Position numbers and translations under genes: made by a program
Origin: Actinophytocola gossypii
GTDB lineage: Bacteria > Actinomycetota > Actinomycetes > Mycobacteriales > Pseudonocardiaceae
Direction of reading: 5' to 3'
DNA: 64,000 nt
Assembly: GCF_025165815.1 (NCBI RefSeq)
Contig: NZ_JAFFZE010000006.1
Span: 434,001-498,000, forward strand
Notes under the pieces: model-generated
Database searches by the model: none
What the model was told of the DNA's origin: nothing
The model's input: only the letters and a program-made list of their open reading frames with translations
Shown: positions 1 through 64,000 of the stretch, piece after piece
Layout of the letters: the number at the start of each line of letters is the position of its first letter
Numbering within the stretch: position 1 is the stretch's first letter

Positions 1-725
1 ACCATGTCGTGCACCGGCAGCACCGACCACATCCGCATCCCCTCGCGGATCAGCGACACCACGCGCGGCCGGTCGGCCGGGTGCGCCAGCAGGTGCTCGC
101 GGGCGATCGACGCGCCGACGGTCAGGTGCCGGATCTCGTCGATGCCCGCGCCGCGGTCGATCTCCGCCGCCACCGGGTTCAGCGGCCGCCACTTGCGCTC
201 GGACAGCTCCGCGGCCGGCGCAAGCGCGCCCTCGATGATGATCGCCATCATCACCACGCCGCCGACGAAGTCGTCCCGCATCACCGACAGGCCGAACTCC
301 TCCAGCGGATCCAGGATCGCGGCGATGTCGTCGCCGGCGGCCGCGTCGAGGTCGGTGACGCCGAGGACACGCAGGTGGTCGCGGAACACCATCGCGTGCC
401 TGGCCTCGTCGAGCACCTGGGTGGCGTAAAACTCCATCGTGTCGGTGTCCGGTGCGAGGCCGACCAGGAACGACAGCGCCCGCGCCGCCTTGTCCTCGGC
501 CACCGTCCGGAACGCGTACTCCCGCACCAACGCGTCCCGCAGCGGGCCTGGCTCGAACATGTGCGCCGGCACGGTCAGCGCCGGGTCGTACCCGTCCGGG
601 CGGCCGGCCAGTGTCCCTTGTGGAACGTTCGTCAGCCAGTACCGCAGGTTCGCGTCCCGCGCGGTCAGCTCGACGCTCGTCGCGCCGTCCAGCAGCGACG
701 GCGCCGAGTCCCAGTCGGTGATCAC
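1..725 (-). CDS. Ferritin-like diiron oxygenase, partial (cut by left edge)
   Basis: This reading frame starts at GTG 725, overlaps the stop of the upstream gene (GTGA) and runs off the left edge, so about 241 residues are visible. Two ExxH pairs, DEARH (E107/H110) and DEIRH (E197/H200), plus helix glutamates near residues 98 and 165, are the ligand pattern of a ferritin-like diiron carboxylate protein. Such proteins activate O2 for N-oxygenation, hydroxylation or desaturation. It ends an operon that appears to make a fatty amine and faces an MprF-like aminoacyl transferase, so I infer a role in nitrogen oxidation, comparable with VlmB-type proteins of azoxy clusters. That family link is from memory. 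Alternative: a desaturase or aldehyde-processing oxygenase. The diiron class is well supported; the substrate is not. Confidence 0.75.
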   Translation of the reverse strand, partial: MITDWDSAPSLLDGATSVELTARDANLRYWLTNVPQGTLAGRPDGYDPALTVPAHMFEPGPLRDALVREYAFRTVAEDKAARALSFLVGLAPDTDTMEFYATQVLDEARHAMVFRDHLRVLGVTDLDAAAGDDIAAILDPLEEFGLSVMRDDFVGGVVMMAIIIEGALAPAAELSERKWRPLNPVAAEIDRGAGIDEIRHLTVGASIAREHLLAHPADRPRVVSLIREGMRMWSVLPVHDM

Positions 726-1123
726 GACGCCGCCTCGAACGGCTCGGCGAACGGCTTGAGCGTGCTGCCGAACAGCGCCCGGTCGCCGCACAGGTGGATC
801 GGGATCGCCAGCAGCGCCCACTCCCAGCCGGCCACCAGCACCCACACCGCGACCACCACCGCGTGGGTGACGAAGCTGTGCATCACGTTGTAGAGCACGT
901 AGTACGCCTTCGCGATCCGCTCGCCACCGGCGCGGTGGTGCGCGACCAGGCCGGGCAGGTACCCGACGACGTCGATGACGGCGAACAGCACCACCGCCGG
1001 CAGCCACCGCACCTCGCCGAGGTGTAGCACGAACAGCGCGACGCAGACCGCGAGCGCGATCCCGTGCTCCAGGCGCAGCACGGCGCTCGTCGCCCGCGTG
1101 TCGACGTGAACCGCGGCGGTCAT
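722..1123 (-). CDS. Small integral membrane protein of the amine/azoxy operon
   Basis: A 133-residue protein starting at ATG 1123, whose A/TG overlaps the stop of the upstream gene (ATGA). A longer frame reaches 1207, but it would run into the SRPBCC gene and lacks its own signal. About four hydrophobic segments are visible (near residues 15-35, 37-55, 75-100 and 100-115), with short charged ends, suggesting a four-helix inner-membrane protein. I do not recognise a named enzyme family. Azoxy clusters of the valanimycin type carry a small membrane protein of unknown function (VlmO), which this could correspond to by position and topology; that is inference. It is followed by the diiron gene with a GTGA overlap, so the two are translationally coupled. 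Confidence 0.75.
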   Translation of the reverse strand: MTAAVHVDTRATSAVLRLEHGIALAVCVALFVLHLGEVRWLPAVVLFAVIDVVGYLPGLVAHHRAGGERIAKAYYVLYNVMHSFVTHAVVVAVWVLVAGWEWALLAIPIHLCGDRALFGSTLKPFAEPFEAAS

Positions 1124-1587
1124 CAGGCGATCCGTTCCAGGTCGCTGAGTGCTTCGGCACCTTCCTGCACCGTGGTCGGCCCGAACAGGCCGGTGAGCAC
1201 GTCGCACACCACGCGCTTGATCACCCGCTCCGCGATCGGATCCATGATCCCGGCCATGCTCTCGATGCCGAAGTCCCAGGCCGCGGTGAACCGGACCACG
1301 CAGCCGCGGATGCCCGGCACCAGTTGCCAGGCGCCGGAGAACGCCGCGAAGTCACCGGTGACCTGCTCGAACCCGATCCGCAACCGGTCCCGGTCGACGG
1401 TGTCCCGCTCGGTCCAGCGCAGCAGCCCGCGCCGGAAGTGCACCACCCAGTCGCTCTCGTCGGCCCGGGACCGGACCTCGCGCACGTCGGCGGCGAGGCT
1501 GGGGAAGCGTTCGAAGTCGGCGATCCTGGTCAGCGCGGTGCGCGCGTTCCGCACCGGGATGCGTACGGTCAGTGCCACGTTCCGCAT
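1123..1587 (-). CDS. SRPBCC / polyketide cyclase-like protein
   Basis: 154 residues, the usual length of a single START/SRPBCC domain. The pattern fits the aromatase/cyclase-like family: an N-terminal strand (VALTVRIPVRNA), the FERFPSLAADVREVR stretch, central beta strands and a long C-terminal helix (MDPIAERVIKRVVCDVL). These proteins bind hydrophobic small molecules in a cavity and may cyclise, dehydrate or simply carry them. Lying between an aminotransferase and a membrane protein in an operon for a probable fatty amine, it could bind a long-chain intermediate. It starts 12 bases after the aminotransferase stop. I do not see catalytic residues that fix a reaction. Confidence 0.8.
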   Translation of the reverse strand: MRNVALTVRIPVRNARTALTRIADFERFPSLAADVREVRSRADESDWVVHFRRGLLRWTERDTVDRDRLRIGFEQVTGDFAAFSGAWQLVPGIRGCVVRFTAAWDFGIESMAGIMDPIAERVIKRVVCDVLTGLFGPTTVQEGAEALSDLERIA

Positions 1588-1599
1588 GCTCTGCCCTCC

Positions 1600-2832
1600 T
1601 CAGTTCAGCACCGCGTGCGCGGCGTGCTCGAACGCGTCCAGCAGGAACCGCACCTCGCGGTCGTCCAGCAGCGCGGGCGGGGTCAGCCGCAGCACCCGGT
1701 CGGCGTTGAGCGAGTGGTTGGCCACCACCCCGGCCGCCAGCAGCTCCAGCAGCAGCTCACCGGCCAGCCCGTCGACCGCGCACTCGATCCCGATCAGCAG
1801 GCCGGCTCCGCGCACCTCGGCCACCCGGTCGCCGAGCACGTCGCCGAGCAGGCGCCGCAGCTCACCGACCAGCCGGTCGCCCAGGGCCGCCGCCCGCGGG
1901 ACCAGCCCGTCCTCCCGGATCGCCGCGACCGCCCCGCACACCGCGGCCATGCCCAGCGGCGCGGCGGAGAACGTCGAGGTGTGGATGAACGGATCCCGGT
2001 CGAACGGCGCGAACGCCGCCTCGGTCGCCACCAGCGCCGACACCGGCAGCACCCCGCCGCCGAGCGCCTTGCCGGCCAGCAGCACGTCCGGCACCACACC
2101 CTCGCGGTCCGCGCCCCACCAGTGCCCGAGCCGGCCCAGGCCGGTCTGGATCTCGTCGAGCACCAGGAACGCGTCGTGCTCGCGGCACACCCGCGCCACC
2201 GCGCGCAGGTAGCCGGGCGGCGGCACGACCACCCCCGCCTCGCCCTGCACCGGCTCGACCAGCACGCACGCCTCGCCGGGAACGGCGGCGAGCGCGTCGG
2301 ACAGCGCCGCCACGTCGCCGAACGGCACGTGCGTGACGTCCGGCAGCAGCGGCCGGAACGGTTGCTGGAACACCGGCCGCGCGGTGACCGACAGCGCGCC
2401 CATGGTCTTGCCGTGATAACCGTCCACCATGGACACCAGGTGCCGTTTGCCGTGCGCGCGGGCCAGCTTGATCGCCGCCTCGACCGCCTCCGCGCCACCA
2501 CAGGCGAAGTGCACCCGCGACAGCCCGGCCGGCGTCGTCGACACCAGCGCCTCCGCCGCACGGGCGGCCGTCGGCTCCAGCAGCAGCCGGGTGCCCACCG
2601 GGTTCGTGTCCAGCTGCGCCCGCACCTCGGCCAGCACGCGCGGGTGCCGGGCGCCCATCAGGAAGACCCCGTAGCCACCGCAGTTCAGCAGCTCCCGCCC
2701 GGACCGGGTGCGCACCCACGCGCCCGCCGAGCCGACCTCGACGTCGCCGCCGAACAGCTCGCCGAGCGCGGCCCGCCCGGACGAGAGGTGCCGCCGATAC
2801 CCCTCGAGCACCGGGTCCGCGACCGACAACAT
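1600..2832 (-). CDS. Class III PLP-dependent aminotransferase
   Basis: 410 residues, typical of ornithine/putrescine-type fold I aminotransferases. The PLP lysine is K255 in LLAGKALGGG, the ring-nitrogen Asp is D226 in LDEIQTGLGR, and the phosphate-cup GGAEAVE lies near residue 112. It transfers an amino group onto an aldehyde or keto acid. The gene begins at ATG 2832 inside the stop of the acyl-CoA dehydrogenase gene (ATGA), so the two are co-translated. With an aldehyde dehydrogenase in the same operon, the simplest reading is conversion of a fatty aldehyde to a primary amine. A longer frame continuing upstream to 4776 is a run-on antiparallel to none of the motifs and is rejected. Donor and acceptor cannot be read from sequence. 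Confidence 0.92.
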   Translation of the reverse strand: MLSVADPVLEGYRRHLSSGRAALGELFGGDVEVGSAGAWVRTRSGRELLNCGGYGVFLMGARHPRVLAEVRAQLDTNPVGTRLLLEPTAARAAEALVSTTPAGLSRVHFACGGAEAVEAAIKLARAHGKRHLVSMVDGYHGKTMGALSVTARPVFQQPFRPLLPDVTHVPFGDVAALSDALAAVPGEACVLVEPVQGEAGVVVPPPGYLRAVARVCREHDAFLVLDEIQTGLGRLGHWWGADREGVVPDVLLAGKALGGGVLPVSALVATEAAFAPFDRDPFIHTSTFSAAPLGMAAVCGAVAAIREDGLVPRAAALGDRLVGELRRLLGDVLGDRVAEVRGAGLLIGIECAVDGLAGELLLELLAAGVVANHSLNADRVLRLTPPALLDDREVRFLLDAFEHAAHAVLN

Positions 2833-3971
2833 CAGGCCACGACCATCGGGTAGCCGGCGTAGTAGTCGAGCAGCCCGCCCGCGGCGCTGGTCCGCGACGG
2901 CGGGTGGAACGCGATCGCCTGCGCGGCCGACGCCAGGTAGGCGACGTCGCCGGTGGCGATGAACGCCATCCCGCCCAGCAGCTCGACGGCCTGGCCGACC
3001 GTGGCGGTCACCGCGTCCTGCACCGCGTACCGGGTGACCAGCGCGGCGGCCAGGGTGTCGTTGTCGGTCTCGCCGTCCATCATCCGCCGAGCCAGGCCCT
3101 CGGTGAGCGCGGCCGCCGACTCGATCCGGACCGCCAGCGCAGCCCGCTCCGACACGCCGCCCCGGGCGCCGTGCAGGACCTTCTCCACCAGCAGGCTCGC
3201 GATGCCGGTGTAGGCGGCGCACACGGTGAGCTGGAACCAGATCAGCCCGACGGTGGTCAGCCGGTCCATCGCGTCCGCGAGCTCCGGCTCGGGCGCGATG
3301 ATCTGCTCGGGGGAGACCAGCACGTCGGACAGCCGCACCTCGTTGCTCTCCGCCCCGGCCAGCGCGAACGTCGACCAGAACGGGTGCACCGAGATGCCCG
3401 GGGTGTCCGCCGGCAGCAGGAGCAGGCCCATCGCGCTCGACCCGTCCGGCCGGGGAACCGCCACGCTCGCGGTCAGCAGGTCCATCGACGCCGACAGGCT
3501 GCACGGCTTCTTCGCGCCGTTCACCAGGTACCCGCCGTCGACCGGGGTGGCCGCCATGGTCGGGGACAGGATGCCCTGCGCGGTGCGACCCTCGGCGAAC
3601 CCGGAGGCCACCAGCAGCTTCTCGTCGACCACCCGGCGCAGGAGTAGTTCGTCCACATCGGATCCGTCGCGGACCAGCTCGGCGACCGCGAACAGGGTGC
3701 CGAGGGAGAAGTGGTGCATCATCGTGGCGACCGTCATCGACGGCGCGGTCGCCGCCAGCGCCCGGACCACCCTGGCGGCGTCCAGCGGCGAGGCGTCCAG
3801 TCCGCCGAACGCTCCCGGCACCAGCAGGTTCGTGCCGCCGTGTGCGCGGAAGATCTCGATCGCCGGGCTGTCCTCGGACTCCAGCTCCGGCAGCGGGATC
3901 TCGGTGAGCTGTTGGCGCAGACCGGGGAGGAGCTTGTCGCACACCTGGCGGTCGGCCTCCATGAACTGCAT
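2832..3971 (-). CDS. Acyl-CoA dehydrogenase-family flavoprotein
   Basis: 379 residues with the three-part acyl-CoA dehydrogenase layout: an N-terminal helical domain (1-120), a beta domain with the FAD/substrate strand region VASGFAEGRTAQG, and a C-terminal helical domain ending in AVELLGGMAF, the usual FAD-contact helix. Members oxidise acyl-CoA or acyl-carrier substrates to 2,3-unsaturated thioesters; some relatives hydroxylate nitrogen. The start codon directly follows the TAG of the aldehyde dehydrogenase gene with no gap. In this operon it might introduce the double bond found next to the nitrogen in several azoxy compounds, or act on the amine itself. I could not place the catalytic base with confidence. 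Confidence 0.87.
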   Translation of the reverse strand: MQFMEADRQVCDKLLPGLRQQLTEIPLPELESEDSPAIEIFRAHGGTNLLVPGAFGGLDASPLDAARVVRALAATAPSMTVATMMHHFSLGTLFAVAELVRDGSDVDELLLRRVVDEKLLVASGFAEGRTAQGILSPTMAATPVDGGYLVNGAKKPCSLSASMDLLTASVAVPRPDGSSAMGLLLLPADTPGISVHPFWSTFALAGAESNEVRLSDVLVSPEQIIAPEPELADAMDRLTTVGLIWFQLTVCAAYTGIASLLVEKVLHGARGGVSERAALAVRIESAAALTEGLARRMMDGETDNDTLAAALVTRYAVQDAVTATVGQAVELLGGMAFIATGDVAYLASAAQAIAFHPPSRTSAAGGLLDYYAGYPMVVA

Positions 3972-5603
3972 CTATCGCCCCAATCGGTAGCTGTCGAAGA
4001 CGGCCGCGCGCGGCCGGATCCCGGTCGCGCGGGAGATGCCCTGCAGGTGCGAGGTGCGCAGCGCGGGGTAGTTGGCCTCGCCGAACACGCCGCCGGTGAG
4101 CCCGGTGCCGCCGTGCGTCGGCAGGAAGGGCAGCCAGCCCAGGTGTGAGTCGTTGACCTTCAGCAGGCCGCCGTTCCCGGTACGCGCGAGGAACCTCTCG
4201 ACCACGGCGTCGTCGCCGGCCCACAACGAGTTCCGCAGCCCGTACCGGTTGGTGTTCACGTGGGTGAGCACCCGGTCGAGCAGGTCCGGGCCCGGCTCGG
4301 GGACGATCACCGGCAGCAGCGGGAAGAACGTCTCCTCGGCCACCGCGGCGATCCGCCGTGCCCCGGCCAGACCGTCCACCCGCACCACCGTCGGCTCCAG
4401 GAACGGTCCGGTGTCCGACGGTTCGCCGTCGACCTCCAGCCGCCGCCCGCCGCACACGAGCGCCGCGCCCCGGTCGAGCGCGTCCCGCACCAGCGCGAAG
4501 AACCGCTCGGCGCGCAGCACGGGGGAGAGCAGCACGCCCTCCTCGTCGGGGTACCCGGGCCGGACCTCGCGGGCCGCGACCGTGAGCCGCGCCAGCAGGT
4601 CGTCGGCGATGTCGGGGTGCGCGACGACCTGGTTGGGCGCCAGGCAGAGCTGGCCGGAGCCGTAGAAGGCCTCGGTGAGCGCCTCGACGGCGAGGCCGAG
4701 GTCGGCGTCGCGCCAGACGACCACGCAGTCGTTGCCGGCCAGCTCCAGGATCGGCTTCTTGCCCATGGCCACGCACTCCCGCTCCAGCTCAAGGCCGCGT
4801 TCGACGTCGCCGGTGTAGAAGACGTCGTGCACGTCCGGGCTGTCCAGCCAAGCGCGCAGCACCGGGCCGGGGCGGGCGCAGAAGAAGTTCAGCGTGCCGG
4901 GCGGCGCGCCAAGCTCGGCCAGCGCGGGCAGCACCAGCTCGCGCAGCGCGAACAGGACGCCGAGCGGGGCGCTGCGCGGGGCGCGCACGACCACGGCGTT
5001 GCCGGCCAGCAGCGGGGTGACGCCGAGCAGCGCGCTCGCGGCCGGCGCGTTGCGGGGCGGGTCGACGCAGACGACGCCGTCGGCGACCCGCCGGATCGTC
5101 AGCTCCCGGTCGCCGTGCCGGACCGTGCGGTGCAGCTGGCCGGCGAGGTGGTCCAGGGTCTCGCGGCTGAACAGGTCGAGCACGCCGCCGACCTGCCAGC
5201 GGGCCAGCGCGACCGGGATGCCCTCGGCGACCAGCAGGTCCACCAGCTCAGGCGCGCGTTCCCGGACCCGTTCGCGGACCAGGTGCCCGAGCCGGATCCG
5301 GGTCGCGAGCGGGGTCGCCGCCCACTCGGGTGCCGCCGCGGCGGCCGCCCGGGTGGCCGCGGCGACGGTCTCCGCGTCGGCGATCGCGCACCGGCCGACC
5401 ACTCCGTCGGTGGCGGCGTTCTCACCCTGGTCGAGCCGGCGCTTGCGGGTCATGCTGGCGAAGACGTCGGTGAGCACCGACCGGGCGGCGACGGTGTGCA
5501 GGTGACGCGCGGAGTCGACGTCCCGGCCGGCCACGTGCGAGAGGTACGTGGGGACCGGGGCGTCGGGCGTCCGCGATACGTCGATCGCCACACTCAGCGT
5601 CAC
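3972..5603 (-). CDS. Aldehyde dehydrogenase superfamily protein, first gene of the operon
   Basis: 543 residues. The ALDH catalytic set is present: general-base Glu287 in LELAGND and nucleophile Cys320 in GSGQLCLAPNQ. The N-terminal ~70 residues extend beyond a standard ALDH. ALDH-fold enzymes oxidise aldehydes or, in acyl-CoA reductase form, reduce acyl thioesters to aldehydes. Because an aminotransferase lies two genes downstream, the reductive direction (thioester to aldehyde, then amine) is attractive, but this is inference. It is the first gene of the minus-strand operon, with its promoter in the 128-base gap shared with the divergent aminoacyl-transferase gene. All five downstream genes follow with overlaps or gaps of 0-12 bases. 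Confidence 0.88.
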   Translation of the reverse strand: MTLSVAIDVSRTPDAPVPTYLSHVAGRDVDSARHLHTVAARSVLTDVFASMTRKRRLDQGENAATDGVVGRCAIADAETVAAATRAAAAAAPEWAATPLATRIRLGHLVRERVRERAPELVDLLVAEGIPVALARWQVGGVLDLFSRETLDHLAGQLHRTVRHGDRELTIRRVADGVVCVDPPRNAPAASALLGVTPLLAGNAVVVRAPRSAPLGVLFALRELVLPALAELGAPPGTLNFFCARPGPVLRAWLDSPDVHDVFYTGDVERGLELERECVAMGKKPILELAGNDCVVVWRDADLGLAVEALTEAFYGSGQLCLAPNQVVAHPDIADDLLARLTVAAREVRPGYPDEEGVLLSPVLRAERFFALVRDALDRGAALVCGGRRLEVDGEPSDTGPFLEPTVVRVDGLAGARRIAAVAEETFFPLLPVIVPEPGPDLLDRVLTHVNTNRYGLRNSLWAGDDAVVERFLARTGNGGLLKVNDSHLGWLPFLPTHGGTGLTGGVFGEANYPALRTSHLQGISRATGIRPRAAVFDSYRLGR

Positions 5604-5731
5604 CGGGTTTCCTTTGCCTGCCGATTTTTCACGTGCTCGAAATCGAGTCTGACAAAGAGGTCTGATGGTGTGCTGACAACGGGCTCGGAGTAGCGTTGTC
5701 GCAGGTCAGGGGCGGGGCGATAATCGCGGCT
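5604..5731. promoter_or_regulatory. Divergent promoter of the amine operon and aminoacyl-transferase gene, with CTGA repeats
   Basis: The 128-base gap separates divergent genes of the same probable pathway. Three copies of a (G/T)CTGA(C/T) word, cores at 5649, 5662 and 5673, lie on the same strand; the last two are 11 bases apart, the first two 13. SARP activators usually bind direct repeats at 11- or 22-base spacing, and a SARP gene lies 1 kb downstream, so these may be its target. The spacing is imperfect, so this is a candidate only. Confidence 0.4.
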
Positions 5732-6694
5732 ATGGAGACTCTGGCACCGGAAATCCTCGAGTTGGTTTCCCGTTGTTCCGACAACCCGAGCGCATTCCTC
5801 GCCCTGAACGACGGCAACCGCCGGTTCGCCGCCGAGGGTGGGGTGGTGGTGTACCGGGAGGCCGGCCGGTACCTGGTGGCCTTCGGCGGCCCGATCGGCC
5901 CGGACCCGGCGGCGCTGCTGGCCAGGTTCCGCGCGTTCGCCGCCGGGCGGCGCAGGAAGGTGGTGGCGATCCAGGTCCAGGGGTCCGAAGTGGACACCTT
6001 CACCTCGGCCGGGTTCACGGTGAACCAGGTCGGCGCCTCCTACGCGGTGGACCTGCGGGAGTTCACCCTGCGCGGGTCGCGGTTCGTCCGGCTGCGGAAC
6101 AAGGTGTCCCGGGCCGTGCGCGCCGGCGTCGAGGTGGCCGAGGTGCCGTTCGAGGCCCACGCCGGCGAGCTGGCCGAGTTGGACGCGGCGTGGTCGCGGG
6201 GGAAGGGGAAGCCGTTGGAGTTCCTGGTCGGGCAGCTCGGCGGGCCGGCGCAGCGGTACCGGCGGCTGTTCGTGGCCAGGGTCGGCGGGCGGGTGACCGG
6301 GTACGTGTCGTACTCGCCGGCGTACGGGAGCAGGCCGGGATGGCTGCACGACCTGTCCCGGCGACGGCCGGACGCGCCGCCCGGGGTGATGGAGGCGGTC
6401 AACACCAGCGCCATCGAGACGTTCCTGGCCGAGGGCGCGTCGTGGCTGCACTTCGGGTTCACCCCGTTCACCGGCCTGGACCCGGCGTGCGAGGACCCGT
6501 CGGCGAGCCGGTGGTTCCGGTGGCTGGTCGGCCAGCTGGCGGTGCGCGGGGCCGCGGTGTACCCGGCGGCGACCCAGCTCGCGTACAAGCGGAAGTGGGC
6601 GCCGCACGCGGTGCTGCCCGAGTACGTCGCGTTCTCCCACGGCGCGAGCCTGTCCGCCTTCGTCCAGGTCTTCCGGGCGGCGAACGCCTTGTAG
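5732..6694 (+). CDS. MprF C-terminal-like (DUF2156) aminoacyl-tRNA-dependent transferase, VlmA-like
   Basis: I choose ATG 5732 (METLAPEIL, 320 residues) over a TTG at 5696 that would add an unlikely Gly/Ala-rich leader. The protein matches the double-GNAT domain of lysyl-phosphatidylglycerol synthases: the VRLRNKVSRAVRAGVEV region, then the hallmark stretch DLSRRRPDAPPGVMEAV and ASWLHFGFTPFTGLD. It lacks the flippase membrane helices of MprF and is a soluble single-module form. Such proteins move an aminoacyl group from tRNA to a lipid or small molecule. In valanimycin biosynthesis, VlmA of this type transfers serine from seryl-tRNA to isobutylhydroxylamine. Being divergent from an amine-forming operon and next to a SARP gene, a similar role is likely here. 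A lipid-modifying role is the main alternative. Confidence 0.8.
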   Translation: METLAPEILELVSRCSDNPSAFLALNDGNRRFAAEGGVVVYREAGRYLVAFGGPIGPDPAALLARFRAFAAGRRRKVVAIQVQGSEVDTFTSAGFTVNQVGASYAVDLREFTLRGSRFVRLRNKVSRAVRAGVEVAEVPFEAHAGELAELDAAWSRGKGKPLEFLVGQLGGPAQRYRRLFVARVGGRVTGYVSYSPAYGSRPGWLHDLSRRRPDAPPGVMEAVNTSAIETFLAEGASWLHFGFTPFTGLDPACEDPSASRWFRWLVGQLAVRGAAVYPAATQLAYKRKWAPHAVLPEYVAFSHGASLSAFVQVFRAANAL

Positions 6695-6804
6695 GCGGAT
6701 GTGGGGCGGCTCGTGGACGGGTCGCGGGATCAGGCGGGTGTCACCGGGGTGTCAGGCGGGTCGCCGAGCATCGTCGGCGGGGTCAGGGAGAGGAGGAGGG
6801 GGCG

Positions 6805-7641
6805 ATGGTGGTGCGACAGGTGACGCCGGTTCCCGGGAACACGGTGATCTTCAAGTTGTTCGGTTCGGTCGGGCTGGTGTCCGGCGGACGGTTGCTGGCG
6901 ATCCAGGGCGAACGGCAGCGCACGTTGCTCGCGACATTGTTGATCAATTCCGGAAAGGTCGTGACCAAGGAACAGTTCTTCGAGGAACTGTGGGAGGGGC
7001 GCGTGATCGCGAAGGCGAACAACGCGCTGCAGGCCCTGGTCACCCGGCTGCGGAAACTGCTGCGGACCACGTTCGGGCCGGAGTTCGCCGCCGAGCGGCT
7101 GGTCACGCTGCCCACCGGCTACGTGCTGCACGCCGAACCGGACGAGATCGACGCGAAGCTGTTCGAGCGGCTGGTGGCGCTGGCGCACGCGCAGCTCGGC
7201 CCGAATCCGGTGCGGGCCCGCGACCTGCTCACCGAGGCGCTGGAGCTGTGGGACGGGCCGGTGCTGGAGGGGGTCAGCGGCGGGCCGATGTGCCACAGCT
7301 CGGTGCTGCACTACGAGGAGAGCCGCCTCGCCGCCATCGAGGACAAGTTCCACGCCTGTGTCGTGGCCGGCATCGAGGGTGGCGTGATCAGCGAGCTGAA
7401 GAAGATGGCCATGCTCTACCCGTGGCGGGAACGGCTGGCCGAGATGCTGATGATCGCGCTCTACCGCTCCGGGCGGCAGGCCGACGCGCTGCGCGAGTAC
7501 AACGTGGTGCGCCGCAGGCTGGTCGACGAGCTGGGCATGGAGCCGTCCGCCATGCTGCAGGACCGGATGCAGGCGATCCTGAACCACGATCCGTCACTGG
7601 ATCTCGTTCCGGAGGTTGGGCGCCGCGCGGCTACCGGATAG
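6805..7641 (+). CDS. SARP-family transcriptional activator (first)
   Basis: 278 residues. An OmpR-type winged helix (about residues 14-105, with LLATLLINSGKVVTKEQFFEELW) is followed by a bacterial transcriptional activation domain (BTAD, about 110-255, with LLTEALELWDGPVLEG and MIALYRSGRQADALREY). This is the compact SARP architecture of pathway-specific activators such as ActII-ORF4 and RedD. ATG 6805 follows a purine-rich AGGAGGAGGG. It lies 110 bases after the aminoacyl-transferase gene on the same strand, and the valanimycin cluster also has a SARP, so it most likely activates the left-end operon. The gap before it holds short repeated GTGTCA/TCAGGCGGG words whose role is unclear. Confidence 0.9.
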   Translation: MVVRQVTPVPGNTVIFKLFGSVGLVSGGRLLAIQGERQRTLLATLLINSGKVVTKEQFFEELWEGRVIAKANNALQALVTRLRKLLRTTFGPEFAAERLVTLPTGYVLHAEPDEIDAKLFERLVALAHAQLGPNPVRARDLLTEALELWDGPVLEGVSGGPMCHSSVLHYEESRLAAIEDKFHACVVAGIEGGVISELKKMAMLYPWRERLAEMLMIALYRSGRQADALREYNVVRRRLVDELGMEPSAMLQDRMQAILNHDPSLDLVPEVGRRAATG

Positions 7642-7750
7642 GTCGTTGCCTGCGGAACGTGTGCCACGCACAGTCACCCTTTGGCGCTCCTTGCGCGTCA
7701 CTAAACGCGCAGCGTGACGGCTGTTGACCTGGGAAAAAGTTACCGATCTT

Positions 7751-7774
7751 GAAACCGACCAACCGGTCGGTTTC
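7751..7774. promoter_or_regulatory. Candidate autoregulatory element (ARE) 1 for a butyrolactone receptor
   Basis: A 24-base inverted repeat with perfect 10-base arms, GAAACCGACC and GGTCGGTTTC, around AACC. The half-site GGTCGGTTT matches the known ArpA/ScbR-type operator half-site. It lies about 105 bases upstream of the second SARP start and just upstream of the predicted -35 box. Two genes for such receptors (8763-9392 and 11378-12028) are close by. Confidence 0.75.
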
Positions 7775-7778
7775 CTAT

Positions 7779-7808
7779 TGACAAACCGCCCGGTCGGTTT
7801 TGTATTCT
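7779..7808 (+). promoter_or_regulatory. SARP promoter with overlapping ARE 2
   Basis: TTGACA at 7779-7784 and TATTCT at 7803-7808, 18 bases apart, form a plausible housekeeping promoter for the SARP gene at 7880. The spacer is filled by a second ARE-like palindrome, 7781-7803, with half-sites ACAAACCG and CGGTTTTGT. A receptor bound here would block RNA polymerase directly, so release by a butyrolactone would switch the SARP on. Seen in sequence; the regulation is inferred from family knowledge. Confidence 0.7.
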
Positions 7809-7879
7809 CGAGGAGCGACCGAGCCGATGTCGATCAGAAGCGGTTGGCAGTCGGTCGTCACAGGCCACAGGAGACCGAA

Positions 7880-8701
7880 GTGGACATTGACGTTTTAGGG
7901 CCGTTAGCCGCTCGTCAAAGTGGCACGTCGGTGGTCCCCACCGCCGCGAAGCCCCGCAAGGTGCTGGCGATGCTGACCGTTCACGCCGACCAGGTCGTGC
8001 CGATGGCGTCGCTGTTCGAGGAGCTGTGGGGCGAGGACATCCCGCGCAGCGCCAACACCACCGTCCAGACCTACATCCTGCACCTGCGAAACCTCATCGG
8101 TGCCGCACTCGACCAGTCGAGCACCGACGGCCCGGTCGACGCCAAGCGGGTGCTCGTCACCTACCCTGGTGGCTACCTGCTGGACACGATGGGAGGCCGG
8201 GTCGACGTGCGCGAGTTCGACCGCCTCGCCGCCCTCGGTCACCGGGCCCGCGAGATGGGGGACTACGACGCCGCGTCCCGCCACTTCAACGACGCGCTGG
8301 CCGTCTGGCGCGGCCGCGCCCTGGTCGACGTGCAGACCGGCCCGCTGCTGGAGGTCGAGTCGCACCGCCTGGAGGAGGCGCGACTGAACGTCCTGGACCG
8401 CCGCATCGACGCCGACCTGCGGCTCGGCCGGCACCACGAACTGCTCGGCGAGCTGGCCGGGCTGGTCGGGCGCTACCGCACGCACGAGGGCCTGCACGCG
8501 CATCTCATGCTCGCGCTGTACCGGTCCGGCCGGCGTGGCGAGGCGATCGACGTGTACCGGAGGATGCGCACCGGTCTGGTCAACGAGCTCGGCCTGGAGC
8601 CGTCACCGGGCCTGCGTCGCCTGCAGCACGCGATCCTGATGTCCGACCGCAGGCTGGCCGAGGTGGGCACCGAGGCGGCGGCGCTGGACCGGGCGGGTTG
8701 A
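7880..8701 (+). CDS. SARP-family transcriptional activator (second), under ARE control
   Basis: 273 residues. I choose GTG 7880, which follows AGGAG at a good distance and starts with the canonical DIDVLGPLAAR strand; the frame open to 7724 would put the promoter and AREs inside the protein. Winged-helix domain about 1-100 (MASLFEELWGEDIPRSANTTVQTYI), BTAD about 105-250 (ALAVWRGRALVDV; MLALYRSGRRGEAIDVYRRM). It is the gene most directly tied to butyrolactone signalling because two receptor operators lie in its promoter. It likely stands at the top of a cascade acting on the neighbouring biosynthetic operon or on the other SARPs. A TetR receptor gene follows 61 bases downstream on the same strand. 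Confidence 0.9.
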   Translation: MDIDVLGPLAARQSGTSVVPTAAKPRKVLAMLTVHADQVVPMASLFEELWGEDIPRSANTTVQTYILHLRNLIGAALDQSSTDGPVDAKRVLVTYPGGYLLDTMGGRVDVREFDRLAALGHRAREMGDYDAASRHFNDALAVWRGRALVDVQTGPLLEVESHRLEEARLNVLDRRIDADLRLGRHHELLGELAGLVGRYRTHEGLHAHLMLALYRSGRRGEAIDVYRRMRTGLVNELGLEPSPGLRRLQHAILMSDRRLAEVGTEAAALDRAG

Positions 8702-8762
8702 CGGTGGTGTCCCCCCGCACGAAAGATCCACTGAGCTGAGTGGACCTGGGCCTGGACGTGAC

Positions 8763-9392
8763 GTGACAAAACAGTCGAGATCCGAGAACACGCGGTTGCA
8801 CCTCGTGCGTTCCGCGGCGGACCTGTTCGACCGCAACGGGTTCTCGGGCGCGACATTGGAGGACGTCAGCCGGGCGGCGGGGGTCACCAAGGGGGCCTTC
8901 TACTTCCACTTCTCCTCCAAGGACGAGTTGGCCGGTGCGATCCAGGCCGAGGCGTGCACCCTGCTGCGCGGCGCGGTGTACCGGGCGTTGCGGGACGGTC
9001 GGGCGGTGCTGCAGGCGCTGGTCGACCTCACCCACGAGGTCGCGCACTGGCTGGAACACGAGGCGGTGGTCCGCGCGAGCCTGCGCACCGCGCGCGAGTG
9101 CGGGCATCGCGGGGCACCGTTCCTCGACTTCTACGTCGACCTGCAGTCGGCGGTGGAGACGATGCTGATCAGTGCCGAGCAGGCGGGCGAGATCAGGGAG
9201 TCGGTCGCCGTCGCGCAGGCGAGCACGCTGGTACTGACCATGTGCGCGGGCGTGGAGATGCTGTGGTGGTCCGGGATCCGCCAGGGCAGTGTCCGGGAGA
9301 GCCTGCGCGACATGTGGGCGCTGATCCTGCCCGGTGTCGCGGCCGGCGGGGGCAGCGACGTCGATCCGGGTGGGCGGCTGGAGCCGGGTTAG
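8763..9392 (+). CDS. TetR-family butyrolactone receptor homologue (ArpA/ScbR type)
   Basis: 209 residues from GTG 8763. The N-terminal helix-turn-helix reads SAADLFDRNGFSGATLEDVS then AAGVTKGAFYFHFSSKDELA, the characteristic ArpA/ScbR form (VTKGA(L/F)YFHF). The ligand domain contains an aromatic pair (LWWSG). Length is close to ScbR. True receptors bind gamma-butyrolactones, while pseudo-receptors answer antibiotics or other signals; I cannot tell which. It follows the ARE-controlled SARP directly and may bind those AREs. Its end overlaps the convergent aldo/keto reductase gene by 4 bases. Confidence 0.88.
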   Translation: MTKQSRSENTRLHLVRSAADLFDRNGFSGATLEDVSRAAGVTKGAFYFHFSSKDELAGAIQAEACTLLRGAVYRALRDGRAVLQALVDLTHEVAHWLEHEAVVRASLRTARECGHRGAPFLDFYVDLQSAVETMLISAEQAGEIRESVAVAQASTLVLTMCAGVEMLWWSGIRQGSVRESLRDMWALILPGVAAGGGSDVDPGGRLEPG

Positions 9393-10429
9393 CTCTTCGG
9401 CGTGCCGGCCGTGCTCCAGGGCATCGGCAGCCGTCCGGTGACCGGGACCGGGGCGGGGCCGGACACCTCGTCGAGGCGGGCCAGCGCCTCCGGCGGGAGG
9501 TCGAGCGTGAGGCCGGGGAGCGCCTGCCGGTACTGGTCGACCGTACGCGGGCCGAGCACGACCGACGTCACCTCGGTGCGGGCCCGCACCCAGGCGACCG
9601 CGACCGCGGCCGGGGTGGTGCCGAGGTCGGCCGCCACCGCGCACACCGCGTCGGCGACGTGCAGGTTGTGCGCGCTGAGCTGCCCGTCGACCCACCGGCG
9701 CGTCACGTCGGTGTCCCTGGCGAGGAGCTTCCCCATGCGGGAGGCGGGATCCGGGTCGGTGCCGGACCGGTAGCGCCCGGTCAGCACACCGCCGCCGAGC
9801 ACCCCGTAGGCGACCGCGCCGAGCCGGTGCGTCGCGCACGCCGGCAGGATCTCCGCCTCCACGTCCCGGCGGAGCAGCGAGTAGTGCGTCTGCAGGCCGA
9901 CCAGCGGGGTGCCGCCGACCCGCTCGGCCGCCCACTGCGCCTCGACGATCTGCGCGGCGGTGAAGTTGGACGCGCCGAGGTAGCGCACCTTGCCGGCGCG
10001 GACGAAGCCGTCGAGGGTGGCCATGGTCTCCTCGATCGGGGTGACCGGGTCCCACTGGTGGCACTGGTAGAGGTCGACGTGGTCGGTGTCGAGCCGGCGC
10101 AGGCTCGCCTCCAGCGCGCGGGTCAGGTGCGCGCGGGACAGGCCGCGCTCGTTCGGGCCGGGGCCGTGCGGCTGGTACGCCTTGGTGGCGATGACGACCG
10201 CGTCCCGCCGGCCCCGCACGGCGGCGCCGACGATCCGCTCGGACTCGCCCGCGTTGTAGTTGTCGGCGGTGTCGAGGAAGTTGTGGCCGGCGTCGAGGAA
10301 GGCGTCGATGACCGGGCGCGCCTCGTCGGCCGGGACGCCGATGCCCCAGGCGGTGCCGAAGTTGGCGGTGCCGAGGCACGCACCGGAGACGCGCAGCCCG
10401 GAGCGGCCGAGCGGGCGGAAGTCAGCCAT
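9389..10429 (-). CDS. Aldo/keto reductase
   Basis: 346 residues with the AKR TIM-barrel pattern: LGTANFGTAWG at the start, the catalytic Asp/Tyr region NFLDTADNYNAGESE, the lysine in VVIATKAYQP, and the His in LYQCHQWDP. NADPH-binding C-terminal region around TSVVLGPRTVDQYRQ. It reduces aldehydes or ketones to alcohols, possibly acting on the cluster product or on a butyrolactone precursor, since a keto group must be reduced in A-factor-type signals. No direct evidence for either; AKRs are also common housekeeping genes. Convergent with the receptor gene and divergent from a nitroreductase-like gene 84 bases away. Confidence 0.88.
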   Translation of the reverse strand: MADFRPLGRSGLRVSGACLGTANFGTAWGIGVPADEARPVIDAFLDAGHNFLDTADNYNAGESERIVGAAVRGRRDAVVIATKAYQPHGPGPNERGLSRAHLTRALEASLRRLDTDHVDLYQCHQWDPVTPIEETMATLDGFVRAGKVRYLGASNFTAAQIVEAQWAAERVGGTPLVGLQTHYSLLRRDVEAEILPACATHRLGAVAYGVLGGGVLTGRYRSGTDPDPASRMGKLLARDTDVTRRWVDGQLSAHNLHVADAVCAVAADLGTTPAAVAVAWVRARTEVTSVVLGPRTVDQYRQALPGLTLDLPPEALARLDEVSGPAPVPVTGRLPMPWSTAGTPKS

Positions 10430-10513
10430 CCTCGAACTCCTTGACGCCGCTGCGTACCGGTCGGGATGGTAGTCCGGATCAGGTTGGGGCGCGGGGGTTT
10501 TCGGGAGGATCCG

Positions 10514-11083
10514 ATGGGAAGTTCACGAGATCGTATCCGGTTCCTGCGGGACCTGCGCTCGGTGCGCCGGTACGCCGAGGCGCTTGTTCCGGCGGAGGTC
10601 GTCGCGGACCTGCTGGAGGTCGCCCGGTGGACCGGCAGCTCGGCCAACCGGCAACCGTGGGAGCTGGTGGTGGTCCGCGACCCGGCGACCCGGCGCGCCC
10701 TGGCCGAGGCGGGCGCAACCCCCGGACACGTGCCACTGGCCGACGCGCCGCTCGTGATCGCCGTGGTGCTCGACTCGCCGTCGTCCGCCTTCGACGGCGG
10801 CCGCCTCTGCGAGCGCCTGCTCCTGGCGGCGTCCGCGCACGGCCTCGGCGCGAGCCTCGTCGGCTTCAAGGCCGAGGCGGAGTCCAAGGCCAAGGCCGTC
10901 CTCGGGGTACCCCCGGACCGAGCGCTCCCGAGGGTGGTCGTCGCCGGCTACCCCGCGGCCCCGACCGCCCGCCTGGTCAGCGCCGAACGCTCCGCCGACC
11001 CCCGCCTCCCCCTGAACCGCCTCCCCCTCGGCCGCAAACCAACCGCCGAACTCGTACACGAGGAGCGGTACACCTCTCGGTAA
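10514..11083 (+). CDS. Nitroreductase-family protein
   Basis: I choose ATG 10514 (MGSSRDRIRFL), 189 residues; an earlier in-frame start at 10466 adds 16 unlikely residues. The N-terminal signature LRSVRRYAEALVPAEVV, then ARWTGSSANRQPWELVVVRD, is the FMN-binding start of the nitroreductase superfamily. Such homodimeric flavoproteins reduce nitro groups, quinones or flavins, and some oxidise biosynthetic intermediates. It is short for the family, lacking part of the middle, but the C-terminal motif GLGASLVGFKAE is present. Function in context unknown. Confidence 0.8.
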   Translation: MGSSRDRIRFLRDLRSVRRYAEALVPAEVVADLLEVARWTGSSANRQPWELVVVRDPATRRALAEAGATPGHVPLADAPLVIAVVLDSPSSAFDGGRLCERLLLAASAHGLGASLVGFKAEAESKAKAVLGVPPDRALPRVVVAGYPAAPTARLVSAERSADPRLPLNRLPLGRKPTAELVHEERYTSR

Positions 11084-11236
11084 TCGATTGCCTCCGACAT
11101 CCGGCGCAGCCGAACGTTCGCAAAAGACCGCCTCCCAGTGCCCCGAACAGCCCACACCCCCGATGCGTACGGCCGCCCAACCGGCAAAGCCCGAAACCCA
11201 CCAAATGTCCGAAATGACACCACACCACGCCCGCAC

Positions 11237-11341
11237 GGGAACGTACGACTCACCGAACGGGAACGTACGACTCGCGAAGCCCGCGAGTCGTACGTTCCGG
11301 GCGCGCGAGTCGTACGTTCCCGGTGCGCGAGTCGTACGTTC
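11237..11341. repeat. 22-base-period palindromic array (terminator or operator cluster)
   Basis: Two forward copies of GGGAACGTACGACTC (11237 and 11259) are followed by three inverted copies GAGTCGTACGTTC (11285, 11307, 11329). Neighbouring copies are exactly 22 bases apart in each half. The inner pair can form a hairpin with arms of about 16 bases and a 4-base loop region. It lies between convergent genes, so transcription termination is the simplest role. The regular two-turn spacing is unusual for a terminator. Confidence 0.85.
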
Positions 11342-11377
11342 GCGTCGTGGGGTGCGTGCGTTCGGGGGAGGGGTGGG

Positions 11378-12028
11378 TCAGGCGGTGGCGGCGGTGTCGG
11401 CGGCGCGGTGGGCGGGCCAGTCGATGGTGCCGGCGGGGCGGAAGCGGGCGACGCGGCGGGGTGGGACCAGGCCGGGAAGCGCTATGCGCCACATGGTGGT
11501 GAGTCGGTCGTGGATGTCGTGGCGGGCGGCGAGGACGGCGGACTGGGTCTGCACGCCCATGAACGACGCCGAGACCCAGTTGGCGACGTCCTTCGCGTCC
11601 CACTCCTGGCGCAGGTCACCACGGGTCCTGGCGTTCTCCAGCAGCTCGGCGACCAGCTTGATCCAGTCCTCGAAGACCTTGGCGTCCGGGGAGGCGAAGT
11701 TGGCCTCCATGACCAGGCGGTTCCCGGCCCGCACCCGCACGTTCGTCCAGATGTTGTGGGCGAGCGCGTGGCTCATGTCGATGACCGCCTGCAGCCCGAG
11801 GTCGCTGTCGGCGGCCGGCAGGGTGACCGCGCTCCACGGCTCGCTGGCCAGCGCGCGGGCCAGCTCCTCCTTCGAGGAGAAGTGGAAGTACAGCGCGCCC
11901 TTGGTCACCCCTGCCCTGGCCAGGATGTCCGACAGGCTCGCCCCGTCGAAGCCGCGCTCGTCGAACACCTCGGCGGCCGCGTCGAGGATGGCGTTTCTAG
12001 TGCGTTCCGCCCGGTCTTGCCGCGCCAA
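11378..12028 (-). CDS. Gamma-butyrolactone receptor (ArpA/ScbR type), TetR family
   Basis: I choose TTG 12028: it lies 5 bases after a perfect AAGGAGGTG and gives the canonical start (M)ARQDRAERTRNAIL, as in ScbR-type proteins, for 216 residues. The frame open to 12064 would add 12 residues without a ribosome site. The helix-turn-helix SLSDILARAGVTKGALYFHFSSKEELA is textbook for the family. It represses promoters with AREs until it binds a butyrolactone. The butyrolactone synthase gene is divergent, 326 bases away, the usual arrangement of receptor/synthase pairs, so this is the more likely true receptor of the two in the window. Confidence 0.9.
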   Translation of the reverse strand: MARQDRAERTRNAILDAAAEVFDERGFDGASLSDILARAGVTKGALYFHFSSKEELARALASEPWSAVTLPAADSDLGLQAVIDMSHALAHNIWTNVRVRAGNRLVMEANFASPDAKVFEDWIKLVAELLENARTRGDLRQEWDAKDVANWVSASFMGVQTQSAVLAARHDIHDRLTTMWRIALPGLVPPRRVARFRPAGTIDWPAHRAADTAATA

Positions 12029-12354
12029 AGCCGCACCTCCTTCGCTGGCCCCCACCCGTTTCACCGCTCAGCATGCCACCCCCTGAAGACGGCTCGGTCG
12101 TGTCACCAGGCTGCCCCTAGCCATGGTCGACCCTCACTTCAGCGTAGCTCAAGAATCGAGCAATGGCCCCTCGAAAAAAAACCGGGTGGTAGGTATGGTT
12201 CCAGGTGTGGCACAGACCACGTTGGAAACCAACCGATCCGCGAGTGGCTCCAAGCAACTGGCCAGGTCCGAGGCGGTACCAGGCCGGTCCGCTCGTGCAG
12301 ACAAAACCACGGTATGGGCAGTGACGCCAAGAAGACTCTTATGAGAGGTTCGGC
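12029..12354. promoter_or_regulatory. Divergent intergenic region between receptor and AfsA-type synthase
   Basis: No gene found in these 326 bases. It holds an A8 tract (12174-12181) and an ARE-like half-site GGAAACCAACCG (12224-12235) without a clear second half. A GAGAGG ribosome site lies just before the AfsA start. It must carry both promoters; autoregulation by the receptor is expected in such pairs, but I do not see a full operator. Confidence 0.5.
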
Positions 12355-13299
12355 ATGACCACGATGACCATCGGCCAGGCGGAGTCGTCGCAGGGTTTAG
12401 GGAGCGCGGAACCGCTGCTGGTCAAGCAGACCGTTCCGCCCCGGCTGATCCGCCGCATCAACAGCTCGGACGTCTTCGTCACCCAGCTCGGAATCGTCGC
12501 CGAGGACGTCTTCGAGGTCGGCGTGCGGTGGCCGGGATCCCACAGCTTCTACGCTCCCGCGACGCCTCGCTGGCACGATCCGCTGCTCTTCCTGGAGAGC
12601 GTGCGCGAGGCCGGGGTGCTGATCGCCCACGCCGGCTATCACATCCCGATGGAGTTCAAGTTCCTGACCAACCAGAAGTGGTTCCACGTCGACGACCCGG
12701 AGGGCCTGCGCACCAACGGCGGTGACCCGGTCGACGTGACCATGCGCGTCACCGCGAAGGACATCAGGCGCCGGGCGAAGAGCTTCGCCGGCATGCTGTT
12801 CGACGTCGAGTGCTACCGCGACGGCTCCCGCATCGGCACCGCCGCCTACCGCTGGAGCTGTGTGTCCTCGGCCGGGTACGCCCGGCTGCGCGGGCAGTAC
12901 CGGGACGCGTTGCCCGAGGTCCCGGCCGGCGCCGCGCCGGTGGACCACGAGCTGGTCGGCCGCTGCGCGTCGATCGACGTCATGCTGGCCGACGCCCCTG
13001 GGGAGAACACCTGGCTGCTCCGGGTCGACCCGGCGCACAACGTCATCTACGACCACCCGATGGACCACGTCCCGGGCAACGCGATCATCGAGGCGGGTCG
13101 CCAGGCCGCTCTGCTCGCGTCGGGGATGCCCGAGGCGATTCCGGTGGGTGGCGAGCTCGATTTCCATCACTACATCGAGTTCGACCAGCCGTGCACGGTG
13201 ACCGCGCACCCGGTCCCGGGCACCAACACCATCCGCCTGGCGTTCGACCAGGGCGACGTCCGGATGGCCGACGGCTCCCTGGACCTCTGCAACGGATGA
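12355..13299 (+). CDS. afsA: AfsA-type gamma-butyrolactone (A-factor) synthase
   Basis: 314 residues, close to AfsA/ScbA (~300). Two hot-dog-like AfsA repeats are visible, about 45-170 (HSFYAPATPRWHDPLLFLES) and 200-310, the second with the hallmark DHPMDHVPGNAIIEAGRQA near residue 230. AfsA condenses a beta-ketoacyl-ACP with dihydroxyacetone phosphate in the first step of butyrolactone signal synthesis. It is divergent from the receptor gene. Other usual partners (a butenolide phosphate reductase, phosphatase) are not seen, though the aldo/keto reductase at 9389 could help. A perfect hairpin follows the stop codon. The exact signal (butyrolactone, butenolide or furan type) cannot be told. 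Confidence 0.93.
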   Translation: MTTMTIGQAESSQGLGSAEPLLVKQTVPPRLIRRINSSDVFVTQLGIVAEDVFEVGVRWPGSHSFYAPATPRWHDPLLFLESVREAGVLIAHAGYHIPMEFKFLTNQKWFHVDDPEGLRTNGGDPVDVTMRVTAKDIRRRAKSFAGMLFDVECYRDGSRIGTAAYRWSCVSSAGYARLRGQYRDALPEVPAGAAPVDHELVGRCASIDVMLADAPGENTWLLRVDPAHNVIYDHPMDHVPGNAIIEAGRQAALLASGMPEAIPVGGELDFHHYIEFDQPCTVTAHPVPGTNTIRLAFDQGDVRMADGSLDLCNG

Positions 13300-13302
13300 A
13301 CG

Positions 13303-13353
13303 CGATGAAGGTGACCTTCGAGACGCCCAGCGCCTCGAAGGTCACCTTCATCG
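13303..13353. terminator. Perfect 20-base inverted repeat, bidirectional terminator
   Basis: Left arm CGATGAAGGTGACCTTCGAG (13303-13322) and its exact complement (13334-13353) flank an 11-base loop, followed by TCTTTCC. It lies between the convergent AfsA and SARP genes and its right arm covers the last codons of the SARP. Position and perfect symmetry fit a terminator working both ways. Confidence 0.85.
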
Positions 13354-14241
13354 TCTTTCCGTACCCAGTGACCGCAGCAGCGCCTCCTGCCGCTCGGCCA
13401 GCGTCTCCACCCGCCGCTGCAGCTCGGCCAGCTCCCGGCCGATGTCCAGCCCGAGGACCACCGTGTCGTCCAGGGAGCCAGGTGGGGCGGGCGGCGCCGG
13501 CGGCTCGGACAGGATCGACCGCATCCGCGCCCGCAGTGCCGGACCCGGCTCCACCCCCAGCTCGTGCAGCAGGCGCCCACGCGCCCGGTCGTAGACGCCC
13601 AGCGCGTCGGACTGCCGGCCGCACCGGTACAGCGCCACCATCAGCTGGTCGTAGAACCGCTCCCGCAGCGGATGCGCGGCCGTGGTCTCCTCCAGCTCGC
13701 CGACCACCTCCGCGTGCCGGCCCGCGCGCAGGCACGCGTCGTACAGCGTCTCCAGCGTGGTCAGCCGGTGCTCGCCGAGCACCGCGGCCTCGCCGGCACA
13801 CACGTCGCCGGTCGCGCAGCCCTCCAGTGCCGGCCCGCGCCACAGCCCGAGCGCACCGCGCAGCGGCGGGATCGCCCGCGCCGGGTCCGCGGCCGCGATC
13901 GCCCTGGCCGCCCCGGCCCGCTCGACGAACTCCCCGGCGTCGGTCTCCCCGGCGCGCAGGCCGAGCAGGTAGCCGGGCGGCCGGGTGACGATCCGGTCCG
14001 GCTCGCCGCACGCCGCCTCGACCACCCGCCGCAGCCGGGCGATGTGCGCCTGCAGCGCGTTGGCGGCGTTGGCCGGCGGCTGCCCGCCCCACAGCTCGGC
14101 GATCAGCCGCTCCGCCGAGACCACCTGGCCGGCGCGCACCGCGAGCGTGGCCAGCAGCGTGCGCTGCAGGCGGCCGGCGAGCTCGACCCGGGCGCCGCGG
14201 ACGTCGAGCAGCTCGAGCGGGCCGAGCAGGAGCAGCCGCAT
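13348..14241 (-). CDS. SARP-family transcriptional regulator (third), with C-terminal coiled coil
   Basis: I choose ATG 14241, which overlaps the LuxR stop (ATGA) and starts MRLLLLGPLELLDVRG; 297 residues. Winged helix about 1-95 (LLATLAVRAGQVVSAERLIAELWGG), BTAD about 100-245 (ALGLWRGPALEG; MVALYRCGRQSDALGVYDRA). Beyond the usual SARP end there is a Pro-rich hinge and a short heptad stretch (RELAELQRRVETLAERQEALL) that may form a coiled coil for oligomerisation. It is co-translated with the LuxR-type gene, so the two probably act together. Target genes are unknown. Confidence 0.9.
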   Translation of the reverse strand: MRLLLLGPLELLDVRGARVELAGRLQRTLLATLAVRAGQVVSAERLIAELWGGQPPANAANALQAHIARLRRVVEAACGEPDRIVTRPPGYLLGLRAGETDAGEFVERAGAARAIAAADPARAIPPLRGALGLWRGPALEGCATGDVCAGEAAVLGEHRLTTLETLYDACLRAGRHAEVVGELEETTAAHPLRERFYDQLMVALYRCGRQSDALGVYDRARGRLLHELGVEPGPALRARMRSILSEPPAPPAPPGSLDDTVVLGLDIGRELAELQRRVETLAERQEALLRSLGTERR

Positions 14242-15077
14242 CAGTGCGCCGTCGGACGGTCGGGGGTGACCAGCCCGGAGGAGAAGGCGTAGATCACCGC
14301 GTGGATCCGGTTGCGCAGGTTCAGCTTGCCGAGCAGGTTCTGCATGTGCGACTTCACGGTGTGCTCGGACACGGTGAGCTCGGCGGCGATCTCGGCGTTG
14401 GACATGCCCCGCGCGACCAGCGCCAGCACGTCGCACTCCCGCTCGCTGAGCCCGCCGCGCCGCGCCGCGCGCCGGCCGGGCACGACGGGGTGCGCCGGGC
14501 GGTCGTCGGCCCTGGTCAGCGCGAATCCGGCGGCGGCGACCCGGACCGCGGCGACGACCTCCTCGGGCGTTGCCCACGCGGGCAGCGAGCCGAGCAGCAG
14601 CCCGCCGCCGGTCGGGTCGGGCAGCGTCTCGCCGTCGCGCACGCCGATGCCGAGCACCCGCACCACCCGGCCGCTCCGGCGCACCGACTCGTGCACCGCG
14701 GCCAGCACCGGGGCCGCGTCCTCGGCGCGCAGCCCGTGCAGCAGCAGGACGTCCGGGTGGCGCCGGGCGAGGGTGACCAGCACGGCCGGCCCGGTGCGGT
14801 GCTCGCCGACCACGACCATGCCCGGCTCGCCGTCCAGCGCGGCCAGCACGCCGCGCCGGGCGAGCACGTCGTCGCCGACCACGAGCACCCGGATGCCGTC
14901 CTGCGCCAGCGGATCGACCGGCTCGTCGAACACCGGGCCGAGCTCGGGGACGGCGAGGGACGGGTGGACGGGCCGGGGGAGCACGCGGACGGCGTGACCG
15001 GAGACGGCACGCAGGGTCGGTCGGCCGGCCCGGCCGCGCCAGGCCTCGTCACTCCACTCGTCACTCCACTGGTCCAT
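14241..15077 (-). CDS. LuxR/NarL-type regulator with a degenerate receiver domain
   Basis: I choose ATG 15077 (MDQWSDEWSDE, 278 residues), behind GGCGAGGCGAAG; an ATG at 15122 would add 15 residues. After a ~75-residue N-terminal tail, a receiver-like domain (about 60-180) begins IRVLVVGDDVLARRG, keeping an acidic pair, but the phospho-acceptor strand reads PDVLLLHGLRA, with His where Asp is expected. The C-terminal LuxR helix-turn-helix (GLSERECDVLALVARGMSNAEIA, then LTVSEHTVKSHMQNLLGKL) is intact. So it is likely an atypical response regulator controlled by a ligand or by level rather than phosphorylation. No histidine kinase is nearby. It leads the operon with the third SARP. Confidence 0.88.
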   Translation of the reverse strand: MDQWSDEWSDEAWRGRAGRPTLRAVSGHAVRVLPRPVHPSLAVPELGPVFDEPVDPLAQDGIRVLVVGDDVLARRGVLAALDGEPGMVVVGEHRTGPAVLVTLARRHPDVLLLHGLRAEDAAPVLAAVHESVRRSGRVVRVLGIGVRDGETLPDPTGGGLLLGSLPAWATPEEVVAAVRVAAAGFALTRADDRPAHPVVPGRRAARRGGLSERECDVLALVARGMSNAEIAAELTVSEHTVKSHMQNLLGKLNLRNRIHAVIYAFSSGLVTPDRPTAH

Positions 15078-15253
15078 CTTCGCCTCGCCTCGCCGATCGG
15101 TGCCGGAGCAGGAGTCCGGCACCGTTCACGCTAAGCCGGCATGACACGCCTGGGTTCTTTCGTTGAGCGGTCTTCAACCCGCCGAAGATGCCCAGTCGAG
15201 ATATCGGCGGGCCGAAGTGCTCGTACCGCTCACCGCAACGACCGCGTCCTGGT

Positions 15254-15310
15254 TTGACTGCACGACGCCGGACGCTCAGGATCAAGACAATTTCCCCGTA
15301 TTTCTAGAAA
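15254..15310 (+). promoter_or_regulatory. Promoter of small gene with TTTCTAGAAA palindrome
   Basis: TTGACT at 15254-15259 and CAGGAT at 15277-15282 (17-base spacer) resemble a housekeeping promoter. A perfect palindrome TTTCTAGAAA follows at 15301-15310, between the promoter and the TTG start at 15322. It may be an operator of the adjacent XRE regulator. Confidence 0.45.
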
Positions 15311-15321
15311 CGGAGCCAACC

Positions 15322-15552
15322 TTGCGTGCCCGCTTTCTCGGCAAGGACCCCTGTTCCCAGGAGGGGCAGTCGCCGACGCTGTTCGTCACCGACCGGACCG
15401 ATCGCCGCACGTACATCGCCCAGGGGTGGGTGGTGACCGACCCCGAGGCGCTCGCCGACGTCGGTCCGGTGCCGCACGGCGAGACCATCATCGAGATCCC
15501 CGAGGACGTCCTGCGCATGTACGGGCGTGCTCTGGTCGGGGACTCTCGCTGA
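15322..15552 (+). CDS. Small conserved actinobacterial protein next to XRE regulator
   Basis: I choose TTG 15322, 8 bases after GGAG, giving 76 residues ((M)RARFLGKDPC...). The frame is open back to 15163, but that part overlaps promoter-like sequence and has no family look. The core, GQSPTLFVTDRTDRRTYIAQGWVV, then DPEALADVGPVPHGETIIEIPEDVLRM, is typical of a small uncharacterised protein encoded beside DUF5753/XRE regulators in actinomycetes, recognised from memory. No membrane segment or metal site. Probably works with the regulator downstream; function unknown. Confidence 0.7.
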   Translation: MRARFLGKDPCSQEGQSPTLFVTDRTDRRTYIAQGWVVTDPEALADVGPVPHGETIIEIPEDVLRMYGRALVGDSR

Positions 15553-15560
15553 GATATTCC

Positions 15561-15572
15561 GAGAAATTTCTC
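15561..15572. promoter_or_regulatory. Palindrome GAGAAATTTCTC upstream of XRE gene
   Basis: A perfect 12-base palindrome, about 90 bases before the XRE start. Nearly the same word in the same context (CCGAGAAATTT...CTG/CCGTTC) recurs at 16587, upstream of the next small gene. AT-rich symmetric sites stand out strongly in this GC-rich DNA. Likely the regulator's own operator. Confidence 0.6.
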
Positions 15573-15663
15573 CGTTCTGGCCGCGTCCCCGGGTAGTCTG
15601 AGCCCGGACCCCACCAGTGGCGCGCGGCCGAGGGCAGCGCGCCGTGCGAGGAGGACGTGCGCC

Positions 15664-16545
15664 TTGCCACCGAACAGAACGGGTGGCGTGTCGAGCCTCC
15701 ACGAGGCTCGGCTCGCACTCGGTAGGAGACTCCGCGAGCTGCGGCTGCAGGCCGAGCTGAGCGGACGCCAGCTCGCGGAGTCCCTCGCCTGGCCGCCGTC
15801 GAAGGTGTCCAAGCTGGAGAACGGTCGCCAGTCCCCGACCGGCGACGACATCCAGGCCTGGACCACCGCGACCGCCAGCGCCGACGAGGCGGAGAACCTG
15901 CTGGCGTCGCTGCACATGCTCACCGTGCAACACATCGAGTGGCAGCGGCAGCTGCGGGCGGGGCTCCGGCCGCACCAGACCGAGATCGCCGCACTCGACG
16001 CCAAGACCAGGTTGTTCCGGGCGCTGGAATGCACTTTTGTCCCGGGGCTACTGCAAACGGCGGAATACGCACGCGCCCGTTTCAGTCAGAGCGTGCAGGT
16101 GTTGAACATCGGCGGTGATGTCGACGAGGCCGTGCAGGCGCGTATTCGTCGTCAGGAAATTTTGTACCGCACGGACAAAAGATTTCATTTCGTGCTGACG
16201 GAGGCCGCGCTGCGGTACCGGCTGTGCTCGCCAGCGGCCATGCTCGGACAGCTCGACCGGCTGATCTCGCTGTCCGCGCTGCCCAACGTGAAGTTCGGGA
16301 TCGTCGGCTTCGACACCCCGTACGCGGTCGCCCCGACCCACGGTTTCTGGCTCCTGGACGAGGAACGCGTGATGGTCGAGACGTTCTCCGCCGAGCTCAA
16401 CCTGGCCCAGCCGCAGGAGATCGAGCTGTACCGGCGGATCTTCGAGGCGATGGCCGCCGCGGCCTCCTACGGCCGTTCGGCACGCGACATCATCAAGAAC
16501 GTGATAGACGAGATTTCCGAGGAACCGGACGCCGGGGTGGAGTGA
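15664..16545 (+). CDS. XRE-family regulator with DUF5753 domain
   Basis: 293 residues from TTG 15664, which follows GAGGAGGA. An XRE helix-turn-helix (about residues 15-70: LGRRLRELRLQAELSGRQLAESLAWPPSKVSKLENGRQSP) precedes a DUF5753 ligand-like domain (about 95-280), with the typical TFVPGLLQTAEYARA and TEAALRYRL stretches. Proteins of this type occur in dozens of copies in Streptomyces and relatives, usually with a small DUF397-like or similar partner, and influence development and antibiotic production (for example the WhiJ type). Two small genes flank it, both with the same AT-rich palindrome upstream or nearby, so the three probably form one regulatory unit. Confidence 0.9.
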   Translation: MPPNRTGGVSSLHEARLALGRRLRELRLQAELSGRQLAESLAWPPSKVSKLENGRQSPTGDDIQAWTTATASADEAENLLASLHMLTVQHIEWQRQLRAGLRPHQTEIAALDAKTRLFRALECTFVPGLLQTAEYARARFSQSVQVLNIGGDVDEAVQARIRRQEILYRTDKRFHFVLTEAALRYRLCSPAAMLGQLDRLISLSALPNVKFGIVGFDTPYAVAPTHGFWLLDEERVMVETFSAELNLAQPQEIELYRRIFEAMAAAASYGRSARDIIKNVIDEISEEPDAGVE

Positions 16546-16586
16546 TGGGCCACCGGGGTCAGGTTTTCGTCAATCGGAGAAACCCC

Positions 16587-16598
16587 GAGAAATTTTCT
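16587..16598. promoter_or_regulatory. Palindrome-like GAGAAATTTTCT upstream of small Cys-containing gene
   Basis: Matches the palindrome at 15561 with one inserted T and shares flanking CC and GTTC. It is 37 bases before the start of the downstream small gene, so it probably overlaps that promoter. Supports shared control by the XRE protein. Confidence 0.55.
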
Positions 16599-16634
16599 GT
16601 TCCCCCGCCACTCGGGAGCTTTACTGTTCCGCAC

Positions 16635-16922
16635 ATGACCCGGGCATTGATCCTGGTTCGACTGAAACCCCGGCAGCCGGACGGGACGATGGTCGGCGAG
16701 AGCCGGCGAACGTGCCACCTCGTGCCGTTGCCGGAAGCCGACGCGATGCCGCGGCTCCTGACCGCGTTCTGCGGGCTGCGCATCGCCCCCGGGTCCGGGG
16801 AAGTGCTGGCCTCTCCGGTCGGCATGCCGTGCGAGCCGTGTATGGCGCGCTCGCCGGTGCCGGCGTTCGCGATGCTGCAGCACTTCCACGGCCGGCTCGG
16901 CGGCGGCGGCACCGACCGCTGA
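16635..16922 (+). CDS. Small conserved protein with CxxC motif
   Basis: 95 residues from ATG 16635 (MTRALILVRLKPRQ). Contains GMPCEPCMAR near residue 72, a CxxC that could bind zinc, and upstream TAFCGLRIAPGSGEVL. Proteins of this look are common next to XRE/DUF5753 genes in actinomycetes (from memory); no function is known to me. It lies 90 bases after the XRE stop, same strand, behind the shared palindrome. Confidence 0.65.
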   Translation: MTRALILVRLKPRQPDGTMVGESRRTCHLVPLPEADAMPRLLTAFCGLRIAPGSGEVLASPVGMPCEPCMARSPVPAFAMLQHFHGRLGGGGTDR

Positions 16923-17019
16923 GCCGGCCCGACACGTCCTGGGCGGGCCGTGACGGTGGGACCGCAGGGGAGTCCGCCGAAGACAACCGGCCCGCCCGGT
17001 GACCCTGCTCGGTCGTCGG

Positions 17020-17688
17020 TCAGTCGTCGATGCGGATGAGCGCGAACCCGTCGTAGCCCTTGCTGCCAACGGTCTGCACCATCGTGGCGCTCACCCTCGG
17101 CTCCTCGGACAGCATCCGGCCAAGCTCCCGGGTGCCGACCACGGCCGGGTCGGTGTCGGCCGGGTCGACGACCCTGCCGCCCCGCACCACGTTGTCCACC
17201 ACGATCACCCCGCCCGGGCGGGTGAGCTTGAGCGCCCAGGTCAGGTAGCCGGGGTTGTTCGGCTTGTCCGCGTCGACGAACACCAGGTCGAACGGCCCGG
17301 CGCCCTCGTGGTGCAGCACCGCGAGGCTGTCCAGCGCGGGGCCGACCCGCACCTCGACCCGATCGGCGAACCCGGCCCGGTCGATGTTCGCGCGGGCGAC
17401 CTCGGCGTGCTTCGGCTCGTACTCCAGGGTGACCAGGCGTCCGTCCGGCGGGAGCGCCCTGGCCAACCAGATCGTGCTGTAGCCGCCGAGCGTGCCGATC
17501 TCCAGGATCGAGCGGGCGCCGTGGATCTTCGCGATCAGGTGCAGCATCTTGCCCTGGTTCGGCGAGACCTCGATCCTCGGCAGCCCGGCGGCCGCGCTCG
17601 CGGCCAGCGCCTCGTCCAGCGCCGGATCCCCGTTGACCAGCAGGCCGGAGATGTAGGCGTCGACGGCGCTCCACTGTTCCGATGTCAT
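17020..17688 (-). CDS. O-methyltransferase, class I SAM-dependent
   Basis: 222 residues, the usual size of cation-dependent catechol/caffeoyl-CoA-type O-methyltransferases. SAM motif I is LEIGTLGGYSTIWLA, motif II region VTLEYEPKHAEVA, and the metal-binding DLVFVDADKPNN and VVDNVVRGG are present. It methylates a phenol or catechol hydroxyl. It follows the MarR gene by 10 bases, and the divergent MFS gene may export a related compound, so a detoxification or resistance unit is possible. Substrate unknown. Confidence 0.9.
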   Translation of the reverse strand: MTSEQWSAVDAYISGLLVNGDPALDEALAASAAAGLPRIEVSPNQGKMLHLIAKIHGARSILEIGTLGGYSTIWLARALPPDGRLVTLEYEPKHAEVARANIDRAGFADRVEVRVGPALDSLAVLHHEGAGPFDLVFVDADKPNNPGYLTWALKLTRPGGVIVVDNVVRGGRVVDPADTDPAVVGTRELGRMLSEEPRVSATMVQTVGSKGYDGFALIRIDD

Positions 17689-17698
17689 GATCTCCTTC

Positions 17699-18154
17699 CT
17701 ACTCCTCCCGGTTCAGCTCGCGTTCGAATGTGCCGAGCGTCTCGACGAACAGCCGCCGCTGGTCGGGGGTGAGCGGTTCCAGCGCGACGCGCCACGCGCC
17801 CGCGGCCGCGCCGCACCAGTTCTCGACCGCCTTCCGCCGGCCGGGCGTGATGCTCACGATCGTGCGCCGTCGGTCGGCCTCGTCCTCGCGGCGGTCGAGG
17901 ATCCCCTGCCGGCTGAGCTCGCCGACCATCAGGCTGACCGTCGCCGGCGCCACCTCGAGGCGCTTGGCCAGCTCGTTGACCGGCATCGGCCCGTCGAGCA
18001 GCAGGTAGTGGAACAGCGACAGGTGCCGGGGGGCGAGGGCGAACCCGGCCAGCTCCGGCGGTGGCGGGGTGCGCTTGGCCCGGCCGATCACGCGGGGCAG
18101 GAGCAGTAGCAGGGCCCGCACGGCGTCGGGCAGCGCGAGACCGTCCGTTGACAT
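17699..18154 (-). CDS. MarR-family transcriptional regulator
   Basis: 151 residues. Winged helix: PVNELAKRLEVAPATVSLMVGELSRQGILDRREDEADRRRTIVSI, with the classic DRRR wing. Divergent from the MFS exporter with 65 bases between the starts, and first gene of an operon with the O-methyltransferase. Most likely represses both until a phenolic ligand appears, as in many MarR/exporter pairs. Confidence 0.9.
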   Translation of the reverse strand: MSTDGLALPDAVRALLLLLPRVIGRAKRTPPPPELAGFALAPRHLSLFHYLLLDGPMPVNELAKRLEVAPATVSLMVGELSRQGILDRREDEADRRRTIVSITPGRRKAVENWCGAAAGAWRVALEPLTPDQRRLFVETLGTFERELNREE

Positions 18155-18174
18155 ACCTTTGTCTTCCTAATAGC

Positions 18175-18191
18175 TTTGCTTGCAAATCAAA
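18175..18191. promoter_or_regulatory. Candidate MarR operator
   Basis: TTTGCTTGCAAATCAAA is an imperfect palindrome (TTTG..CAAA and TT..AA pairs match) midway between the divergent MarR and MFS starts. AT-rich compared with its surroundings. A typical site for MarR binding. Confidence 0.5.
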
Positions 18192-18219
18192 TGTATCTCG
18201 GGCAAGGGCAGGTTAACGC

Positions 18220-19542
18220 GTGGAGCGGAACAGGTGGGGGCTGGTCGCGGCCGCCGGGCTGGCGGTGTTCGTCGCACAGCTGGACGCCACGATCGTCAAC
18301 GTCGCGCTGCCGGCGATCCAGGAGTCGCTCGGCACGTCCACCGCGGTGGTGCAGTGGGTCGTGCTCGGCTACCTGACGCCGGTCATCGGGCTCGGGCTGT
18401 GCGCGGGGCGGTGGGTGGACGCGGTCGACCCGCGGCGGGCGCTCCGGCTGGCGTGCGCGGGGTTCGCGGTGTCGAGCGTGGCGGCCGGGCTGGCGCCGGG
18501 CATCGGGTGGCTGGTGGCCGCGCGGCTCGCGCAGGGAACGTTCGCGGCGGTGCTGCTGGCGCTGTCGCCGGTGCTGGCCACGGTGTCGGTGCGGCCGGAT
18601 GCGCGGGCGCGCGCGTTCGGCGTGGTGATGCTGTTCGGCACGGCGGGCGGGATGACCGGGCCGGTGCTCGGCGGCTGGATCGTGGAGTCGTTCGGCTGGC
18701 CGTGGATCTTCTACCTGGCGGTGCCCGCCGTGGGCGCGGTGGCGCTGCTCGCCGCTCGGCAGCTGCCGCTCGGCGATCGGTTGGGGTGGCCGGCGCGTCG
18801 CTGGCTGGTCGAGGCGGCCACGTTCGGCGGCGGCGCGGTGGCGGTGCTCGTCGGGCTGTCGTTCGCGGTCGCCGAGGGACCGGCGTGGGCGCTGGTCGCG
18901 GTGCTGGCGGTGCCGCTGGTGGCGGCGTGGTTCCGGGGGCCGGACGCGGTGCCGGTGCGGGAGCTGCTCGGCACCCGAGGGGTGCTCGGGCCGCACCTGG
19001 CGCTGGTCGCGGTGTACGCGGCGCTGTTCGCGACGACGTTCCTGCTGCCGTTCGTCCTGCAACGCGGGCTCGGCACGACGCCGAGCACGGCGGGGCTCGT
19101 GCTGCTCGCGTTCCCGGTGGCGGCGCTGGTCACCAGCTACGGTGCGGGACTTGTCGCCGACCGGCTCGGCACCCGGCCGGTCGCGGTGGCCGGGGTCGGG
19201 GTGATCGTCGCGGGGCTGGTGCTGCTGCTGGTGGCCGGTGGGGGACCGGCGGACCTCGGCTGGCGGCTCGCGGTCGTCGGCGCGGGCTTCGGGCTGTTCA
19301 ACGGGCAGCTGCAGGTGTTCCTGATGGGCAACGCGCCGTCGTCCCGGCTCGGGCTGACCGCGGCGACGTCGAACCTGGTGCGCCAGCTCGGGGTCGCGTT
19401 CGGATCGGCGGCCGGCGCGGCGCTGTGGGCGGTGTCCGGGGCGGACGCGCTGCGGGTCGGGGTGGCGCTCGGCGTGGGGCTGGCGGTGGCGGCCGGGATC
19501 GCGCTGGTGCGCACCCGGCCGTCGGCCGTCGTCCCGGTCTAG
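18220..19542 (+). CDS. MFS drug exporter, DHA2-like
   Basis: 440 residues from GTG 18220 behind AAGGGCAGG. It starts with a membrane helix holding the motif LDATIVNVALPAIQESLG, typical of drug:H+ antiporters of the EmrB/QacA type. About 12 to 14 hydrophobic segments can be counted. A second conserved loop (GRWVDAVDPRRAL) is the motif A region. Controlled by the divergent MarR gene. Likely exports a toxic aromatic or antibiotic. Confidence 0.9.
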   Translation: MERNRWGLVAAAGLAVFVAQLDATIVNVALPAIQESLGTSTAVVQWVVLGYLTPVIGLGLCAGRWVDAVDPRRALRLACAGFAVSSVAAGLAPGIGWLVAARLAQGTFAAVLLALSPVLATVSVRPDARARAFGVVMLFGTAGGMTGPVLGGWIVESFGWPWIFYLAVPAVGAVALLAARQLPLGDRLGWPARRWLVEAATFGGGAVAVLVGLSFAVAEGPAWALVAVLAVPLVAAWFRGPDAVPVRELLGTRGVLGPHLALVAVYAALFATTFLLPFVLQRGLGTTPSTAGLVLLAFPVAALVTSYGAGLVADRLGTRPVAVAGVGVIVAGLVLLLVAGGGPADLGWRLAVVGAGFGLFNGQLQVFLMGNAPSSRLGLTAATSNLVRQLGVAFGSAAGAALWAVSGADALRVGVALGVGLAVAAGIALVRTRPSAVVPV

Positions 19543-19553
19543 CTCGTCCCGGT

Positions 19554-19994
19554 CTAGCTGGTCTTGGGGTCGAGCACGAACACGGGGATGTCCCGGTCGG
19601 TCCTGCGCTGGTAGTCGGCGTAGTCGGGGTAGGCCGCGACCGCGCGCTCCCACCAGAGCGCCTTCTCCTCGCCGGTGACCTCGCGGGCGATCATGTCCTG
19701 CTTGACCGGGCCGTCCTGCAGCTCCACGTGCGGGTTGGCGACCAGGTTGTGGTACCAGACCGGGTTGTTCGGCGCCCCGCCGAGCGACGCGACCGCCGCG
19801 TAGCTGCCCTCGTGCTCGACCCGCATGACCGGGGTCTTGCGGATCTTCCCGCTACTGGCCCCCACCATGGTCAGGACGACGACGGGCATCCCGCGCAGGG
19901 TGGTGCCCCGGGTCCCGCCCGAGCTCTCGTACTCCTCGACCTGCTGGCGCGACCGGTCGGAGGCGCTGGGTTCGTACTCTCCTTGCAACGGCAT
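19554..19994 (-). CDS. Deazaflavin (F420)-dependent nitroreductase family protein (DDN type)
   Basis: 146 residues. The DDN/DUF385 fold is shown by [34 protein letters not shown], the [20 protein letters not shown] stretch and the terminal PVFVLDP. Such enzymes use reduced F420 to reduce quinones or nitro compounds. It is convergent with the MFS gene. A second family member sits at 32695. Substrate unknown. Confidence 0.87.
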
Positions 19995-20031
19995 GGATCC
20001 CAGTCAACACCAACTCGGGGCGGCCGGCATG

Positions 20032-21027
20032 TCAGCCGATGCGGTCGCGGATCCACTCCCCGGCGGGCTTGAGGTTGTCGAACGGGCCGCCCGGGCAGGT
20101 GCCGGTGGCGAAGACGGCGCCGGAGCGGTGGTCGTCGGAGAAGTTCCAGTTGGTCCAGCTGATTCCCTTGCTGGCCATCAGGTCGAGGTAGCGCTGCGCC
20201 ATCGCGAAGTCGTTCGGACCGTCGCCGGTGCTCTGCTGGGTGCCGAACTCGGTGACGAACATCGGCAGCTGCTCGGCCGCCCGGGACAGCGCGTTCAGGT
20301 ACTTGTCGGAGTGCGTGGCGGCGTAGAAGTGGAAGGTGTACATGATGTTGGCCGCGTTCACCGGGTTTGCGAGCACCTCGGACTCGTCCCCGCCCTCGGA
20401 GATGCCCAGCGAGGACCACGCGCGGGTGCCGACGAGGATCGGCGTCTCCGGGTCGACGCCGCGGATGACCGGGATCAGCTCCTCGGCGTAGCTCTTGATG
20501 CTGGACCACGACACGCCGTTGGGCTCGTTGGCGATCTCGTAGAGGAGGTTGGTGTTGTCGTTGTGCCGGCGGGCGATCTCGGTGAAGAAGGTCTTGGCGC
20601 GGTCGAGGTTGTAGTGGGGGTCGCCGGGGGTGAGCATGTGCCAGTCGACGATGGCGTACATGCCGCGCTCGGTTGCCTCGTCGATGAGGCCGCTGACCCG
20701 GTCGGTGAAGCCGGCGGGGTCGGTCTCGTAGCCGCCTTCCTGGATGTACATGGAGATGCGCAGGACGTCCGCGCCCCAGCCGGCGAGCGTGTCGAGCGAG
20801 GAGTCGTTGAGGCAGTGGGAGTACCACTGCAGGCCGTGCGTGCTCATGCCGCGCAGCTGGACCTGGGCGCGCTGTTCGTTGCACAGCGTGGTGCCGCAGA
20901 CGTGCAGCTGGCCGTTGGCGGCGAGCGGTGTCGGAGGTGAGGTCGGCGCGGCGGCGGCCGGCGCGGCGACGAGGAACGGCGCGAGCAGACCGAGAACCAC
21001 GAGCACGAGCGACGCACGACGGGACAT
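20032..21027 (-). CDS. Secreted glycoside hydrolase family 5 endoglucanase
   Basis: 331 residues. A signal peptide (about 1-27, LVLVVLGLLAPFLVAAPAAAA) precedes a single GH5 TIM barrel. The acid/base Glu lies in YEIANEPNG and the nucleophile Glu in FVTEFGTQ; the WDWHM-like strand reads YAIVDWHM. It hydrolyses beta-1,4-glucan (cellulose type) in the medium. No carbohydrate-binding module. Its upstream region has a symmetric site next to the ROK regulator gene, which probably controls it together with the GH16 gene. Confidence 0.9.
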   Translation of the reverse strand: MSRRASLVLVVLGLLAPFLVAAPAAAAPTSPPTPLAANGQLHVCGTTLCNEQRAQVQLRGMSTHGLQWYSHCLNDSSLDTLAGWGADVLRISMYIQEGGYETDPAGFTDRVSGLIDEATERGMYAIVDWHMLTPGDPHYNLDRAKTFFTEIARRHNDNTNLLYEIANEPNGVSWSSIKSYAEELIPVIRGVDPETPILVGTRAWSSLGISEGGDESEVLANPVNAANIMYTFHFYAATHSDKYLNALSRAAEQLPMFVTEFGTQQSTGDGPNDFAMAQRYLDLMASKGISWTNWNFSDDHRSGAVFATGTCPGGPFDNLKPAGEWIRDRIG

Positions 21028-21072
21028 CTGACGATCGCCTCCCCGAAGAGGATCGTGTGGGTTCTATTAGTT

Positions 21073-21085
21073 AGGCAGCCTGCCT
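21073..21085. promoter_or_regulatory. Palindrome AGGCAGCCTGCCT upstream of GH5 gene
   Basis: A perfect 13-base palindrome (6-base arms, one central C) 46 bases before the GH5 start, inside TTAGTTAGGCAG...TTTTATG. TTAG-type inverted repeats are common ROK-regulator targets, and the ROK gene is next door. Confidence 0.5.
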
Positions 21086-21093
21086 GTTTTATG

Positions 21094-22320
21094 TCAAGGG
21101 TCTAGACCAGTAAGCCGCCGCCGCACGGAGGCGAGGCTGGTGTCCAACGCCCCGAGCACCACGGCGTCCTCCCGCACCCCGGTCGTCGCGATCTCGGTGT
21201 GCAGCACGGAAAGCTCCCGCAACGCGCGCTCAACGCGCGTGGCGAGGGTGCCCCCGCCGGCCCGCCCGACCTCACCCGCGAGCACCACCAGCGGGGGATC
21301 GAGCACCGCGACCACCACCGCCACCCCGACCGCGACCCGAACGGCGAGCGCGTCCAGGAACTCGTCGGCGGCCGCCCCCGTGCTCGCGGCCGTGTCAACG
21401 GTTCTGGCCGCCGCGCCCGCGGTTTTGCCTGCCGCTGTGCCGGTGGCTTCGCTCGTCGCGGTGCTCACCGCCCTGGTCACCGCGGCGTGGCCGGTGCGGG
21501 AGCGGATGCCGTGCCGGCGGGCGAGGTCGCGGACCGCCGATCCGCTCACCAGGTCGTGGAAGTCGTGTACGCCGCCCGCGGGTGGCAGGCCGACCGGCAT
21601 GTAGCCGACCTCGCCGGCACCGCCGCGGGCACCACGCAGGAGGGTGCCGCCGAGGTCGATCGCCAGGCCCAGCCCCTCCTCGCCCAGCCACAGCAGTGCG
21701 AAGCCGTCCACCCCGCTCGCGATGCCGTGCCGCCGCTCCGCCACCGCGGCCAGGTTCACGTCGTTGTCCGCCGTCACCCTGGTGCGCAAACGCTTGCGGA
21801 TTTCCGCCACCACCCCGGGCCGACCCCAGCCGGGCACGTCGACGTGGTGGATCACCTCGGCACCTTCCGGCACCGAGCCCGGCACCCCCAACTGCACGTG
21901 ACCGATCCGCCGCAACGCCACCCCGGCCCGCCGCGCCGCCACCCGCACCGCGTCGTGCACGGCCGGCGCGGCGTCGGCGTGGGCGAAGTCGACCGGGGTC
22001 TCGGTGCGCGCGCGGACCTCGCCCGCCAGATCGCAGACGGCGGTCACCAGCGTGGAGTCCTTGGCCCGTACCGAGACCGCGGCGGCGAACGCGGCGTCCG
22101 GGTCGACCGCGTAGACCTCCGCGTTCGGGCCCCGGCCCCGGCTGGTCCGCCCGACCACCCGCACCAGGCCGGCCGCCCGCAGCCGGCGCACCACGTCCGA
22201 CGCGGTCGGCTTCGCCAGCCCGGTCAGCTCGCGCAGGTCGCCCCGGGTGAGCGGGCCGCGCTCGAGCAGGTGCCCGAGCGCGGCCGCCTCGTTGAGCTCG
22301 CCCAGCCGCCTGGAGTCCAC
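21094..22320 (-). CDS. ROK-family transcriptional regulator lacking the zinc Cys motif
   Basis: 408 residues. N-terminal winged helix (about 1-75: LGHLLERGPLTRGDLRELTGLAKPTASDVVRRLRAAGLV), then an ROK sugar-kinase-like domain (DNDVNLAAVAERRHG; LGEEGLGLAIDLGGTLLRGARGGAGEVGYMPVG). The usual zinc site CxCGxxGC is missing: after GYMPVG comes a Gly/His segment without cysteines. An Ala/Thr-rich insert (near residues 285-320) is also unusual. It likely senses a sugar and controls the flanking GH5 and GH16 genes; without the zinc site ligand sensing may differ. Confidence 0.88.
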   Translation of the reverse strand: MDSRRLGELNEAAALGHLLERGPLTRGDLRELTGLAKPTASDVVRRLRAAGLVRVVGRTSRGRGPNAEVYAVDPDAAFAAAVSVRAKDSTLVTAVCDLAGEVRARTETPVDFAHADAAPAVHDAVRVAARRAGVALRRIGHVQLGVPGSVPEGAEVIHHVDVPGWGRPGVVAEIRKRLRTRVTADNDVNLAAVAERRHGIASGVDGFALLWLGEEGLGLAIDLGGTLLRGARGGAGEVGYMPVGLPPAGGVHDFHDLVSGSAVRDLARRHGIRSRTGHAAVTRAVSTATSEATGTAAGKTAGAAARTVDTAASTGAAADEFLDALAVRVAVGVAVVVAVLDPPLVVLAGEVGRAGGGTLATRVERALRELSVLHTEIATTGVREDAVVLGALDTSLASVRRRLTGLDP

Positions 22321-22335
22321 GGCGGACAGTATGGG

Positions 22336-23169
22336 TCAGTCGGTCACCCGCACGTAGTCGATCACCAGGGTGTTCGGGAACGGGGTGCTGGCGTCCGGGT
22401 CACCCGGCCAGTAGCCGCCGACGGCCAGGTTCAGGATCAGGTAGAACGGGTGGTCGAACACCCAGCGCTGGCCGCCGAGGTCGGCCGGGGTCCTGGTCTG
22501 GTAGACGTTTCCGTCCACCGACCAGGTGATGCTGTCTGGCCGCCAGTCGACCTTGAACGTGTGGAAGCCGTCGGCGAACCGGGGGCCGTCGTACGCGGCG
22601 CCGATGCCGCCGGAGCCGGAGTAGCCGGGCCCGTGGATGGTGCCGTGCACGGTGTTGGGCTCCCGGCCGATGTTCTCCATCACGTCGATCTCGCCGCACT
22701 CCGGCCAGCCGACGCTGCCGATGTTCTCGCCGAGCAGCCAGAACGCCGGCCACATGCCCTGCCCGTGCGACATCTTGATCCTGGCCTCGAACGTGCCGTA
22801 GGTCTGGGTGAACGTGCCGGCGGTGTTGAGCCTGGCCGAGGTGTACTCGCAGGTCCCGTACCAGCACTGGTAGTTCGCCGGGTTCTCCTTGCGGGCGGTG
22901 ATCACCAGGTTGCCCTGGCCGTCCAGGGCGGCGTTGTCGGGCGAGTCGGTGTAGTACTGCCGTTCGTGGTTGCTCTCGTTGTCGCCGGTCTCCAGGCGCC
23001 ACTTCGCCGGGTCCGGCGGGGTGCCGGCGGCGCCGTCGAAGTCGTCCTCGAACGTGACGGCCCGGGGAGCGGCGTCGGGGGTCGGCGCGGCGGCCGCGCC
23101 GGGGAGCGCGGTCAGCAGGGTGGCCGCCGCGGTGGCGGCGGTGAGCAGCGCGAAGGCGCGGGCTGGCAT
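22336..23169 (-). CDS. Secreted GH16 beta-1,3-glucanase
   Basis: 277 residues with a signal peptide (about 1-28, ending AAAA). The GH16 catalytic motif ECGEIDVMENIG is complete, with nucleophile and acid/base Glu separated by one Asp-containing turn; the WPAFWLLGENIG strand is typical of laminarinases. It cleaves beta-1,3 or mixed-linkage glucans such as fungal walls or laminarin. Starts beside a symmetric element at 23203. No binding module. Confidence 0.92.
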   Translation of the reverse strand: MPARAFALLTAATAAATLLTALPGAAAAPTPDAAPRAVTFEDDFDGAAGTPPDPAKWRLETGDNESNHERQYYTDSPDNAALDGQGNLVITARKENPANYQCWYGTCEYTSARLNTAGTFTQTYGTFEARIKMSHGQGMWPAFWLLGENIGSVGWPECGEIDVMENIGREPNTVHGTIHGPGYSGSGGIGAAYDGPRFADGFHTFKVDWRPDSITWSVDGNVYQTRTPADLGGQRWVFDHPFYLILNLAVGGYWPGDPDASTPFPNTLVIDYVRVTD

Positions 23170-23202
23170 GGTGTTCCCTCCTGTTCGTTCAGGACGTGAA
23201 CA

Positions 23203-23223
23203 TTTGTTGCGCGCGCCAACAAA
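23203..23223. promoter_or_regulatory. Inverted repeat TTTGTTG-N7-CAACAAA upstream of GH16 gene
   Basis: Perfect 7-base arms around CGCGCGC, 34 bases before the GH16 start. AT-rich arms in GC-rich DNA suggest a regulator site; the ROK protein or a LacI-type factor elsewhere are candidates. It differs from the GH5 palindrome, so one shared regulator is not shown. Confidence 0.5.
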
Positions 23224-23270
23224 GGATGACTGGTCCAGACCACGCTCCGCTACCGACGATCGGCGGGTCG

Positions 23271-23750
23271 TCAGCTCCCGGCCCGGATGTCCTCGACCAC
23301 CGCGCAGGCGTCCTCAACCGGGTCGAGCGCGTTCGTGTGCGCGGCGAGCCGGCGCAGCAGTGCCTTCAGCGTCACCTGGTCCTCGCCGGGCAGGCCGGCG
23401 AGGACGCGTGCCTCCGCCTGGGCGAGCCGGTCCTCCAGCCGCCGCAGCAGCGCGCGGCCGTTGTCGGTGGCGACGATCCGCCGCGTGCGGCGGTCGGCCG
23501 GGTCGGGGCGGCGGGCCACGAGGTCGGCGCGCTCCAGGTCGTCGAGCAGGTAGGTCAGCACCGTGCGGTCGATGCCCAGTCGCTCGCCGAGCGCGGACTG
23601 GCTCGGCGCCTCGTCTCGGGCGGCGGCGGTGAGCACCTGGTAGCCGCGGTGCTCGCCGGGAATGTCGGTCATCGCCGCCGAGCTGGCCTTGAGGTAGGCG
23701 CGGAACACCACGCCGAGCGTCCAGCCGAGGTCGCCGTCCAGAGCGGTCAT
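23271..23750 (-). CDS. MarR-family transcriptional regulator
   Basis: I choose ATG 23750 (MTALDGDLGWTLG), 159 residues, leaving a proper gap to the divergent gene; a start at 23819 would overlap that gene's start. Winged helix SQSALGERLGIDRTVLTYLLDDLERADLVARRPDPADRRTRRIV. The divergent partner is a luciferase-like/hemerythrin fusion 67 bases away, and TCTGCTCAACAGA at 23781-23793 between them is a likely operator. Probably represses that redox gene. Confidence 0.88.
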   Translation of the reverse strand: MTALDGDLGWTLGVVFRAYLKASSAAMTDIPGEHRGYQVLTAAARDEAPSQSALGERLGIDRTVLTYLLDDLERADLVARRPDPADRRTRRIVATDNGRALLRRLEDRLAQAEARVLAGLPGEDQVTLKALLRRLAAHTNALDPVEDACAVVEDIRAGS

Positions 23751-23817
23751 GACGACTATGGTACGCGGCACACCAGAACGTCTGCTCAACAGAATATCTG
23801 CGTGGCATACTGATGTC

Positions 23818-25377
23818 ATGCCCGACTACGGCCACCCCCTCGAGTTCGGGGTCTTCCTGCCGCCCGCGGCGGAGTCCGCCGGCGACACGCTCACCCTCGC
23901 CCGCCTCGCCGACCGCGTCGGCCTCGACCTGGTCAGCGTGCAGGACCACCCGTACCAGGCCGCGTTCCTGGACGCCTGGACGCTGCTGTCGGTGATCGCG
24001 GCCCGCACCGACTCGGTGCGCGTCTTCCCGAACGTGGCCAACCTGCCGCTGCGTCCGCCCGCGGTACTGGCCCGCTCGGCGGCCAGCCTCGACATCCTCT
24101 CCGGCGGCCGGGTCGAGCTCGGTCTCGGCGCCGGCGCGTTCTGGGACGCCATCGAGGGAATGGGGGCCCCGCGCCGCACGCCGGCGGAGTCGGTCGCCGC
24201 GCTGGCGGAGGCGATCGACGTCATCCGTGCACTGTGGACACCCGGGCGCGGCGTCCGGCTCGACGGCGAGCACTACCGGCTGGCCGGCGCGCACCCCGGC
24301 CCGGGTCCCGTGCACGACATCGGCATCTGGCTCGGCGCGTACAAGAAGCGGATGCTCGCCCTCACCGGCCGGGTCGCCGACGGATGGCTGCCGAGCGCGC
24401 CGTACGCGCCGCCGGACCAGCTCGCCGGCATGAACGAGGTCATCGACGAGGCCGCCGAGGCCGCCGGACGGTCCCCGTCGGACATCCGCAGGCTCTACAA
24501 CATCGGCGGCTCCTTCACCGGCAACGGCACCGAGTTCCTGCGCGGCCCGGCGAAGGTGTGGGTGGAGCAGCTCGCCGAGCTGGCACTCGCCGACGGCATC
24601 TCCGGCTTCGTGCTGATGGTCGACCCGGACGGCGACGACGACCTGCGCCGCTTCGCCGAGGAGGTCGCCCCCGGCGTGCGCGAGCTGGTCGCCAGGGAAC
24701 GCGCGCTCGGCACCGAACAGGAGCCGGCCCCCGAGTCGGTGCCGAGGCCCGCGCCGGCACCCGCGCTGCCCGAAGGGCTCGGCGTCACCCCGACGCCCGA
24801 CGACGGTGTGCGGCTGTCCCCGACCAGACTCTGGGACGAGTCGGAGCGACCCACCGGCCCGGCGCCCGAGGCGGACGCCGTCTACACCGACAGCGGCCGG
24901 GCTGGCGGCCGGCACCTGATCCAGATCCACGACCACCTGCGCGACGAGCTCGCCCGGGTTCGCTCGCTGGTCGCGCAGGTCGCCGACGGCACCCTGGACG
25001 CTGGCGCCGCCCGCTCCGAGATCAACGAGATGACCATGCGCCAGAACAACTGGACGCTCGGCGCGTACTGCGAGAGCTACTGCCGCGTGGTCACCGTGCA
25101 CCACAGCATCGAGGACCAGTCGTTCTTCCCGCAGGTCCGCCGGGCCGACCCGCGGCTCGGCCCGGTGCTCGACCGGCTCTCCGCCGAACACCGGGTGATC
25201 CACGACGTGCTGAACCGGGTGGACGCCGCGCTGGTCGCCACGGTCACCGACGCCGGCGGGATCGACGCGCTGAGCGACGCCGTCGACCTGCTGACCGACA
25301 CGCTGCTCTCCCACCTGTCCTATGAGGAGCGTGAGCTGGTCGAGCCGATGGCCCGCCTGCCGCTCGGGCTCGCCTGA
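23818..25377 (+). CDS. Luciferase-like flavin/F420 oxidoreductase fused to a hemerythrin domain
   Basis: 519 residues from ATG 23818. Residues about 5-300 are a bacterial luciferase-like (LLM) TIM barrel (FGVFLPPAAESAGDTLTLARLADR; LDILSGGRVELGLGAGAFWDAIEG). A Pro-rich linker (about 305-355) leads to a C-terminal hemerythrin/HHE domain (about 360-515), with helix-borne metal ligands in LIQIHDHLRDEL, TVHHSIEDQSFFPQV, LSAEHRVIHDVL and LLSHLSYEERELVEP. A flavin enzyme joined to a diiron O2/NO-binding module suggests local sensing or delivery of oxygen. The sigma factor gene starts one base after its stop, so both are co-expressed. Confidence 0.87.
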   Translation: MPDYGHPLEFGVFLPPAAESAGDTLTLARLADRVGLDLVSVQDHPYQAAFLDAWTLLSVIAARTDSVRVFPNVANLPLRPPAVLARSAASLDILSGGRVELGLGAGAFWDAIEGMGAPRRTPAESVAALAEAIDVIRALWTPGRGVRLDGEHYRLAGAHPGPGPVHDIGIWLGAYKKRMLALTGRVADGWLPSAPYAPPDQLAGMNEVIDEAAEAAGRSPSDIRRLYNIGGSFTGNGTEFLRGPAKVWVEQLAELALADGISGFVLMVDPDGDDDLRRFAEEVAPGVRELVARERALGTEQEPAPESVPRPAPAPALPEGLGVTPTPDDGVRLSPTRLWDESERPTGPAPEADAVYTDSGRAGGRHLIQIHDHLRDELARVRSLVAQVADGTLDAGAARSEINEMTMRQNNWTLGAYCESYCRVVTVHHSIEDQSFFPQVRRADPRLGPVLDRLSAEHRVIHDVLNRVDAALVATVTDAGGIDALSDAVDLLTDTLLSHLSYEERELVEPMARLPLGLA

Positions 25378-26616
25378 ATGGACCGGGACGACCGGGGCCG
25401 GCCCGAGATCGAGGCCGCGTTCCGCGCCGAGTGGGGTCAGGTCGTGGCCACGCTCATCGGTCTCACCGGTGACTGGGACCTGGCCGAGGAGTGCGCCTCC
25501 GACGCGTTCGCGGCGGCCGTGGAGCGCTGGGCACGGGACGGCGTGCCCAGCCGGCCGGGCGCGTGGCTCACCACCACCGCCCGCAACCGCGCGCTCGACC
25601 GGCTGCGCCGCGACACCGTCGGCGCCGCCAAGCTGCGCGAGGCCGCCGCGCTCGCCGCGCCCCCGGACGACAACCCGCCGGAGGAGATCCCCGACGACCG
25701 GCTGCGGCTGATCTTCACCTGCTGCCACCCCGCGCTGGCGTTCGAGGCACGGATCGCGCTGACCCTGCGCACCCTCACCGGCCTGACCACCGCCGAGCTG
25801 GCCCGCGCGTTCCTGGTCCCGGAGGCCACGATGGCGCAACGCCTGGTGCGGGCCAAGCGCAAGATCCGCGACGCGCGCATCCCGTACCGGGTGCCGCCCG
25901 CGCACCTGCTGGCGGAACGCACGAGCGCCGTGCTCGGCGTGCTGTACCTGCTGTTCAACGAGGGCTACGCGGCGAGCGCCGGCGCCGACCTGGTGCGCCG
26001 CGGCCTGACCGACGAGGCCATCCGCCTGGCGCGCCTGGTGGCGTCGCTGCTGCCGTCGGTCCCGGAGGTGTCCGGCCTGCTGGCCCTGCTCCTGCTGCAC
26101 GACGCCCGCCGGCCGGCGCGGGTGTCCCCGGCCGGGGAGCTGGTGCCGCTGGCGGAGCAGGACCGTTCGCTGTGGTCGGTCGAGCTGGTCGAGGAGGGAG
26201 TGGCGCTGCTGGAGTCCGCGCTGCGCCGCGGCGAGCCTGGCCCGTACCAGGTGCAGGCCGCGATCGCCGCCTGTCACGCGACGGCGCCGACCGAGGCGGA
26301 CACCGACTGGGCGCAGATCGCCGCGCTGTACACGGAGCTGGTGCGGTATGTGCCGTCGCCGGTGGTGGAGCTGAACCGGGCGGTGGCGGTGGCGATGTCG
26401 GCCGGACCGGCGGCCGGCCTGGAACTGGTGGACGCCCTGGTGGCGCGCGGTGAGCTGGCGGGCTACCACCTGCTCCCGGCGACCAGGGCCGACCTGTTGC
26501 GCCGCCTGGACCGCCGCGACGAGGCGGCGGAGGCGTACCGTGCGGCGATCGAACTGGTCGGCGGCGACACCGAGCGCCGCTACCTGACCGGACGGCTCGC
26601 GGAAGTGACGGGGTAG
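25378..26616 (+). CDS. ECF sigma factor with C-terminal TPR-like extension (ECF42 type, DUF6596)
   Basis: 412 residues. Sigma region 2 (ECASDAFAAAVERWARDG; PGAWLTTTARNRALDRLRR) and region 4 (LTTAELARAFLVPEATMAQRLVRAKRKIRDARI) occupy the first ~185 residues. The long helical tail, beginning LGVLYLLFNEGYAAS and including QAAIAACHATAPTEADTDWAQIAALY, is the mark of the ECF42 group, whose tail is required for function. ECF42 factors normally pair with a DGPF/YCII protein; none is adjacent here, unlike the second ECF42 gene at 31020. It starts directly at the stop of the luciferase-like gene. Confidence 0.9.
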   Translation: MDRDDRGRPEIEAAFRAEWGQVVATLIGLTGDWDLAEECASDAFAAAVERWARDGVPSRPGAWLTTTARNRALDRLRRDTVGAAKLREAAALAAPPDDNPPEEIPDDRLRLIFTCCHPALAFEARIALTLRTLTGLTTAELARAFLVPEATMAQRLVRAKRKIRDARIPYRVPPAHLLAERTSAVLGVLYLLFNEGYAASAGADLVRRGLTDEAIRLARLVASLLPSVPEVSGLLALLLLHDARRPARVSPAGELVPLAEQDRSLWSVELVEEGVALLESALRRGEPGPYQVQAAIAACHATAPTEADTDWAQIAALYTELVRYVPSPVVELNRAVAVAMSAGPAAGLELVDALVARGELAGYHLLPATRADLLRRLDRRDEAAEAYRAAIELVGGDTERRYLTGRLAEVTG

Positions 26617-26621
26617 GTGCC

Positions 26622-27443
26622 ATGCAACTGGTCGACGTGCGCGGTGTCCGCCTGGCGGTGTCCACGTTCGGTGCCCGGACCGACCCGCCGGTCCTGCTGG
26701 TCGCGGGCGTCGGCTGCTCGATGGACTGGTGGGAGCCGGACTTCTGCGCCGCCCTCGCCGACGCGGGCCGGTACGTGGTCCGCTACGACCACCGGGACAC
26801 CGGGGAGTCGGTGAGCTACCCGCCCGGCGCGCCGGGCTACCGCTCCGAGGACCTGGTCGAGGACCCGGTGGCCGTCCTGGCCGCGCTCGGGGTGTCGCCG
26901 GCGCACCTCGTCGGCATCTCCATGGGCGGGGGCCTCACCCAGCTGCTGGCCCTGGCCCACCCGGAGGCGGTCCGCACCCTGACCCTGATCTCGACCAGCG
27001 GCGGCGCCGGTGACCCCGACCTCCCGCCGATGGGCGCCTTCGAGCCGCCGCCCGAGCCGGACTGGTCCGACCGCGCGGCGGTGCTCGACTACCACGTGGA
27101 GAGCCAACGCCCGTACGCGGCGGCGACGAGGCCGTTCGACGCCGAGGCGTTCCGGGCCGTGGCCGCGCTGGCGCACGACCGGACCACGAACCCGGAGTCG
27201 GCGGCCAAGAACCACTACCTGGCCGAGGGCGGCGGGCCGTGGCGGTCGCGGCTCCCGGAGGTGACCGCGCCGACGCTGGTGCTGCACGGCACCGAGGACC
27301 CCATGTTCCCGCCGGCCCACGGCGAGGCGCTGGCCAGGGAGATCCCGAACGCCCGCCTGGTCCCGATGCCGGGCGTCGGCCACGAGCTCACCCGCCCGGA
27401 CTGGCCGCTGGTCCTCCGCGAACTGGTCGCCCACACGTCCTGA
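26622..27443 (+). CDS. Alpha/beta hydrolase
   Basis: 273 residues. Nucleophile Ser in VGISMGGGL, oxyanion region VLLVAGVGCSMDWW, acidic residue in LVLHGTEDPMFP and His in MPGVGHEL make a full triad. Resembles aclacinomycin methylesterase-like and other small-molecule hydrolases. It lies 5 bases after the ECF42 gene and so is probably co-transcribed with it. Substrate unknown. Confidence 0.9.
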   Translation: MQLVDVRGVRLAVSTFGARTDPPVLLVAGVGCSMDWWEPDFCAALADAGRYVVRYDHRDTGESVSYPPGAPGYRSEDLVEDPVAVLAALGVSPAHLVGISMGGGLTQLLALAHPEAVRTLTLISTSGGAGDPDLPPMGAFEPPPEPDWSDRAAVLDYHVESQRPYAAATRPFDAEAFRAVAALAHDRTTNPESAAKNHYLAEGGGPWRSRLPEVTAPTLVLHGTEDPMFPPAHGEALAREIPNARLVPMPGVGHELTRPDWPLVLRELVAHTS

Positions 27444-27464
27444 ACGTCGCTTCGAAGGTGGTGG

Positions 27465-27854
27465 CTACCCGCTCGCGGCCCGCCGCTCGTCGGCGGTGGC
27501 GAGCCAGAGGTAGACGGGCGGCAGCGCCAGCTCGAGCACGGTCAGCACCGTCTGGAACCAGTGCGGGGGTCCGTACCGGGCCAGTGACAGCAGGCGGCCG
27601 ACCCCGCCGAGCAGGAAGATGCCGGCCAGCCAGCGCACGGCGGCGGCCCTGATCGGGGTCTGCCGGGCGACCCAGATCCAGGCGAGGCCGTAGCCGGCGA
27701 AGATCGCCCCGTAGTACCGCTCCCGGCTGTCGACCGTGGCGCCGGCCGACCCTTCACCCGGCACCGAGTCGATGCCCAGGAGGAAGTGGAACACGCCGAT
27801 CGCCACACAGGCGACCCCCATGACCAGCAGCAGCACCCTGAGCAGCGTGGCCAC
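27465..27854 (-). CDS. DUF4345 membrane protein
   Basis: 129 residues with four hydrophobic helices (about 1-25, 45-65, 70-92, 98-120) and the DUF4345 features LLGIDSVPGEG, SRERYYGAIFAGYGLAW and GVGRLLSLARYG. Inner membrane protein of unknown function. Divergent from a TetR gene with two inverted repeats between them; the TetR protein very likely controls it. Confidence 0.85.
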   Translation of the reverse strand: MATLLRVLLLVMGVACVAIGVFHFLLGIDSVPGEGSAGATVDSRERYYGAIFAGYGLAWIWVARQTPIRAAAVRWLAGIFLLGGVGRLLSLARYGPPHWFQTVLTVLELALPPVYLWLATADERRAASG

Positions 27855-27871
27855 GACCCCTACCCCGTCCT

Positions 27872-27925
27872 AGTAGACAACCATCTACTTGGCTGACCGT
27901 AGGACCGTGGTTGACACATGTCAAC
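27872..27925. promoter_or_regulatory. Two inverted repeats between DUF4345 and TetR genes
   Basis: AGTAGA-N6-TCTACT (27872-27889) and GTTGACA-CA-TGTCAAC (27910-27925) are both perfect. The second contains a TTGACA -35-like box. They sit in the 83-base divergent gap, one closer to each gene. Likely TetR operators; the two sequences differ, so perhaps only one is bound. Confidence 0.6.
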
Positions 27926-27937
27926 TAGGTTGGTGGC

Positions 27938-28573
27938 GTGACTCCACGCCGCCGGCTCGCCCCCGCGCAGCGACGCGCCCAACTGGTCGACGTCGCGGCG
28001 CGGCTGTTCGCGGCCAGGCCGTACGACGAGGTTCGGATGGAGGAGATCGCCGCACAGGCCGGCATCTCCAGGGCCCTGTTGTACCGCCACTTCCCGGCGA
28101 AGCGGGACGTGTTCGCGGCCGTCTACCGGCAGGCGGCGGACGGTCTGCTCGCGCGGACCGAACTCGACCCCGCGGTGCCCGTCGTCGACCAGCTGTCCGC
28201 CGGCCTGGACGCGCACCTCGACTACTTCGTCGCGAACCGCAACACCGTGCTGGCCGCCAACCGCACACTCGCCGGCGATCCGGTGATCCAGGCGGTGATC
28301 AGCGACGAGCTGGCGGTGTTGCGGCAGCGCCTGGTGGACGCCGCGGGTCTGACCGACCACGCGCGCGAGCTGGTGTCCGCCGCCCTGGCCGGTTGGCTGG
28401 TGTTCGTCCGCGTGCTGTGCGTGGACTGGCTGGCCAACGAGTCCTTCTCGCGCACCGAGCTGCGCGACCTGTGTCTCGGCGCGCTCCTGGGTGCGGTGGG
28501 ACGGGTGACCGACTTCGGCCACCCGCCCACCGGGCTCGTCCCGGGTCAGGTCGGTGACGCGCCGACCGGGTGA
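27938..28573 (+). CDS. TetR-family transcriptional regulator
   Basis: 211 residues from GTG 27938. Helix-turn-helix: VAARLFAARPYDEVRMEEIAAQ then AGISRALLYRHFPAKRDVFAAVY. The ligand domain is not close to any group I know. Controls itself and the divergent DUF4345 gene by position. Its 3' end overlaps a small convergent gene by 28 bases. Confidence 0.9.
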   Translation: MTPRRRLAPAQRRAQLVDVAARLFAARPYDEVRMEEIAAQAGISRALLYRHFPAKRDVFAAVYRQAADGLLARTELDPAVPVVDQLSAGLDAHLDYFVANRNTVLAANRTLAGDPVIQAVISDELAVLRQRLVDAAGLTDHARELVSAALAGWLVFVRVLCVDWLANESFSRTELRDLCLGALLGAVGRVTDFGHPPTGLVPGQVGDAPTG

Positions 28574-28719
28574 CCCAGCCGGGTGCGCAGCCGGCGCCAC
28601 CACGACGGGCGGCGCTCGCGTGCGGCGAGCACGTGCGCCGCGGTCGTTCCCCGGTCGCCGACCGCCTGCTCGACGCGGTAGGCCAGCTCGGCTCGCACGG
28701 CCTCCTGGGTCCAGTTCAT
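28546..28719 (-). CDS. Small hypothetical protein, 57 residues
   Basis: ATG 28719 follows GAGGAGCGAGCGAG and gives MNWTQEAVRAELAYRVEQA, ending in a basic WWRRLRTRLGHP segment. The N-terminal half looks helical. An upstream in-frame start to 28803 has no ribosome site. Convergent and overlapping with the TetR gene. No function recognised. Confidence 0.6.
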   Translation of the reverse strand: MNWTQEAVRAELAYRVEQAVGDRGTTAAHVLAARERRPSWWRRLRTRLGHPVGASPT

Positions 28720-28834
28720 CTCGCTCGCTCCTCGTTCGACGGGATTCCGACGAGGTCGAGACTCGTGCTGAGGTGGCGGGCCGGGCATGGGGTGAACGGG
28801 CACGTCCGCGCGCCGAAACCGGGGTAAGGGGCCC

Positions 28835-29635
28835 TCAGCCGGCGAAGAACTCCCTCAGCATCGGCGCCAGTGCCTTGGGCTTCACCAGGTGGTTCTGGCC
28901 GGGCAGGGTCCGGTAGGTGGCGTTCGGCAGCGCGTCGGCCATCGCGCGTACGCCGGTGCGCATCCAGGCCGAGCTCTTGCCGCCGTCGACGACCAGGGTC
29001 GGCATCGTGACCGTCGCCCACCGGTCCGCGGGCGGACGAACGCCCTGCTGCAGGCCGCGCAGGAAGGTGAAGTCGTAGCGCAGCGTCGGCGCGACCGCCT
29101 TCAGCTTCGACCAGCCGGGCATGAGCCTCATCAACACGATCGCGAAGCCCGGGACCTCGACCGACTTCATGAAGTACGACACCGTTTCGGCGTTGCGGCC
29201 GGCCGAGACCATCGCCGTCACCTGCTCCAGCACGTCGGCCGGCAGCGGCTCGCGGTGCTCGGAGTCGACGATCAGCGGTGGCTCGTACAGCGCGAGCTTC
29301 GGCACCCCGATCCCGCGCGCGGCCGCGTCCGCGGCCAGCACCGCGCCCGACGAGATGCCGTACAGGAACGGCGTTCCGCCCGCCTCCTCCGCCACCGCCG
29401 CCACGTCCTCCAGCTCACGCTCGGCGGAGATCTCCGAGCCGGGGCCGCTCTCGCCGCGGCCCCGGCGGTCGTAGGTGAACACGGTGAAGTCGGCGGCCAG
29501 CTCCTTGGCGAGCGGTCTGGCCGGGCCGCTGGCGCGGTAGCACATCGCGCCGTCGACCAGGATCAGCGACGGGCCGGAGCCGGTGCGCTCGTAGGCGATC
29601 TTCGTACCGTCGGCGGAGGTCAGGTACTCGGTCAT
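28835..29635 (-). CDS. Alpha/beta hydrolase
   Basis: 266 residues. Begins YLTSADGTKIAYERTGSGPSLILVDGAM; nucleophile Ser in LYGISSGAVL, His in LPGQNHLVKP. A paralogue of the hydrolase at 33690 (both share SADGT..AY, YDRRGRG(E/D)SG and G(I/M)SSGA). Last gene of an ArsR-SRPBCC-hydrolase operon (12 bases from the SRPBCC gene). Small-molecule hydrolase of unknown substrate. Confidence 0.9.
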   Translation of the reverse strand: MTEYLTSADGTKIAYERTGSGPSLILVDGAMCYRASGPARPLAKELAADFTVFTYDRRGRGESGPGSEISAERELEDVAAVAEEAGGTPFLYGISSGAVLAADAAARGIGVPKLALYEPPLIVDSEHREPLPADVLEQVTAMVSAGRNAETVSYFMKSVEVPGFAIVLMRLMPGWSKLKAVAPTLRYDFTFLRGLQQGVRPPADRWATVTMPTLVVDGGKSSAWMRTGVRAMADALPNATYRTLPGQNHLVKPKALAPMLREFFAG

Positions 29636-29647
29636 GGTTCTTTCCCT

Positions 29648-30400
29648 TCAGAACGATGTGGTGGTGAGCCAGGAGCGCCAGGCCGATTCGGCCGCGTCCC
29701 GGTCGGTCTCGGTGAAGCCGGGGGTGAGCACGCTGTGGCAGGCGATCAGCGGGCCGCGGAACCCCTTGAGGAACCGGTAGAGCCCGTCGGCGGTACGCAC
29801 GCCGACGGTCTGGGAGTTGACGAAGTACACCTCGCCGCGCGCCGGCGGCAACCCCTCCAGCGCGAACGACACCCGGTCGCCGACCATCGGCGGGCCGGCC
29901 AGGCCGAGCGCGGACGCGAGCGCGCGCCAGGTCGCCGGCCAGTCGGTCACCGGTGGGCCGAACACGGTCAGCGGCCGCCCGGTCCGGCCGGCGAAGTGCG
30001 TCAGGTACGTGGCCAGCGTGGCGAAGAACATCGCGTTGCCGGCACGCATCGCGTCGTACTCGTCGGACCAGTCGTCCCCGGGGAGGAAGCCGCTGGTCGC
30101 CATGCGGAGCACCGTGGACGAGCGGTCCCGGCCCTCGATGAGGAACTCGTAGGCGACGAACCGACCGTCCGGGGCCTCGTCGGTGCCGTAGGCCAGGCGC
30201 CACATCGGCTCCCAGCCGGCGATCCGGTACTCGGGCTGGAAGTCGCCGAACGACTGGCGCACGGCGCCGTGCGCGGCGTCGACCTCGTTGCGGCCCATGA
30301 ACCAGGAGTCGATGCCCGGGCCGGTGGCGATGGCCCGCCAGATCTCCTCCGGGGACGCGTCCAGCTCGACCTGGTCGGTGCTCTCGAACTCGCGTCCCAC
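29648..30400 (-). CDS. SRPBCC (AHSA1-like) protein
   Basis: 250 residues from GTG 30400, two bases after the ArsR stop; the frame is open to 30553 but that part overlaps the ArsR gene. It begins FESTDQVELDASPEEIWRAIATGPGIDSWFMG, the AHSA1/START pattern, and has a second half (about 140-250) with another similar lobe. Proteins of this kind are often encoded right after an ArsR regulator, which fits. Ligand unknown. Confidence 0.85.
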   Translation of the reverse strand: MGREFESTDQVELDASPEEIWRAIATGPGIDSWFMGRNEVDAAHGAVRQSFGDFQPEYRIAGWEPMWRLAYGTDEAPDGRFVAYEFLIEGRDRSSTVLRMATSGFLPGDDWSDEYDAMRAGNAMFFATLATYLTHFAGRTGRPLTVFGPPVTDWPATWRALASALGLAGPPMVGDRVSFALEGLPPARGEVYFVNSQTVGVRTADGLYRFLKGFRGPLIACHSVLTPGFTETDRDAAESAWRSWLTTTSF

Positions 30401-30401
30401 G

Positions 30402-30974
30402 TCAGCGCTCCACTTTCGGGTGGACGGCGACGAGGAGGCGGTGTGCGCGACCGTTGTCGTCGTGGTACTTGCCGACGAGCGCGGTGACCGCCTGACCCAG
30501 CTCCTCGGCGAACGCGGCCCGCCGCGCCGGGGAGGCGAACCGGATCTCGCCATCGATCGCGAAGGTGGCGACGCGCTTGTCGGCCTTGCCGGCGCCGGTG
30601 AGCAGGGTGCCGACGTCGCGGACCAGGCGGGAGCCGAGCGCGAGCAGCCAGCGGGCGGAGAGCCGGTCGGGGGCGCGGTCCGGGTCGGGCTGGACGGCGG
30701 CGAGGGCGACCGGGGAGATGACGTACGAGGACGCGATGGCCCGGAGGAGCCGTTCGGTGACGTTGCCCTTGCGCCGTTCCTCGACCAGCTCGACCAGGCC
30801 GTGCTGTTCGAGGGTGCGGAGGTGGTAGTTCACCTTCTGCCGGGGGATCCCGACCCGGTTGGCGAGCGTGCTCGCCGAGCTCGGCTCGGCCAGTTCGGCC
30901 AACAGCCTGGCCCGGGTCGGGTCCAGGGAGACCGCGGCCGCGGCCGGGTCCTCGATCACTGCCACGTCGATCAT
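30402..30974 (-). CDS. ArsR-family winged-helix regulator
   Basis: 190 residues. Winged helix: LDPTRARLLAELAEPSSASTLANRVGIPRQKVNYHLRTLEQHGLVELVEER. No cysteine metal site is visible, so it probably does not sense metal. First gene of the operon with the SRPBCC and hydrolase genes. A perfect palindrome at 31002 overlaps its likely -35 box and suggests autoregulation. Confidence 0.88.
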   Translation of the reverse strand: MIDVAVIEDPAAAAVSLDPTRARLLAELAEPSSASTLANRVGIPRQKVNYHLRTLEQHGLVELVEERRKGNVTERLLRAIASSYVISPVALAAVQPDPDRAPDRLSARWLLALGSRLVRDVGTLLTGAGKADKRVATFAIDGEIRFASPARRAAFAEELGQAVTALVGKYHDDNGRAHRLLVAVHPKVER

Positions 30975-31001
30975 GGCAGTAGCTTCGCGCCGAAAAGAAG
31001 A

Positions 31002-31015
31002 TTTGTCAAGACAAA
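31002..31015. promoter_or_regulatory. Palindrome TTTGTCAAGACAAA at the ArsR promoter
   Basis: Perfect 6-base arms around AA, 28 bases upstream of the ArsR start. Its minus strand contains TTGACA, a plausible -35 box, so bound protein would block transcription. Candidate ArsR operator. Confidence 0.6.
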
Positions 31016-31019
31016 AGTT

Positions 31020-32168
31020 TTATTCGGTGGTGAGGTGGTGGCGCACGCGGGCCGCCTCCCGGGTGAGGTGGTCTCGCTCCGGCACGCTGGTGGCGGCGCG
31101 GGCGGCCTCGGCGTACAGGTCGGCGGCGCGCTCGAGGTCCCCGGCGCGCTCGTGCAGGTACGCCGTCACCGCCGCGTACCGGGGCAGGTCGGCCGGCACG
31201 TCGGCCAGCGCGGCCAGGCCGGCTCCCGGCCCGTCGGCCTCCCCGACGGCCACCGCGCGGTTGAGCCGCACCACCGGGCTGTCGGTGCGGAGCAGCAGCT
31301 CGTCGTACCACTCGACGATCTGCACCCAGTCCGTCTCGGCGGTGCTCGGCGCGTCCGCGTGCAGGGCGGCGATCGCGGCCTGCGCCTGGTACTCGCCGAG
31401 CCGGTCGCGGGCCAGCGCGGCCTGCAGGATCGTCACCCCCTCGGCGATCAGGCGGGTGTCCCAGCGCGACCGGTCCTGCGCGGCGAGCGGCACCAGGCGA
31501 CCGTCCTCGCCGGTGCGCGACGCGCGGCGGGCGTGGTGCAGCAGCATCAGCGCGAGCAGCCCGGAGACCTCCGGCTCGCCGGTCAACGCGACGAGCTGGC
31601 GGGTGAGCCGGATCGCCTCGCCGGCCAGGTCGACGTCGCCGCCGTACCCCTCGTTGAACACGAGGTACAGCACCCGCAGCACCGTGCCGAGATCGCCGGG
31701 CCGGTCCAGGGGCAGCCCGGCGATCCGCCGCTTGGCCCGGCTGATCCGCTGCGCCATGGTCGCCTCGGGGACGAGGTACGCCGCCGCGATCTGCCGGGTG
31801 GTCAGGCCGCCGACCGCGCGCAGCGTCAGGGCGACGGCCGAGCCGACCGGCAGGGTGGGGTGCGCGCACAGGAAGTAGAGCCGCAGCGTGTCGTCCTCGC
31901 CGGGCGCCGGACCGGCCGGCGGCTCCAGCTCGACGGTGAGCTCGCGCCCCCGCCGGGACGTCTCGGCCCGGGTGGCGTCGAGGAACTTGCGCCACCCCAC
32001 CGCGACCAGCCACGCCTTCGGCTCGCGCGGCGGATCGTCCGGCCAGGTTTCCAGCGCCCGGATCAGGGCCTCCTGCACGGCGTCCTCGGCCGACGCGAAG
32101 TCCGCTCCGCGCCGGACGAGGACACCGATCACCGCGGGCACGAGCTCGCGCAGCAGCGCCTCGTTCAC
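31020..32168 (-). CDS. ECF sigma factor, ECF42 type with helical tail
   Basis: 382 residues from GTG 32168, which overlaps the DGPF gene's stop (GTGA). Region 2 FASAEDAVQEALIRALETWP and PKAWLVAVGWRKFLDATRAE; region 4 LTTRQIAAAYLVPEATMAQRISRAKRRI; then the tail VLRVLYLVFNEGYGG and QAAIAALHADAPSTAETDWVQIVEWYDELL. A close relative in layout of the factor at 25378. The coupled DGPF protein is the standard ECF42 partner. No anti-sigma factor is present, as usual for this group. Confidence 0.92.
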   Translation of the reverse strand: MNEALLRELVPAVIGVLVRRGADFASAEDAVQEALIRALETWPDDPPREPKAWLVAVGWRKFLDATRAETSRRGRELTVELEPPAGPAPGEDDTLRLYFLCAHPTLPVGSAVALTLRAVGGLTTRQIAAAYLVPEATMAQRISRAKRRIAGLPLDRPGDLGTVLRVLYLVFNEGYGGDVDLAGEAIRLTRQLVALTGEPEVSGLLALMLLHHARRASRTGEDGRLVPLAAQDRSRWDTRLIAEGVTILQAALARDRLGEYQAQAAIAALHADAPSTAETDWVQIVEWYDELLLRTDSPVVRLNRAVAVGEADGPGAGLAALADVPADLPRYAAVTAYLHERAGDLERAADLYAEAARAATSVPERDHLTREAARVRHHLTTE

Positions 32169-32569
32169 TCGTTCACCGTGGGCGACCCGGTGAAGAACGG
32201 GCGCACCTCGAGCCACTCGTGGATCGGTTCGCCGCCCGCGCCGGGAGCGGCGGACAGCTCCCCGGCCAGCTCGACCGCGCGCTCCCAGGACTCCACGTCG
32301 ATGATGTACCAGCCGGCGATGAGGTCCTTGGTCTCGGCGAACGGGCCGTCGGTCACCGGCGGGCGTCCCGGGCCGTCGTACCGGACGAACGCGCCGTCCG
32401 GCAACAGCGCCTGGGTGTCGACGAACTCACCCGTCTCCTCCAGGCGGGCGGCGAAGTCGTGCATGTACCGCATGTGCGCGTCGACCTCCGCCGGCGTCCA
32501 CCGGTCCATCGGCACGTCGTTGGCGGCGGTTGGGGCGCCTCGGTAGTGCTTGAGCAGCAGGTACTTCAC
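32165..32569 (-). CDS. DGPF/YCII-domain protein, partner of ECF42 sigma factor
   Basis: 134 residues from GTG 32569 (KYLLLKHYRG). The family signature VTDGPFAETKDLIAGWYIIDV is intact. Proteins of this kind precede ECF42 genes and are thought to be part of their response. Translationally coupled to the sigma gene. Frame open to 32725 overlaps the divergent gene's promoter and is rejected. Confidence 0.9.
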   Translation of the reverse strand: MKYLLLKHYRGAPTAANDVPMDRWTPAEVDAHMRYMHDFAARLEETGEFVDTQALLPDGAFVRYDGPGRPPVTDGPFAETKDLIAGWYIIDVESWERAVELAGELSAAPGAGGEPIHEWLEVRPFFTGSPTVNE

Positions 32570-32694
32570 GGTGGTTCTCCTTCGTCGTGCGGCCCGGCTC
32601 GGCCGCTGTGCCCCTGGGACGGAGCCGGCGTCACGTTCTCGACATCGCCGGTGTACTGATTTCAGTACCATCCGCACCGGAAGGGAGCGATGCC

Positions 32695-33141
32695 ATGGCC
32701 GTCGCCGACGATCTCGACCGCGCAACCGACTCGACCTGGGACTGGGTCGCCGAGCACGCCCGCAGGTATCTGGCGTCGGGCGGCACCGACGGACACGAGT
32801 CGAACGGCGTGTACAACCTCGTGCTGGCCACCACCGGACGCCGAACCGGCGAGCCGCGGCGCACCTGCCTGATCTACGGCACCTCCGGCGACGACTTCGT
32901 GGTGGTGGCGTCCAAGGGCGGCGCCGACGAGGACCCGGCGTGGTTCAAGAACCTCCAGGCGGAGCCCAGCGTCGGGGTGCAGGTCGGCACCCGGCGGTTC
33001 ACCGCCCGCGCCCGGGTCGCGTCCCCGGCCGAACGCGAGACCCTCTGGCCGAGGATGGTGGACATCTTCCCGCTGTACGACGAGTACGCGCGGAAGACCG
33101 AGCGGGTGATCCCGGTCGTCCTGCTGACCCCACAGGACTGA
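32695..33141 (+). CDS. Deazaflavin-dependent nitroreductase family protein
   Basis: 148 residues from ATG 32695, preceded by GAAGGGAGCGATGCC. DDN/DUF385 pattern: VYNLVLATTGRRTGEPRRTCLIYG, ASKGGADEDPAWFKNLQAEP, and IPVVLL at the end. Related to the protein at 19554. F420H2-dependent reduction of small molecules is the family role. Followed by the Nudix gene. Confidence 0.85.
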   Translation: MAVADDLDRATDSTWDWVAEHARRYLASGGTDGHESNGVYNLVLATTGRRTGEPRRTCLIYGTSGDDFVVVASKGGADEDPAWFKNLQAEPSVGVQVGTRRFTARARVASPAERETLWPRMVDIFPLYDEYARKTERVIPVVLLTPQD

Positions 33142-33190
33142 CCCGTGCCCGTGAGCGAGAGCGGCGGGTAGCGGAGGAGCGAAGCGAACC

Positions 33191-33646
33191 ATGAAGCACA
33201 GCGCGGGGATCCTGCTGTTCCGGTGCGCCGAGGCGGGGGTCGAGGTGTTGTTGGGGCACATGGGTGGGCCGTTCTGGGCGCGCAAGGACGCCGGCGCGTG
33301 GTCGATGCCCAAGGGCGAGTACGAGCCGGACGAGGAACCCGTGGCGGCGGCGCGCCGGGAGTTCACCGAGGAGCTGGGGTTGCCGGTGCCGGCCGGGGAC
33401 CTGGTCGAGCTGGGCACGGTCCGCCAGTCCGGCGGCAAGACGGTGACCGCGTGGGCGTTGGCCGGGGACCTGGACCCGGCGGCCGTGGTGCCCGGGACGT
33501 TCGAGCTGGAGTGGCCGCCGCGCTCGGGCCGGGTGCGCGAGTTCCCCGAGGTGGACCGGGTGGCGTGGTTCCCGTTGTCCGAGGCGGCGGAGAAGATCGT
33601 CGGCGGGCAGCGGGCGTTCCTCGACCGCCTGGCCGGGCTGGCCTGA
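33191..33646 (+). CDS. Nudix hydrolase
   Basis: 151 residues. The Nudix box is complete: GEYEPDEEPVAAARREFTEELGL, matching G-x5-E-x7-REuxEExGu. N-terminal KHSAGILLFRC is typical of the diadenosine/nucleotide diphosphatase-like group in actinomycetes. Hydrolyses a nucleoside diphosphate linked to another group. 49 bases after the DDN gene. Confidence 0.92.
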   Translation: MKHSAGILLFRCAEAGVEVLLGHMGGPFWARKDAGAWSMPKGEYEPDEEPVAAARREFTEELGLPVPAGDLVELGTVRQSGGKTVTAWALAGDLDPAAVVPGTFELEWPPRSGRVREFPEVDRVAWFPLSEAAEKIVGGQRAFLDRLAGLA

Positions 33647-33689
33647 GCCCGCGGGAGATGCCGGCTCCGGCACCTCCCGCGTCGGTGGG

Positions 33690-34424
33690 TCAGGCGAAGA
33701 AGTCGGCCAGGGCCTCGGCCAGGACCACCGGGTCCACGTCGTGGGTCTGGCCGGGCAGGACCCGGTGCTCACCGGCGACCGCACGGGACGCCTCGCGCAT
33801 CCAGGCCGGGCTCGCGCCGCCGGCGAGGGTCAGCGTCGGCACCCGCGGGCTGACCGGGACCGGGCCGCCGGTGATGACCGCGTCGTCGTACGGGAGCGTG
33901 TGGGCGATCGCCAGCAGGTCGGGGATCCGGGCGGCACCCGCCGCGGGCTCGGCTGGCAGGCCGACCACCTCGACCATGAACAGGCGCAGTGCCTCGTCGC
34001 GGCGTCCCTCGGCCAGGGCGGCGGCCAGGCGTTCCGGGTAGCGCTCGGGTGCCGGCGGCGCCAGCGCGGGCAGCGGCGGCTCGTACCCGGCCAGCCTGGC
34101 GATCGGCACGCCGGCGGCCTCCGCGCGCAGGGCCAGGATCGCGCCGGACGACATGCCGTACACCCGCGCCGGACCACCCGCGACGGCCACGATCGCGGCG
34201 AGGTCCTCGATCTCCCGGTCCACGGCGTACGGGCCGGTGTCCCCGCTGTCGCCCCGGCCGCGGCGGTCGTAGAGGTACACCGTGAACCGGTCGGCCAGGG
34301 CATGTGCCAGCCGTGCCGAGGTGTGGCGCGTGTTGAGCGCGCCGCCGACGCACACGACCGCGGGGCCGTCGCCGACCCGGTCGTAGGCGAGCGGGGTGCC
34401 GTCGGCGGAGGTCGTCTTGTCCAT
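33690..34424 (-). CDS. Alpha/beta hydrolase (paralogue of 28835)
   Basis: 244 residues from ATG 34424 (MDKTTSADGTPLAYDRVG). Nucleophile Ser in VYGMSSGAIL, His in LPGQTHDVDP. Clearly paralogous to the hydrolase at 28835. Downstream of a DGPF gene on the same strand (62 bases), so both may answer the divergent ECF sigma factor. Confidence 0.9.
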   Translation of the reverse strand: MDKTTSADGTPLAYDRVGDGPAVVCVGGALNTRHTSARLAHALADRFTVYLYDRRGRGDSGDTGPYAVDREIEDLAAIVAVAGGPARVYGMSSGAILALRAEAAGVPIARLAGYEPPLPALAPPAPERYPERLAAALAEGRRDEALRLFMVEVVGLPAEPAAGAARIPDLLAIAHTLPYDDAVITGGPVPVSPRVPTLTLAGGASPAWMREASRAVAGEHRVLPGQTHDVDPVVLAEALADFFA

Positions 34425-34486
34425 GTCGAGTTCCTTTCCGTTGGTGGACACCCCACCGACGAACGGGCACCGCGCGGATCGACAGG

Positions 34487-34813
34487 TCAGCCGTACAGCT
34501 GACGGACCTCGATCGTGCCGAACTCCGCCCACGGGTGGCTCGCGGCGATCCGCAGGGCCTCGTCGCGGTCGGCGCAGTCGATCAGGGTGACGCCGCCCAT
34601 CTGCTCCTTGGTCTCGGCGAACGGGCCGTCGGTCAGCAGCACCTCGCCGGCCCGCACCCGCACCGTGCCCGCCGACGCGGGCGGGTGCAGCCCGAGCGCG
34701 TCGAGCAGGACCCCGCGCCCCCGCATCTCGCGCTGCCACTCGGCGCAGCCGGTCATCACCTCGGCGCTCGCCTCGGCGGTCTCGTCGCCGCACAGCATCA
34801 GCATGAACCTCAT
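34487..34813 (-). CDS. DGPF/YCII-domain protein
   Basis: 108 residues from ATG 34813 (MRFMLMLCGDE). Signature LLTDGPFAETKEQMGGVTLIDC intact. Divergent from an ECF sigma gene 91 bases away, another instance of the DGPF/ECF pairing, here with a different sigma group. A frame reaching 34906 overlaps the sigma gene's ribosome site and is rejected. Confidence 0.88.
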   Translation of the reverse strand: MRFMLMLCGDETAEASAEVMTGCAEWQREMRGRGVLLDALGLHPPASAGTVRVRAGEVLLTDGPFAETKEQMGGVTLIDCADRDEALRIAASHPWAEFGTIEVRQLYG

Positions 34814-34904
34814 CGAACCTCCGTCCTCGATTCCGCACCGATGAGTTCCGCCCCCACCGGCCGTCACACAGTGCGACAGGATGCCCGAAGGAGGGAACGA
34901 ACCC

Positions 34905-35882
34905 ATGGACGCACTGACCGAGGCGGAGTTCGCCGAGCTGACCGACCGGCACCGCCGCGAGCTGCGAGTGCACTGCTACCGCATGCTCGGCAACTTCGAG
35001 GACGCCGAGGACCTGGTGCAGGAGACGTTCCTGCGTGCGTGGCGCCGCCGCGAGACCTACGCCGGCCGCGCGTCCTTCCGCGCCTGGCTGTACCGCATCG
35101 CCACCAACGCCAGCCTCGACCTGCTGGAACGCCGCCCCCGCCCCACCCTGCCGGTGCCGACCGACACCCCGCCGCCCGCGGTCGCCGTGCCCTGGCTGAC
35201 CCCGTACCCGGACGCCCTGCTCCCCGACGAGGCCGCCGTCTCCCGCGAGACCGTCGAGCTCGCCTTCCTCGCCGCCGTGCAGTACCTGCCGCCCCGCCAG
35301 CGCGCGGTGCTCGTCCTGCGCGACGTGCTCGGCTGGTCGGCCAAGGAGACCGCCGCCCAACTGGACACCACCGTCGCCGGCGCCAACAGCGCGCTGCAAC
35401 GCGCCCGCGAGACCCTGCGCGCCCACCTGCCCGCGCGCCGCCTCGACTGGTCAGGCGCCAAGCCGACCGAGGAGGAGCTGGCGGTGGTCCACCGGTACAT
35501 GGACGCCCTCGAACGCGGCGCCGACGCCGAACTGGGCACCCTGCTCCGCGAGGACGCCCGCTGCGCCCAGGCCCCGTGGACCGGCGGCAACATGTCCGAC
35601 GACCCCGCCTGGTACTCCGGCCGGGACACGCTGATCGAGGCCTGGCAGCCGATCTTCCACGGCCCGGACCGGGCGGAGTTCCGGTGCGTGCCGACCGTCG
35701 CGAACGGCGACCCGGCCATCGCCACCTACATCCGCCCGCCTGGCTCCGGGCCGTACCGGGCGTTCGGCCTGGACGTGCTGCGGATCGTCGACGGGCAGGT
35801 CGCCGAGATCACCTGCTTCGGCGTCGCGACCTACCGGTACTTCGACCTGCCCGCGGAGATCACGGCGGAGATCACGGGGTAG
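34905..35882 (+). CDS. ECF sigma factor with C-terminal SnoaL-like domain
   Basis: 325 residues; ATG 34905 follows GAAGGAGG. Region 2: VHCYRMLGNFEDAEDLVQETFLRAWRRRETYAGRASFRAWLYRIATNASLDLL. Region 4: LPPRQRAVLVLRDVLGWSAKETAAQLDTTVAGANSALQRARETL. The tail (about 205-325) is a SnoaL_2-like fold that often replaces anti-sigma control in such factors. Similar to the SigG-like group of mycobacteria. Its last 52 bases overlap the convergent photolyase remnant. Confidence 0.9.
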   Translation: MDALTEAEFAELTDRHRRELRVHCYRMLGNFEDAEDLVQETFLRAWRRRETYAGRASFRAWLYRIATNASLDLLERRPRPTLPVPTDTPPPAVAVPWLTPYPDALLPDEAAVSRETVELAFLAAVQYLPPRQRAVLVLRDVLGWSAKETAAQLDTTVAGANSALQRARETLRAHLPARRLDWSGAKPTEEELAVVHRYMDALERGADAELGTLLREDARCAQAPWTGGNMSDDPAWYSGRDTLIEAWQPIFHGPDRAEFRCVPTVANGDPAIATYIRPPGSGPYRAFGLDVLRIVDGQVAEITCFGVATYRYFDLPAEITAEITG

Positions 35883-36073
35883 GCCGGCTCGCGCACCGAA
35901 CCGTCCGGGACGTGCGCCAGCTCGGGCACGTACCGGCGCACGTACTCGCCGTCCGGGTCGTGGCGTTCCGCCTGGCGCAGCGGGTTCAGCACCCGCACGT
36001 CGCCGGACACGTGCACCCGTGCGGCCCCGACCTCCTCCGCGACCCGCGCGTACTCGTGGCCGGCTTGCGTCAC
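35831..36073 (-). pseudogene. Remnant of a DNA photolyase gene (internal and N-terminal deletions)
   Basis: An 80-codon frame keeps two widely separated pieces of a class I photolyase. Residues ~6-21 (EYARVAEEVGAARVHVSGDV) match the region near position 85-105 of a whole enzyme. They are joined in frame to the C-terminal NPLRQAERHDPDGEYVRRY and VPELAHVPDGSVREP, normally near position 390-430. The FAD-binding core between them is missing, so it cannot be an active photolyase. It still starts at GTG 36073 overlapping the SDR stop (GTGA), showing the original operon order. The recognition rests on the very typical FNP..Q..FDPDG.YVRR.VPEL pattern. Confidence 0.75.
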
Positions 36074-37548
36074 GTTCCCCCGAGGCGCGGTTGCGAAGCG
36101 CTCGGCCTGACCTCCTGGTGCTCGGCGGTGCCGGTGATGTTGCGGGCCATGCCGCCGAAGACGATGTCGTGGAAGGGCGCGACCGACTTCCAGTACAGGT
36201 GCCCGGCCAGTCCGTGCGGCTCGAAGACCGCCCGCTGCCGGTAGATCGCGCCGCCGTCGTCGCCCGGGGCCGCGTACAGCTCCAGCCACGCCCGGCCCGG
36301 CACCCGCATCTCCGCGCGCAGCCGCAGCCGCCGGGGCCGGTCCAGCAGCTCGACCCGCCACCAGTCCAGCGCCTCGCCCTCGTGCAGCCGTCGGGGGTCG
36401 CGGCGGCCTCGGCGCAGGCCGGCGCCGCCGGCGAGCCGGTCGATCCAGCCGCGTACCGACCACGCCAGCGGGAACGAGTACCAGCCGTGCTCGCCGCCGA
36501 TGGCCTCGATGACCCGCCACAGCGCGTCCGGGTCGGCGGTGGTGCGCAGCTCGCGGACGTCGACGTAGACGCTGCCACCCGACCAGTCCGGGTCGGTGGG
36601 CAGCGGGTCGGACGGCGCGCTGGCGTCGGACCAGCGGGTCGGCACGTCGGCGTTCCGGATCCGGGTGAGCGCCAGCTCGATGGCCCGCTCGACGTGGGTC
36701 GCCGGCGGGTCGGGGACGTACTCGGCGATGTCGTGCTCGCGGCACACCACCTCGTGCACGAGCGACTCGATCAGCGGCACCGCGATCCCGCGCGGTACCG
36801 GCGTGACCAGGTTGACCCACTGCGCGGACAGCCACGGCGAGAGCACCGGGATCGGCAGCACGAACCGGCGCGGCAGCCCGGCGACGATCGCGTAGGTGCG
36901 CATCATCTCCAGGTAGGTGAGCACGTCCGGGCCACCGATGTCGAACGCGCGGCTGACGCCGGCCGGCAGCTCGGCGGCGCGGGTGAGGTAGTGCACGACG
37001 TCCCGGATCGCGATCGGCTGGATCCGGTTGTGCACCCAGCGCGGGGTGACCATCGCCGGGAGCCGTTCGGTGAGGTGGCGCAGCATCTCGAAGCTCGCCG
37101 ACCCGGAGCCGATGACGATCGCCGCGTTGAGCACGGCGGTCGGCACGCCGGAGCCGATCAGGATCTCGCCGACCTCCTTGCGGGAGGCCAGGTGCGCGGA
37201 CAGCTGTCCGTCCGGCGCGATCCCGCCGAGGTAGACGATCCGCTGGAGCGCGGACGAGGCGGCGGCGTCGGCGACGGTGCGCGCGGCGACCCGGTCCAGG
37301 TCGACGAAGTCGCGCTGGTGCAGGGAGTGCACGAGGTAGTAGGCGACGTCCTGCCCGTCGAGCGCGGCGGCCACCGAGGTGGCGTCGATGACGTCGCCCC
37401 GGACGACCTCGACCCGCTCGCGCCACGGCGCGTGCTCGAGCTTGCCCGGCGTGCGGGCGACGGCCCGGACCTGGTGGCCGGCGTCGAGCAACGCGGGCAC
37501 CAGCCGGCCGCCGACGTACCCGGTCGCCCCGAACACCACACAGCGCAT
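36070..37548 (-). CDS. SDR-type NAD(P)-binding protein with DUF2867 domain
   Basis: 492 residues. Rossmann start VVFGATGYVGGRLVPALLDAGHQVRAVAR (about 1-30), an atypical SDR domain to about 300, then a DUF2867 domain (about 330-480; WYSFPLAWSVRGWIDRLAGGAGLRRGRRDP). Function of this fusion is unclear; it is often found in light-inducible carotenoid/photolyase loci of actinomycetes, which agrees with the photolyase remnant directly behind it. Confidence 0.88.
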   Translation of the reverse strand: MRCVVFGATGYVGGRLVPALLDAGHQVRAVARTPGKLEHAPWRERVEVVRGDVIDATSVAAALDGQDVAYYLVHSLHQRDFVDLDRVAARTVADAAASSALQRIVYLGGIAPDGQLSAHLASRKEVGEILIGSGVPTAVLNAAIVIGSGSASFEMLRHLTERLPAMVTPRWVHNRIQPIAIRDVVHYLTRAAELPAGVSRAFDIGGPDVLTYLEMMRTYAIVAGLPRRFVLPIPVLSPWLSAQWVNLVTPVPRGIAVPLIESLVHEVVCREHDIAEYVPDPPATHVERAIELALTRIRNADVPTRWSDASAPSDPLPTDPDWSGGSVYVDVRELRTTADPDALWRVIEAIGGEHGWYSFPLAWSVRGWIDRLAGGAGLRRGRRDPRRLHEGEALDWWRVELLDRPRRLRLRAEMRVPGRAWLELYAAPGDDGGAIYRQRAVFEPHGLAGHLYWKSVAPFHDIVFGGMARNITGTAEHQEVRPSASQPRLGGT

Positions 37549-37585
37549 GCCGACGATCCTCGCCCAGATCGCCCCGGCGCGCAGT

Positions 37586-38062
37586 TCAGGTGGCGATCGG
37601 CGCGATCGTGGCGTTCGCCAGCCGGGTCAGGTCGGCCGGGGCCAGCTCGATCTCCAGGCCGCGGCGACCAGCGCTGCAGTAGATCGTGTCGTGGTCGGTC
37701 GCCGAGGTGTCGAGGACGACCGGGAGGCGTTTGCGGTGTCCGAGCGGGGCGATGCCGCCGGCGACGTACCCGGTCGCACGCTCGGCGGCGGCGACCTCGG
37801 CCATCCGCGCCTTCTTCCCGCCGACCGCGGCGGCCAGCGCCTTGAGGTCCAGCTGGCCCGACACCGGCACCACGCCGATCGTCAACGCCCCGTCGACCTC
37901 GGCGACGAGCGTCTTGAACACCCGCTCGGCCGGTAGCCCGAGCACCTCGCTCGCCTCGGTCCCGTACGACGCCGCCCTCGGGTCGTGCGCGTACTCGTGC
38001 ACCCGGTGCGCCACCCGCTGCTTCACCAGCAACGCGGTCGCCTGCGTTCCCTTCCCTGCCAC
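37586..38062 (-). CDS. ybaK: Cys-tRNA(Pro) deacylase, YbaK type
   Basis: 158 residues. YbaK/EbsC pattern: TQATALLVKQRVAHRVHEYAHDP, GLPAERVFKTLVAEVDG (catalytic Lys), KKARMAEVAAAERATGYVAGGIAPLGH, then DTIYCSAGRRGLEIELAPADL. It removes cysteine wrongly attached to tRNA(Pro). Housekeeping-type gene. Confidence 0.93.
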   Translation of the reverse strand: MAGKGTQATALLVKQRVAHRVHEYAHDPRAASYGTEASEVLGLPAERVFKTLVAEVDGALTIGVVPVSGQLDLKALAAAVGGKKARMAEVAAAERATGYVAGGIAPLGHRKRLPVVLDTSATDHDTIYCSAGRRGLEIELAPADLTRLANATIAPIAT

Positions 38063-38072
38063 GCCGGCGACC

Positions 38073-40826
38073 CTAGCGGGAGGGCAGCGCGGGCTCGGTC
38101 GGGTACACCGTCGGGTCGCCCTGCCGGATCCAGACCGTGGGGTCGTCGATCGGGCGGAAGGAGCGGTCGCCGCCGGGTTCGCGGGTGGCCGGGACGGTGT
38201 CGCCGCCCGGCAGGTGCATGATGAAGTTGACCGGCTTCGTGTCGTCGGCGAGCGGGATCTCGTACACCGCCCAGCCGTCCTCCACGCGTGCCGGCGGCCA
38301 CGGGCGGTCCCAGGCCACCTGTTCGAGCACCGACGGGTCGACCGCGTCGCCCCACAGGTGCAGGCCCCACTCGCCGTAGTCGCCGGCCGGGCGGTGGTAC
38401 CGCAGGGTGGCGACCTCCAGCGGGGGACCGGCGTAGCGGACGGTCCGGGTCGCGGACACCACGCCGCCGGACAGCCACGCCCGGTACGCCACCGGCGTGT
38501 CCGGCTCGAGGCCCAGCGGCGTCAGGTCGTCGAACACCGTGTACGCGGGTGACGTGGAGTCGCCGCCGATCGCGGTCCACGGGCCGCCGTCGACGCTGCG
38601 CTCGAACCGCACCACGTGCGACGCCCGCTCCGGGTCGGCCACCGCGCGCACCTCGACCGCGCCGCGCACGCCGCCGCCCTCCGCCGGGGCCTCGATGGTC
38701 ACCGACGGCGCGGGCACCCGGCCCCGCACGGTGCCGCTCGCGCGGGTGTGGCCCGCGTTGTCCAGCACCACCGCGCGGTACTCCACCGGCGTCGCCGGGT
38801 CCAGCGAGGACACGTCGTGGAACACCCGGTACGGCGCGTTGTCGTCGGTTCCGACCGGGTGCCAGCGGCCGCCGGCGACCCGCGCCTCGAACGTCACCTC
38901 GTACAGCGACGAACCCCGCACGTCGGCCACCACCTGCATCCGTCCGCGCGCGTCGGCGGCCGGCTGCGGGCTGTACAGCGAGATCATCGGCGCCCGGTTC
39001 GAGCGCGGGACCTTCCCGTCCAGCGCGTAGACCACGGTGGACAGCGCCGGCACGGTCAGGTTCAGCTCGCCGTCCCGGTCGGTGCGCAGCCGCTGGCTGC
39101 CGATCCCGTACACCAGGCGGTAGTTCTTCCGCTTCGTGTACGTCGGGATCGCGACCTCCTTCGGGCCCTCGCTGTTGTTCAGGGCCACCACGTACTCGCG
39201 CCGCTGCTCGCGGTCGATCCGGGAGAACGCGTACACGCCGGCCTCGGGGGAGGAGAGGCGGTGCTGCTGGGTGCCGTTCCGCAGCGCCGGATGCTCGCGG
39301 GTCACCGACGCGAGGTCGCTGATCGCCCGGTACAGCTGGTGGCCGGTGTCGTAGTTGTCCTCCGCGTGCGTCGAGGACGTGCCGAGCAGGTCGTCGTCGA
39401 GGTACTCCGGCACCTGGGAGGCGAACAGCGTCTGCCGCGCGTCCTGGTCGCCGCCGGGGCCGGTGAAGCCCTGCTCGTCGCCGTAGTAGATCACCGGGTT
39501 GCCCCGGGAGAAGTACATCAGCTCGTGCCCGAGCCGGTCCCGCAGCACCCACTCGTGGTCACCCTGGCCGGGGTTGTCGGCGACCACGAACCCGCCGAAG
39601 CGCCCCATGTCGTGGTTCCCGAGGAAGGTCGGCAACTGGTAGGCGTTCGAGTCGGCGTCGGTGTACCAGTCGTCGTCGGCGAAGAACCGGGCGAGCGCGT
39701 CGGTCGGCCCGCTCCCGGACGCGAACTCGCGGGCCGCGGCCTGGAACGGGAAGTCCAGCACCGCCTGCATCCGCCCGGTGGTGGTGAAGTGCGAGGTGTA
39801 GTCCTTGGTGGTGTCGAACACCTCGCCGAACATGAAGAACTCGCGCTTGCCGTGCTCGCGGGCGAACTTCAGCACCCGGGGCCCGAACGACCGCCAGAAC
39901 GCGTCGTCGACGTGCTTCATCGTGTCGATCCGGAAGCCGTCGATGCCGAAGTCGGCGATCCAGCGCTCGTAGATGTCGGCCATCCCGTCGACCACGCGGG
40001 GGTGCTCGGTGAACAGGTCGTCCAGGCCGAAGAAGTCGCCGTACTGGGAGTCCTCGCCGACGAACGTCGTGTCGCCCCGGTTGTGGTAGAGCGTCACGTC
40101 GTTGAGCCAGCCCGGGACCTTGAGGTCGGTCTCGGCCGGGTCGAGCACCGGCGTGTACGGGAACGAGGTGGCCGGATCCATCGCCGGGAAGTCCGCCGAC
40201 CCCGCGAAGTCCCGGTCGTCGAACACCTCGCCGGAGGCCGTCCGGTACGGCGCGGCGTCCTTGGACACGTACTCCTTGCGCGCGCCCTCCGCGTACCCGA
40301 TGACGTCCGCGGTGTGGTTGGTGATGATGTCGAAGTAGACCTTCATGCCGCGGTCGTGCGCGTCGTCCACCAGCGCGGCCAGCTCCTCGTTGGTCCCGAG
40401 GTGCGGGTCGATCCGGGTGAAGTCGGTGATCCAGTACCCGTGGTAGCCGGCCGACGGGCCGTCCTCCAGCTGCACCGGCTTGTTCTTGAAGCTCGGGGTG
40501 AGCCAGATCGACGTGGTACCGAGGCCCTGGATGTAGTCCAGCCGGTCGCGCAGCCCAGCCAGGTCGCCGCCGTTGTAGAAGCCCTTCTTCGTCGGGTCGA
40601 ACCCGGACACCAGCGGATCGTCGGGCAGCCCGCCCCGGTCGTTGCCCGAGTCCCCGTTGGCGAACCGGTCCGCCATGACGAAGTAGAAGTTCTCGTCGGT
40701 CACCGGCCCGCGCAGCGAGTGCAACGCCTCCGGCCCCCGCGCGGCGGCGGCCGGCGAAGCGGTGGCCGTCAGCCCGGCGGCGAGAAGCGGAACCAACAGC
40801 GCCACGGCGGCGCGACGGACGGACAT
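38073..40826 (-). CDS. Secreted GH13 alpha-amylase with C-terminal modules
   Basis: 917 residues from ATG 40826 (MSVRRAAVALLVPLLAAGL), whose first ~32 residues are a signal peptide. GH13 barrel about 45-560: region II FGIDGFRIDTMKHVD (nucleophile Asp), FMFGEVFDT (acid/base Glu) and FLGNHDMGRFGGF (third Asp). Domain C follows (to ~620), then two beta-rich repeats (about 625-800) of Ig/FnIII look, and a final pullulanase-associated CBM41-like module (LRYHRPAGDYGEWGLHLWGD). Extracellular starch or maltodextrin degradation. A longer frame to 40901 lacks a secretion signal. Confidence 0.92.
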   Translation of the reverse strand: MSVRRAAVALLVPLLAAGLTATASPAAAARGPEALHSLRGPVTDENFYFVMADRFANGDSGNDRGGLPDDPLVSGFDPTKKGFYNGGDLAGLRDRLDYIQGLGTTSIWLTPSFKNKPVQLEDGPSAGYHGYWITDFTRIDPHLGTNEELAALVDDAHDRGMKVYFDIITNHTADVIGYAEGARKEYVSKDAAPYRTASGEVFDDRDFAGSADFPAMDPATSFPYTPVLDPAETDLKVPGWLNDVTLYHNRGDTTFVGEDSQYGDFFGLDDLFTEHPRVVDGMADIYERWIADFGIDGFRIDTMKHVDDAFWRSFGPRVLKFAREHGKREFFMFGEVFDTTKDYTSHFTTTGRMQAVLDFPFQAAAREFASGSGPTDALARFFADDDWYTDADSNAYQLPTFLGNHDMGRFGGFVVADNPGQGDHEWVLRDRLGHELMYFSRGNPVIYYGDEQGFTGPGGDQDARQTLFASQVPEYLDDDLLGTSSTHAEDNYDTGHQLYRAISDLASVTREHPALRNGTQQHRLSSPEAGVYAFSRIDREQRREYVVALNNSEGPKEVAIPTYTKRKNYRLVYGIGSQRLRTDRDGELNLTVPALSTVVYALDGKVPRSNRAPMISLYSPQPAADARGRMQVVADVRGSSLYEVTFEARVAGGRWHPVGTDDNAPYRVFHDVSSLDPATPVEYRAVVLDNAGHTRASGTVRGRVPAPSVTIEAPAEGGGVRGAVEVRAVADPERASHVVRFERSVDGGPWTAIGGDSTSPAYTVFDDLTPLGLEPDTPVAYRAWLSGGVVSATRTVRYAGPPLEVATLRYHRPAGDYGEWGLHLWGDAVDPSVLEQVAWDRPWPPARVEDGWAVYEIPLADDTKPVNFIMHLPGGDTVPATREPGGDRSFRPIDDPTVWIRQGDPTVYPTEPALPSR

Positions 40827-40936
40827 GCGACCTCCACAGGTGCGGCTGGCCGGAGACGTTAGCCGCAGCCGAACCCCCACGGCGACGGCCAACCCGCCCA
40901 ATTCGGCTGCGTCCGGGCGGCTCGGCGGGCGATCAT

Positions 40937-42001
40937 GTGACGGTGCACGCCCAGCTCACCGTCACACCGGCACGTCTGCCCGACGTGCTGCTCAATGTCG
41001 CCGTGGTGCGGCCGGTGTTCCTGTGGGGCGCGCCGGGGATCGGGAAGTCCTCGATGGTCCGCCAGTTCGCCGCGTCGTTGGGGCTGGAGTGCGTGTCGCT
41101 GCTCGGCACCCAGCTCGCGCCGGAGGATCTGATCGGCGTGCCGACGATCGTCGACGGCCGCAGCCGGTTCTGCCCGCCGGAGCAGATCGCGCGGAACTCC
41201 CCGTACGTCTTGTTCCTGGACGAGCTGAACGCGGCGTCGCCGGACGTGCAGAAGGCGTTCTACTCGCTGATCCTCGACCGGCGCATCGGCTCCTACGAGC
41301 TGCCGGCGGGCTCGGTGGTGATCGGCGCCGGCAACCGGGCCACCGACCAGGCGCTCGCCCGGCCGATGGCGTCCGCGCTGGTCAATCGGCTGGTGCACGT
41401 CCACCTGCGCGCGTCGCCGGACGACTGGCTCACCTGGGCGGCGAACAACGGCATCCACCCGTGGGTCGTGGCGTACCTCACCCAGCGCCCGGACCACCTG
41501 TGGAGCGCGCCGCCGAAGACCGAGGAGCCGTTCTCCACGCCCCGGTCCTGGCACATGCTCTCCGACGTCCTGCACTCCTATGGCGATCCGGTCGACGACG
41601 AGACCGTCGCGCTGCTCGCCTACGCGACCCTGACCCCGAAGCACGCCGGGGCGTTCCGCGCCTACCTGAAGGTCGCCCGGCACGCCTACGACCTGGACGC
41701 GATCGTCAAGGGCGACGCGCGCTGGCCGGCCGAACCGGGCGACCGCGACCTGCTCTACTTCCTGGCCGAGACGTTCCGGGCCCGGCTGGCCAAGGAGCTG
41801 CCCGCCGACCGGCGGCACGCCTCGGCCGGCGTGCGGCAGTTCGCGTTCCGCGCCAAGGCGATGCTGGTGGAGCTCGCGGAGATCTCGCTCGAGGTCGCGC
41901 AGCTGGTCATCGCCGAGGGGGAGGACGGCGGCACGCTGCCGTCCTGGTTTCTGGTCGAGGCGGCCCGCGACCTGCCGCGGCTGGTGGCCGCCCGGACATG
42001 A
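40937..42001 (+). CDS. MoxR-like AAA+ ATPase
   Basis: 354 residues from GTG 40937. Walker A GAPGIGKSS, Walker B VLFLDELNAASPDVQ, sensor region VIGAGNRATDQALARPMASALVNR. MoxR ATPases act as chaperones with a VWA-domain partner; the partner overlaps by 4 bases (ATGA). The pair is probably a two-component chaperone/metal-insertion-like system. Client unknown. Confidence 0.92.
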   Translation: MTVHAQLTVTPARLPDVLLNVAVVRPVFLWGAPGIGKSSMVRQFAASLGLECVSLLGTQLAPEDLIGVPTIVDGRSRFCPPEQIARNSPYVLFLDELNAASPDVQKAFYSLILDRRIGSYELPAGSVVIGAGNRATDQALARPMASALVNRLVHVHLRASPDDWLTWAANNGIHPWVVAYLTQRPDHLWSAPPKTEEPFSTPRSWHMLSDVLHSYGDPVDDETVALLAYATLTPKHAGAFRAYLKVARHAYDLDAIVKGDARWPAEPGDRDLLYFLAETFRARLAKELPADRRHASAGVRQFAFRAKAMLVELAEISLEVAQLVIAEGEDGGTLPSWFLVEAARDLPRLVAART

Positions 42002-43878
42002 GCCGCCAGGCCGACGCGAAGCGCCGGGAGCGCCGGAAGGCGGCCGTCCTCGCCGGCTGGGGCGCGGTCCGCGACAGCGTGGTGCTCGGCCGCCTCGCCG
42101 ACATCGTGCGGATCGACACGCGGACCGGCCTCACCGGCGTGGACAGCTGGGGTGTGGTCGACGGCCAGGGCACGATCACGGTGAACGCCGAGCGGGACGC
42201 CGAGCCGGCCGAGTGGGCCTGGGTGTTCGCGCACCTGCTGCTGCACCTCGGGCTCGGCCACACCGACACGGACCGCGTCGCCGAGGCAGGCGCGGTCACC
42301 GACACCGGCATCGACCCGGTGTACGTGACCGCCTGCTGTGTCGCGGTCACCCGGTTCGCGGAGATCGTGCGGGTGGGCCGGGCACCGGACCTGCTGCCGG
42401 AGCCGCCCGGCGGCGACGAGCTCTCCCTCACCCGCCGCTGGCGCGAGGCCGGCGTGCCCGCGGAGTTCCTGGCGTACGGCACCGGCGGCGACCAGCCCTG
42501 CCTGGTGCCCACCCCGACCCCGGCGTACCGGCCGCGCTACCACCAGCCGCGGCGCACGGCGTGGGACGAGTTCTTCGCAGCCGGCCTGACCGACGCGGCG
42601 ACCGAGGCGATGTCGCGGGCCGCGGAGTCGCGCGGGCAGGCCGGGATCGGCCGGGCGCGGCGTGAGTGGGACCGTGCGCTGTCCTGGTTCGTCTCGTCGT
42701 TCCCGCTGCTCGGCGCGGTCGCCGGCGGGTTCACGTTGGTGCCGGACGCCGAGGTGGCGCGGGCCTGGGACATCTCGGTCGCGGCGGTCAGCCCCGAGCA
42801 CGGCGAGATCTACGTCAACCCGCTCGCCACGCTCTCCGCCGAGGAGTGGCGGTTCGTGCTGGCGCACGAGATGCTGCACGCCGCGCTGCGCCACGACCGC
42901 CGGGTCGACGGGCGCGACCCCTACCTGTGGAACGTCGCCTGCGACTACGTGATCAACGGGTGGCTGGTGGCCATGGGCGTCGGGCACGCCCCCGACGGCC
43001 TGCTGCACGACCAGCGGCTCACCGACCTGTCCGCGGAGTCGGTGTACGACACGTTGACCACCGACCTGCGCCGCTCCCGCAAGCTCGCCACCCTCGGCCG
43101 CGCCACCGGCGACGTGCTCGGCGACTGGCTGTCCGAACCGGAGGCCGAGCGGCGGCGCGCGTCGCGGCGCGAGCGGCGGCCGACGCCGTGGGCCGCGGAC
43201 CGGGCGCGGCGGGTCGACCTCGACGAGTTCTACCGCCGCGCGCTGACCCAGGGCCTGGAGTACCAGCACGCGAGCGACCGGGGCACCGTCCCCGCCGGGC
43301 TCGAGGAGGAGATCCGGGCACTGGACCACCCGCCGCTGCCGTGGGACGCCCAGCTCGCCCGCTGGTTCGACGAGCACGTGCGGTCCGCGGAGCCCCGGCG
43401 GACGTACGCGCGGGCGTCCCGGCGGCAGGCCGCGAGCCCGGGCATCCCGCGCCCGGGCCGGGTGCGGCCGGAGGAGCTGACGTCGCGGCCGACATTCGGG
43501 GTCGTGCTGGACACGTCCGGGTCGATGGACACCGAGCTGCTCGGCAAGGCGCTCGGCGCGATCGCCTCGTACGCCACGGCCAGGGACGTGCCGGCCGCCC
43601 GCGTGGTGTTCTGCGACGCGGTCGCCTACGACGCCGGCTACCTGCCGGTGGAGCTGATCGCGGGCCGGGTGCGGGTCCGCGGCCGGGGCGGGACCGTGCT
43701 GCAGCCGGGCGTCACGCTGCTGGAACGGGCGCCCGACTTCCCTGCGGACGGGCCCATCCTGGTGATCACCGACGGCGCCTGCGACGTGGTCCGGGTCCGC
43801 CGCGAGCACGCGTTCCTGGTCCCGGCGGGCGCCCGGCTGCCGTTCACGCCGAGGGGCCCGCTGTTCCGGGTGCGCTGA
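41998..43878 (+). CDS. DUF2201-type metallopeptidase-like protein with C-terminal VWA domain
   Basis: 626 residues. There are two putative metallopeptidase-like domains: an N-terminal copy (about 25-180) with the degenerate [12 protein letters not shown] and a second (about 200-420) with an intact zinc motif [13 protein letters not shown] followed by [13 protein letters not shown]-like domain closes the protein (about 495-626) with the MIDAS motif LDTSGSMD and ITDGACD. It is co-translated with the MoxR ATPase, the standard partner. I infer an ATPase-driven metal-dependent chaperone or protease; no substrate is seen nearby. Confidence 0.9.
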
Positions 43879-43924
43879 CTTCGCGGCTGGGTTCGCACCG
43901 GGAAGAAATGCCGGCGGTGGCGGG

Positions 43925-44926
43925 TTGCCCCTGGATGTGATCGATGTTCCGCTGTCCGTCCTGGATCTTGCCCCGTTGGCCAAGGGGGCCACCGCGACCG
44001 AGGCGCTGGCCGCGACCACCGCGCTCGCCCGGCGGGTGGAGGAGCTCGGGTACCGCCGGATCTGGGTGGCCGAGCACCACAACATGCCCTCCATCGCCAG
44101 TTCGTCGCCCGCCGTGCTGATCGCGCACCTCGCGGCCGCGACCTCGACGATCCGGGTCGGGTCGGGCGGGGTGATGCTGCCCAACCACGCGCCGCTGGTC
44201 GTCGCCGAGCAGTTCGGGACGCTGGAGGCGCTGCACCCGGGCCGGATCGACCTGGGGATCGGCCGCGCGCCGGGTACCGACCAGCGGACCGCGCTGGCCC
44301 TGCGGCGGACCATGGCCGGGCTGTCCGCGGAGGGGTTCCCGCAGGAGCTCGGCGACCTGATCGGCTACTTCGAGGGCAGCGGCGACCGGATCGTCGCGGT
44401 GCCCGGCAAGGGGAACGAGCCGGCTGTCTGGCTGCTTGGCTCGTCCGGGTTCAGTGCGCAGCTCGCTGGGGTGCTGGGGCTGCCGTTCTCGTTCGCGCAC
44501 CACTTCAGCTCGGCGAACACGATCCCGGCGCTGGAGCTGTACCGGTCGAACTTCCGCCCCTCGCGCTGGCTTTCGCGGCCGTACGCGAAGGTCGCGGTCA
44601 ACGCGATCTGCGCGGACACCGACGAGCGGGCCAGGTTCCTGTCCGGGCCGGCGTCGCTGGCGTTCCTCAAGCTGCGGACCGGCAAGCCCGAGGCCCTGGT
44701 CACGCCGGAGGAGGCCGCCGCGTACCCGTACACCGACCAGGAGCGCGCGTTCGCCGAGGACCGGTTCGCCGACCAGGCGGTCGGCTCGCCGGAGACCGTG
44801 CGGCGGCAGCTGACCGGCCTGCTCGACCGCACCGGCGCCGACGAGCTGATGCTGACCACGATGGTCTACGACCAGGAGGAGCGGATCCGGTCCTTCGAAC
44901 TGATCAGTGAGAAGGTCGTCCGCTAG
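43925..44926 (+). CDS. Luciferase-like (LLM) flavin-dependent oxidoreductase
   Basis: 333 residues from TTG 43925; a GTG at 43937 is equally possible. LLM features: [87 protein letters not shown]. The AEHH(N)M signature is common to alkanal-monooxygenase-like actinobacterial proteins. FMN-dependent oxidation; substrate unknown. Stop is followed by a strong hairpin. Confidence 0.9.
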
Positions 44927-44938
44927 ACACGCGTCCCG

Positions 44939-44978
44939 TGCCGCCGGTGATCCCCCTCTTTCACGATCACCGGCGGCA
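44939..44978 (+). terminator. Hairpin terminator after LLM gene
   Basis: Perfect 14-base arms, TGCCGCCGGTGATC and its complement, with a 12-base pyrimidine-rich loop, starting 12 bases after the stop codon. Confidence 0.8.
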
Positions 44979-45294
44979 GGTGTGGACGCGGCGGCACGAG
45001 CCGCTCGCGAGGGGCAGGTTGACGGTGACACCGGCAACGCGGGCAAGGATGGTTACCCGCGGCTCGGATTTGTCGGCGTCACCGTCGCCCCGGCTCCCCG
45101 ACCCGCGACTCGTCCGCCGCGGCCAGGTCGATTCGTACACCGGTGCCCTCGGCGCACTGCAAGGTGCGTAGCCGCCAAACCCGGGGGTATGCGACCTCCG
45201 ACCAGGGCTTCCGGATGCGTGTTCACTCGTTCGGAGTAACGTACTTCACCGTGGCCGGATGACCACGCAGCGAAGTCGATCAGGGGGTGACGGC
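44979..45294. other. Intergenic region before HxlR gene
   Basis: No convincing coding frame, repeat or RNA gene seen in these ~316 bases apart from short frames without codon bias. The part near 45215-45245 is richer in AT (GTTCGGAGTAACGTACTTC) and probably holds the HxlR promoter. Confidence 0.5.
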
Positions 45295-45705
45295 GTGAAC
45301 GACGAGAGCCTGCCGTACCGGCACGGCATCCACGAGGCCATGGGCGCGCTCTCCGGCCAGTGGGTGACCGCCGTGCTGGCGTCGCTGACCGCGCGGCCGA
45401 TGACCTACTCGAAGCTGCTGGAGCACATCAACCGCACCGAGGAGCGCCTGGGCTGGGTCACCCACGAGCGCCCGCTGCGGCAGAAGGTGCTCACCGACAC
45501 CCTGCACCGGATGCAGCGCGACGGTCTGGTCCTCAAGATCGAGCGGCCGAGCACCTTCGGCTCCACCTGGTACCAGCTCACCCCGATGGGCCGCTCCCTG
45601 CTGCGCGCCCTGCTCCCGCTCGCCAAGTGGGCCGAGGACCACCGCGGCGAGCTCAGCCGCGCCCGCGCCGCCTACGCCGCGGCCAGAACGGAAGAACCGG
45701 ACTAG
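45295..45705 (+). CDS. HxlR-family winged-helix regulator
   Basis: 136 residues from GTG 45295, close behind AGGGGGTGA; an ATG at 45259 (148 residues) cannot be excluded. HxlR pattern: LSGQWVTAVLASLTARPMTYSKLLEHI, then PLRQKVLTDTLHRMQRDGLVLKIERP and WYQLTPMGRSLL. Small redox- or aldehyde-sensing repressors belong here; no cysteine is present, so thiol sensing is unlikely. The target is not evident; the LLM gene upstream is possible. Confidence 0.87.
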   Translation: MNDESLPYRHGIHEAMGALSGQWVTAVLASLTARPMTYSKLLEHINRTEERLGWVTHERPLRQKVLTDTLHRMQRDGLVLKIERPSTFGSTWYQLTPMGRSLLRALLPLAKWAEDHRGELSRARAAYAAARTEEPD

Positions 45706-45708
45706 GCC

Positions 45709-46071
45709 CTACCAGGACGACCGCGGATCGAACACACCCTTGACCATCACGTCGTCGGTGGTCTGCTCGGCCGGGTGGTCCGGGTGCGGCCCCTCCGGCG
45801 TGAGCAGGTCGCGTGCCGCCTCCGCCGCGGCCTTCGCGGCCTCGGTGAACGCCGCCGCGACGCGTTGCTCATCGCCCTCCAACAGGGTGCCCTGGCGGAT
45901 GGTGGTGTCCCGCACCCGCCCGAGCGCGTCCACCCAGACCGTCACCGAGCCGTCGGCGGACCGGCCGGAGAAGCCGTTGCGCAGGTAGTCGAACGGCGTG
46001 GTGCCCGCCCGCTCCGCCGCGCCGCGCAGCCGTTCGGCCGCGTCGAGGAATACCTGCTCGTCGCCTGTCAT
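45709..46071 (-). CDS. YbaB/EbfC-like protein of a WXG100-type locus
   Basis: 120 residues. Resembles the YbaB/EbfC-like proteins that accompany WXG100 genes: helical start, then SGRSADGSVTVWVDALGRVRDTTIRQGTLLEGDEQRVAAAFTEA. Third gene of a minus-strand operon with two WXG100-type genes (8-base gap). Probably an accessory or chaperone of the secreted proteins. Confidence 0.8.
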   Translation of the reverse strand: MTGDEQVFLDAAERLRGAAERAGTTPFDYLRNGFSGRSADGSVTVWVDALGRVRDTTIRQGTLLEGDEQRVAAAFTEAAKAAAEAARDLLTPEGPHPDHPAEQTTDDVMVKGVFDPRSSW

Positions 46072-46079
46072 GATCGTCC

Positions 46080-46748
46080 TCAGGTGTTCGGGTCGGTGGT
46101 CCTGGCGTCCCAGTCGCGCGGTGCGCCCGGCCGGGTCGGCGCGTCGGCGACCGAGGGGATCTTCTCGCTGATCAGCCGCTCCAGCTCCTCGACGCTCGTG
46201 TTCACGTTGAGCAGGCGCTTCACGACCGTCGAGTACGCGTCGAGCAGCAGGCCGATCACCGTGATGACCGCGCCGACCACCGCGCCGACGAAGGTCTCCC
46301 AGGTGGCGAGCATGACGACGATGCCGGCGAGCGTCAGGATCCAGCCGACGATCTCCTCCCAGCCCATCTCCAGGTCACCGGCCAGATCGGTGAGCAGGTC
46401 CCCGATCTGTCCCGCGGGGTCGCCGATCCTGGCGATCAGGTCGAGCGCGAGGTCCATGTCCTGCTTGAACGCCTGCCAGGCCTCGCCCTCCCAGCGCTGG
46501 CCGACCTTGGTGACGACCTCGGTCAGGTCCTGGGTGATCGCGTTCGCCATCGACCCGGGCAGCCCGTCCCCGCCGCCGGTGCCCCACGCGGCCGCGGCCG
46601 TGCGCACCGCGTCCGGGTCGAACAGCGCGATCTTCCGCAGGGTGTCGCCGAGTTGGGGGACGGGCACGCCGTGTTCGGCGATCAGCCCGTCGATCCGGTT
46701 GATGGTCGGCCAGAACTGCGGCGGCACCTTCTCCGCGAGGAGGGTCAT
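46080..46748 (-). CDS. WXG100-type protein with membrane segments
   Basis: 222 residues. A central WEGEAWQAFKQDMDLAL is the WXG turn of ESX-secreted proteins; the following region (about 125-175) has two hydrophobic helices (WILTLAGIVVMLATWETFVG; AVVGAVITVIGLLLDAY). Longer than classical 100-residue WXG proteins. Starts within the stop of the smaller partner gene (ATGA). Likely an ESX/T7SS substrate; no secretion machinery genes are in the window. Confidence 0.8.
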   Translation of the reverse strand: MTLLAEKVPPQFWPTINRIDGLIAEHGVPVPQLGDTLRKIALFDPDAVRTAAAAWGTGGGDGLPGSMANAITQDLTEVVTKVGQRWEGEAWQAFKQDMDLALDLIARIGDPAGQIGDLLTDLAGDLEMGWEEIVGWILTLAGIVVMLATWETFVGAVVGAVITVIGLLLDAYSTVVKRLLNVNTSVEELERLISEKIPSVADAPTRPGAPRDWDARTTDPNT

Positions 46749-47047
46749 CGGATTCCTCCCAGCCGGTGCGTCGCGGCCTCCTCCAGGCCCAGGTACAGGT
46801 CGCCGGCCTGCTTCAGCGCGTCCGCGTGGGCGTCGAGCAGGGTGCCCACCCGCACCATGCAGGCCAGCATGCTCGCGCGGGCCGACTGGTACGGCCCGTG
46901 GAGCGCGGCGGCGTACTCACCCCACTCGTGCCAGGGCAGTTCCGAGCCGCCCTCGAAGTCGGCGGTCGTCGCGTCGGCCTCGCCGACCTCGACCGCGATG
47001 TCCTTGCTCGCCTGGAGCAGGTAGTTCGCGTCGGTCGTGTAACCCAT
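46745..47047 (-). CDS. Small WXG100-like partner protein
   Basis: 100 residues from ATG 47047 (MGYTTDANYLLQASKDIAV), an all-helical protein of the usual WXG100 size with a W-containing turn (LPWHEWGEYAAAL). Pairs with the 222-residue protein. The MGYT start is shared with the two large WXG-type proteins at 51773 and 53903. Confidence 0.75.
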   Translation of the reverse strand: MGYTTDANYLLQASKDIAVEVGEADATTADFEGGSELPWHEWGEYAAALHGPYQSARASMLACMVRVGTLLDAHADALKQAGDLYLGLEEAATHRLGGIR

Positions 47048-47122
47048 GCGCAAAGCACAGCACGACCGACGACGTGACATATCCGAATTGGATGTAACAG
47101 GAGAAGAATTACTCCGTTCGGA

Positions 47123-50100
47123 TCAACCCGGCCGCTGGGTCAGGTCGCCGATCGCGGCGACGATCGCCTGCACCTGGTTGCGGCCCGAGTCCTTGGCCAC
47201 GAACAGCGCGTCGTCGGCGGCCAGCAGCACGTCCTGCAGGTCCGGCCCGAACTCCGGGTACAGCGCCACCCCGATCGACACGCTCAGCCCGTCGACCACC
47301 TCGGCACCGTCCTCGGCCGAGACCGGGACGCGCAGCTCGCGGACCCGCTCGCAGATGCGCTCGCCGGTCGCGTGCAGCTCCTCCCGGGTGATCTCCGGGC
47401 ACAGCACAACGAACTCCTCGCCGCCCCAGCGCCCGACCACGTCGTACCGGCCGGCGCAGGCGGTCAGGGTGTCCGCGACGGCCTGCAGCACCCGGTCGCC
47501 GACCAGGTGCCCGTGCAGGTCGTTGACCGCCTTGAAGTGGTCGAGGTCGACCATCAGCACCCCGACCCGGGTCTCGTCCCGCGCGGCGCGCCGGACCTCG
47601 GCCGTCGCCAGGTTCGTCCAGGCCGTGGCGTTCGCCAGGCCGGTCTTCTGGTCGGTGGACGCGGCCTCCTCGAGCTGACGCAGCAGTACGCTGCGGTGCA
47701 GCACCAGCAGCGCCGGCACCATCATCAGCGACCAGCTGGGGTGCAGGGCGAGCAGGATCGCGTTGATCGCGCCGAGGCCGATCGTGCCGTACTCCAGCGC
47801 CGCCTCCTTGCCCGTGCCGAGCGCGCGCCGCAGGCTGAGCCGCTGTTCGTGCAGGGTGATGGCGGTGGCGACGAGACCCAGGTTCACCGCCGAGTACACC
47901 AGCACGGCGAGCACGATCGCCGCGAACACCTCCGGGCGGCCCCAGTCCGTCAGGTCGCCGGGCGCGAGCTGGTACCGGATCGCCGACGCGCTGTGCGCGG
48001 CCAGCACGACCGTGGACGCGGTGAACACCAGCCGGTAGGCGCGCACGCTGCGCACCCGGTACCAGCTGCGCCAGAACAGGTGCAGGTACAGCGCGCAGGT
48101 CACCACCGGGACCAGCGCCGTCGGCAGCACCAGGATGGCGGAGAACGTCCACACCGAGGTCAGGTTGACGTGCGGGGTGTCGTTGAACCGGCGGCGCACC
48201 CGTTCCACGTGCCTGGTCATCTCGCCCATGGCCACGCCGAGCCCGACGATGATCCCGAGCATGGCGAGGTCGGTGCCGTCGACCGAGGCCCGCAGGGCGT
48301 GGAACAGGGTCAGGCCGGCGGCCGCGGTCTCCACGACCAGCAGCAGCGCCAGCACCCGGGCCGGCTCACGCCACAGTGCCCAGCGTGCCGGTCCCCTGGA
48401 CCGGGTATCGGTCGGCGGGGATGCTGGGTGCGGCGGTCGGGGGACCTCACGCTGATCAGCATCCCCCATGCCGTGCTCGGCGGCCGTGCCGATGGAAGGA
48501 GGTGCCAGCGATGTCGCGTAGCTGGGACTGGTGAATCCCCGTACCCGTCCGTTGCCGTTCGTGCTGGGAGGAGGTGTGTCCGATGCGGAGCTGGGACTGG
48601 TGAGGTCCGGTAGCTGACCGTTCGCGCTGTCGTTCTCGATGGTGTTCTCGCTGGTGGGAGGTGTGCCCGATGTCGCGGAGCTGGGACTGGTGAACCCGGG
48701 AGTGTGTCCGTTGCCGTTCGTCCCGGAAGGAGGTGCGTCCGATGCGGAGCTGGGACTGGTGAGCCCGTGACCCCTGTGTCCGTTGCCGTTCACGAGGTCG
48801 TTCTCGACGGCGTTTCCGCTGGTGGGAGGTGTGCCCGATGTCGCGGAGCTGGGATTGGTGAACCCGGGAGTGTGCCCGTTGCCGTTCGTCCTGGAAGGAG
48901 GTGTGTCTGATGTCGCGAAGCTGGGACTGGTGATCGCCCCATGCTGATCAGCGTCGTCGGTCTCGCGCCCGCCCGGACGGATACGGGCGCGAAGCCACGA
49001 CGACCCCACGAGGCCAGTGAGCACGATGCCGGCCACGCCGCCGACGGCGACCGCGAGTGCCGAACTGGTCATGTCCGCGAGTATGCCCGCCCCGAGGATC
49101 GCGAGTCCCTGGGAGGACAGCACTCCGGCACCAACCAGCCCGGACGCGGCGCCCCGGTGGTGGTCGGGCACGGCGAGTACGAAGGCGGCCTGGGCGAGGA
49201 GCAGGTACCCCGTCGCGCAGGCGCCGCACAGCGCCCACAGCGGAACGACCAGCCACAGCGGTGGCCCGAACGCGCACAGGGCGAGCGGCACCCCCGCCGC
49301 GACCGCCAGCACGGTGGTCGCCCGCGCCCGCCGGTGGTCCGGAACGCGGGCGACGAGCCACGCCCCGACGATGTTGCCGACCGGCATGGCCGCCATCAGC
49401 AGGCCGACCGCGGCGACCGGGACGCCGAGGCCGGCCGCGTACGGGGCGGCGAGGCCCTCCGGCACCACGAACACGCCGATCAACCAGGACAGCGCCGTCA
49501 GGCCGCGCAGCCGGCGGTCGCGCCACACCAGGCGGGCGGCGCCGGTGGACCGCTCGGCCCGGTCCCGCCGGGCGGCCGGGCGGTCGCGCACCCCGGCCAT
49601 CAGCAGCACGGCGCTGAGCAGGAACGTCGCGGCGTTCAGGCCGAGCGCGACGTGCGGCTCGACCAGCGCGACCAGCACGCCGCCGAACAGGAACCCGACG
49701 GCCTGCACGGTCTGGTTGGTGACCGTGCGCAGGGCGAGCCCGGTGACGTACCGGTCGCCGGTCAGGATCGCCGGCAGCAGCGCCTGCTGCGCTGCCTTGA
49801 ACGGCGGCCCGACGAGCGTCAGCGGGAACACCAGGGCCATCAGCACCGGAAGCGGCAGCGCCGGGATCGCCATCAACGCGGCGAGCACCGCGCGGAGCAC
49901 GTCGACGGCCACCATCAGCTCGCGGCGGCGGTAGCGGTCGGCCAACCCGCCGAGCAGCACGCCGCCGAGGATCGCGGGAAGGAAGGTCAGCGCGTAGGTC
50001 AGCGCGGTGAGGGACGCGGACGAGGTCCTGGCGTACACCAGCACGGCGATGCCGACCCTGGCGAACTGGTCACCGAGGACGGACAGCAGCTCGGCGCCCC

Positions 50101-50155
50101 AGAGCGCGCGGAACTCGCGCACGGACAGCACGTCACGAAAACCCGCGCGACCCAT
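47123..50155 (-). CDS. MFS transporter fused in frame to a GGDEF diguanylate cyclase through a repeat linker
   Basis: 1010 residues from ATG 50155 with no stop. Residues 1-~405 form a 12-helix MFS exporter (SVREFRALWGAELLSVLGDQFARVG; motif A GGLADRYRRRELM). Residues ~420-565 are a Ser/Thr/Pro/Asn linker of six repeats of the (F/L)TSPS(S/Y/F)A type. Residues ~580-830 hold about six membrane helices; the C-terminal ~160 residues are a GGDEF domain with active-site WGGEEF and no clear RxxD inhibitory site. It makes cyclic di-GMP if active. A separate GGDEF gene could start at ATG 48469, giving 448 residues. Whether cells make one protein or two is open; the linker DNA also carries an array of plus-strand micro-ORFs. 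Confidence 0.75.
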   Translation of the reverse strand: MGRAGFRDVLSVREFRALWGAELLSVLGDQFARVGIAVLVYARTSSASLTALTYALTFLPAILGGVLLGGLADRYRRRELMVAVDVLRAVLAALMAIPALPLPVLMALVFPLTLVGPPFKAAQQALLPAILTGDRYVTGLALRTVTNQTVQAVGFLFGGVLVALVEPHVALGLNAATFLLSAVLLMAGVRDRPAARRDRAERSTGAARLVWRDRRLRGLTALSWLIGVFVVPEGLAAPYAAGLGVPVAAVGLLMAAMPVGNIVGAWLVARVPDHRRARATTVLAVAAGVPLALCAFGPPLWLVVPLWALCGACATGYLLLAQAAFVLAVPDHHRGAASGLVGAGVLSSQGLAILGAGILADMTSSALAVAVGGVAGIVLTGLVGSSWLRARIRPGGRETDDADQHGAITSPSFATSDTPPSRTNGNGHTPGFTNPSSATSGTPPTSGNAVENDLVNGNGHRGHGLTSPSSASDAPPSGTNGNGHTPGFTSPSSATSGTPPTSENTIENDSANGQLPDLTSPSSASDTPPPSTNGNGRVRGFTSPSYATSLAPPSIGTAAEHGMGDADQREVPRPPHPASPPTDTRSRGPARWALWREPARVLALLLVVETAAAGLTLFHALRASVDGTDLAMLGIIVGLGVAMGEMTRHVERVRRRFNDTPHVNLTSVWTFSAILVLPTALVPVVTCALYLHLFWRSWYRVRSVRAYRLVFTASTVVLAAHSASAIRYQLAPGDLTDWGRPEVFAAIVLAVLVYSAVNLGLVATAITLHEQRLSLRRALGTGKEAALEYGTIGLGAINAILLALHPSWSLMMVPALLVLHRSVLLRQLEEAASTDQKTGLANATAWTNLATAEVRRAARDETRVGVLMVDLDHFKAVNDLHGHLVGDRVLQAVADTLTACAGRYDVVGRWGGEEFVVLCPEITREELHATGERICERVRELRVPVSAEDGAEVVDGLSVSIGVALYPEFGPDLQDVLLAADDALFVAKDSGRNQVQAIVAAIGDLTQRPG
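48511..48933 (+). repeat. Array of six micro-ORFs (M(S)RSWDW) with Shine-Dalgarno sequences, antisense to the MFS-GGDEF linker
   Basis: Six units start at ATG 48511, 48583, 48670, 48742, 48838 and 48910. Each is a 6- or 7-codon frame with its own stop (TGA): MSRSWDW (units 1, 3, 5, 6) or MRSWDW (2, 4). Each follows GGAGGTG 7-8 bases upstream. Distances are 72, 87, 72, 96 and 72 bases. The only base changes inside the frames are CGG/CGT/CGA (all Arg) and GAC/GAT (both Asp), silent here but altering Ser/Tyr/Phe and Ser/Asn on the other strand. The array is bounded by GCTGATCAGC at 48451 and 48943. The repeat is certain; translation is unproven. Confidence 0.85.
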
Positions 50156-50345
50156 CGTCTGCCCTCGCTCGGTGAACACCTCCGGGCCGTACCCCGCGTG
50201 GCCCGTGGACCCGAGACTAGAGCGCTGCCGGAGGCGCACCACCCTCGTGGCCGGTGTCCACCCGAACGGCCCAATGTGCTCACGCAACGTAGTGGGCGGG
50301 GAATCCCGCCAGCGGTTGTCAGGTTTGCCCGGCAGGGTGGCCCGC

Positions 50346-51254
50346 ATGACGGACAACAAGGTGGCGCTGGTCGCCGGTGGAACGCGGGCGGCCGGCCGGG
50401 CGATCGCCGTCGAGCTGGGCAGGCTCGGCATGACCGTGTACGTGACCGGCCGGACCACGCGCGAGCGGCGGTCGGAGCTGAACCGGCCGGAGACGATCGA
50501 GGAGACCGCCGAGCTGGTCGACGCGGCCGGGGGCACCGGCGTCCCGGTGCGCGTCGACCACCTCGAGCCGGACCAGGTGCGGGCGCTCGTCGACCGGATC
50601 GACACCGACCGGGGCCGGCTCGACGTGCTGGTCAACGACGTCTGGGGCGGCGACCCCTACATCGAGTTCGGCAAGAAGTTCTGGGAGCTCCCGCTCGACG
50701 GCGGCCTGCGGATGCTGCGCCTTGGCGTGGAGACCCACGCGATCACCAGCCACACCGCGCTCCCGCTGCTGATCCGCCGGCCGGGCGGCCTGGTGATCGA
50801 GATGACCGACGGCACCGCCGAGTCCAACGCCAGCTACCGGGCCGACGCGGGGTTCTTCTACGACCTGGTGAAGACGTCCGTGCAGCGGATGGCCCTCGCC
50901 CAGGCCGAGGAGCTGCGCCCGTACGGCTGCACGGCGGTCGCGCTGACCCCCGGCTGGCTCCGCTCGGAGGCGATGCTCGAGGGGTTCGGCGTCACCGAGG
51001 CCAACTGGCGGGACGCCACCGCCGACCACCCGCACTTCGTGATCTCCGAGTCCCCGGCGTTCGTCGGCCGGGCCGCCGCCGCGCTCGCCGCCGACCCGGA
51101 CGTGTCCCGCTGGTCGGGGCAGTCCCTGTCGTCGGGGCAGCTGGCCCCGGTGTACGGGTTCACCGACACCGACGGCAGCCGCCCCGACGCCTGGCGCTAC
51201 ATCGCGGAGGTCGAGAGCGCCGGCAAGCCGGCCGACGCGACCGGGTACCGCTAG
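50346..51254 (+). CDS. Short-chain dehydrogenase/reductase
   Basis: 302 residues from ATG 50346. Nucleotide site VALVAGGTRAAGRAIAVELG, strand LDVLVNDVWGGDP, and a YxxxK pair in GFFYDLVKTSVQRM. NAD(P)-dependent oxidoreductase, longer than usual because of inserts. Divergent from the MFS-GGDEF gene. Substrate unknown. Confidence 0.9.
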   Translation: MTDNKVALVAGGTRAAGRAIAVELGRLGMTVYVTGRTTRERRSELNRPETIEETAELVDAAGGTGVPVRVDHLEPDQVRALVDRIDTDRGRLDVLVNDVWGGDPYIEFGKKFWELPLDGGLRMLRLGVETHAITSHTALPLLIRRPGGLVIEMTDGTAESNASYRADAGFFYDLVKTSVQRMALAQAEELRPYGCTAVALTPGWLRSEAMLEGFGVTEANWRDATADHPHFVISESPAFVGRAAAALAADPDVSRWSGQSLSSGQLAPVYGFTDTDGSRPDAWRYIAEVESAGKPADATGYR

Positions 51255-51760
51255 CGCCGCCGGTGCATGAGCGGGTTCTCGAAGAACGAGTCCTCGTCCT
51301 CCTCCTCGACCGGGCGCCGGCGCCGGGCCGAGGGCGGCTCGGGCCGCGGCGGCTCCTCCTCGGCCGGCGGTTCGGGCTGCTCCGGCTCGGCGACGCCGAT
51401 CTCGACCAGCTTCTCCATGCTCGCCGGGGGAACCCTGGACAGCGAGTCGAAGGCGGCGGCCACGCCGTGGTCGAGCCGCCCGGTCGCCAGGCCCTCGACG
51501 ACCTGCCGCCAGGTCACCTCGCCCCGGTTGATCCGCTCGATGACCCGCTGCCACTCCTCGGTCCGCCCGTGGCCCTCGACGTAGGCCTTGATCCGCTCGA
51601 CGTCCTCGTCGGTCGGCGGCTCCGGCGGGCCCGCGCGGCGCTCCATGTCCTCGGCCTGCTGCTCGGCCGCGCGCGCCTTGGCGAAGGCGTAGTCGATGCG
51701 CGCGTCCAGCTCGCGCTCGGCCTGGTCCATGTCGAATGTCGGAAGTGATCGACCCTGCAT
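51251..51760 (-). CDS. Acidic/basic low-complexity protein of WXG100-type locus
   Basis: 169 residues. Helical N-terminal part (about 10-110; MDQAERELDARIDYAFAKARAAEQQAEDME; WRQVVEGLATGRLDHGVA) and a charged Pro/Glu/Arg-rich tail (115-169). No known domain recognised. Follows the WXG-type gene by 12 bases, so an accessory to it, perhaps a chaperone-like protein. Overlaps the convergent SDR end by 4 bases. Confidence 0.75.
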   Translation of the reverse strand: MQGRSLPTFDMDQAERELDARIDYAFAKARAAEQQAEDMERRAGPPEPPTDEDVERIKAYVEGHGRTEEWQRVIERINRGEVTWRQVVEGLATGRLDHGVAAAFDSLSRVPPASMEKLVEIGVAEPEQPEPPAEEEPPRPEPPSARRRRPVEEEDEDSFFENPLMHRRR

Positions 51761-51772
51761 TGGTCCTGCCCC

Positions 51773-53038
51773 CTACTGGTTCTCGGCGCCCGCCGCGATG
51801 TCCTCCAACTCGGTCAGCGCGTCGTCCGCCGAGTTGATGCCTTCGGTGACCTGGGTCTTCTGCTCGTCCATGGTCGTGCGCTGTTCGTTGATGGTCTCGG
51901 CGGTCTCCACCGCGTCGGTGAGGCTGCCGATCTCCGGGATCGTCTGGACGGTGGTGAGCAGCTCGGACAGGGTGTTGAAGTACTCCTGCATGCTGGTCAC
52001 CACCTGCTCCATGGAGGTGAACAGGTCGAACACCGCCTGCGCGGTGTTGATGATCGACATGATGTCGTCGTAGAGGTCGTCGATGTCGACGCCGAAGATC
52101 TTGCCGATCCACTTGCCGGCGGACTGGATGGCCGTCCACGCCCAGCCGACGACCGGGATGGCCTTGGTGGCGATCTTGCGCGCGACGGTGATGAGCCGGT
52201 TGATGCAGTCGACGGCGAGCTGGGCGATCCGCTTGGAGACGTCGGCGATCTTGTCGAAGCCCTTGGCGACGAACTCGCCGAGCTGCTGGCCCGCCCAGAC
52301 CGCGCCCTTCTTCCAGAACAGGTCGAAGAACTGCTCGAACGCGGCGGCCGCGTCGCCTTCCCAGTACTCGGTGGCCAGTGTGCTGGCGTTGTTGCCGAGG
52401 CTGGCGGCGAGGAGGCCGAAGTTGGTGCCGACGCTGCGCCAGGCTTCGCCGTTGGCGGCGATGCTGTTGTAGTTGCCGGCGAGGGGGGAGATCATCGAGT
52501 CGGTGAAGCCCTTGCCGCCGTCGACGTCGAACTCCGACCAGATCCAGTCGAGAACGGTCAGCACGCCACCGGTGTCGATGTCCTCGGAGTAGTTGGTGTC
52601 CGGCCGGTCGATGGCGGAGATGTCGGTCTCGGTGTACTTGAAGTCCGACGAGCCGTCGTCGAGGTGCCGGTCGTACCCGTCGCCGTTGCCGTAGCCGTGA
52701 CCGAAGTCGATCTCCTCGTCGGTGCCGCCGCCGAGGCCGTTGCGTTCGAGCAGCGACTTGTTGTTCTCGTCGACGTACCCGTAGCTCTTGGCCGCTCCGA
52801 GGACGGAGTCGCCCAGGTCGCAGAGCTTGCGCTGCATCTCGCTGAACGCCGAGCCGACCATGACCGACGCCTCGCCGTTGACGATGTCGCCGAGTGGTTC
52901 GAGCAGCCCGACGAACCCGTGGTCGCTCATGCCCTCGTCGCGCGCGAGCCGTTCGATGGTCGGCAGCGTGTAGCCCGCCTCCGCGCTCAGGTAGAAGCCG
53001 AAGTCGGCGATGGCGTCCTCGAAAGCGGTGTAACCCAT
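51773..53038 (-). CDS. Large WXG100-type protein, copy B
   Basis: 421 residues from ATG 53038 (MGYTAFEDAIADFGFYLSAE). A WXG-like core lies near 215-270 (GEAWRSVGTNFGLLAAS; LATEYWEGDAAAAFEQFFD), followed by a helical region with a hydrophobic patch (IPVVGWAWTAIQSAGKWIG) and a C-terminal helical bundle. Copy A at 53903 has the same length and nearly the same sequence beyond residue ~140. Probably a T7SS substrate or its scaffold. A frame to 53155 adds an unlikely leader. Confidence 0.82.
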   Translation of the reverse strand: MGYTAFEDAIADFGFYLSAEAGYTLPTIERLARDEGMSDHGFVGLLEPLGDIVNGEASVMVGSAFSEMQRKLCDLGDSVLGAAKSYGYVDENNKSLLERNGLGGGTDEEIDFGHGYGNGDGYDRHLDDGSSDFKYTETDISAIDRPDTNYSEDIDTGGVLTVLDWIWSEFDVDGGKGFTDSMISPLAGNYNSIAANGEAWRSVGTNFGLLAASLGNNASTLATEYWEGDAAAAFEQFFDLFWKKGAVWAGQQLGEFVAKGFDKIADVSKRIAQLAVDCINRLITVARKIATKAIPVVGWAWTAIQSAGKWIGKIFGVDIDDLYDDIMSIINTAQAVFDLFTSMEQVVTSMQEYFNTLSELLTTVQTIPEIGSLTDAVETAETINEQRTTMDEQKTQVTEGINSADDALTELEDIAAGAENQ

Positions 53039-53180
53039 GTGCCCCCCTTGGGCGATGTCTCGATGAAGGAAGTGTCCTACTGAGAGTCCAGACCGTCCGT
53101 CCGCCGGGTCGGTTCCTGGTGCGGCCGGGTCGACCGGCACTTTTTGCATTCGCAAGCCCGGTGGTCACCCGGCGCGCGCG

Positions 53181-53810
53181 TCAGCGAAGTCTGGACTCCA
53201 CAGCGGGGACCAGCTCGTCGGCGAGTGCCCGGAGCTGTTCCTGCGTGCCCTGCGGGGACGAGGTCGTGATGACCTCCACCAGTTGGCCGTCGTCGAGCTC
53301 GAGGATCGCCACGAGGTGGTTCTCGGTGATCATCCGGACCTCGAGCGACGTGTCGGCGTAGCCGGCGGCGTCGCCGAGGCCCTCGATCGGGGTGTAGGCG
53401 ACGGTCTTGGCGTCCGCGTCCACGAAGTACTTGTCCAGCGCGTCCTTGGGATCGGTCGACCCGCTGCTCGCGGTGCGCACGGTGGTGCTGACGTCGAGCG
53501 CCTTGTCGATGTTCTCGACGTCCGAGGCCATCACCGACTCGGTGACGTACGTGCAGCTGACGGACTCGCGCTCCTCCTGCTCGAGCCCGCCCTGCGCGTC
53601 CTCGACCGACTCGCCGTACTGCTCCTCGATCGTGGCGGTGTCGATGAACGAGCACAGGTCGTCGGCCAGGTCCGAGATAGACCCCGTGGCCCCGCCCGCC
53701 TGCTCGCTGGTGGCCTGATCCCCGCCGGGATCGTCGTTCGTCCCGCCCTCGCTGCCGCACCCGGCCATGAGCAACGCGACGGCGACGACGCCGAGCGCCG
53801 TTCGCCTCAT
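53181..53810 (-). CDS. Lipoprotein of WXG100-type locus (DUF3558-like)
   Basis: 209 residues from ATG 53810. Signal peptide with lipobox LLMAGCGS (Cys ~18), a Ser/Gly/Glu-rich stretch, then a DUF3558-like beta domain (LCSFIDTATIEEQYG; ESVSCTYVTESV). Membrane-anchored, outside the cell. Lies between the two large WXG-type copies. A decayed copy of its start exists at 55255-55345, evidence of duplication of the pair. Confidence 0.8.
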   Translation of the reverse strand: MRRTALGVVAVALLMAGCGSEGGTNDDPGGDQATSEQAGGATGSISDLADDLCSFIDTATIEEQYGESVEDAQGGLEQEERESVSCTYVTESVMASDVENIDKALDVSTTVRTASSGSTDPKDALDKYFVDADAKTVAYTPIEGLGDAAGYADTSLEVRMITENHLVAILELDDGQLVEVITTSSPQGTQEQLRALADELVPAVESRLR

Positions 53811-53902
53811 GTCAACCCCCTTCGCCTTCCCTCCCACACGGGAGTCTGCCACGCCGGTCAGGAGCCGCGCAGCCGAACCGGACACACCACCGTCCACCCT
53901 GG

Positions 53903-55168
53903 TCACTTCTCGGCGTTCGCCGCGATGTCCTCCAACTCGGTCAGCGCGTCGTCCGCCGAGTTGATGCCTTCGGTGACCTGGGTCTCCTGTTCGTTCATGG
54001 CCGTCGTCTGCTCGTTGATGGTCTCCGCGGTCTCCACCGCGTCGGTCAGGTTGCCGATCTCCGGGATCGTCTGCACGGTGGCGAGCAGTTCGGAGAGGGT
54101 GTTGAAGTAGCCCTCCATGCTCTGCACCACCTGGTCCATGGACGTGAACAGGTCGAACACCGCCTGTGCCGTGTTGATGATCGACATGATGTCGTCGTAG
54201 AGGTCGTCGATGTCGACGCCGAAGATCTTGCCGACCCACTTGGCGGCGGACTGGATGGCCGTCCACGCCCAGCCGACGACCGGAAGGGCCTTGGTGGCGA
54301 TCTTGCGGGCGACGGTGATCAGCCGGTTGATGCAGTCGACGGCGAGCTGGGCGATCCGCTTGGAGACGTCGGCGATCTTGTCGAAGCCCTTGGCGACGAA
54401 CTCGCCGAGAGCCTCACCGGCCCAGACGGCGCCCTTCTTCCAGAACAGGTCGAAGAACTGCTCGAACGTGGTGGCGGCCTCGCCCTCCCAGTACTCGGTC
54501 GCGAGAGTGCTGGCGTTGTTGCCCAGGCTCGCGGCCAGCAGGCCGAAGTTGGTGCCGACACTGCGCCAGGCCTCGCCGTTGGCGGCGATGCTGTTGTAGT
54601 TGCCGGCGAGCGGGGAGATCATCGAGTCGGTGAAGCCCTTGCCGCCGTCGACGTCGAACTCCGACCAGATCCAGTCGAGAACGGTGAGTACCCCGCCGGT
54701 GTCGATGTCCTCGGAGTAGTTGGTGTCCGGGCGGTCGATGTCCGAGATGTCGGTCTCGGTGGTCTTGAAGTCGGACCCGCCGTCCGCGCCGTGGTTGTCG
54801 TAGCCGCCGTGCGGGCCGCCGTAACCGGTGCCGAAGTCGATGTCCTCGTCGGTGCCGCCGTCGAGCCCGTTGCGTTCGAGCATCGTCATGTTGGCCTCGT
54901 CGACGTAGCCGTAGCTCTTGGCGGCGGCGAGGACGGAGTCGCCGAGGTCGCAGAGCTTGCGCTGCATCTCGCTGAACGCCGAGCCGACCATGACCGAGGC
55001 CTCGCCGTTGACGATGTCGCCGAGTGGTTCGAGCAGCCCGAGGAACCCGTGGTCGCTCATCCCCTCCTCGCGGGCGAGTTTCTCGATGTTGGGCAGGGTC
55101 TGGCCGGCCTCCGCGCTCAGGTAGAAACCGAAGTCGGCGATGGCGTCCTGGAAAGCGGTGTAACCCAT
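53903..55168 (-). CDS. Large WXG100-type protein, copy A
   Basis: 421 residues. Same layout as copy B; differences cluster in residues ~100-145, where the Gly/Asp/His/Tyr-rich stretch (YGGPHGGYDNHGADGG in A) is rearranged, and scattered positions after it. WXG-like core LATEYWEGEAATTFEQFFD. Gene 92 bases upstream of the lipoprotein gene's coding start, same strand. Tandem duplication is clear from both genes and flanks. Confidence 0.82.
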   Translation of the reverse strand: MGYTAFQDAIADFGFYLSAEAGQTLPNIEKLAREEGMSDHGFLGLLEPLGDIVNGEASVMVGSAFSEMQRKLCDLGDSVLAAAKSYGYVDEANMTMLERNGLDGGTDEDIDFGTGYGGPHGGYDNHGADGGSDFKTTETDISDIDRPDTNYSEDIDTGGVLTVLDWIWSEFDVDGGKGFTDSMISPLAGNYNSIAANGEAWRSVGTNFGLLAASLGNNASTLATEYWEGEAATTFEQFFDLFWKKGAVWAGEALGEFVAKGFDKIADVSKRIAQLAVDCINRLITVARKIATKALPVVGWAWTAIQSAAKWVGKIFGVDIDDLYDDIMSIINTAQAVFDLFTSMDQVVQSMEGYFNTLSELLATVQTIPEIGNLTDAVETAETINEQTTAMNEQETQVTEGINSADDALTELEDIAANAEK

Positions 55169-55254
55169 GTCTCCCCTTGAAAAATGGCAGGCGGAAAAGT
55201 GATGTGTCCGTGCGATCAGAGATTTGTCGAGCCCGTGGCATCGACGGCCTGTTC

Positions 55255-55420
55255 GCTGATGATCCGAACGCCGCTATCCCGCAGCCAGCCGTGAGCGGCG
55301 CGGTCGCGACAGCGACGGCGCCGAGCGCCGTACGCGAGTCCAACCCCCTGATCCGCCCCTCCCCGAACGGGAGTGTGCCACGCCGGAGCGGAGTCGCGCA
55401 GCCGAATCGAAAACACCCCG
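55255..55420 (-). pseudogene. Decayed lipoprotein gene start plus promoter, upstream of WXG copy A
   Basis: On the minus strand, TALGAVAVATAPLTAGCG mirrors the lipoprotein start at 53810 (TALGVVAVALLMAGCG). The upstream flank (CGGGAGTGTGCCACGCCGG) also matches the flank of that gene (53840-53880). The frame then dissolves before copy A. So the ancestral unit lipoprotein-WXG was duplicated and one lipoprotein lost all but its signal sequence. Confidence 0.7.
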
Positions 55421-55425
55421 CGGAA

Positions 55426-56400
55426 TCAGGACAGGGGCTCGTTGCGGGCCGCCATCGCCCGTCCGACGTCGGCCAGGGCGGCGCGCAGCGACGGCGGCGA
55501 CAGCACCTCCACCCCCGCGCCCAGGCCGCAGAGCTGCGTCAACGCCACGTCCTCCGCCTCCACCGCCAGCGAGACCTCGCGCCAGCCCTCGTCGTCCGGC
55601 TCGCCCGCGGCGGCCAGTGCCTCGGCGGCCGCCTCCGGGTCGGTGACCTCCCGCAGCACCCGCTGCGCCCACGGGCTCAGCCGCAGCCGCACCCGGTCGC
55701 GCAGCAGCGACCGCTCGAACCTCGCCGACGTCTCCGCCCACCAGGTCGCCAGGTCGAAGTCCGGGCGGGTGAACGTCTCGGACGGCTCCACCGCAACGAG
55801 CCGGGCCACCCGGTACGTGCGGGGAACCTCACCGGGCACCGGCCGGGCGACCAGGTACCAGACCCCGGCCTTCCCCACGACGCCCAGTGGCTCCAGCAGG
55901 CGTTCCACCTCGCTGTCGGCGCGGCGGTAGCGCACCCGCACCCGCCGGGCGTCCGCCACGGCCGACGCGACCGCGGTCAGGTGGCGCGCCTCCTCCGGCC
56001 GGTGGAACCAGCCCGGCGCGTCCAGGTGGAACCGGGCGCCGACCTGCTCGGCGTAGTCCCGCAACCCGGCCGGCAGGGTGGCCAGGACCTTCGCCCTCGC
56101 GCCGGTCAGCGCGGAGCCGAGGCCCAGCTCGGCCAGCACCTCCGGCACACCGGTGGCGAGCATCGCGGCCGCCTCCTTGCCGGTGAGGCCGTCCAGCCGG
56201 GTGCGCCATCCGTCCACCAGCCGGATGCCGCCGGACCGGCCCTGCTCGGTCCACAGCGGAACGCCGGCCGCCTCCAGCGAGGCGATGTCGCGGTACACCG
56301 TCCGCTCCGACACGGCCAGTGCCTCGGCCAGCTCGGCGGCCGTGGCGCGGCGGCGGTGCTGGAGCAGGAACAGCAGGGTCACCAGGCGCTCGGCTCGCAT
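55426..56400 (-). CDS. WYL-domain helix-turn-helix regulator (YafY type)
   Basis: 324 residues. N-terminal winged helix (AELAEALAVSERTVYRDIASLEAAGVPLWTE) and a WYL domain (about 130-310) with VRVRYRRAD and the core WYLVARPVPGEVPRTYRVARL. Such proteins sense ssDNA or nucleotide-like ligands or metabolites. 34 bases before the SigJ gene on the same strand order, possibly unrelated. Confidence 0.92.
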   Translation of the reverse strand: MRAERLVTLLFLLQHRRRATAAELAEALAVSERTVYRDIASLEAAGVPLWTEQGRSGGIRLVDGWRTRLDGLTGKEAAAMLATGVPEVLAELGLGSALTGARAKVLATLPAGLRDYAEQVGARFHLDAPGWFHRPEEARHLTAVASAVADARRVRVRYRRADSEVERLLEPLGVVGKAGVWYLVARPVPGEVPRTYRVARLVAVEPSETFTRPDFDLATWWAETSARFERSLLRDRVRLRLSPWAQRVLREVTDPEAAAEALAAAGEPDDEGWREVSLAVEAEDVALTQLCGLGAGVEVLSPPSLRAALADVGRAMAARNEPLS

Positions 56401-56434
56401 CCGTCGATTGTGCGGCCTCCGCGGTGCGGACCGG

Positions 56435-57367
56435 TCACCACGACTCGACGAGCGGCGCGTCGTGCTCGTGCCGGCGCCATTCCGCGGTGAGCCGGCCGAG
56501 CCGGGACGCGGTGGCCATGCCGCGCACGGCCGCGATCCGCTCGCCGCGGACCTCCAGGATCACCACGCCGACGATCCGCTCGCCGATCACGGCGACCATC
56601 GCGGGGGAGCCGTTGACCACGGCGGCGTGCAGCGCGGGGGAGCCGCCGGCGATCCGCCGCTTCGCCGACGTCGGCTTGAAGCCGGCCCGGAGCACCGAGG
56701 CGATCCGCTCGGGATCGGTGAACCGCTGCAACCTGCCGGAGCCGGCGCCGTCGGTGATCGCGACCGCGTCGTCGGTCAGTAGCGCGACCAGCCGTTCCGT
56801 GCGCCCGGAGGACGCGGCGTCGATGAACGCCTCGACGACCCGGCGGGCGGACGCGCGGTCGACCGCCTCGGTGCGGCGCGCGGTCGTGACGTGCCGCCTG
56901 GCCCGGTGGGCGTGCTGCTGGCTGGCGGCCTCGGTGATGTCGAGCAGCTCGGCGATCTCCGCGTGCGGATAGGAGAACGCCTCGCGCAGCACGTAGACGG
57001 CCCGCTCGATCGGTGAGAGGCGTTCCATGAGCATCAGCACCGCCACACTCACCGACTCGCGCTGCTCGACCGTGTCCGCCGGACCGAGCATCGGGTCGCC
57101 GTCGAGGAGCGGTTCCGGAAGCCAGTCGCCCGCCGCGCGCTCGCGCCGCGTCACCGCCGACCGGAGCCGGTCGAGCGACAGGTTGGTCACCACCTTGGTC
57201 AGCCACGCCTCCGGCACCTCGATGCGTGCCCGGTCGGCGGCCTGCCAGCGCAGGAACGCGTCCTGCACCGTGTCCTCCGCGTCGGCGGCCGAGCCGAGCA
57301 GGCGGTACGCCAACGAGGCCAACCTGTTCCGGTTGGCCTCGAAGCGTTGCACGGTGACGGTGTCCAT
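56435..57367 (-). CDS. sigJ: ECF sigma factor SigJ-type with SnoaL-like tail
   Basis: 310 residues. Region 2 NRNRLASLAYRLLGSAADAEDTVQDAFLRWQAADRARIEVPEAWLTKVVTNLSLDRL; region 4 LSPIERAVYVLREAFSYPHAEIAELLDITEAASQQHAHRAR. SnoaL-like tail about 190-300. Matches the ECF41/SigJ group, which typically controls an adjacent redox gene; here an NDH-2-like oxidoreductase ends 20 bases upstream of it, same strand. Confidence 0.9.
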   Translation of the reverse strand: MDTVTVQRFEANRNRLASLAYRLLGSAADAEDTVQDAFLRWQAADRARIEVPEAWLTKVVTNLSLDRLRSAVTRRERAAGDWLPEPLLDGDPMLGPADTVEQRESVSVAVLMLMERLSPIERAVYVLREAFSYPHAEIAELLDITEAASQQHAHRARRHVTTARRTEAVDRASARRVVEAFIDAASSGRTERLVALLTDDAVAITDGAGSGRLQRFTDPERIASVLRAGFKPTSAKRRIAGGSPALHAAVVNGSPAMVAVIGERIVGVVILEVRGERIAAVRGMATASRLGRLTAEWRRHEHDAPLVESW

Positions 57368-57387
57368 AGGCGGACTCTAGGCCGTGT

Positions 57388-58578
57388 TCATGCGCTGACC
57401 GGCTCCGCGGCGCGGTCCGCGACGGTGGTCAGCCGGTGCCTGCGGGTGGGCAGTCCGTAGGTCGGGTTGCGCGCGGCCCACCCGGCGCCGACGAGCACGG
57501 ACGCCTTGATCCGCGCGGCCACCCGCCCCCGCAGCGACCACGACTTCGACGCCGCGTCGCCGTCGACCGCCTGGAAGATCGCGTCCCGGCGGCCGAGGCT
57601 GACGCAGTTGGCGAGGTAGCCCAACGTCTTCTCCGGCACCGCGCGGCCGGTCAGGTCGCCGATGATCGTGGCCGTGACCTGCATCCTGGTGAACCCGGCC
57701 GAGGCGCAGGACATCGGCAGCGGCCGGCCGTTGTCGCCGATGACGTACGCGCAGTCCCCGGCGGCGTAGACGCCCGGGTGCGAGACCGAACGCATCATGC
57801 GGTCGACGGTGATCCGGCCGTCGTCCTGGACCTGGAGGCCGCTGGCCGCGGCGATCGGGTGGGCGGCGAACCCGGCCGCCCACACGGTCGCGTCGGCGGC
57901 GAACACGGTGCCGTCGGCGGCGACCGCACCGGTCGGCGTGACCCGGCCGATGGTGGTGTGCTCGTGCACCTCGATGCCGAACCGGTCGAAGGCGCGGAGC
58001 AGGTGCCGGCGCGCCTTCCGGCTGAGCCAACCGCCGAGCTCGCCGGTGGTGGCGACGGTGACCCGCAGGTGCGGCCAGGACTCGGCGATCTCCGTGGCGA
58101 GCTCGATGGCGGTGAGGTTGCCACCGACGACCAGCACGGTCCCGTTCTCGCCCAGATCGGTCATCCGTTGGTGCAGGCGCAGCGCGGCCGGCCGTTCGGC
58201 GACGTGGTGGGCGTGCTCGGCCACACCGGGAACGGCGGCGCCGCCCGAGGTGCTGCCGATGGCGTAGAGGAGCGTGTCGTACTCGAGCCGGTCGGTGCCC
58301 TGGTCGTCGGACACGGTGACGGTCCGGTGCTCGGCGTCGACGGCGTCGACCCGGGCCACCCGCAGCCGGACGCCGGTGCCGGCGAAGACCTTCGTGAGGT
58401 CGTGGCGGCGGGGCTCGTCGCCGGTGGCGAGCTGGTGCAGGCGCATCCGCTCGACGAAGTCCGGTTCGGGGTTGACCACGGTGACCTCGACGTCGTCGGG
58501 GTGCAGGTGGCGGGCGAGATGCCCGGCGGCGGCGACTCCGGCATATCCGGCGCCGAGGACGATGAGGTGGTGCCGCAT
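57388..58578 (-). CDS. NDH-2-like FAD/NAD(P) oxidoreductase
   Basis: 396 residues from ATG 58578 (MRHHLIVLGAGYAGVAAAGHLARHL). Two dinucleotide sites: GAGYAGVAAAG and VLVVGGNLTAIELA; a second FAD motif near VYAAGDCAYVIG. Oxidises NAD(P)H and reduces a quinone or other acceptor. Precedes SigJ in the same operon direction, as in many ECF41/SigJ loci. Not an integral membrane protein. Confidence 0.9.
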   Translation of the reverse strand: MRHHLIVLGAGYAGVAAAGHLARHLHPDDVEVTVVNPEPDFVERMRLHQLATGDEPRRHDLTKVFAGTGVRLRVARVDAVDAEHRTVTVSDDQGTDRLEYDTLLYAIGSTSGGAAVPGVAEHAHHVAERPAALRLHQRMTDLGENGTVLVVGGNLTAIELATEIAESWPHLRVTVATTGELGGWLSRKARRHLLRAFDRFGIEVHEHTTIGRVTPTGAVAADGTVFAADATVWAAGFAAHPIAAASGLQVQDDGRITVDRMMRSVSHPGVYAAGDCAYVIGDNGRPLPMSCASAGFTRMQVTATIIGDLTGRAVPEKTLGYLANCVSLGRRDAIFQAVDGDAASKSWSLRGRVAARIKASVLVGAGWAARNPTYGLPTRRHRLTTVADRAAEPVSA

Positions 58579-58706
58579 CTTCGGTGCTCCTGTCTGTTCG
58601 CTTGCCCTTCCTGAACGGGGTGGCACGCGGATTCCTGACAGGTTCGGTTGTGGTCTGGGTCACGGGCCGTGCAACCTCCACCGCCCGGTCCTCGTGGGTT
58701 CTTGGC

Positions 58707-61700
58707 ATGACCCTGCGCAGACTCGCCGGCCTGCTCGCCGGCGCCGCCCTCGCGTCCACCCTGCTGACCGCGCCGGCGGGCGCTGAGCCAGCGGGATCGC
58801 CGACACCGCCTGCTGCCTCGGCGCACACCACCGTCACGCTGGTCACCGGCGACCAGGTGCGGGTCACCGACGGGCGGGTCGCCGGGGTGCGGATGGCGCC
58901 GGGTCGCGAGCACCAGCCGGTCTGGCGGTACGAGGCGAACGGGCACGAGCACGTGCTCCCGGCGGACGCCGCGCCGCTGGTCGACAGCGGCCGGGTGGAC
59001 GAGCGGCTGTTCGACGTCACCGAGCTGCTCCGGCAGGGCCTCGACGACCGCGCCACCGACGTCGTGCCGCTCATCGTGGAGCGGGGTCTGCTGCGCGGCC
59101 GGGCGTTCGCCGGCGGGCTCGCCGAGGTGGACACCCCCAAGGACGGGTCGGCGTGGCGGCGGCTGACCTCCGCCCGCTTCGGCGGCAAGGTCTGGCTCAA
59201 CGGGCGCGTGCGGCCGACGCTGACCGAGAGCGTGCCGAGGGTCGGGGCGCCCGAGGCCTGGGCGGCGGGCTACCGGGGCGACGGCACGACGGTCGCCGTC
59301 CTGGACACCGGCTACGACGCCAACCACCCGGACCTGCGCGGAGTCGTCGTCGGAGCGAAGGACTTCACCGGCGAGGGACCGGCCACCGTGGACACCGTCG
59401 GCCACGGCACCCACGTGGCGAGCACGATCGCCGGCCGCGACGACCGCCGGACCGGGGTGGCGCCCGGGGCGGAACTGCTGGTCGGCAAGGTCCTCGGGGA
59501 GTCGGGCGGCACCGAGGCGGACGTCATCGCCGGCATGGAGTGGGCGGTCGCGCAGGGCGCGGACGTGGTCAACATGAGCCTCGGGTCCGGCCCGACCGAC
59601 GGCACCGACCTGGTGTCGCAGCGGCTGAACGCGCTGTCGGAGTCGAGCGGCACGCTGTTCGTCGTCGCGGCCGGCAACTACGGCGCCCGCGGCACGATCG
59701 GCTCGCCCGGTTCGGCGGACCGCGCGCTCACCGTCGGCAGTGTCACCAAGGACGACGAGCTGTCCGTGTTCACCAGCCGGGGTCCGCGCCTCGGCGACCA
59801 CGGCCTCAAGCCGGAGATCACCGCGCCCGGCTCGGACATCGTCGCCGCCCGCGCCGAGGGCACCAACCCCGCCGCCTCCGTCGACGAGGACTACGTCCGC
59901 ATGTCCGGCACCTCGATGGCCGCCCCGCACGTGGCGGGCGCCGCGGCGATCCTGGCCGGCCAGCACCCGGAGTGGACCGGCGAGCAGCTCAAGAACGCCC
60001 TGGTCGGCAGCGCGCACCGGCTCGCCGGCATCGACACCTACGCCCAGGGCGCCGGCCGGCTCGACGTCGCGCGGGCGGTCACGCAGCCGGTGCGGGCGCG
60101 GGGCGTGCTCGGGTTCGGCGAGGCGTGGGCGGGCGGGGCCGCCGAGCTGACCCGCACGGTGACCTACGTCAACGACGGCGACACCCCGGTCACGCTGGAC
60201 CTCGCGCTGGACGTGGACAGCGACTTGTTCACCGTGGACAGTCCGAGGGTGACGGTGCCGGCGGGGTCGAGCACCGAGGTGACGGTCACCGCGCGGGTGC
60301 CGGCCGAACCCGTCGGCGAGGTCTCCGGCGTGCTGACCGCGACCGGCGACGGGATCACGCTCAGCACGCCGCTCACCGCGAACCTGCCCGGCGAGGCGCA
60401 CACGCTGTCGGTGCGGGTGCTGCCCCGGGACGGCGGCGCGGTCACCTCCCTGCTGCTCCTGCAGAACGAGGACACCGGGTTCACCATGTCCCACCACCCC
60501 ACCGGCGGCGTCGCCACGTTCACCGTGCCGACCGGGCGCTACCGGATCGTCGGCCGCACGCTGGACTACGAGCCGATGTCCGACACCCTCTACGTGCACC
60601 CCACCGGGCTGGTCGACCGCGACACCGAGGTCGTCGTCGACACCGGCGACGGCGAGGAGGTCACCGTCGACCTGGACGACCCGGAAGCGCGGCCCCAGCA
60701 CGGCGGCGGGCACGCGGTGTCGTCCGAGGTGGACGGCGTGCTGGCGAGCATGACCAGGACCAACTACGTGTCCCGGCGCGCGAAGCTCTACACGATCGGC
60801 GGCCCGCGGCTGCACGGCGTCGCGCTGCACCACTTCAGCTACTGGGCCCCGCCGATGGCCACGGTCACCGTCGAGGGGCCGGGCGGGTTCGAGTTCGAGG
60901 ACACCTACGTCGCCAGCTACCCGCGCCTCGAGGGCGTTCTCACCGCCGAGGTCGTGCCCGTCGGCAAGGCCGACCGGGCGGCGATCGACGCCGCGGGCGA
61001 CGTGCGCGGCAAGATCGCGCTGATCTCCCCGCCGGACTGGGCGAACCCGGCCTACCCGCCCGGCGAGCAGCTGCGGGACGGGATCGACCTGCTCGCCGAG
61101 CGAGGGGCGAAGCTCGTGCTGTCGTTCTACAACCCGTTGATCGGCCTGGACGAGTACCCTCGGCTCGCGCTGCCGGTGGTGCTGCTGTTCGGGATGGCCG
61201 ACATGCGGGACCTGGACACGCTGCTGGACGCCGGACCGGTCCAGACCACCGTCACCGGCCGCCGGACGAGCCCGTCGGCGTACTTCCTCGCCGACGCGGT
61301 GTACGGCCGGATCCCGGCCGGGCACGCGTTCCGCTTCCACCGCGAGGGACTCGGGCGGATCGACCGCACCCTGGTCGACACCCTTCCCGCCGACGTGTAC
61401 CGGTACACCCCGGCGACGTTCGGCCGGGACGGGTTCCAGGCGGGTGCGGACGTGGAACTCGACTTCCCGGCGCACCGAACCGACTACGTGACACCCGGGA
61501 CGAGCCTGTCGATGTTCGCGGTCGGCGCGTTCGGCGACGTCGAGGCCGCCGTCGAGACCACCATCCCGGTGACGCTGCGGCGCGGCGAGCGGCGCACCTC
61601 GCGGGTGTTCGCGGCGCCGTTCGGGCCGGAGCTGACGAGGCCGTACACCAGCGCCCAGGACGGCGAGCCGATCCCGTGGGCCTACCGGGAGGGCGACCGG

Positions 61701-62300
61701 CTGACCCTGTCGGTGCCGATGTTCGCCGACAGCGACCCCGGCAACGTCAGCGGCTTCGACCGCACGCAGCGGGGGAGCACGGTGGTGCGCGAGGGCACCC
61801 GGGTGATCGCCGCCCGCGACGACGAGGCCGGGTTGGGCACGTTCGACCTGCCGCCCGGGCCGGGATGGTTCCAGGTCGTCGCGGCGGCGGAGCGGCCGGC
61901 GTCGCTGCTGCTGGAGCCGGCGCTGTCCACCCGGACCAGGGCGGTGTGGTCGTTCCGTGCCGGGGCCGGCACCGACGAGCGGGTCGCGCTGCCGTTCCTG
62001 GACGTCCGGTTCGACCTCCCGCTCGACGACCACAACCGCGCGCCGGCCGGCGAGCCGGTACGGGGCGAGGTGACCGTCGCCCACCAGCCCGGCTCCCGGG
62101 CGTCGCGGATCCGGGACGTGATCGTCGAGGTCTCCTACGACGAGGGCCGCACCTGGCGCCGCGCCACCGTGCACGGCGACCGGGTGGTCGTCCCGGCCGG
62201 CGGCGAGCCGGGAGGCTACGCGTCGCTGCGCGCGACCGCCACCGACCGGCACGGCAACGCGGTCACCGAGACCGTGGTCCGGGCCTACGCGCTGCGCTGA
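58707..62300 (+). CDS. Secreted subtilisin-like serine protease, large multidomain
   Basis: 1197 residues from ATG 58707 (MTLRRLAGLLAGAALASTLL), with a signal peptide of ~27 residues and a prodomain (about 35-190). Catalytic Asp in VAVLDTGYDANH, His in GHGTHVAST, oxyanion Asn in AAGNYGARG, Ser in MSGTSMAAPH. The remaining ~750 residues are beta-rich (repeats of FnIII/PA-like look) and likely aid substrate binding. Extracellular. Large actinomycete subtilases of this sort are common. The long antiparallel frames over it are shadows. Confidence 0.93.
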   Translation: MTLRRLAGLLAGAALASTLLTAPAGAEPAGSPTPPAASAHTTVTLVTGDQVRVTDGRVAGVRMAPGREHQPVWRYEANGHEHVLPADAAPLVDSGRVDERLFDVTELLRQGLDDRATDVVPLIVERGLLRGRAFAGGLAEVDTPKDGSAWRRLTSARFGGKVWLNGRVRPTLTESVPRVGAPEAWAAGYRGDGTTVAVLDTGYDANHPDLRGVVVGAKDFTGEGPATVDTVGHGTHVASTIAGRDDRRTGVAPGAELLVGKVLGESGGTEADVIAGMEWAVAQGADVVNMSLGSGPTDGTDLVSQRLNALSESSGTLFVVAAGNYGARGTIGSPGSADRALTVGSVTKDDELSVFTSRGPRLGDHGLKPEITAPGSDIVAARAEGTNPAASVDEDYVRMSGTSMAAPHVAGAAAILAGQHPEWTGEQLKNALVGSAHRLAGIDTYAQGAGRLDVARAVTQPVRARGVLGFGEAWAGGAAELTRTVTYVNDGDTPVTLDLALDVDSDLFTVDSPRVTVPAGSSTEVTVTARVPAEPVGEVSGVLTATGDGITLSTPLTANLPGEAHTLSVRVLPRDGGAVTSLLLLQNEDTGFTMSHHPTGGVATFTVPTGRYRIVGRTLDYEPMSDTLYVHPTGLVDRDTEVVVDTGDGEEVTVDLDDPEARPQHGGGHAVSSEVDGVLASMTRTNYVSRRAKLYTIGGPRLHGVALHHFSYWAPPMATVTVEGPGGFEFEDTYVASYPRLEGVLTAEVVPVGKADRAAIDAAGDVRGKIALISPPDWANPAYPPGEQLRDGIDLLAERGAKLVLSFYNPLIGLDEYPRLALPVVLLFGMADMRDLDTLLDAGPVQTTVTGRRTSPSAYFLADAVYGRIPAGHAFRFHREGLGRIDRTLVDTLPADVYRYTPATFGRDGFQAGADVELDFPAHRTDYVTPGTSLSMFAVGAFGDVEAAVETTIPVTLRRGERRTSRVFAAPFGPELTRPYTSAQDGEPIPWAYREGDRLTLSVPMFADSDPGNVSGFDRTQRGSTVVREGTRVIAARDDEAGLGTFDLPPGPGWFQVVAAAERPASLLLEPALSTRTRAVWSFRAGAGTDERVALPFLDVRFDLPLDDHNRAPAGEPVRGEVTVAHQPGSRASRIRDVIVEVSYDEGRTWRRATVHGDRVVVPAGGEPGGYASLRATATDRHGNAVTETVVRAYALR

Positions 62301-63319
62301 GCCAGGATCAGGTGCTGGCCGGGGGACTCGCGGAGGCGGGTGGTCGTCGGCGCGCGGAAGCCCGCGTCCGTCAGCCACCCGCCGATCCGGGCCGCCGGGT
62401 AGACCTGGCCGCCCTGGCCGTGGAACAGGTTGAGGCTGAACGTGTGCAGGAACGCCACGCCCGCGCGGCCCTCCTCGGGCGGCACGTCGGTGCTGTTCTC
62501 CAGGATCGCGACCGTGCCGCCCGGGCGGAGCGCCTCGGCGACCCGGGCGAGCAGCGCGCGGTTGTTGGCCTCGGTGTGCCCGTGCAGCACGTTGAACAGC
62601 AGCACCAGGTCGTGGCCGGTACCGAGCGGTTCGCGGGTGTAGTCCCCGGCGCGCATGGTGACGCGGTCGGTCAGCCCGGCCGCCTCGACGGCCGCCGTGC
62701 CGAGCGCGCCGGGGAAGTCCACGACGGTCGCGGTGAGCCCGGGATGACGCTGGCACAGCGCGATCGAGTACCGACCGTGCCCGCCGCCGAGGTCGAGCAC
62801 CGAGCCGTCGGACACCGGGAGCAGGTCGCCGACCTCCGCCGCCAGGTGCGTGGCGTGAGCGTCCAGCATGGTCTGGAAGTGCCGGGAGGTCTCCGGGCGT
62901 TCGGCGAGCCAGGCGTAGAAGTCCACCGCCGGCTTGCCGGTGCGCACCGACTCCTCCAGGCCGTCCCACAGCTCGAACAGCACCCGCTGCCAGAACAGCT
63001 CCACCACCGCGTACCCGGCCGAGCCCGCCAGCCACTTCGCGGCCACCGGCGTGCTGGCGTAGCCGTCGCCGGTGTGGTCCAGGTACCCGAACTCGACCAG
63101 CGCGTCGGCCAGCAGCCCGACCCCGCGCTGGTCGGCACCGATCGCCGCGGCCAGCGCCGGCGCGGTCAGCGGGCCGTCGGCGAGCGCGCCGAAGACCCCG
63201 AGCCGCTGGGCCGCGGCCGCGCACCGGTACGCGGCGGTACCGAGCATGTCCACGAAGGACCCGGGAGCCTCGCCGCTCGCGTAGGCCGCCGCCTCCTCGT
63301 CACCCAACCCGATCGGCAT
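62285..63319 (-). CDS. O-methyltransferase, acetylserotonin-type with dimerisation domain
   Basis: 344 residues. N-terminal dimerisation winged helix (LGVFGALADGPLTAPALAAAIGADQRGVGLLADALVEFGYL), then SAM motif I VLDLGGGHGRYSIAL, FPGALGTAAVEAAGL and the active-site region LLFNVLHGHTEANN. His in LHGH is the usual base. Overlaps the thioester-reductase end by 20 bases and follows it, so it belongs to the same operon, probably a second biosynthetic cluster. Methylates a hydroxyl, or a carboxylate, of an aromatic product. Confidence 0.9.
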   Translation of the reverse strand: MPIGLGDEEAAAYASGEAPGSFVDMLGTAAYRCAAAAQRLGVFGALADGPLTAPALAAAIGADQRGVGLLADALVEFGYLDHTGDGYASTPVAAKWLAGSAGYAVVELFWQRVLFELWDGLEESVRTGKPAVDFYAWLAERPETSRHFQTMLDAHATHLAAEVGDLLPVSDGSVLDLGGGHGRYSIALCQRHPGLTATVVDFPGALGTAAVEAAGLTDRVTMRAGDYTREPLGTGHDLVLLFNVLHGHTEANNRALLARVAEALRPGGTVAILENSTDVPPEEGRAGVAFLHTFSLNLFHGQGGQVYPAARIGGWLTDAGFRAPTTTRLRESPGQHLILAQRSA

Positions 63320-64000
63320 CGTGCACCCCCTGCTGTACCGGCATGACGCCGCTGTCGATCAGGAACCTGACGTGGCGGAGCATCATCCGCCCGTCCGCCG
63401 GCGGGAACTCGACGCCGCACGCGCGGGCGGCGGCCCAGGTCGCCGAGCAGTCGAACACCGGGTGCGGCCGGCCGCCCGCCGGCAGCCCGAACGCCAGCGG
63501 CCCGAACGCGCTGGCCGGCGAGTCCAGCATCGCCGCCCGCCAGTCCTCGTACGGCTCCACCCGGGCCGGGTAGCCGGCCTCGGCCAGCACCCCGCCGAGC
63601 CGCGCGTAGGTCAGGCCGTCGGCGCGGTAGAAGTGGAAGTCTCGGCCCACCTCGGTCAGGGAGATGCCGGCGATCGCGGCGGCCACCCGGTCGACCGGGA
63701 CCATGTCGATCACGCCGTCGCTGTCCGGCACCGTGCCGTGCTGCGCGCAGGTCACCAGCTGCCGGCTCAGGTAGGTGTCGGTCTTCGCGGTGCCGGTGGC
63801 CACGTCGCCGACGATCGCGGCGATCCGGTAGATCGAGATCGGCAGGCCCCGGTCGCGGGCGTTGACCGCCATCGTGTCGGCCACCCACTTGGTGATGTTG
63901 TAGCCGGTGTCCAGCCCGGCCGGGTCGAGCGCCCGGTCGGCCTCGGTGACCACCCGCCCGTCGTAGGCGTGGCCGAGGAACACGCCGAGCGTCGAGGTCA
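63300..64000 (-). CDS. Thioester reductase domain, C-terminal part (cut by right edge)
   Basis: The frame enters from the right edge and ends at 63300; about 233 residues are seen. Features of the extended SDR thioester reductase (Lys2/carboxylic acid reductase type): STLGVFLGHAYDGRV, GYNITKWVADTMA (catalytic YxxxK), ISIYRIAAIVGDVATG and IDMVPVDRVAAAI. Such domains release a chain from a carrier protein as aldehyde or alcohol and end NRPS, PKS or CAR enzymes. The parent size cannot be told. The methyltransferase follows. Confidence 0.85.
   Translation of the reverse strand, partial: TSTLGVFLGHAYDGRVVTEADRALDPAGLDTGYNITKWVADTMAVNARDRGLPISIYRIAAIVGDVATGTAKTDTYLSRQLVTCAQHGTVPDSDGVIDMVPVDRVAAAIAGISLTEVGRDFHFYRADGLTYARLGGVLAEAGYPARVEPYEDWRAAMLDSPASAFGPLAFGLPAGGRPHPVFDCSATWAAARACGVEFPPADGRMMLRHVRFLIDSGVMPVQQGVHDADRVG

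Follow-up and report, generated by a model that had tools for sequence, protein, structure and literature searches.

Micro-ORFs opposite the linker of a transporter-cyclase gene

The window, by which we mean the whole 64,000-nucleotide stretch of Actinophytocola gossypii DNA analysed here (the genus belongs to Pseudonocardiaceae), contains on its minus strand a single open frame that joins an MFS transporter, a Ser/Thr/Pro linker, a hydrophobic membrane domain and a GGDEF diguanylate cyclase domain (Table 1). The transporter part is assigned by PF07690 (1.8e-25) and PF05977 (2.5e-12) and also matches the NCBIfam models TIGR00900 (H+ antiporter, 7.8e-40) and EntS (enterobactin transporter, 6.5e-18), both below cut-off. 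The catalytic part carries the GG(D/E)EF motif in the form RWGGEEF, matches PF00990 (E 3.3e-41) and has relatives in the PDB. For the membrane domain, hereafter the sensor, neither a Pfam match nor, by sequence, a relative of solved structure was found; in five proteins of this kind, hydropathy reveals 4-7 strong hydrophobic segments. By eye, a possible start of a GGDEF-only product is seen at 48469, without an obvious ribosome site.

On the plus strand, antisense to the linker between the MFS and the sensor-GGDEF parts (a position that the initial annotation did not notice), there are six micro-ORFs, spanning 48511-48933, that encode MSRSWDW or MRSWDW and each end in TGG GAY TGG TGA. The tandem array of SWDW-stop frames described in that annotation is real: in the 64 kb there are six matches to a pattern that combines ribosome site, start and ..DW-stop, against none in 100 dinucleotide shuffles, and AGCTGGGAYTGGTGA occurs at exactly six places in the 7.38-Mb genome, all of them in this array. 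GGAGGTG, ATG and TGA are indeed found in 6/6 copies, with a gap from GGAGGTG to ATG of exactly 6 nt in each and not, as initially given, of 7-8 bases. Codon reading on both strands likewise upholds the three reported substitutions (CGG>CGT in copy 1, CGG>CGA in copy 6 and GAC>GAT in copy 5), which are silent on the plus strand and replace residues on the minus strand, yielding TSPSY, TSPSF and TNPSS, respectively. Because a single frame stays open through the array on the opposite strand, all spacings between the copies are multiples of three; the common frame of the six starts, to which the initial annotation drew attention, therefore exists, but only as a local effect of the opposite-strand gene. 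Since the minus frame is open throughout, both strands of the locus read as coding.

The window neighbours with Pfam matches are luciferase-like, HxlR, YbaB and SDR proteins, and the next likely plus-strand gene after the array is the SDR gene near 50187, more than 1.2 kb away. No Rfam match at gathering scores was obtained in 47500-50300, and a promoter and terminator scan of 48150-49150, on the promoter side with a simple sigma-70 consensus only, gave no match.

Table 1. Coordinates of the features at the locus (positions in the window)
Feature	Position	Strand	Details
Single open frame: MFS transporter, Ser/Thr/Pro linker, membrane sensor, GGDEF	47123..50155	-	Pfam MFS_1 1.8e-25, GGDEF 3.3e-41
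MFS transporter part (MFS_1/MFS_3)	48970..50155	-	Pfam, NCBIfam; lower boundary approximate
Hydrophobic membrane (sensor) domain, about 225 residues	47720..48406	-	conserved in cassette-associated cyclases
GGDEF diguanylate cyclase domain	47174..47662	-	RWGGEEF motif; Pfam, PDB relatives
Micro-ORF 1	48498..48534	+	ribosome site GGAGGTG 48498-48504, ATG 48511, MSRSWDW, TGA
Micro-ORF 2	48570..48603	+	ribosome site, ATG 48583, MRSWDW, TGA
Micro-ORF 3	48657..48693	+	ribosome site, ATG 48670, MSRSWDW, TGA
Micro-ORF 4	48729..48762	+	ribosome site, ATG 48742, MRSWDW, TGA
Micro-ORF 5	48825..48861	+	ribosome site, ATG 48838, MSRSWDW (GAT), TGA
Micro-ORF 6	48897..48933	+	ribosome site, ATG 48910, MSRSWDW (CGA), TGA

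Orthologous arrays in Actinophytocola

The cyclase locus is present in 6/6 genomes of the genus in our set (the window's own and five others). In five of these orthologues, a single frame covers transporter and cyclase, and in G043 the two are overlapping ORFs; over the six main loci, 19 copy spacings are in phase and one, in G043, is not. In three species, those of the window, G042 and G044, the minus frame runs through the array without a stop. The G042 array has four copies, with the Arg codon AGG instead of CGG and with one MLRSWDW; the G044 array has, by reading, 11 copies that use ATG, GTG and TTG starts, include MASWDW and vary between AGC/AGT, CGG/CGT and GAC/GAT, with GGAGGTG altered in two of the 11. 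In three further congeners, an NKDW peptide with similar ribosome sites occupies the same antisense position (three copies of MNKDW in G043, one of them with a GTG start; MTNKDW and MMNKDW in G040 and G041).

The initial annotation had held that non-synonymous variation, or loss of starts and stops, in related arrays would speak against selection on the peptides. Variation of the former kind does occur (MASWDW, MLRSWDW and, in three congeners, NKDW), and the ribosome site is altered in 2/11 G044 copies, but starts and stops are kept in all copies read there and synonymous change dominates within arrays.

A strict pattern search in 390 genomes of the same family matched four, namely, the window's own, two congeners and G138, whose MIILSWDW is probably due to chance, with no sensor gene in the 10 kb examined. 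A scan of 84,980 genomes, a collection that may leave out the window's own record, returned five contigs, two from Actinophytocola (a MAG and A. xinjiangensis) and three from Kribbella. The Kribbella records, from three species, contain one micro-ORF each, MATDSWDW or MTSDSWDW; in L021 and L025, the gene that follows it closely on the same strand encodes a membrane protein with an HD_5 domain. This HD protein is also present in L023; its membrane part shows no significant similarity to the sensor profile, and we leave the Kribbella micro-ORF unassigned. As a class-wide motif, WDW-stop was tried and rejected: 394 genomes gave the window genome and three chance-like matches, against one in the control.

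A wider family of micro-ORF arrays

The WDW-stop motif is not general, and the wider family came to light only when the receptor orthologues were read. The window array does not stand alone, a point missed in the initial annotation; it is one instance of a family with many different peptides that extends over Pseudonocardiaceae, a second family of the class (working label f22) and scattered others; the carriers are soil bacteria related to antibiotic producers. Each array consists of 1-22 micro-ORFs, mostly of 5-8 codons and each with a ribosome site, and is located opposite the 5' end of a gene for a membrane diguanylate cyclase (sensor plus GGDEF), often beside an MFS gene.

Three approaches contributed to this picture. 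First, a pattern of ribosome site, start and ..GAYTGGTGA matched 71 places, some of them out of frame or due to chance, in 45 of the 390 family genomes, compared to seven places for the reversed control pattern. Clear RDW/KDW peptides among these are MRSRDW, MSRDW, MRNRDW, MSSRDW, MSDRDW together with MTDRDW, and MRGKDW. In the pattern-found set (19 loci plus L065, 20 altogether), micro-ORF and sensor-GGDEF gene occupy opposite strands in 19/20, the exception being G138. Eighteen of these loci have the micro-ORF 23-331 nt from the 5' end of the sensor. In L098, the distance is 1877 nt, a gap taken up by an array of 22 copies of the SRDW/SRAW type.

Second, we started from the receptor. Cyclase homologues in 41 genomes gave about 69-70 usable loci, which, like the class-wide loci below, are the best-scoring ones and not a random sample. 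In the stretch of 700 nt that precedes the membrane domain, there are 84 antisense micro-ORFs, spread over 36 loci; five of the 84 misfit the family, and locus L051=L151 appears twice in the set. Sense micro-ORFs number three in this stretch, whereas 700 nt of the gene body of the same loci contain none on either strand. The peptides at these loci include SSRDF (10 copies), RNRAW (8), SDRAW (4), [AST]DRDF (4), RDRGN (3), RTREH (3), RDRDL/M and RDKIW.

Third, a class-wide search of 384 genomes, 83 of which have a sensor homologue at E 1e-8, added f22, where peptides are present in 18/18 loci (L155-L172), in 17 by pattern and in L155 by eye; examples are MRDNTWT in eight copies, MRDTTWS in 13 (one of them MRDTTWR) and MRDNNWN in eight. 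Among the other class-wide loci, L153 is the window's own and L177 was left out of the peptide reading; L174 has two copies of MRSVQWA, a possible peptide is seen in L154, L173, L175, L176, L181 and L182, a weak candidate in L180 and none in L178 and L179. A search of plasmids yielded one Pseudonocardia GGDEF gene with no MFS gene annotated beside it.

The variation in copy number from 1 to 22 between loci could bring to mind mobile or selfish repeats of the REP/MITE kind with incidental ORFs. We give this scarcely any credence: outside the array, the window motif is absent from its genome, the spacers have diverged while the ORFs were kept, and 19/20 of the loci found by pattern alone adjoin a sensor-GGDEF gene.

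Selection on the peptides

The divergence of the spacers is apparent from arrays of three or more copies, in which between-copy identity is mostly 0.35-0.5 in the spacers, near background, 0.71-0.89 in the ribosome site and, after the start, 0.92-1.00 at codon positions 1-2 and 0.69-0.99 at third positions. Over the family, starts are ATG (130), GTG (52) and TTG (1) and stops are TGA (169), TAA (9) and TAG (5), counts that include a few artefact ORFs. Of 101 loci submitted to the codon test, 39 had two or more copies and were used; L169 and arrays without two comparable copies were left out. Of 73 distinct single-base changes within arrays, 60 are synonymous in the micro-ORF frame, against 13.6 expected (binomial p 1e-31 if the changes are taken as independent); in the other five frames, the synonymous counts are 9, 13, 14, 45 and 7. 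The comparison of synonymous and non-synonymous change on both strands, which the initial annotation had called for, thus agrees with its claim of selection on the plus-strand peptides, as do the interchangeable starts and stops and the mostly kept ribosome site. Translation of the micro-ORFs and selection at the peptide level are, in our judgement, strongly supported by these comparisons of sequence.

The same data bear on the notion that the repeats are nothing but the Ser/Thr/Pro linker of the minus-strand MFS-GGDEF protein, with the plus-strand ORFs as a by-product. This is very improbable, although the minus frame is open through the array, with spacings that are multiples of three, in three species, and the reverse frame that shares the wobble position has 45 synonymous changes against 18.8 expected, above chance; that frame is not the one of the linker, and the discordant changes favour the micro-ORF frame over it by 17 to 2. 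At the window locus, the changes that are silent on the plus strand are replacements on the minus strand. In other genera, some arrays are intergenic and the majority out of phase: apart from the Actinophytocola main locus, 62/112 spacings are not multiples of three and 26/32 arrays have at least one out-of-phase spacing, so that, in most arrays, the copies cannot share one frame on either strand. As the main selected product, the linker is ruled out by the family-wide codon test, in which the micro-ORF frame wins; the linker is probably translated as well.

Correspondence of peptides and putative receptors

The peptides are nearly constant within an array and differ between cassettes (RSWDW, NKDW, SRDF, RDNTWT and others). 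At 28 of 29 testable loci, some of which are pairs of sister-species orthologues, the nearest receptor in another genome is accompanied by a closer peptide than the average of the same-genome paralogues; the exception is MMDKDH in G043. Hence, peptide type follows receptor clade and not genome, and on the receptor tree SSRDF, RGQ[TN]W, RDKIW and RDRDM are common to different genomes by receptor clade. The rank Mantel correlation with the peptide is 0.41 for the sensor and 0.28 for GGDEF (56/64 loci usable, with L052, L120, L130, L143, L148, L163, L165 and L173 dropped). In partial tests with 500 permutations, the sensor given GGDEF retains 0.33 (p 0.002) and GGDEF given the sensor 0.08 (p 0.07). 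Co-inheritance of neighbouring genes explains part of the pairing signal; the excess of the sensor over the catalytic domain is the part that suggests contact between peptide and sensor. A faster rate of the sensor domain could account for some of the partial Mantel excess.

The transporter and other neighbours

MFS gene and peptide tend to occur together. When 71 entries were searched by tblastn with the window MFS protein, an MFS gene adjoined the cyclase together with a pattern-matched micro-ORF in 29, without one in seven, neither was found in 25, and a micro-ORF without MFS there in 10. Among these 10, one is a duplicate, L043 is chance-like, and L037 and L045 have the MFS gene elsewhere beside the cassette; little upstream sequence is available in L042, L124 and L059, and L113, with no GGDEF found, was dropped. 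The seven MFS entries without a pattern match, read by eye, contain clear peptides in five cases (among the peptides seen are seven copies of MNSNSW in L050, MAGRDQ in L126 and MRGQNW in L139) and doubtful small ORFs in two (L119 and L129). MFS is present at 15/18 f22 loci. In genus g4, an MFS homologue lies 2.5-3.5 kb away on the other strand in 5/8 loci and was not found in 3/8, and no MFS gene is present in the stretch examined at L036, L123, L132, L095, L096, L099 and L109. Therefore, the neighbouring MFS gene is not always part of the cassette.

A comparison of 27 neighbourhoods (those of 26 loci and of the window) gives a single protein cluster that is present in every one, and it consists of MFS and GGDEF merged by fusions, which is no proof of an MFS gene in each; the next most common cluster, these clusters being unannotated, occurs in 7/27. 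This matters for the possibility that the peptides serve as precursors from which a small natural product or an antimicrobial is made, minimal RiPP-like and MFS-exported, with the cyclase regulating production or immunity. The C-terminal aromatics of the micro-ORFs recall the 18-bp bytA gene of the biarylitides, a transporter is often present, forms in which the unit is repeated within one ORF would need cleavage, and at L123, a locus without MFS, a P450 gene (PF00067, 1.3e-71) lies 0.84 kb downstream on the micro-ORF strand, as a modified peptide would lead one to expect. Nevertheless, we regard such precursors as unlikely, given that no third gene family recurs, that no P450 was found among the window neighbours scanned and that the type of peptide is tied more closely to the sensor than to the catalytic domain.

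Several units in one ORF

Three loci depart from the rule of one peptide per ORF: in L127, one ORF contains SNNW four times; in L137, one ORF contains PTDW six times; and in L155, from f22, one ORF contains RDTNW twice, with MRDTNWVLRDTNWSW in several tandem copies. In all three, the start, stop and ribosome site of each unit are gone, and the short unit is kept. This is to be expected if the peptide is the product and is hard to fit with ribosome pausing alone. Accordingly, among the three options of the initial annotation (an array of tiny translated peptides, a translation-dependent regulatory RNA or a source of many copies of a signal peptide), the last fits best, and pausing or a leader-type regulatory RNA fits poorly, considering the repeats inside one ORF and the lack of a close downstream plus-strand gene.

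Action in cis, with translation of or stalling on an antisense RNA at W/D-W-stop controlling the cyclase or MFS mRNA and no peptide acting in trans, would account for the antisense position of the array at the 5' side of the cyclase in nearly all loci read, and the missing downstream gene in the window suits it as well. It seems to us quite improbable, because, apart from the multi-unit ORFs that keep the unit but not its start, stop and ribosome site, many C-termini are without Trp (SRDF, NRDN, RDRDL, TREH), so that there is no common stalling codon; the peptides differ between cassettes and follow the sensor; and neither a terminator-like site nor an Rfam match was found.

A putative signalling cassette

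Taken together, the anatomy of the micro-ORFs, the selection on the peptides, the association with MFS and sensor-GGDEF genes, the shared frame and the correspondence with receptor clades make it probable, as far as sequence can tell, that a multi-copy leaderless peptide, an MFS exporter and a membrane diguanylate cyclase constitute a signalling cassette; from these observations, we infer transcription, translation in vivo, export, binding and c-di-GMP output as follows. Each micro-ORF would be a separately translated gene for a short leaderless peptide, (fM)SRSWDW or (fM)RSWDW in the window, and array and cyclase gene would be transcribed divergently. Perhaps after trimming, the peptide would be exported by the MFS protein, which in the window is fused to the receptor, and would bind the membrane domain of the cyclase on the producing or neighbouring cells, changing c-di-GMP synthesis. 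A higher copy number could provide a higher peptide dose, and a separate peptide for each cassette would allow several cassettes side by side in one genome. It counts against the proposed export that, to our knowledge, MFS proteins are not usual peptide exporters. On the signalling reading, exporter and receptor of Actinophytocola would be fused in one protein, with the signal genes on the strand opposite its linker, and tandem genes of 18-27 bases opposite a coding linker are an unusual gene architecture in themselves.

We lean, by a small measure, to the broader view that these cassettes represent a widespread, so far undescribed class of actinobacterial signalling, in which leaderless peptides of 5-8 residues, dedicated MFS export and a cognate diguanylate cyclase would convert an extracellular peptide into c-di-GMP, with several orthogonal channels per genome. 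Searches of an open-licence library, in which most subscription papers are missing, listed no description of the micro-ORF family, and the class may have been overlooked because gene finders would probably miss genes of this length. In antibiotic-producing actinomycetes studied for c-di-GMP, this nucleotide controls development, and the ligands of actinomycete membrane diguanylate cyclases are, as far as we know, mostly unknown. If the proposal is correct, the cassettes would amount to a new system of signalling in which peptides and receptors come already paired and each cassette names a candidate ligand of its cyclase.

Comparison with known systems

Leader-peptide attenuators also combine a short ORF containing Trp codons with a strong ribosome site. 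The micro-ORFs are not attenuators of the standard kind: no gene follows closely on the same strand in the window (the distance exceeds 1.2 kb), many variants are without Trp and some ORFs contain several units; in addition, no terminator-like site was found around the window array. The Rgg-SHP systems involve a longer propeptide and a cytosolic receptor. In streptococci, their short peptide pheromone is exported by the transporter PptAB (PMC5167397). A short peptide and a transporter are common to both systems, but the exporter is of the ABC type in Rgg-SHP/PptAB. The biarylitides of actinomycetes are similar in the extremely small size of the gene, the 18 bp pentapeptide gene bytA, which works with the P450 bytO; in the accessible portion of that report, no cyclase or array is mentioned (PMC8549240). 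As a family, and leaving apart the P450 of L123, the micro-ORFs are not of the biarylitide RiPP type.

The closest likeness is to the LCP/SIP-RopB system of Firmicutes, where an ORF of 24 bp and 8 aa encodes the peptide itself, this ultra-small ORF lies beside the receptor gene and, in the described cases, divergent from it, and distinct peptide codes co-vary with their receptors (PMC10518010). The family described here has the same leaderless ultra-small ORFs, mostly of 5-8 codons (longer in L127, L137, L155 and perhaps L129), and the same adjacent, divergent receptor gene (84 antisense versus three sense micro-ORFs, and 19/20 pattern loci). In contrast, LCP/SIP-RopB uses one hydrophobic peptide and a cytosolic regulator of the RRNPPA family and does not involve the canonical export machinery (PMC10518010), whereas the cassettes have tandem arrays, polar peptides, a membrane diguanylate cyclase and often an MFS gene, sometimes fused, and belong to Actinobacteria; among the window neighbours scanned, there is no RRNPPA-type cytosolic regulator, the neighbour being the MFS and membrane GGDEF protein. 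Judged by this analogy, the cassette would appear to work most like the LCP systems of Firmicutes without being a member of them, given its different class of receptor and its polar, multi-copy peptides.

Borders of the window's array, and micro-ORFs and cassettes at other loci

In the window, the array of six micro-ORFs is bracketed by a pair of 14-nt exact inverted repeats containing GCTGATCAGC (see the table), and inspection by eye shows recurring TGATCA-type motifs close to the array borders of congeners. These border elements possibly represent an operator or, alternatively, the border of a duplication. The same genome carries two additional cassettes that combine an MFS transporter gene with a cyclase gene, one with a single micro-ORF and the other with a doubtful short ORF.

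Coordinates of the features discussed
Feature	Location	Remarks
Inverted-repeat pair, 14 nt	window 48449-48462 and 48941-48954	exact; contains GCTGATCAGC
Cassette L150	G000:C11:77487-78716	window's genome; single micro-ORF, MRDRDM
Cassette L129	G000:C49:28803-30050	window's genome; doubtful 30-residue ORF ending in RPHEWRSGR
Kribbella micro-ORF	L021 6084-6123	MATDSWDW or MTSDSWDW; GGAGGTG present
Kribbella micro-ORF	L023 1046-1085	MATDSWDW or MTSDSWDW; GGAGGTG present
Kribbella micro-ORF	L025 4843-4883	MATDSWDW or MTSDSWDW; GGAGGTG present
MIILSWDW ORF	L013 1501-1538 (G138)	lone; good ribosome site
Cytochrome P450 gene	L123 65-1483 (G226:C3)	
MRGQTW micro-ORF	L123 2327-2361 (G226:C3)	

Each of three Kribbella loci has one micro-ORF ending in SWDW, which, in L021 and L025, is directly followed on the same strand by a gene for an HD_5-domain membrane protein. 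The membrane part of this protein has no significant similarity to the profile of the cyclase sensor domain, and the Kribbella micro-ORF may either be coincidental or represent a related peptide leader. The lone MIILSWDW ORF sits between genes that, as labeled by eye, are acyl-CoA ligase-like and HAF-repeat-like, the latter with no Pfam match; no cyclase gene was found in the stretch fetched around this ORF.

Variant forms of the array

The MRGQTW micro-ORF of L123 belongs to a cassette with no MFS gene in the fetched stretch; a cytochrome P450 gene lies 0.84 kb downstream of this micro-ORF, on the same strand. At two other loci, the position of the array is occupied by a precursor ORF with four SNNW units (L127) or six PTDW units (L137), and such multi-unit precursors would require processing. 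In the longest array seen (L098, G015:C30), 22 SRDW/SRAW-type micro-ORFs follow one another at intervals of mostly 60-75 nt, with a cyclase ORF on the opposite strand. In two loci of genus g4 (L095 and L096), the N-terminal parts of the cyclase ORFs contain TSRGSS-type repeats which, judged by eye, are the complement of SRDW micro-ORFs; thus, these arrays, too, appear to lie antisense within open frames.
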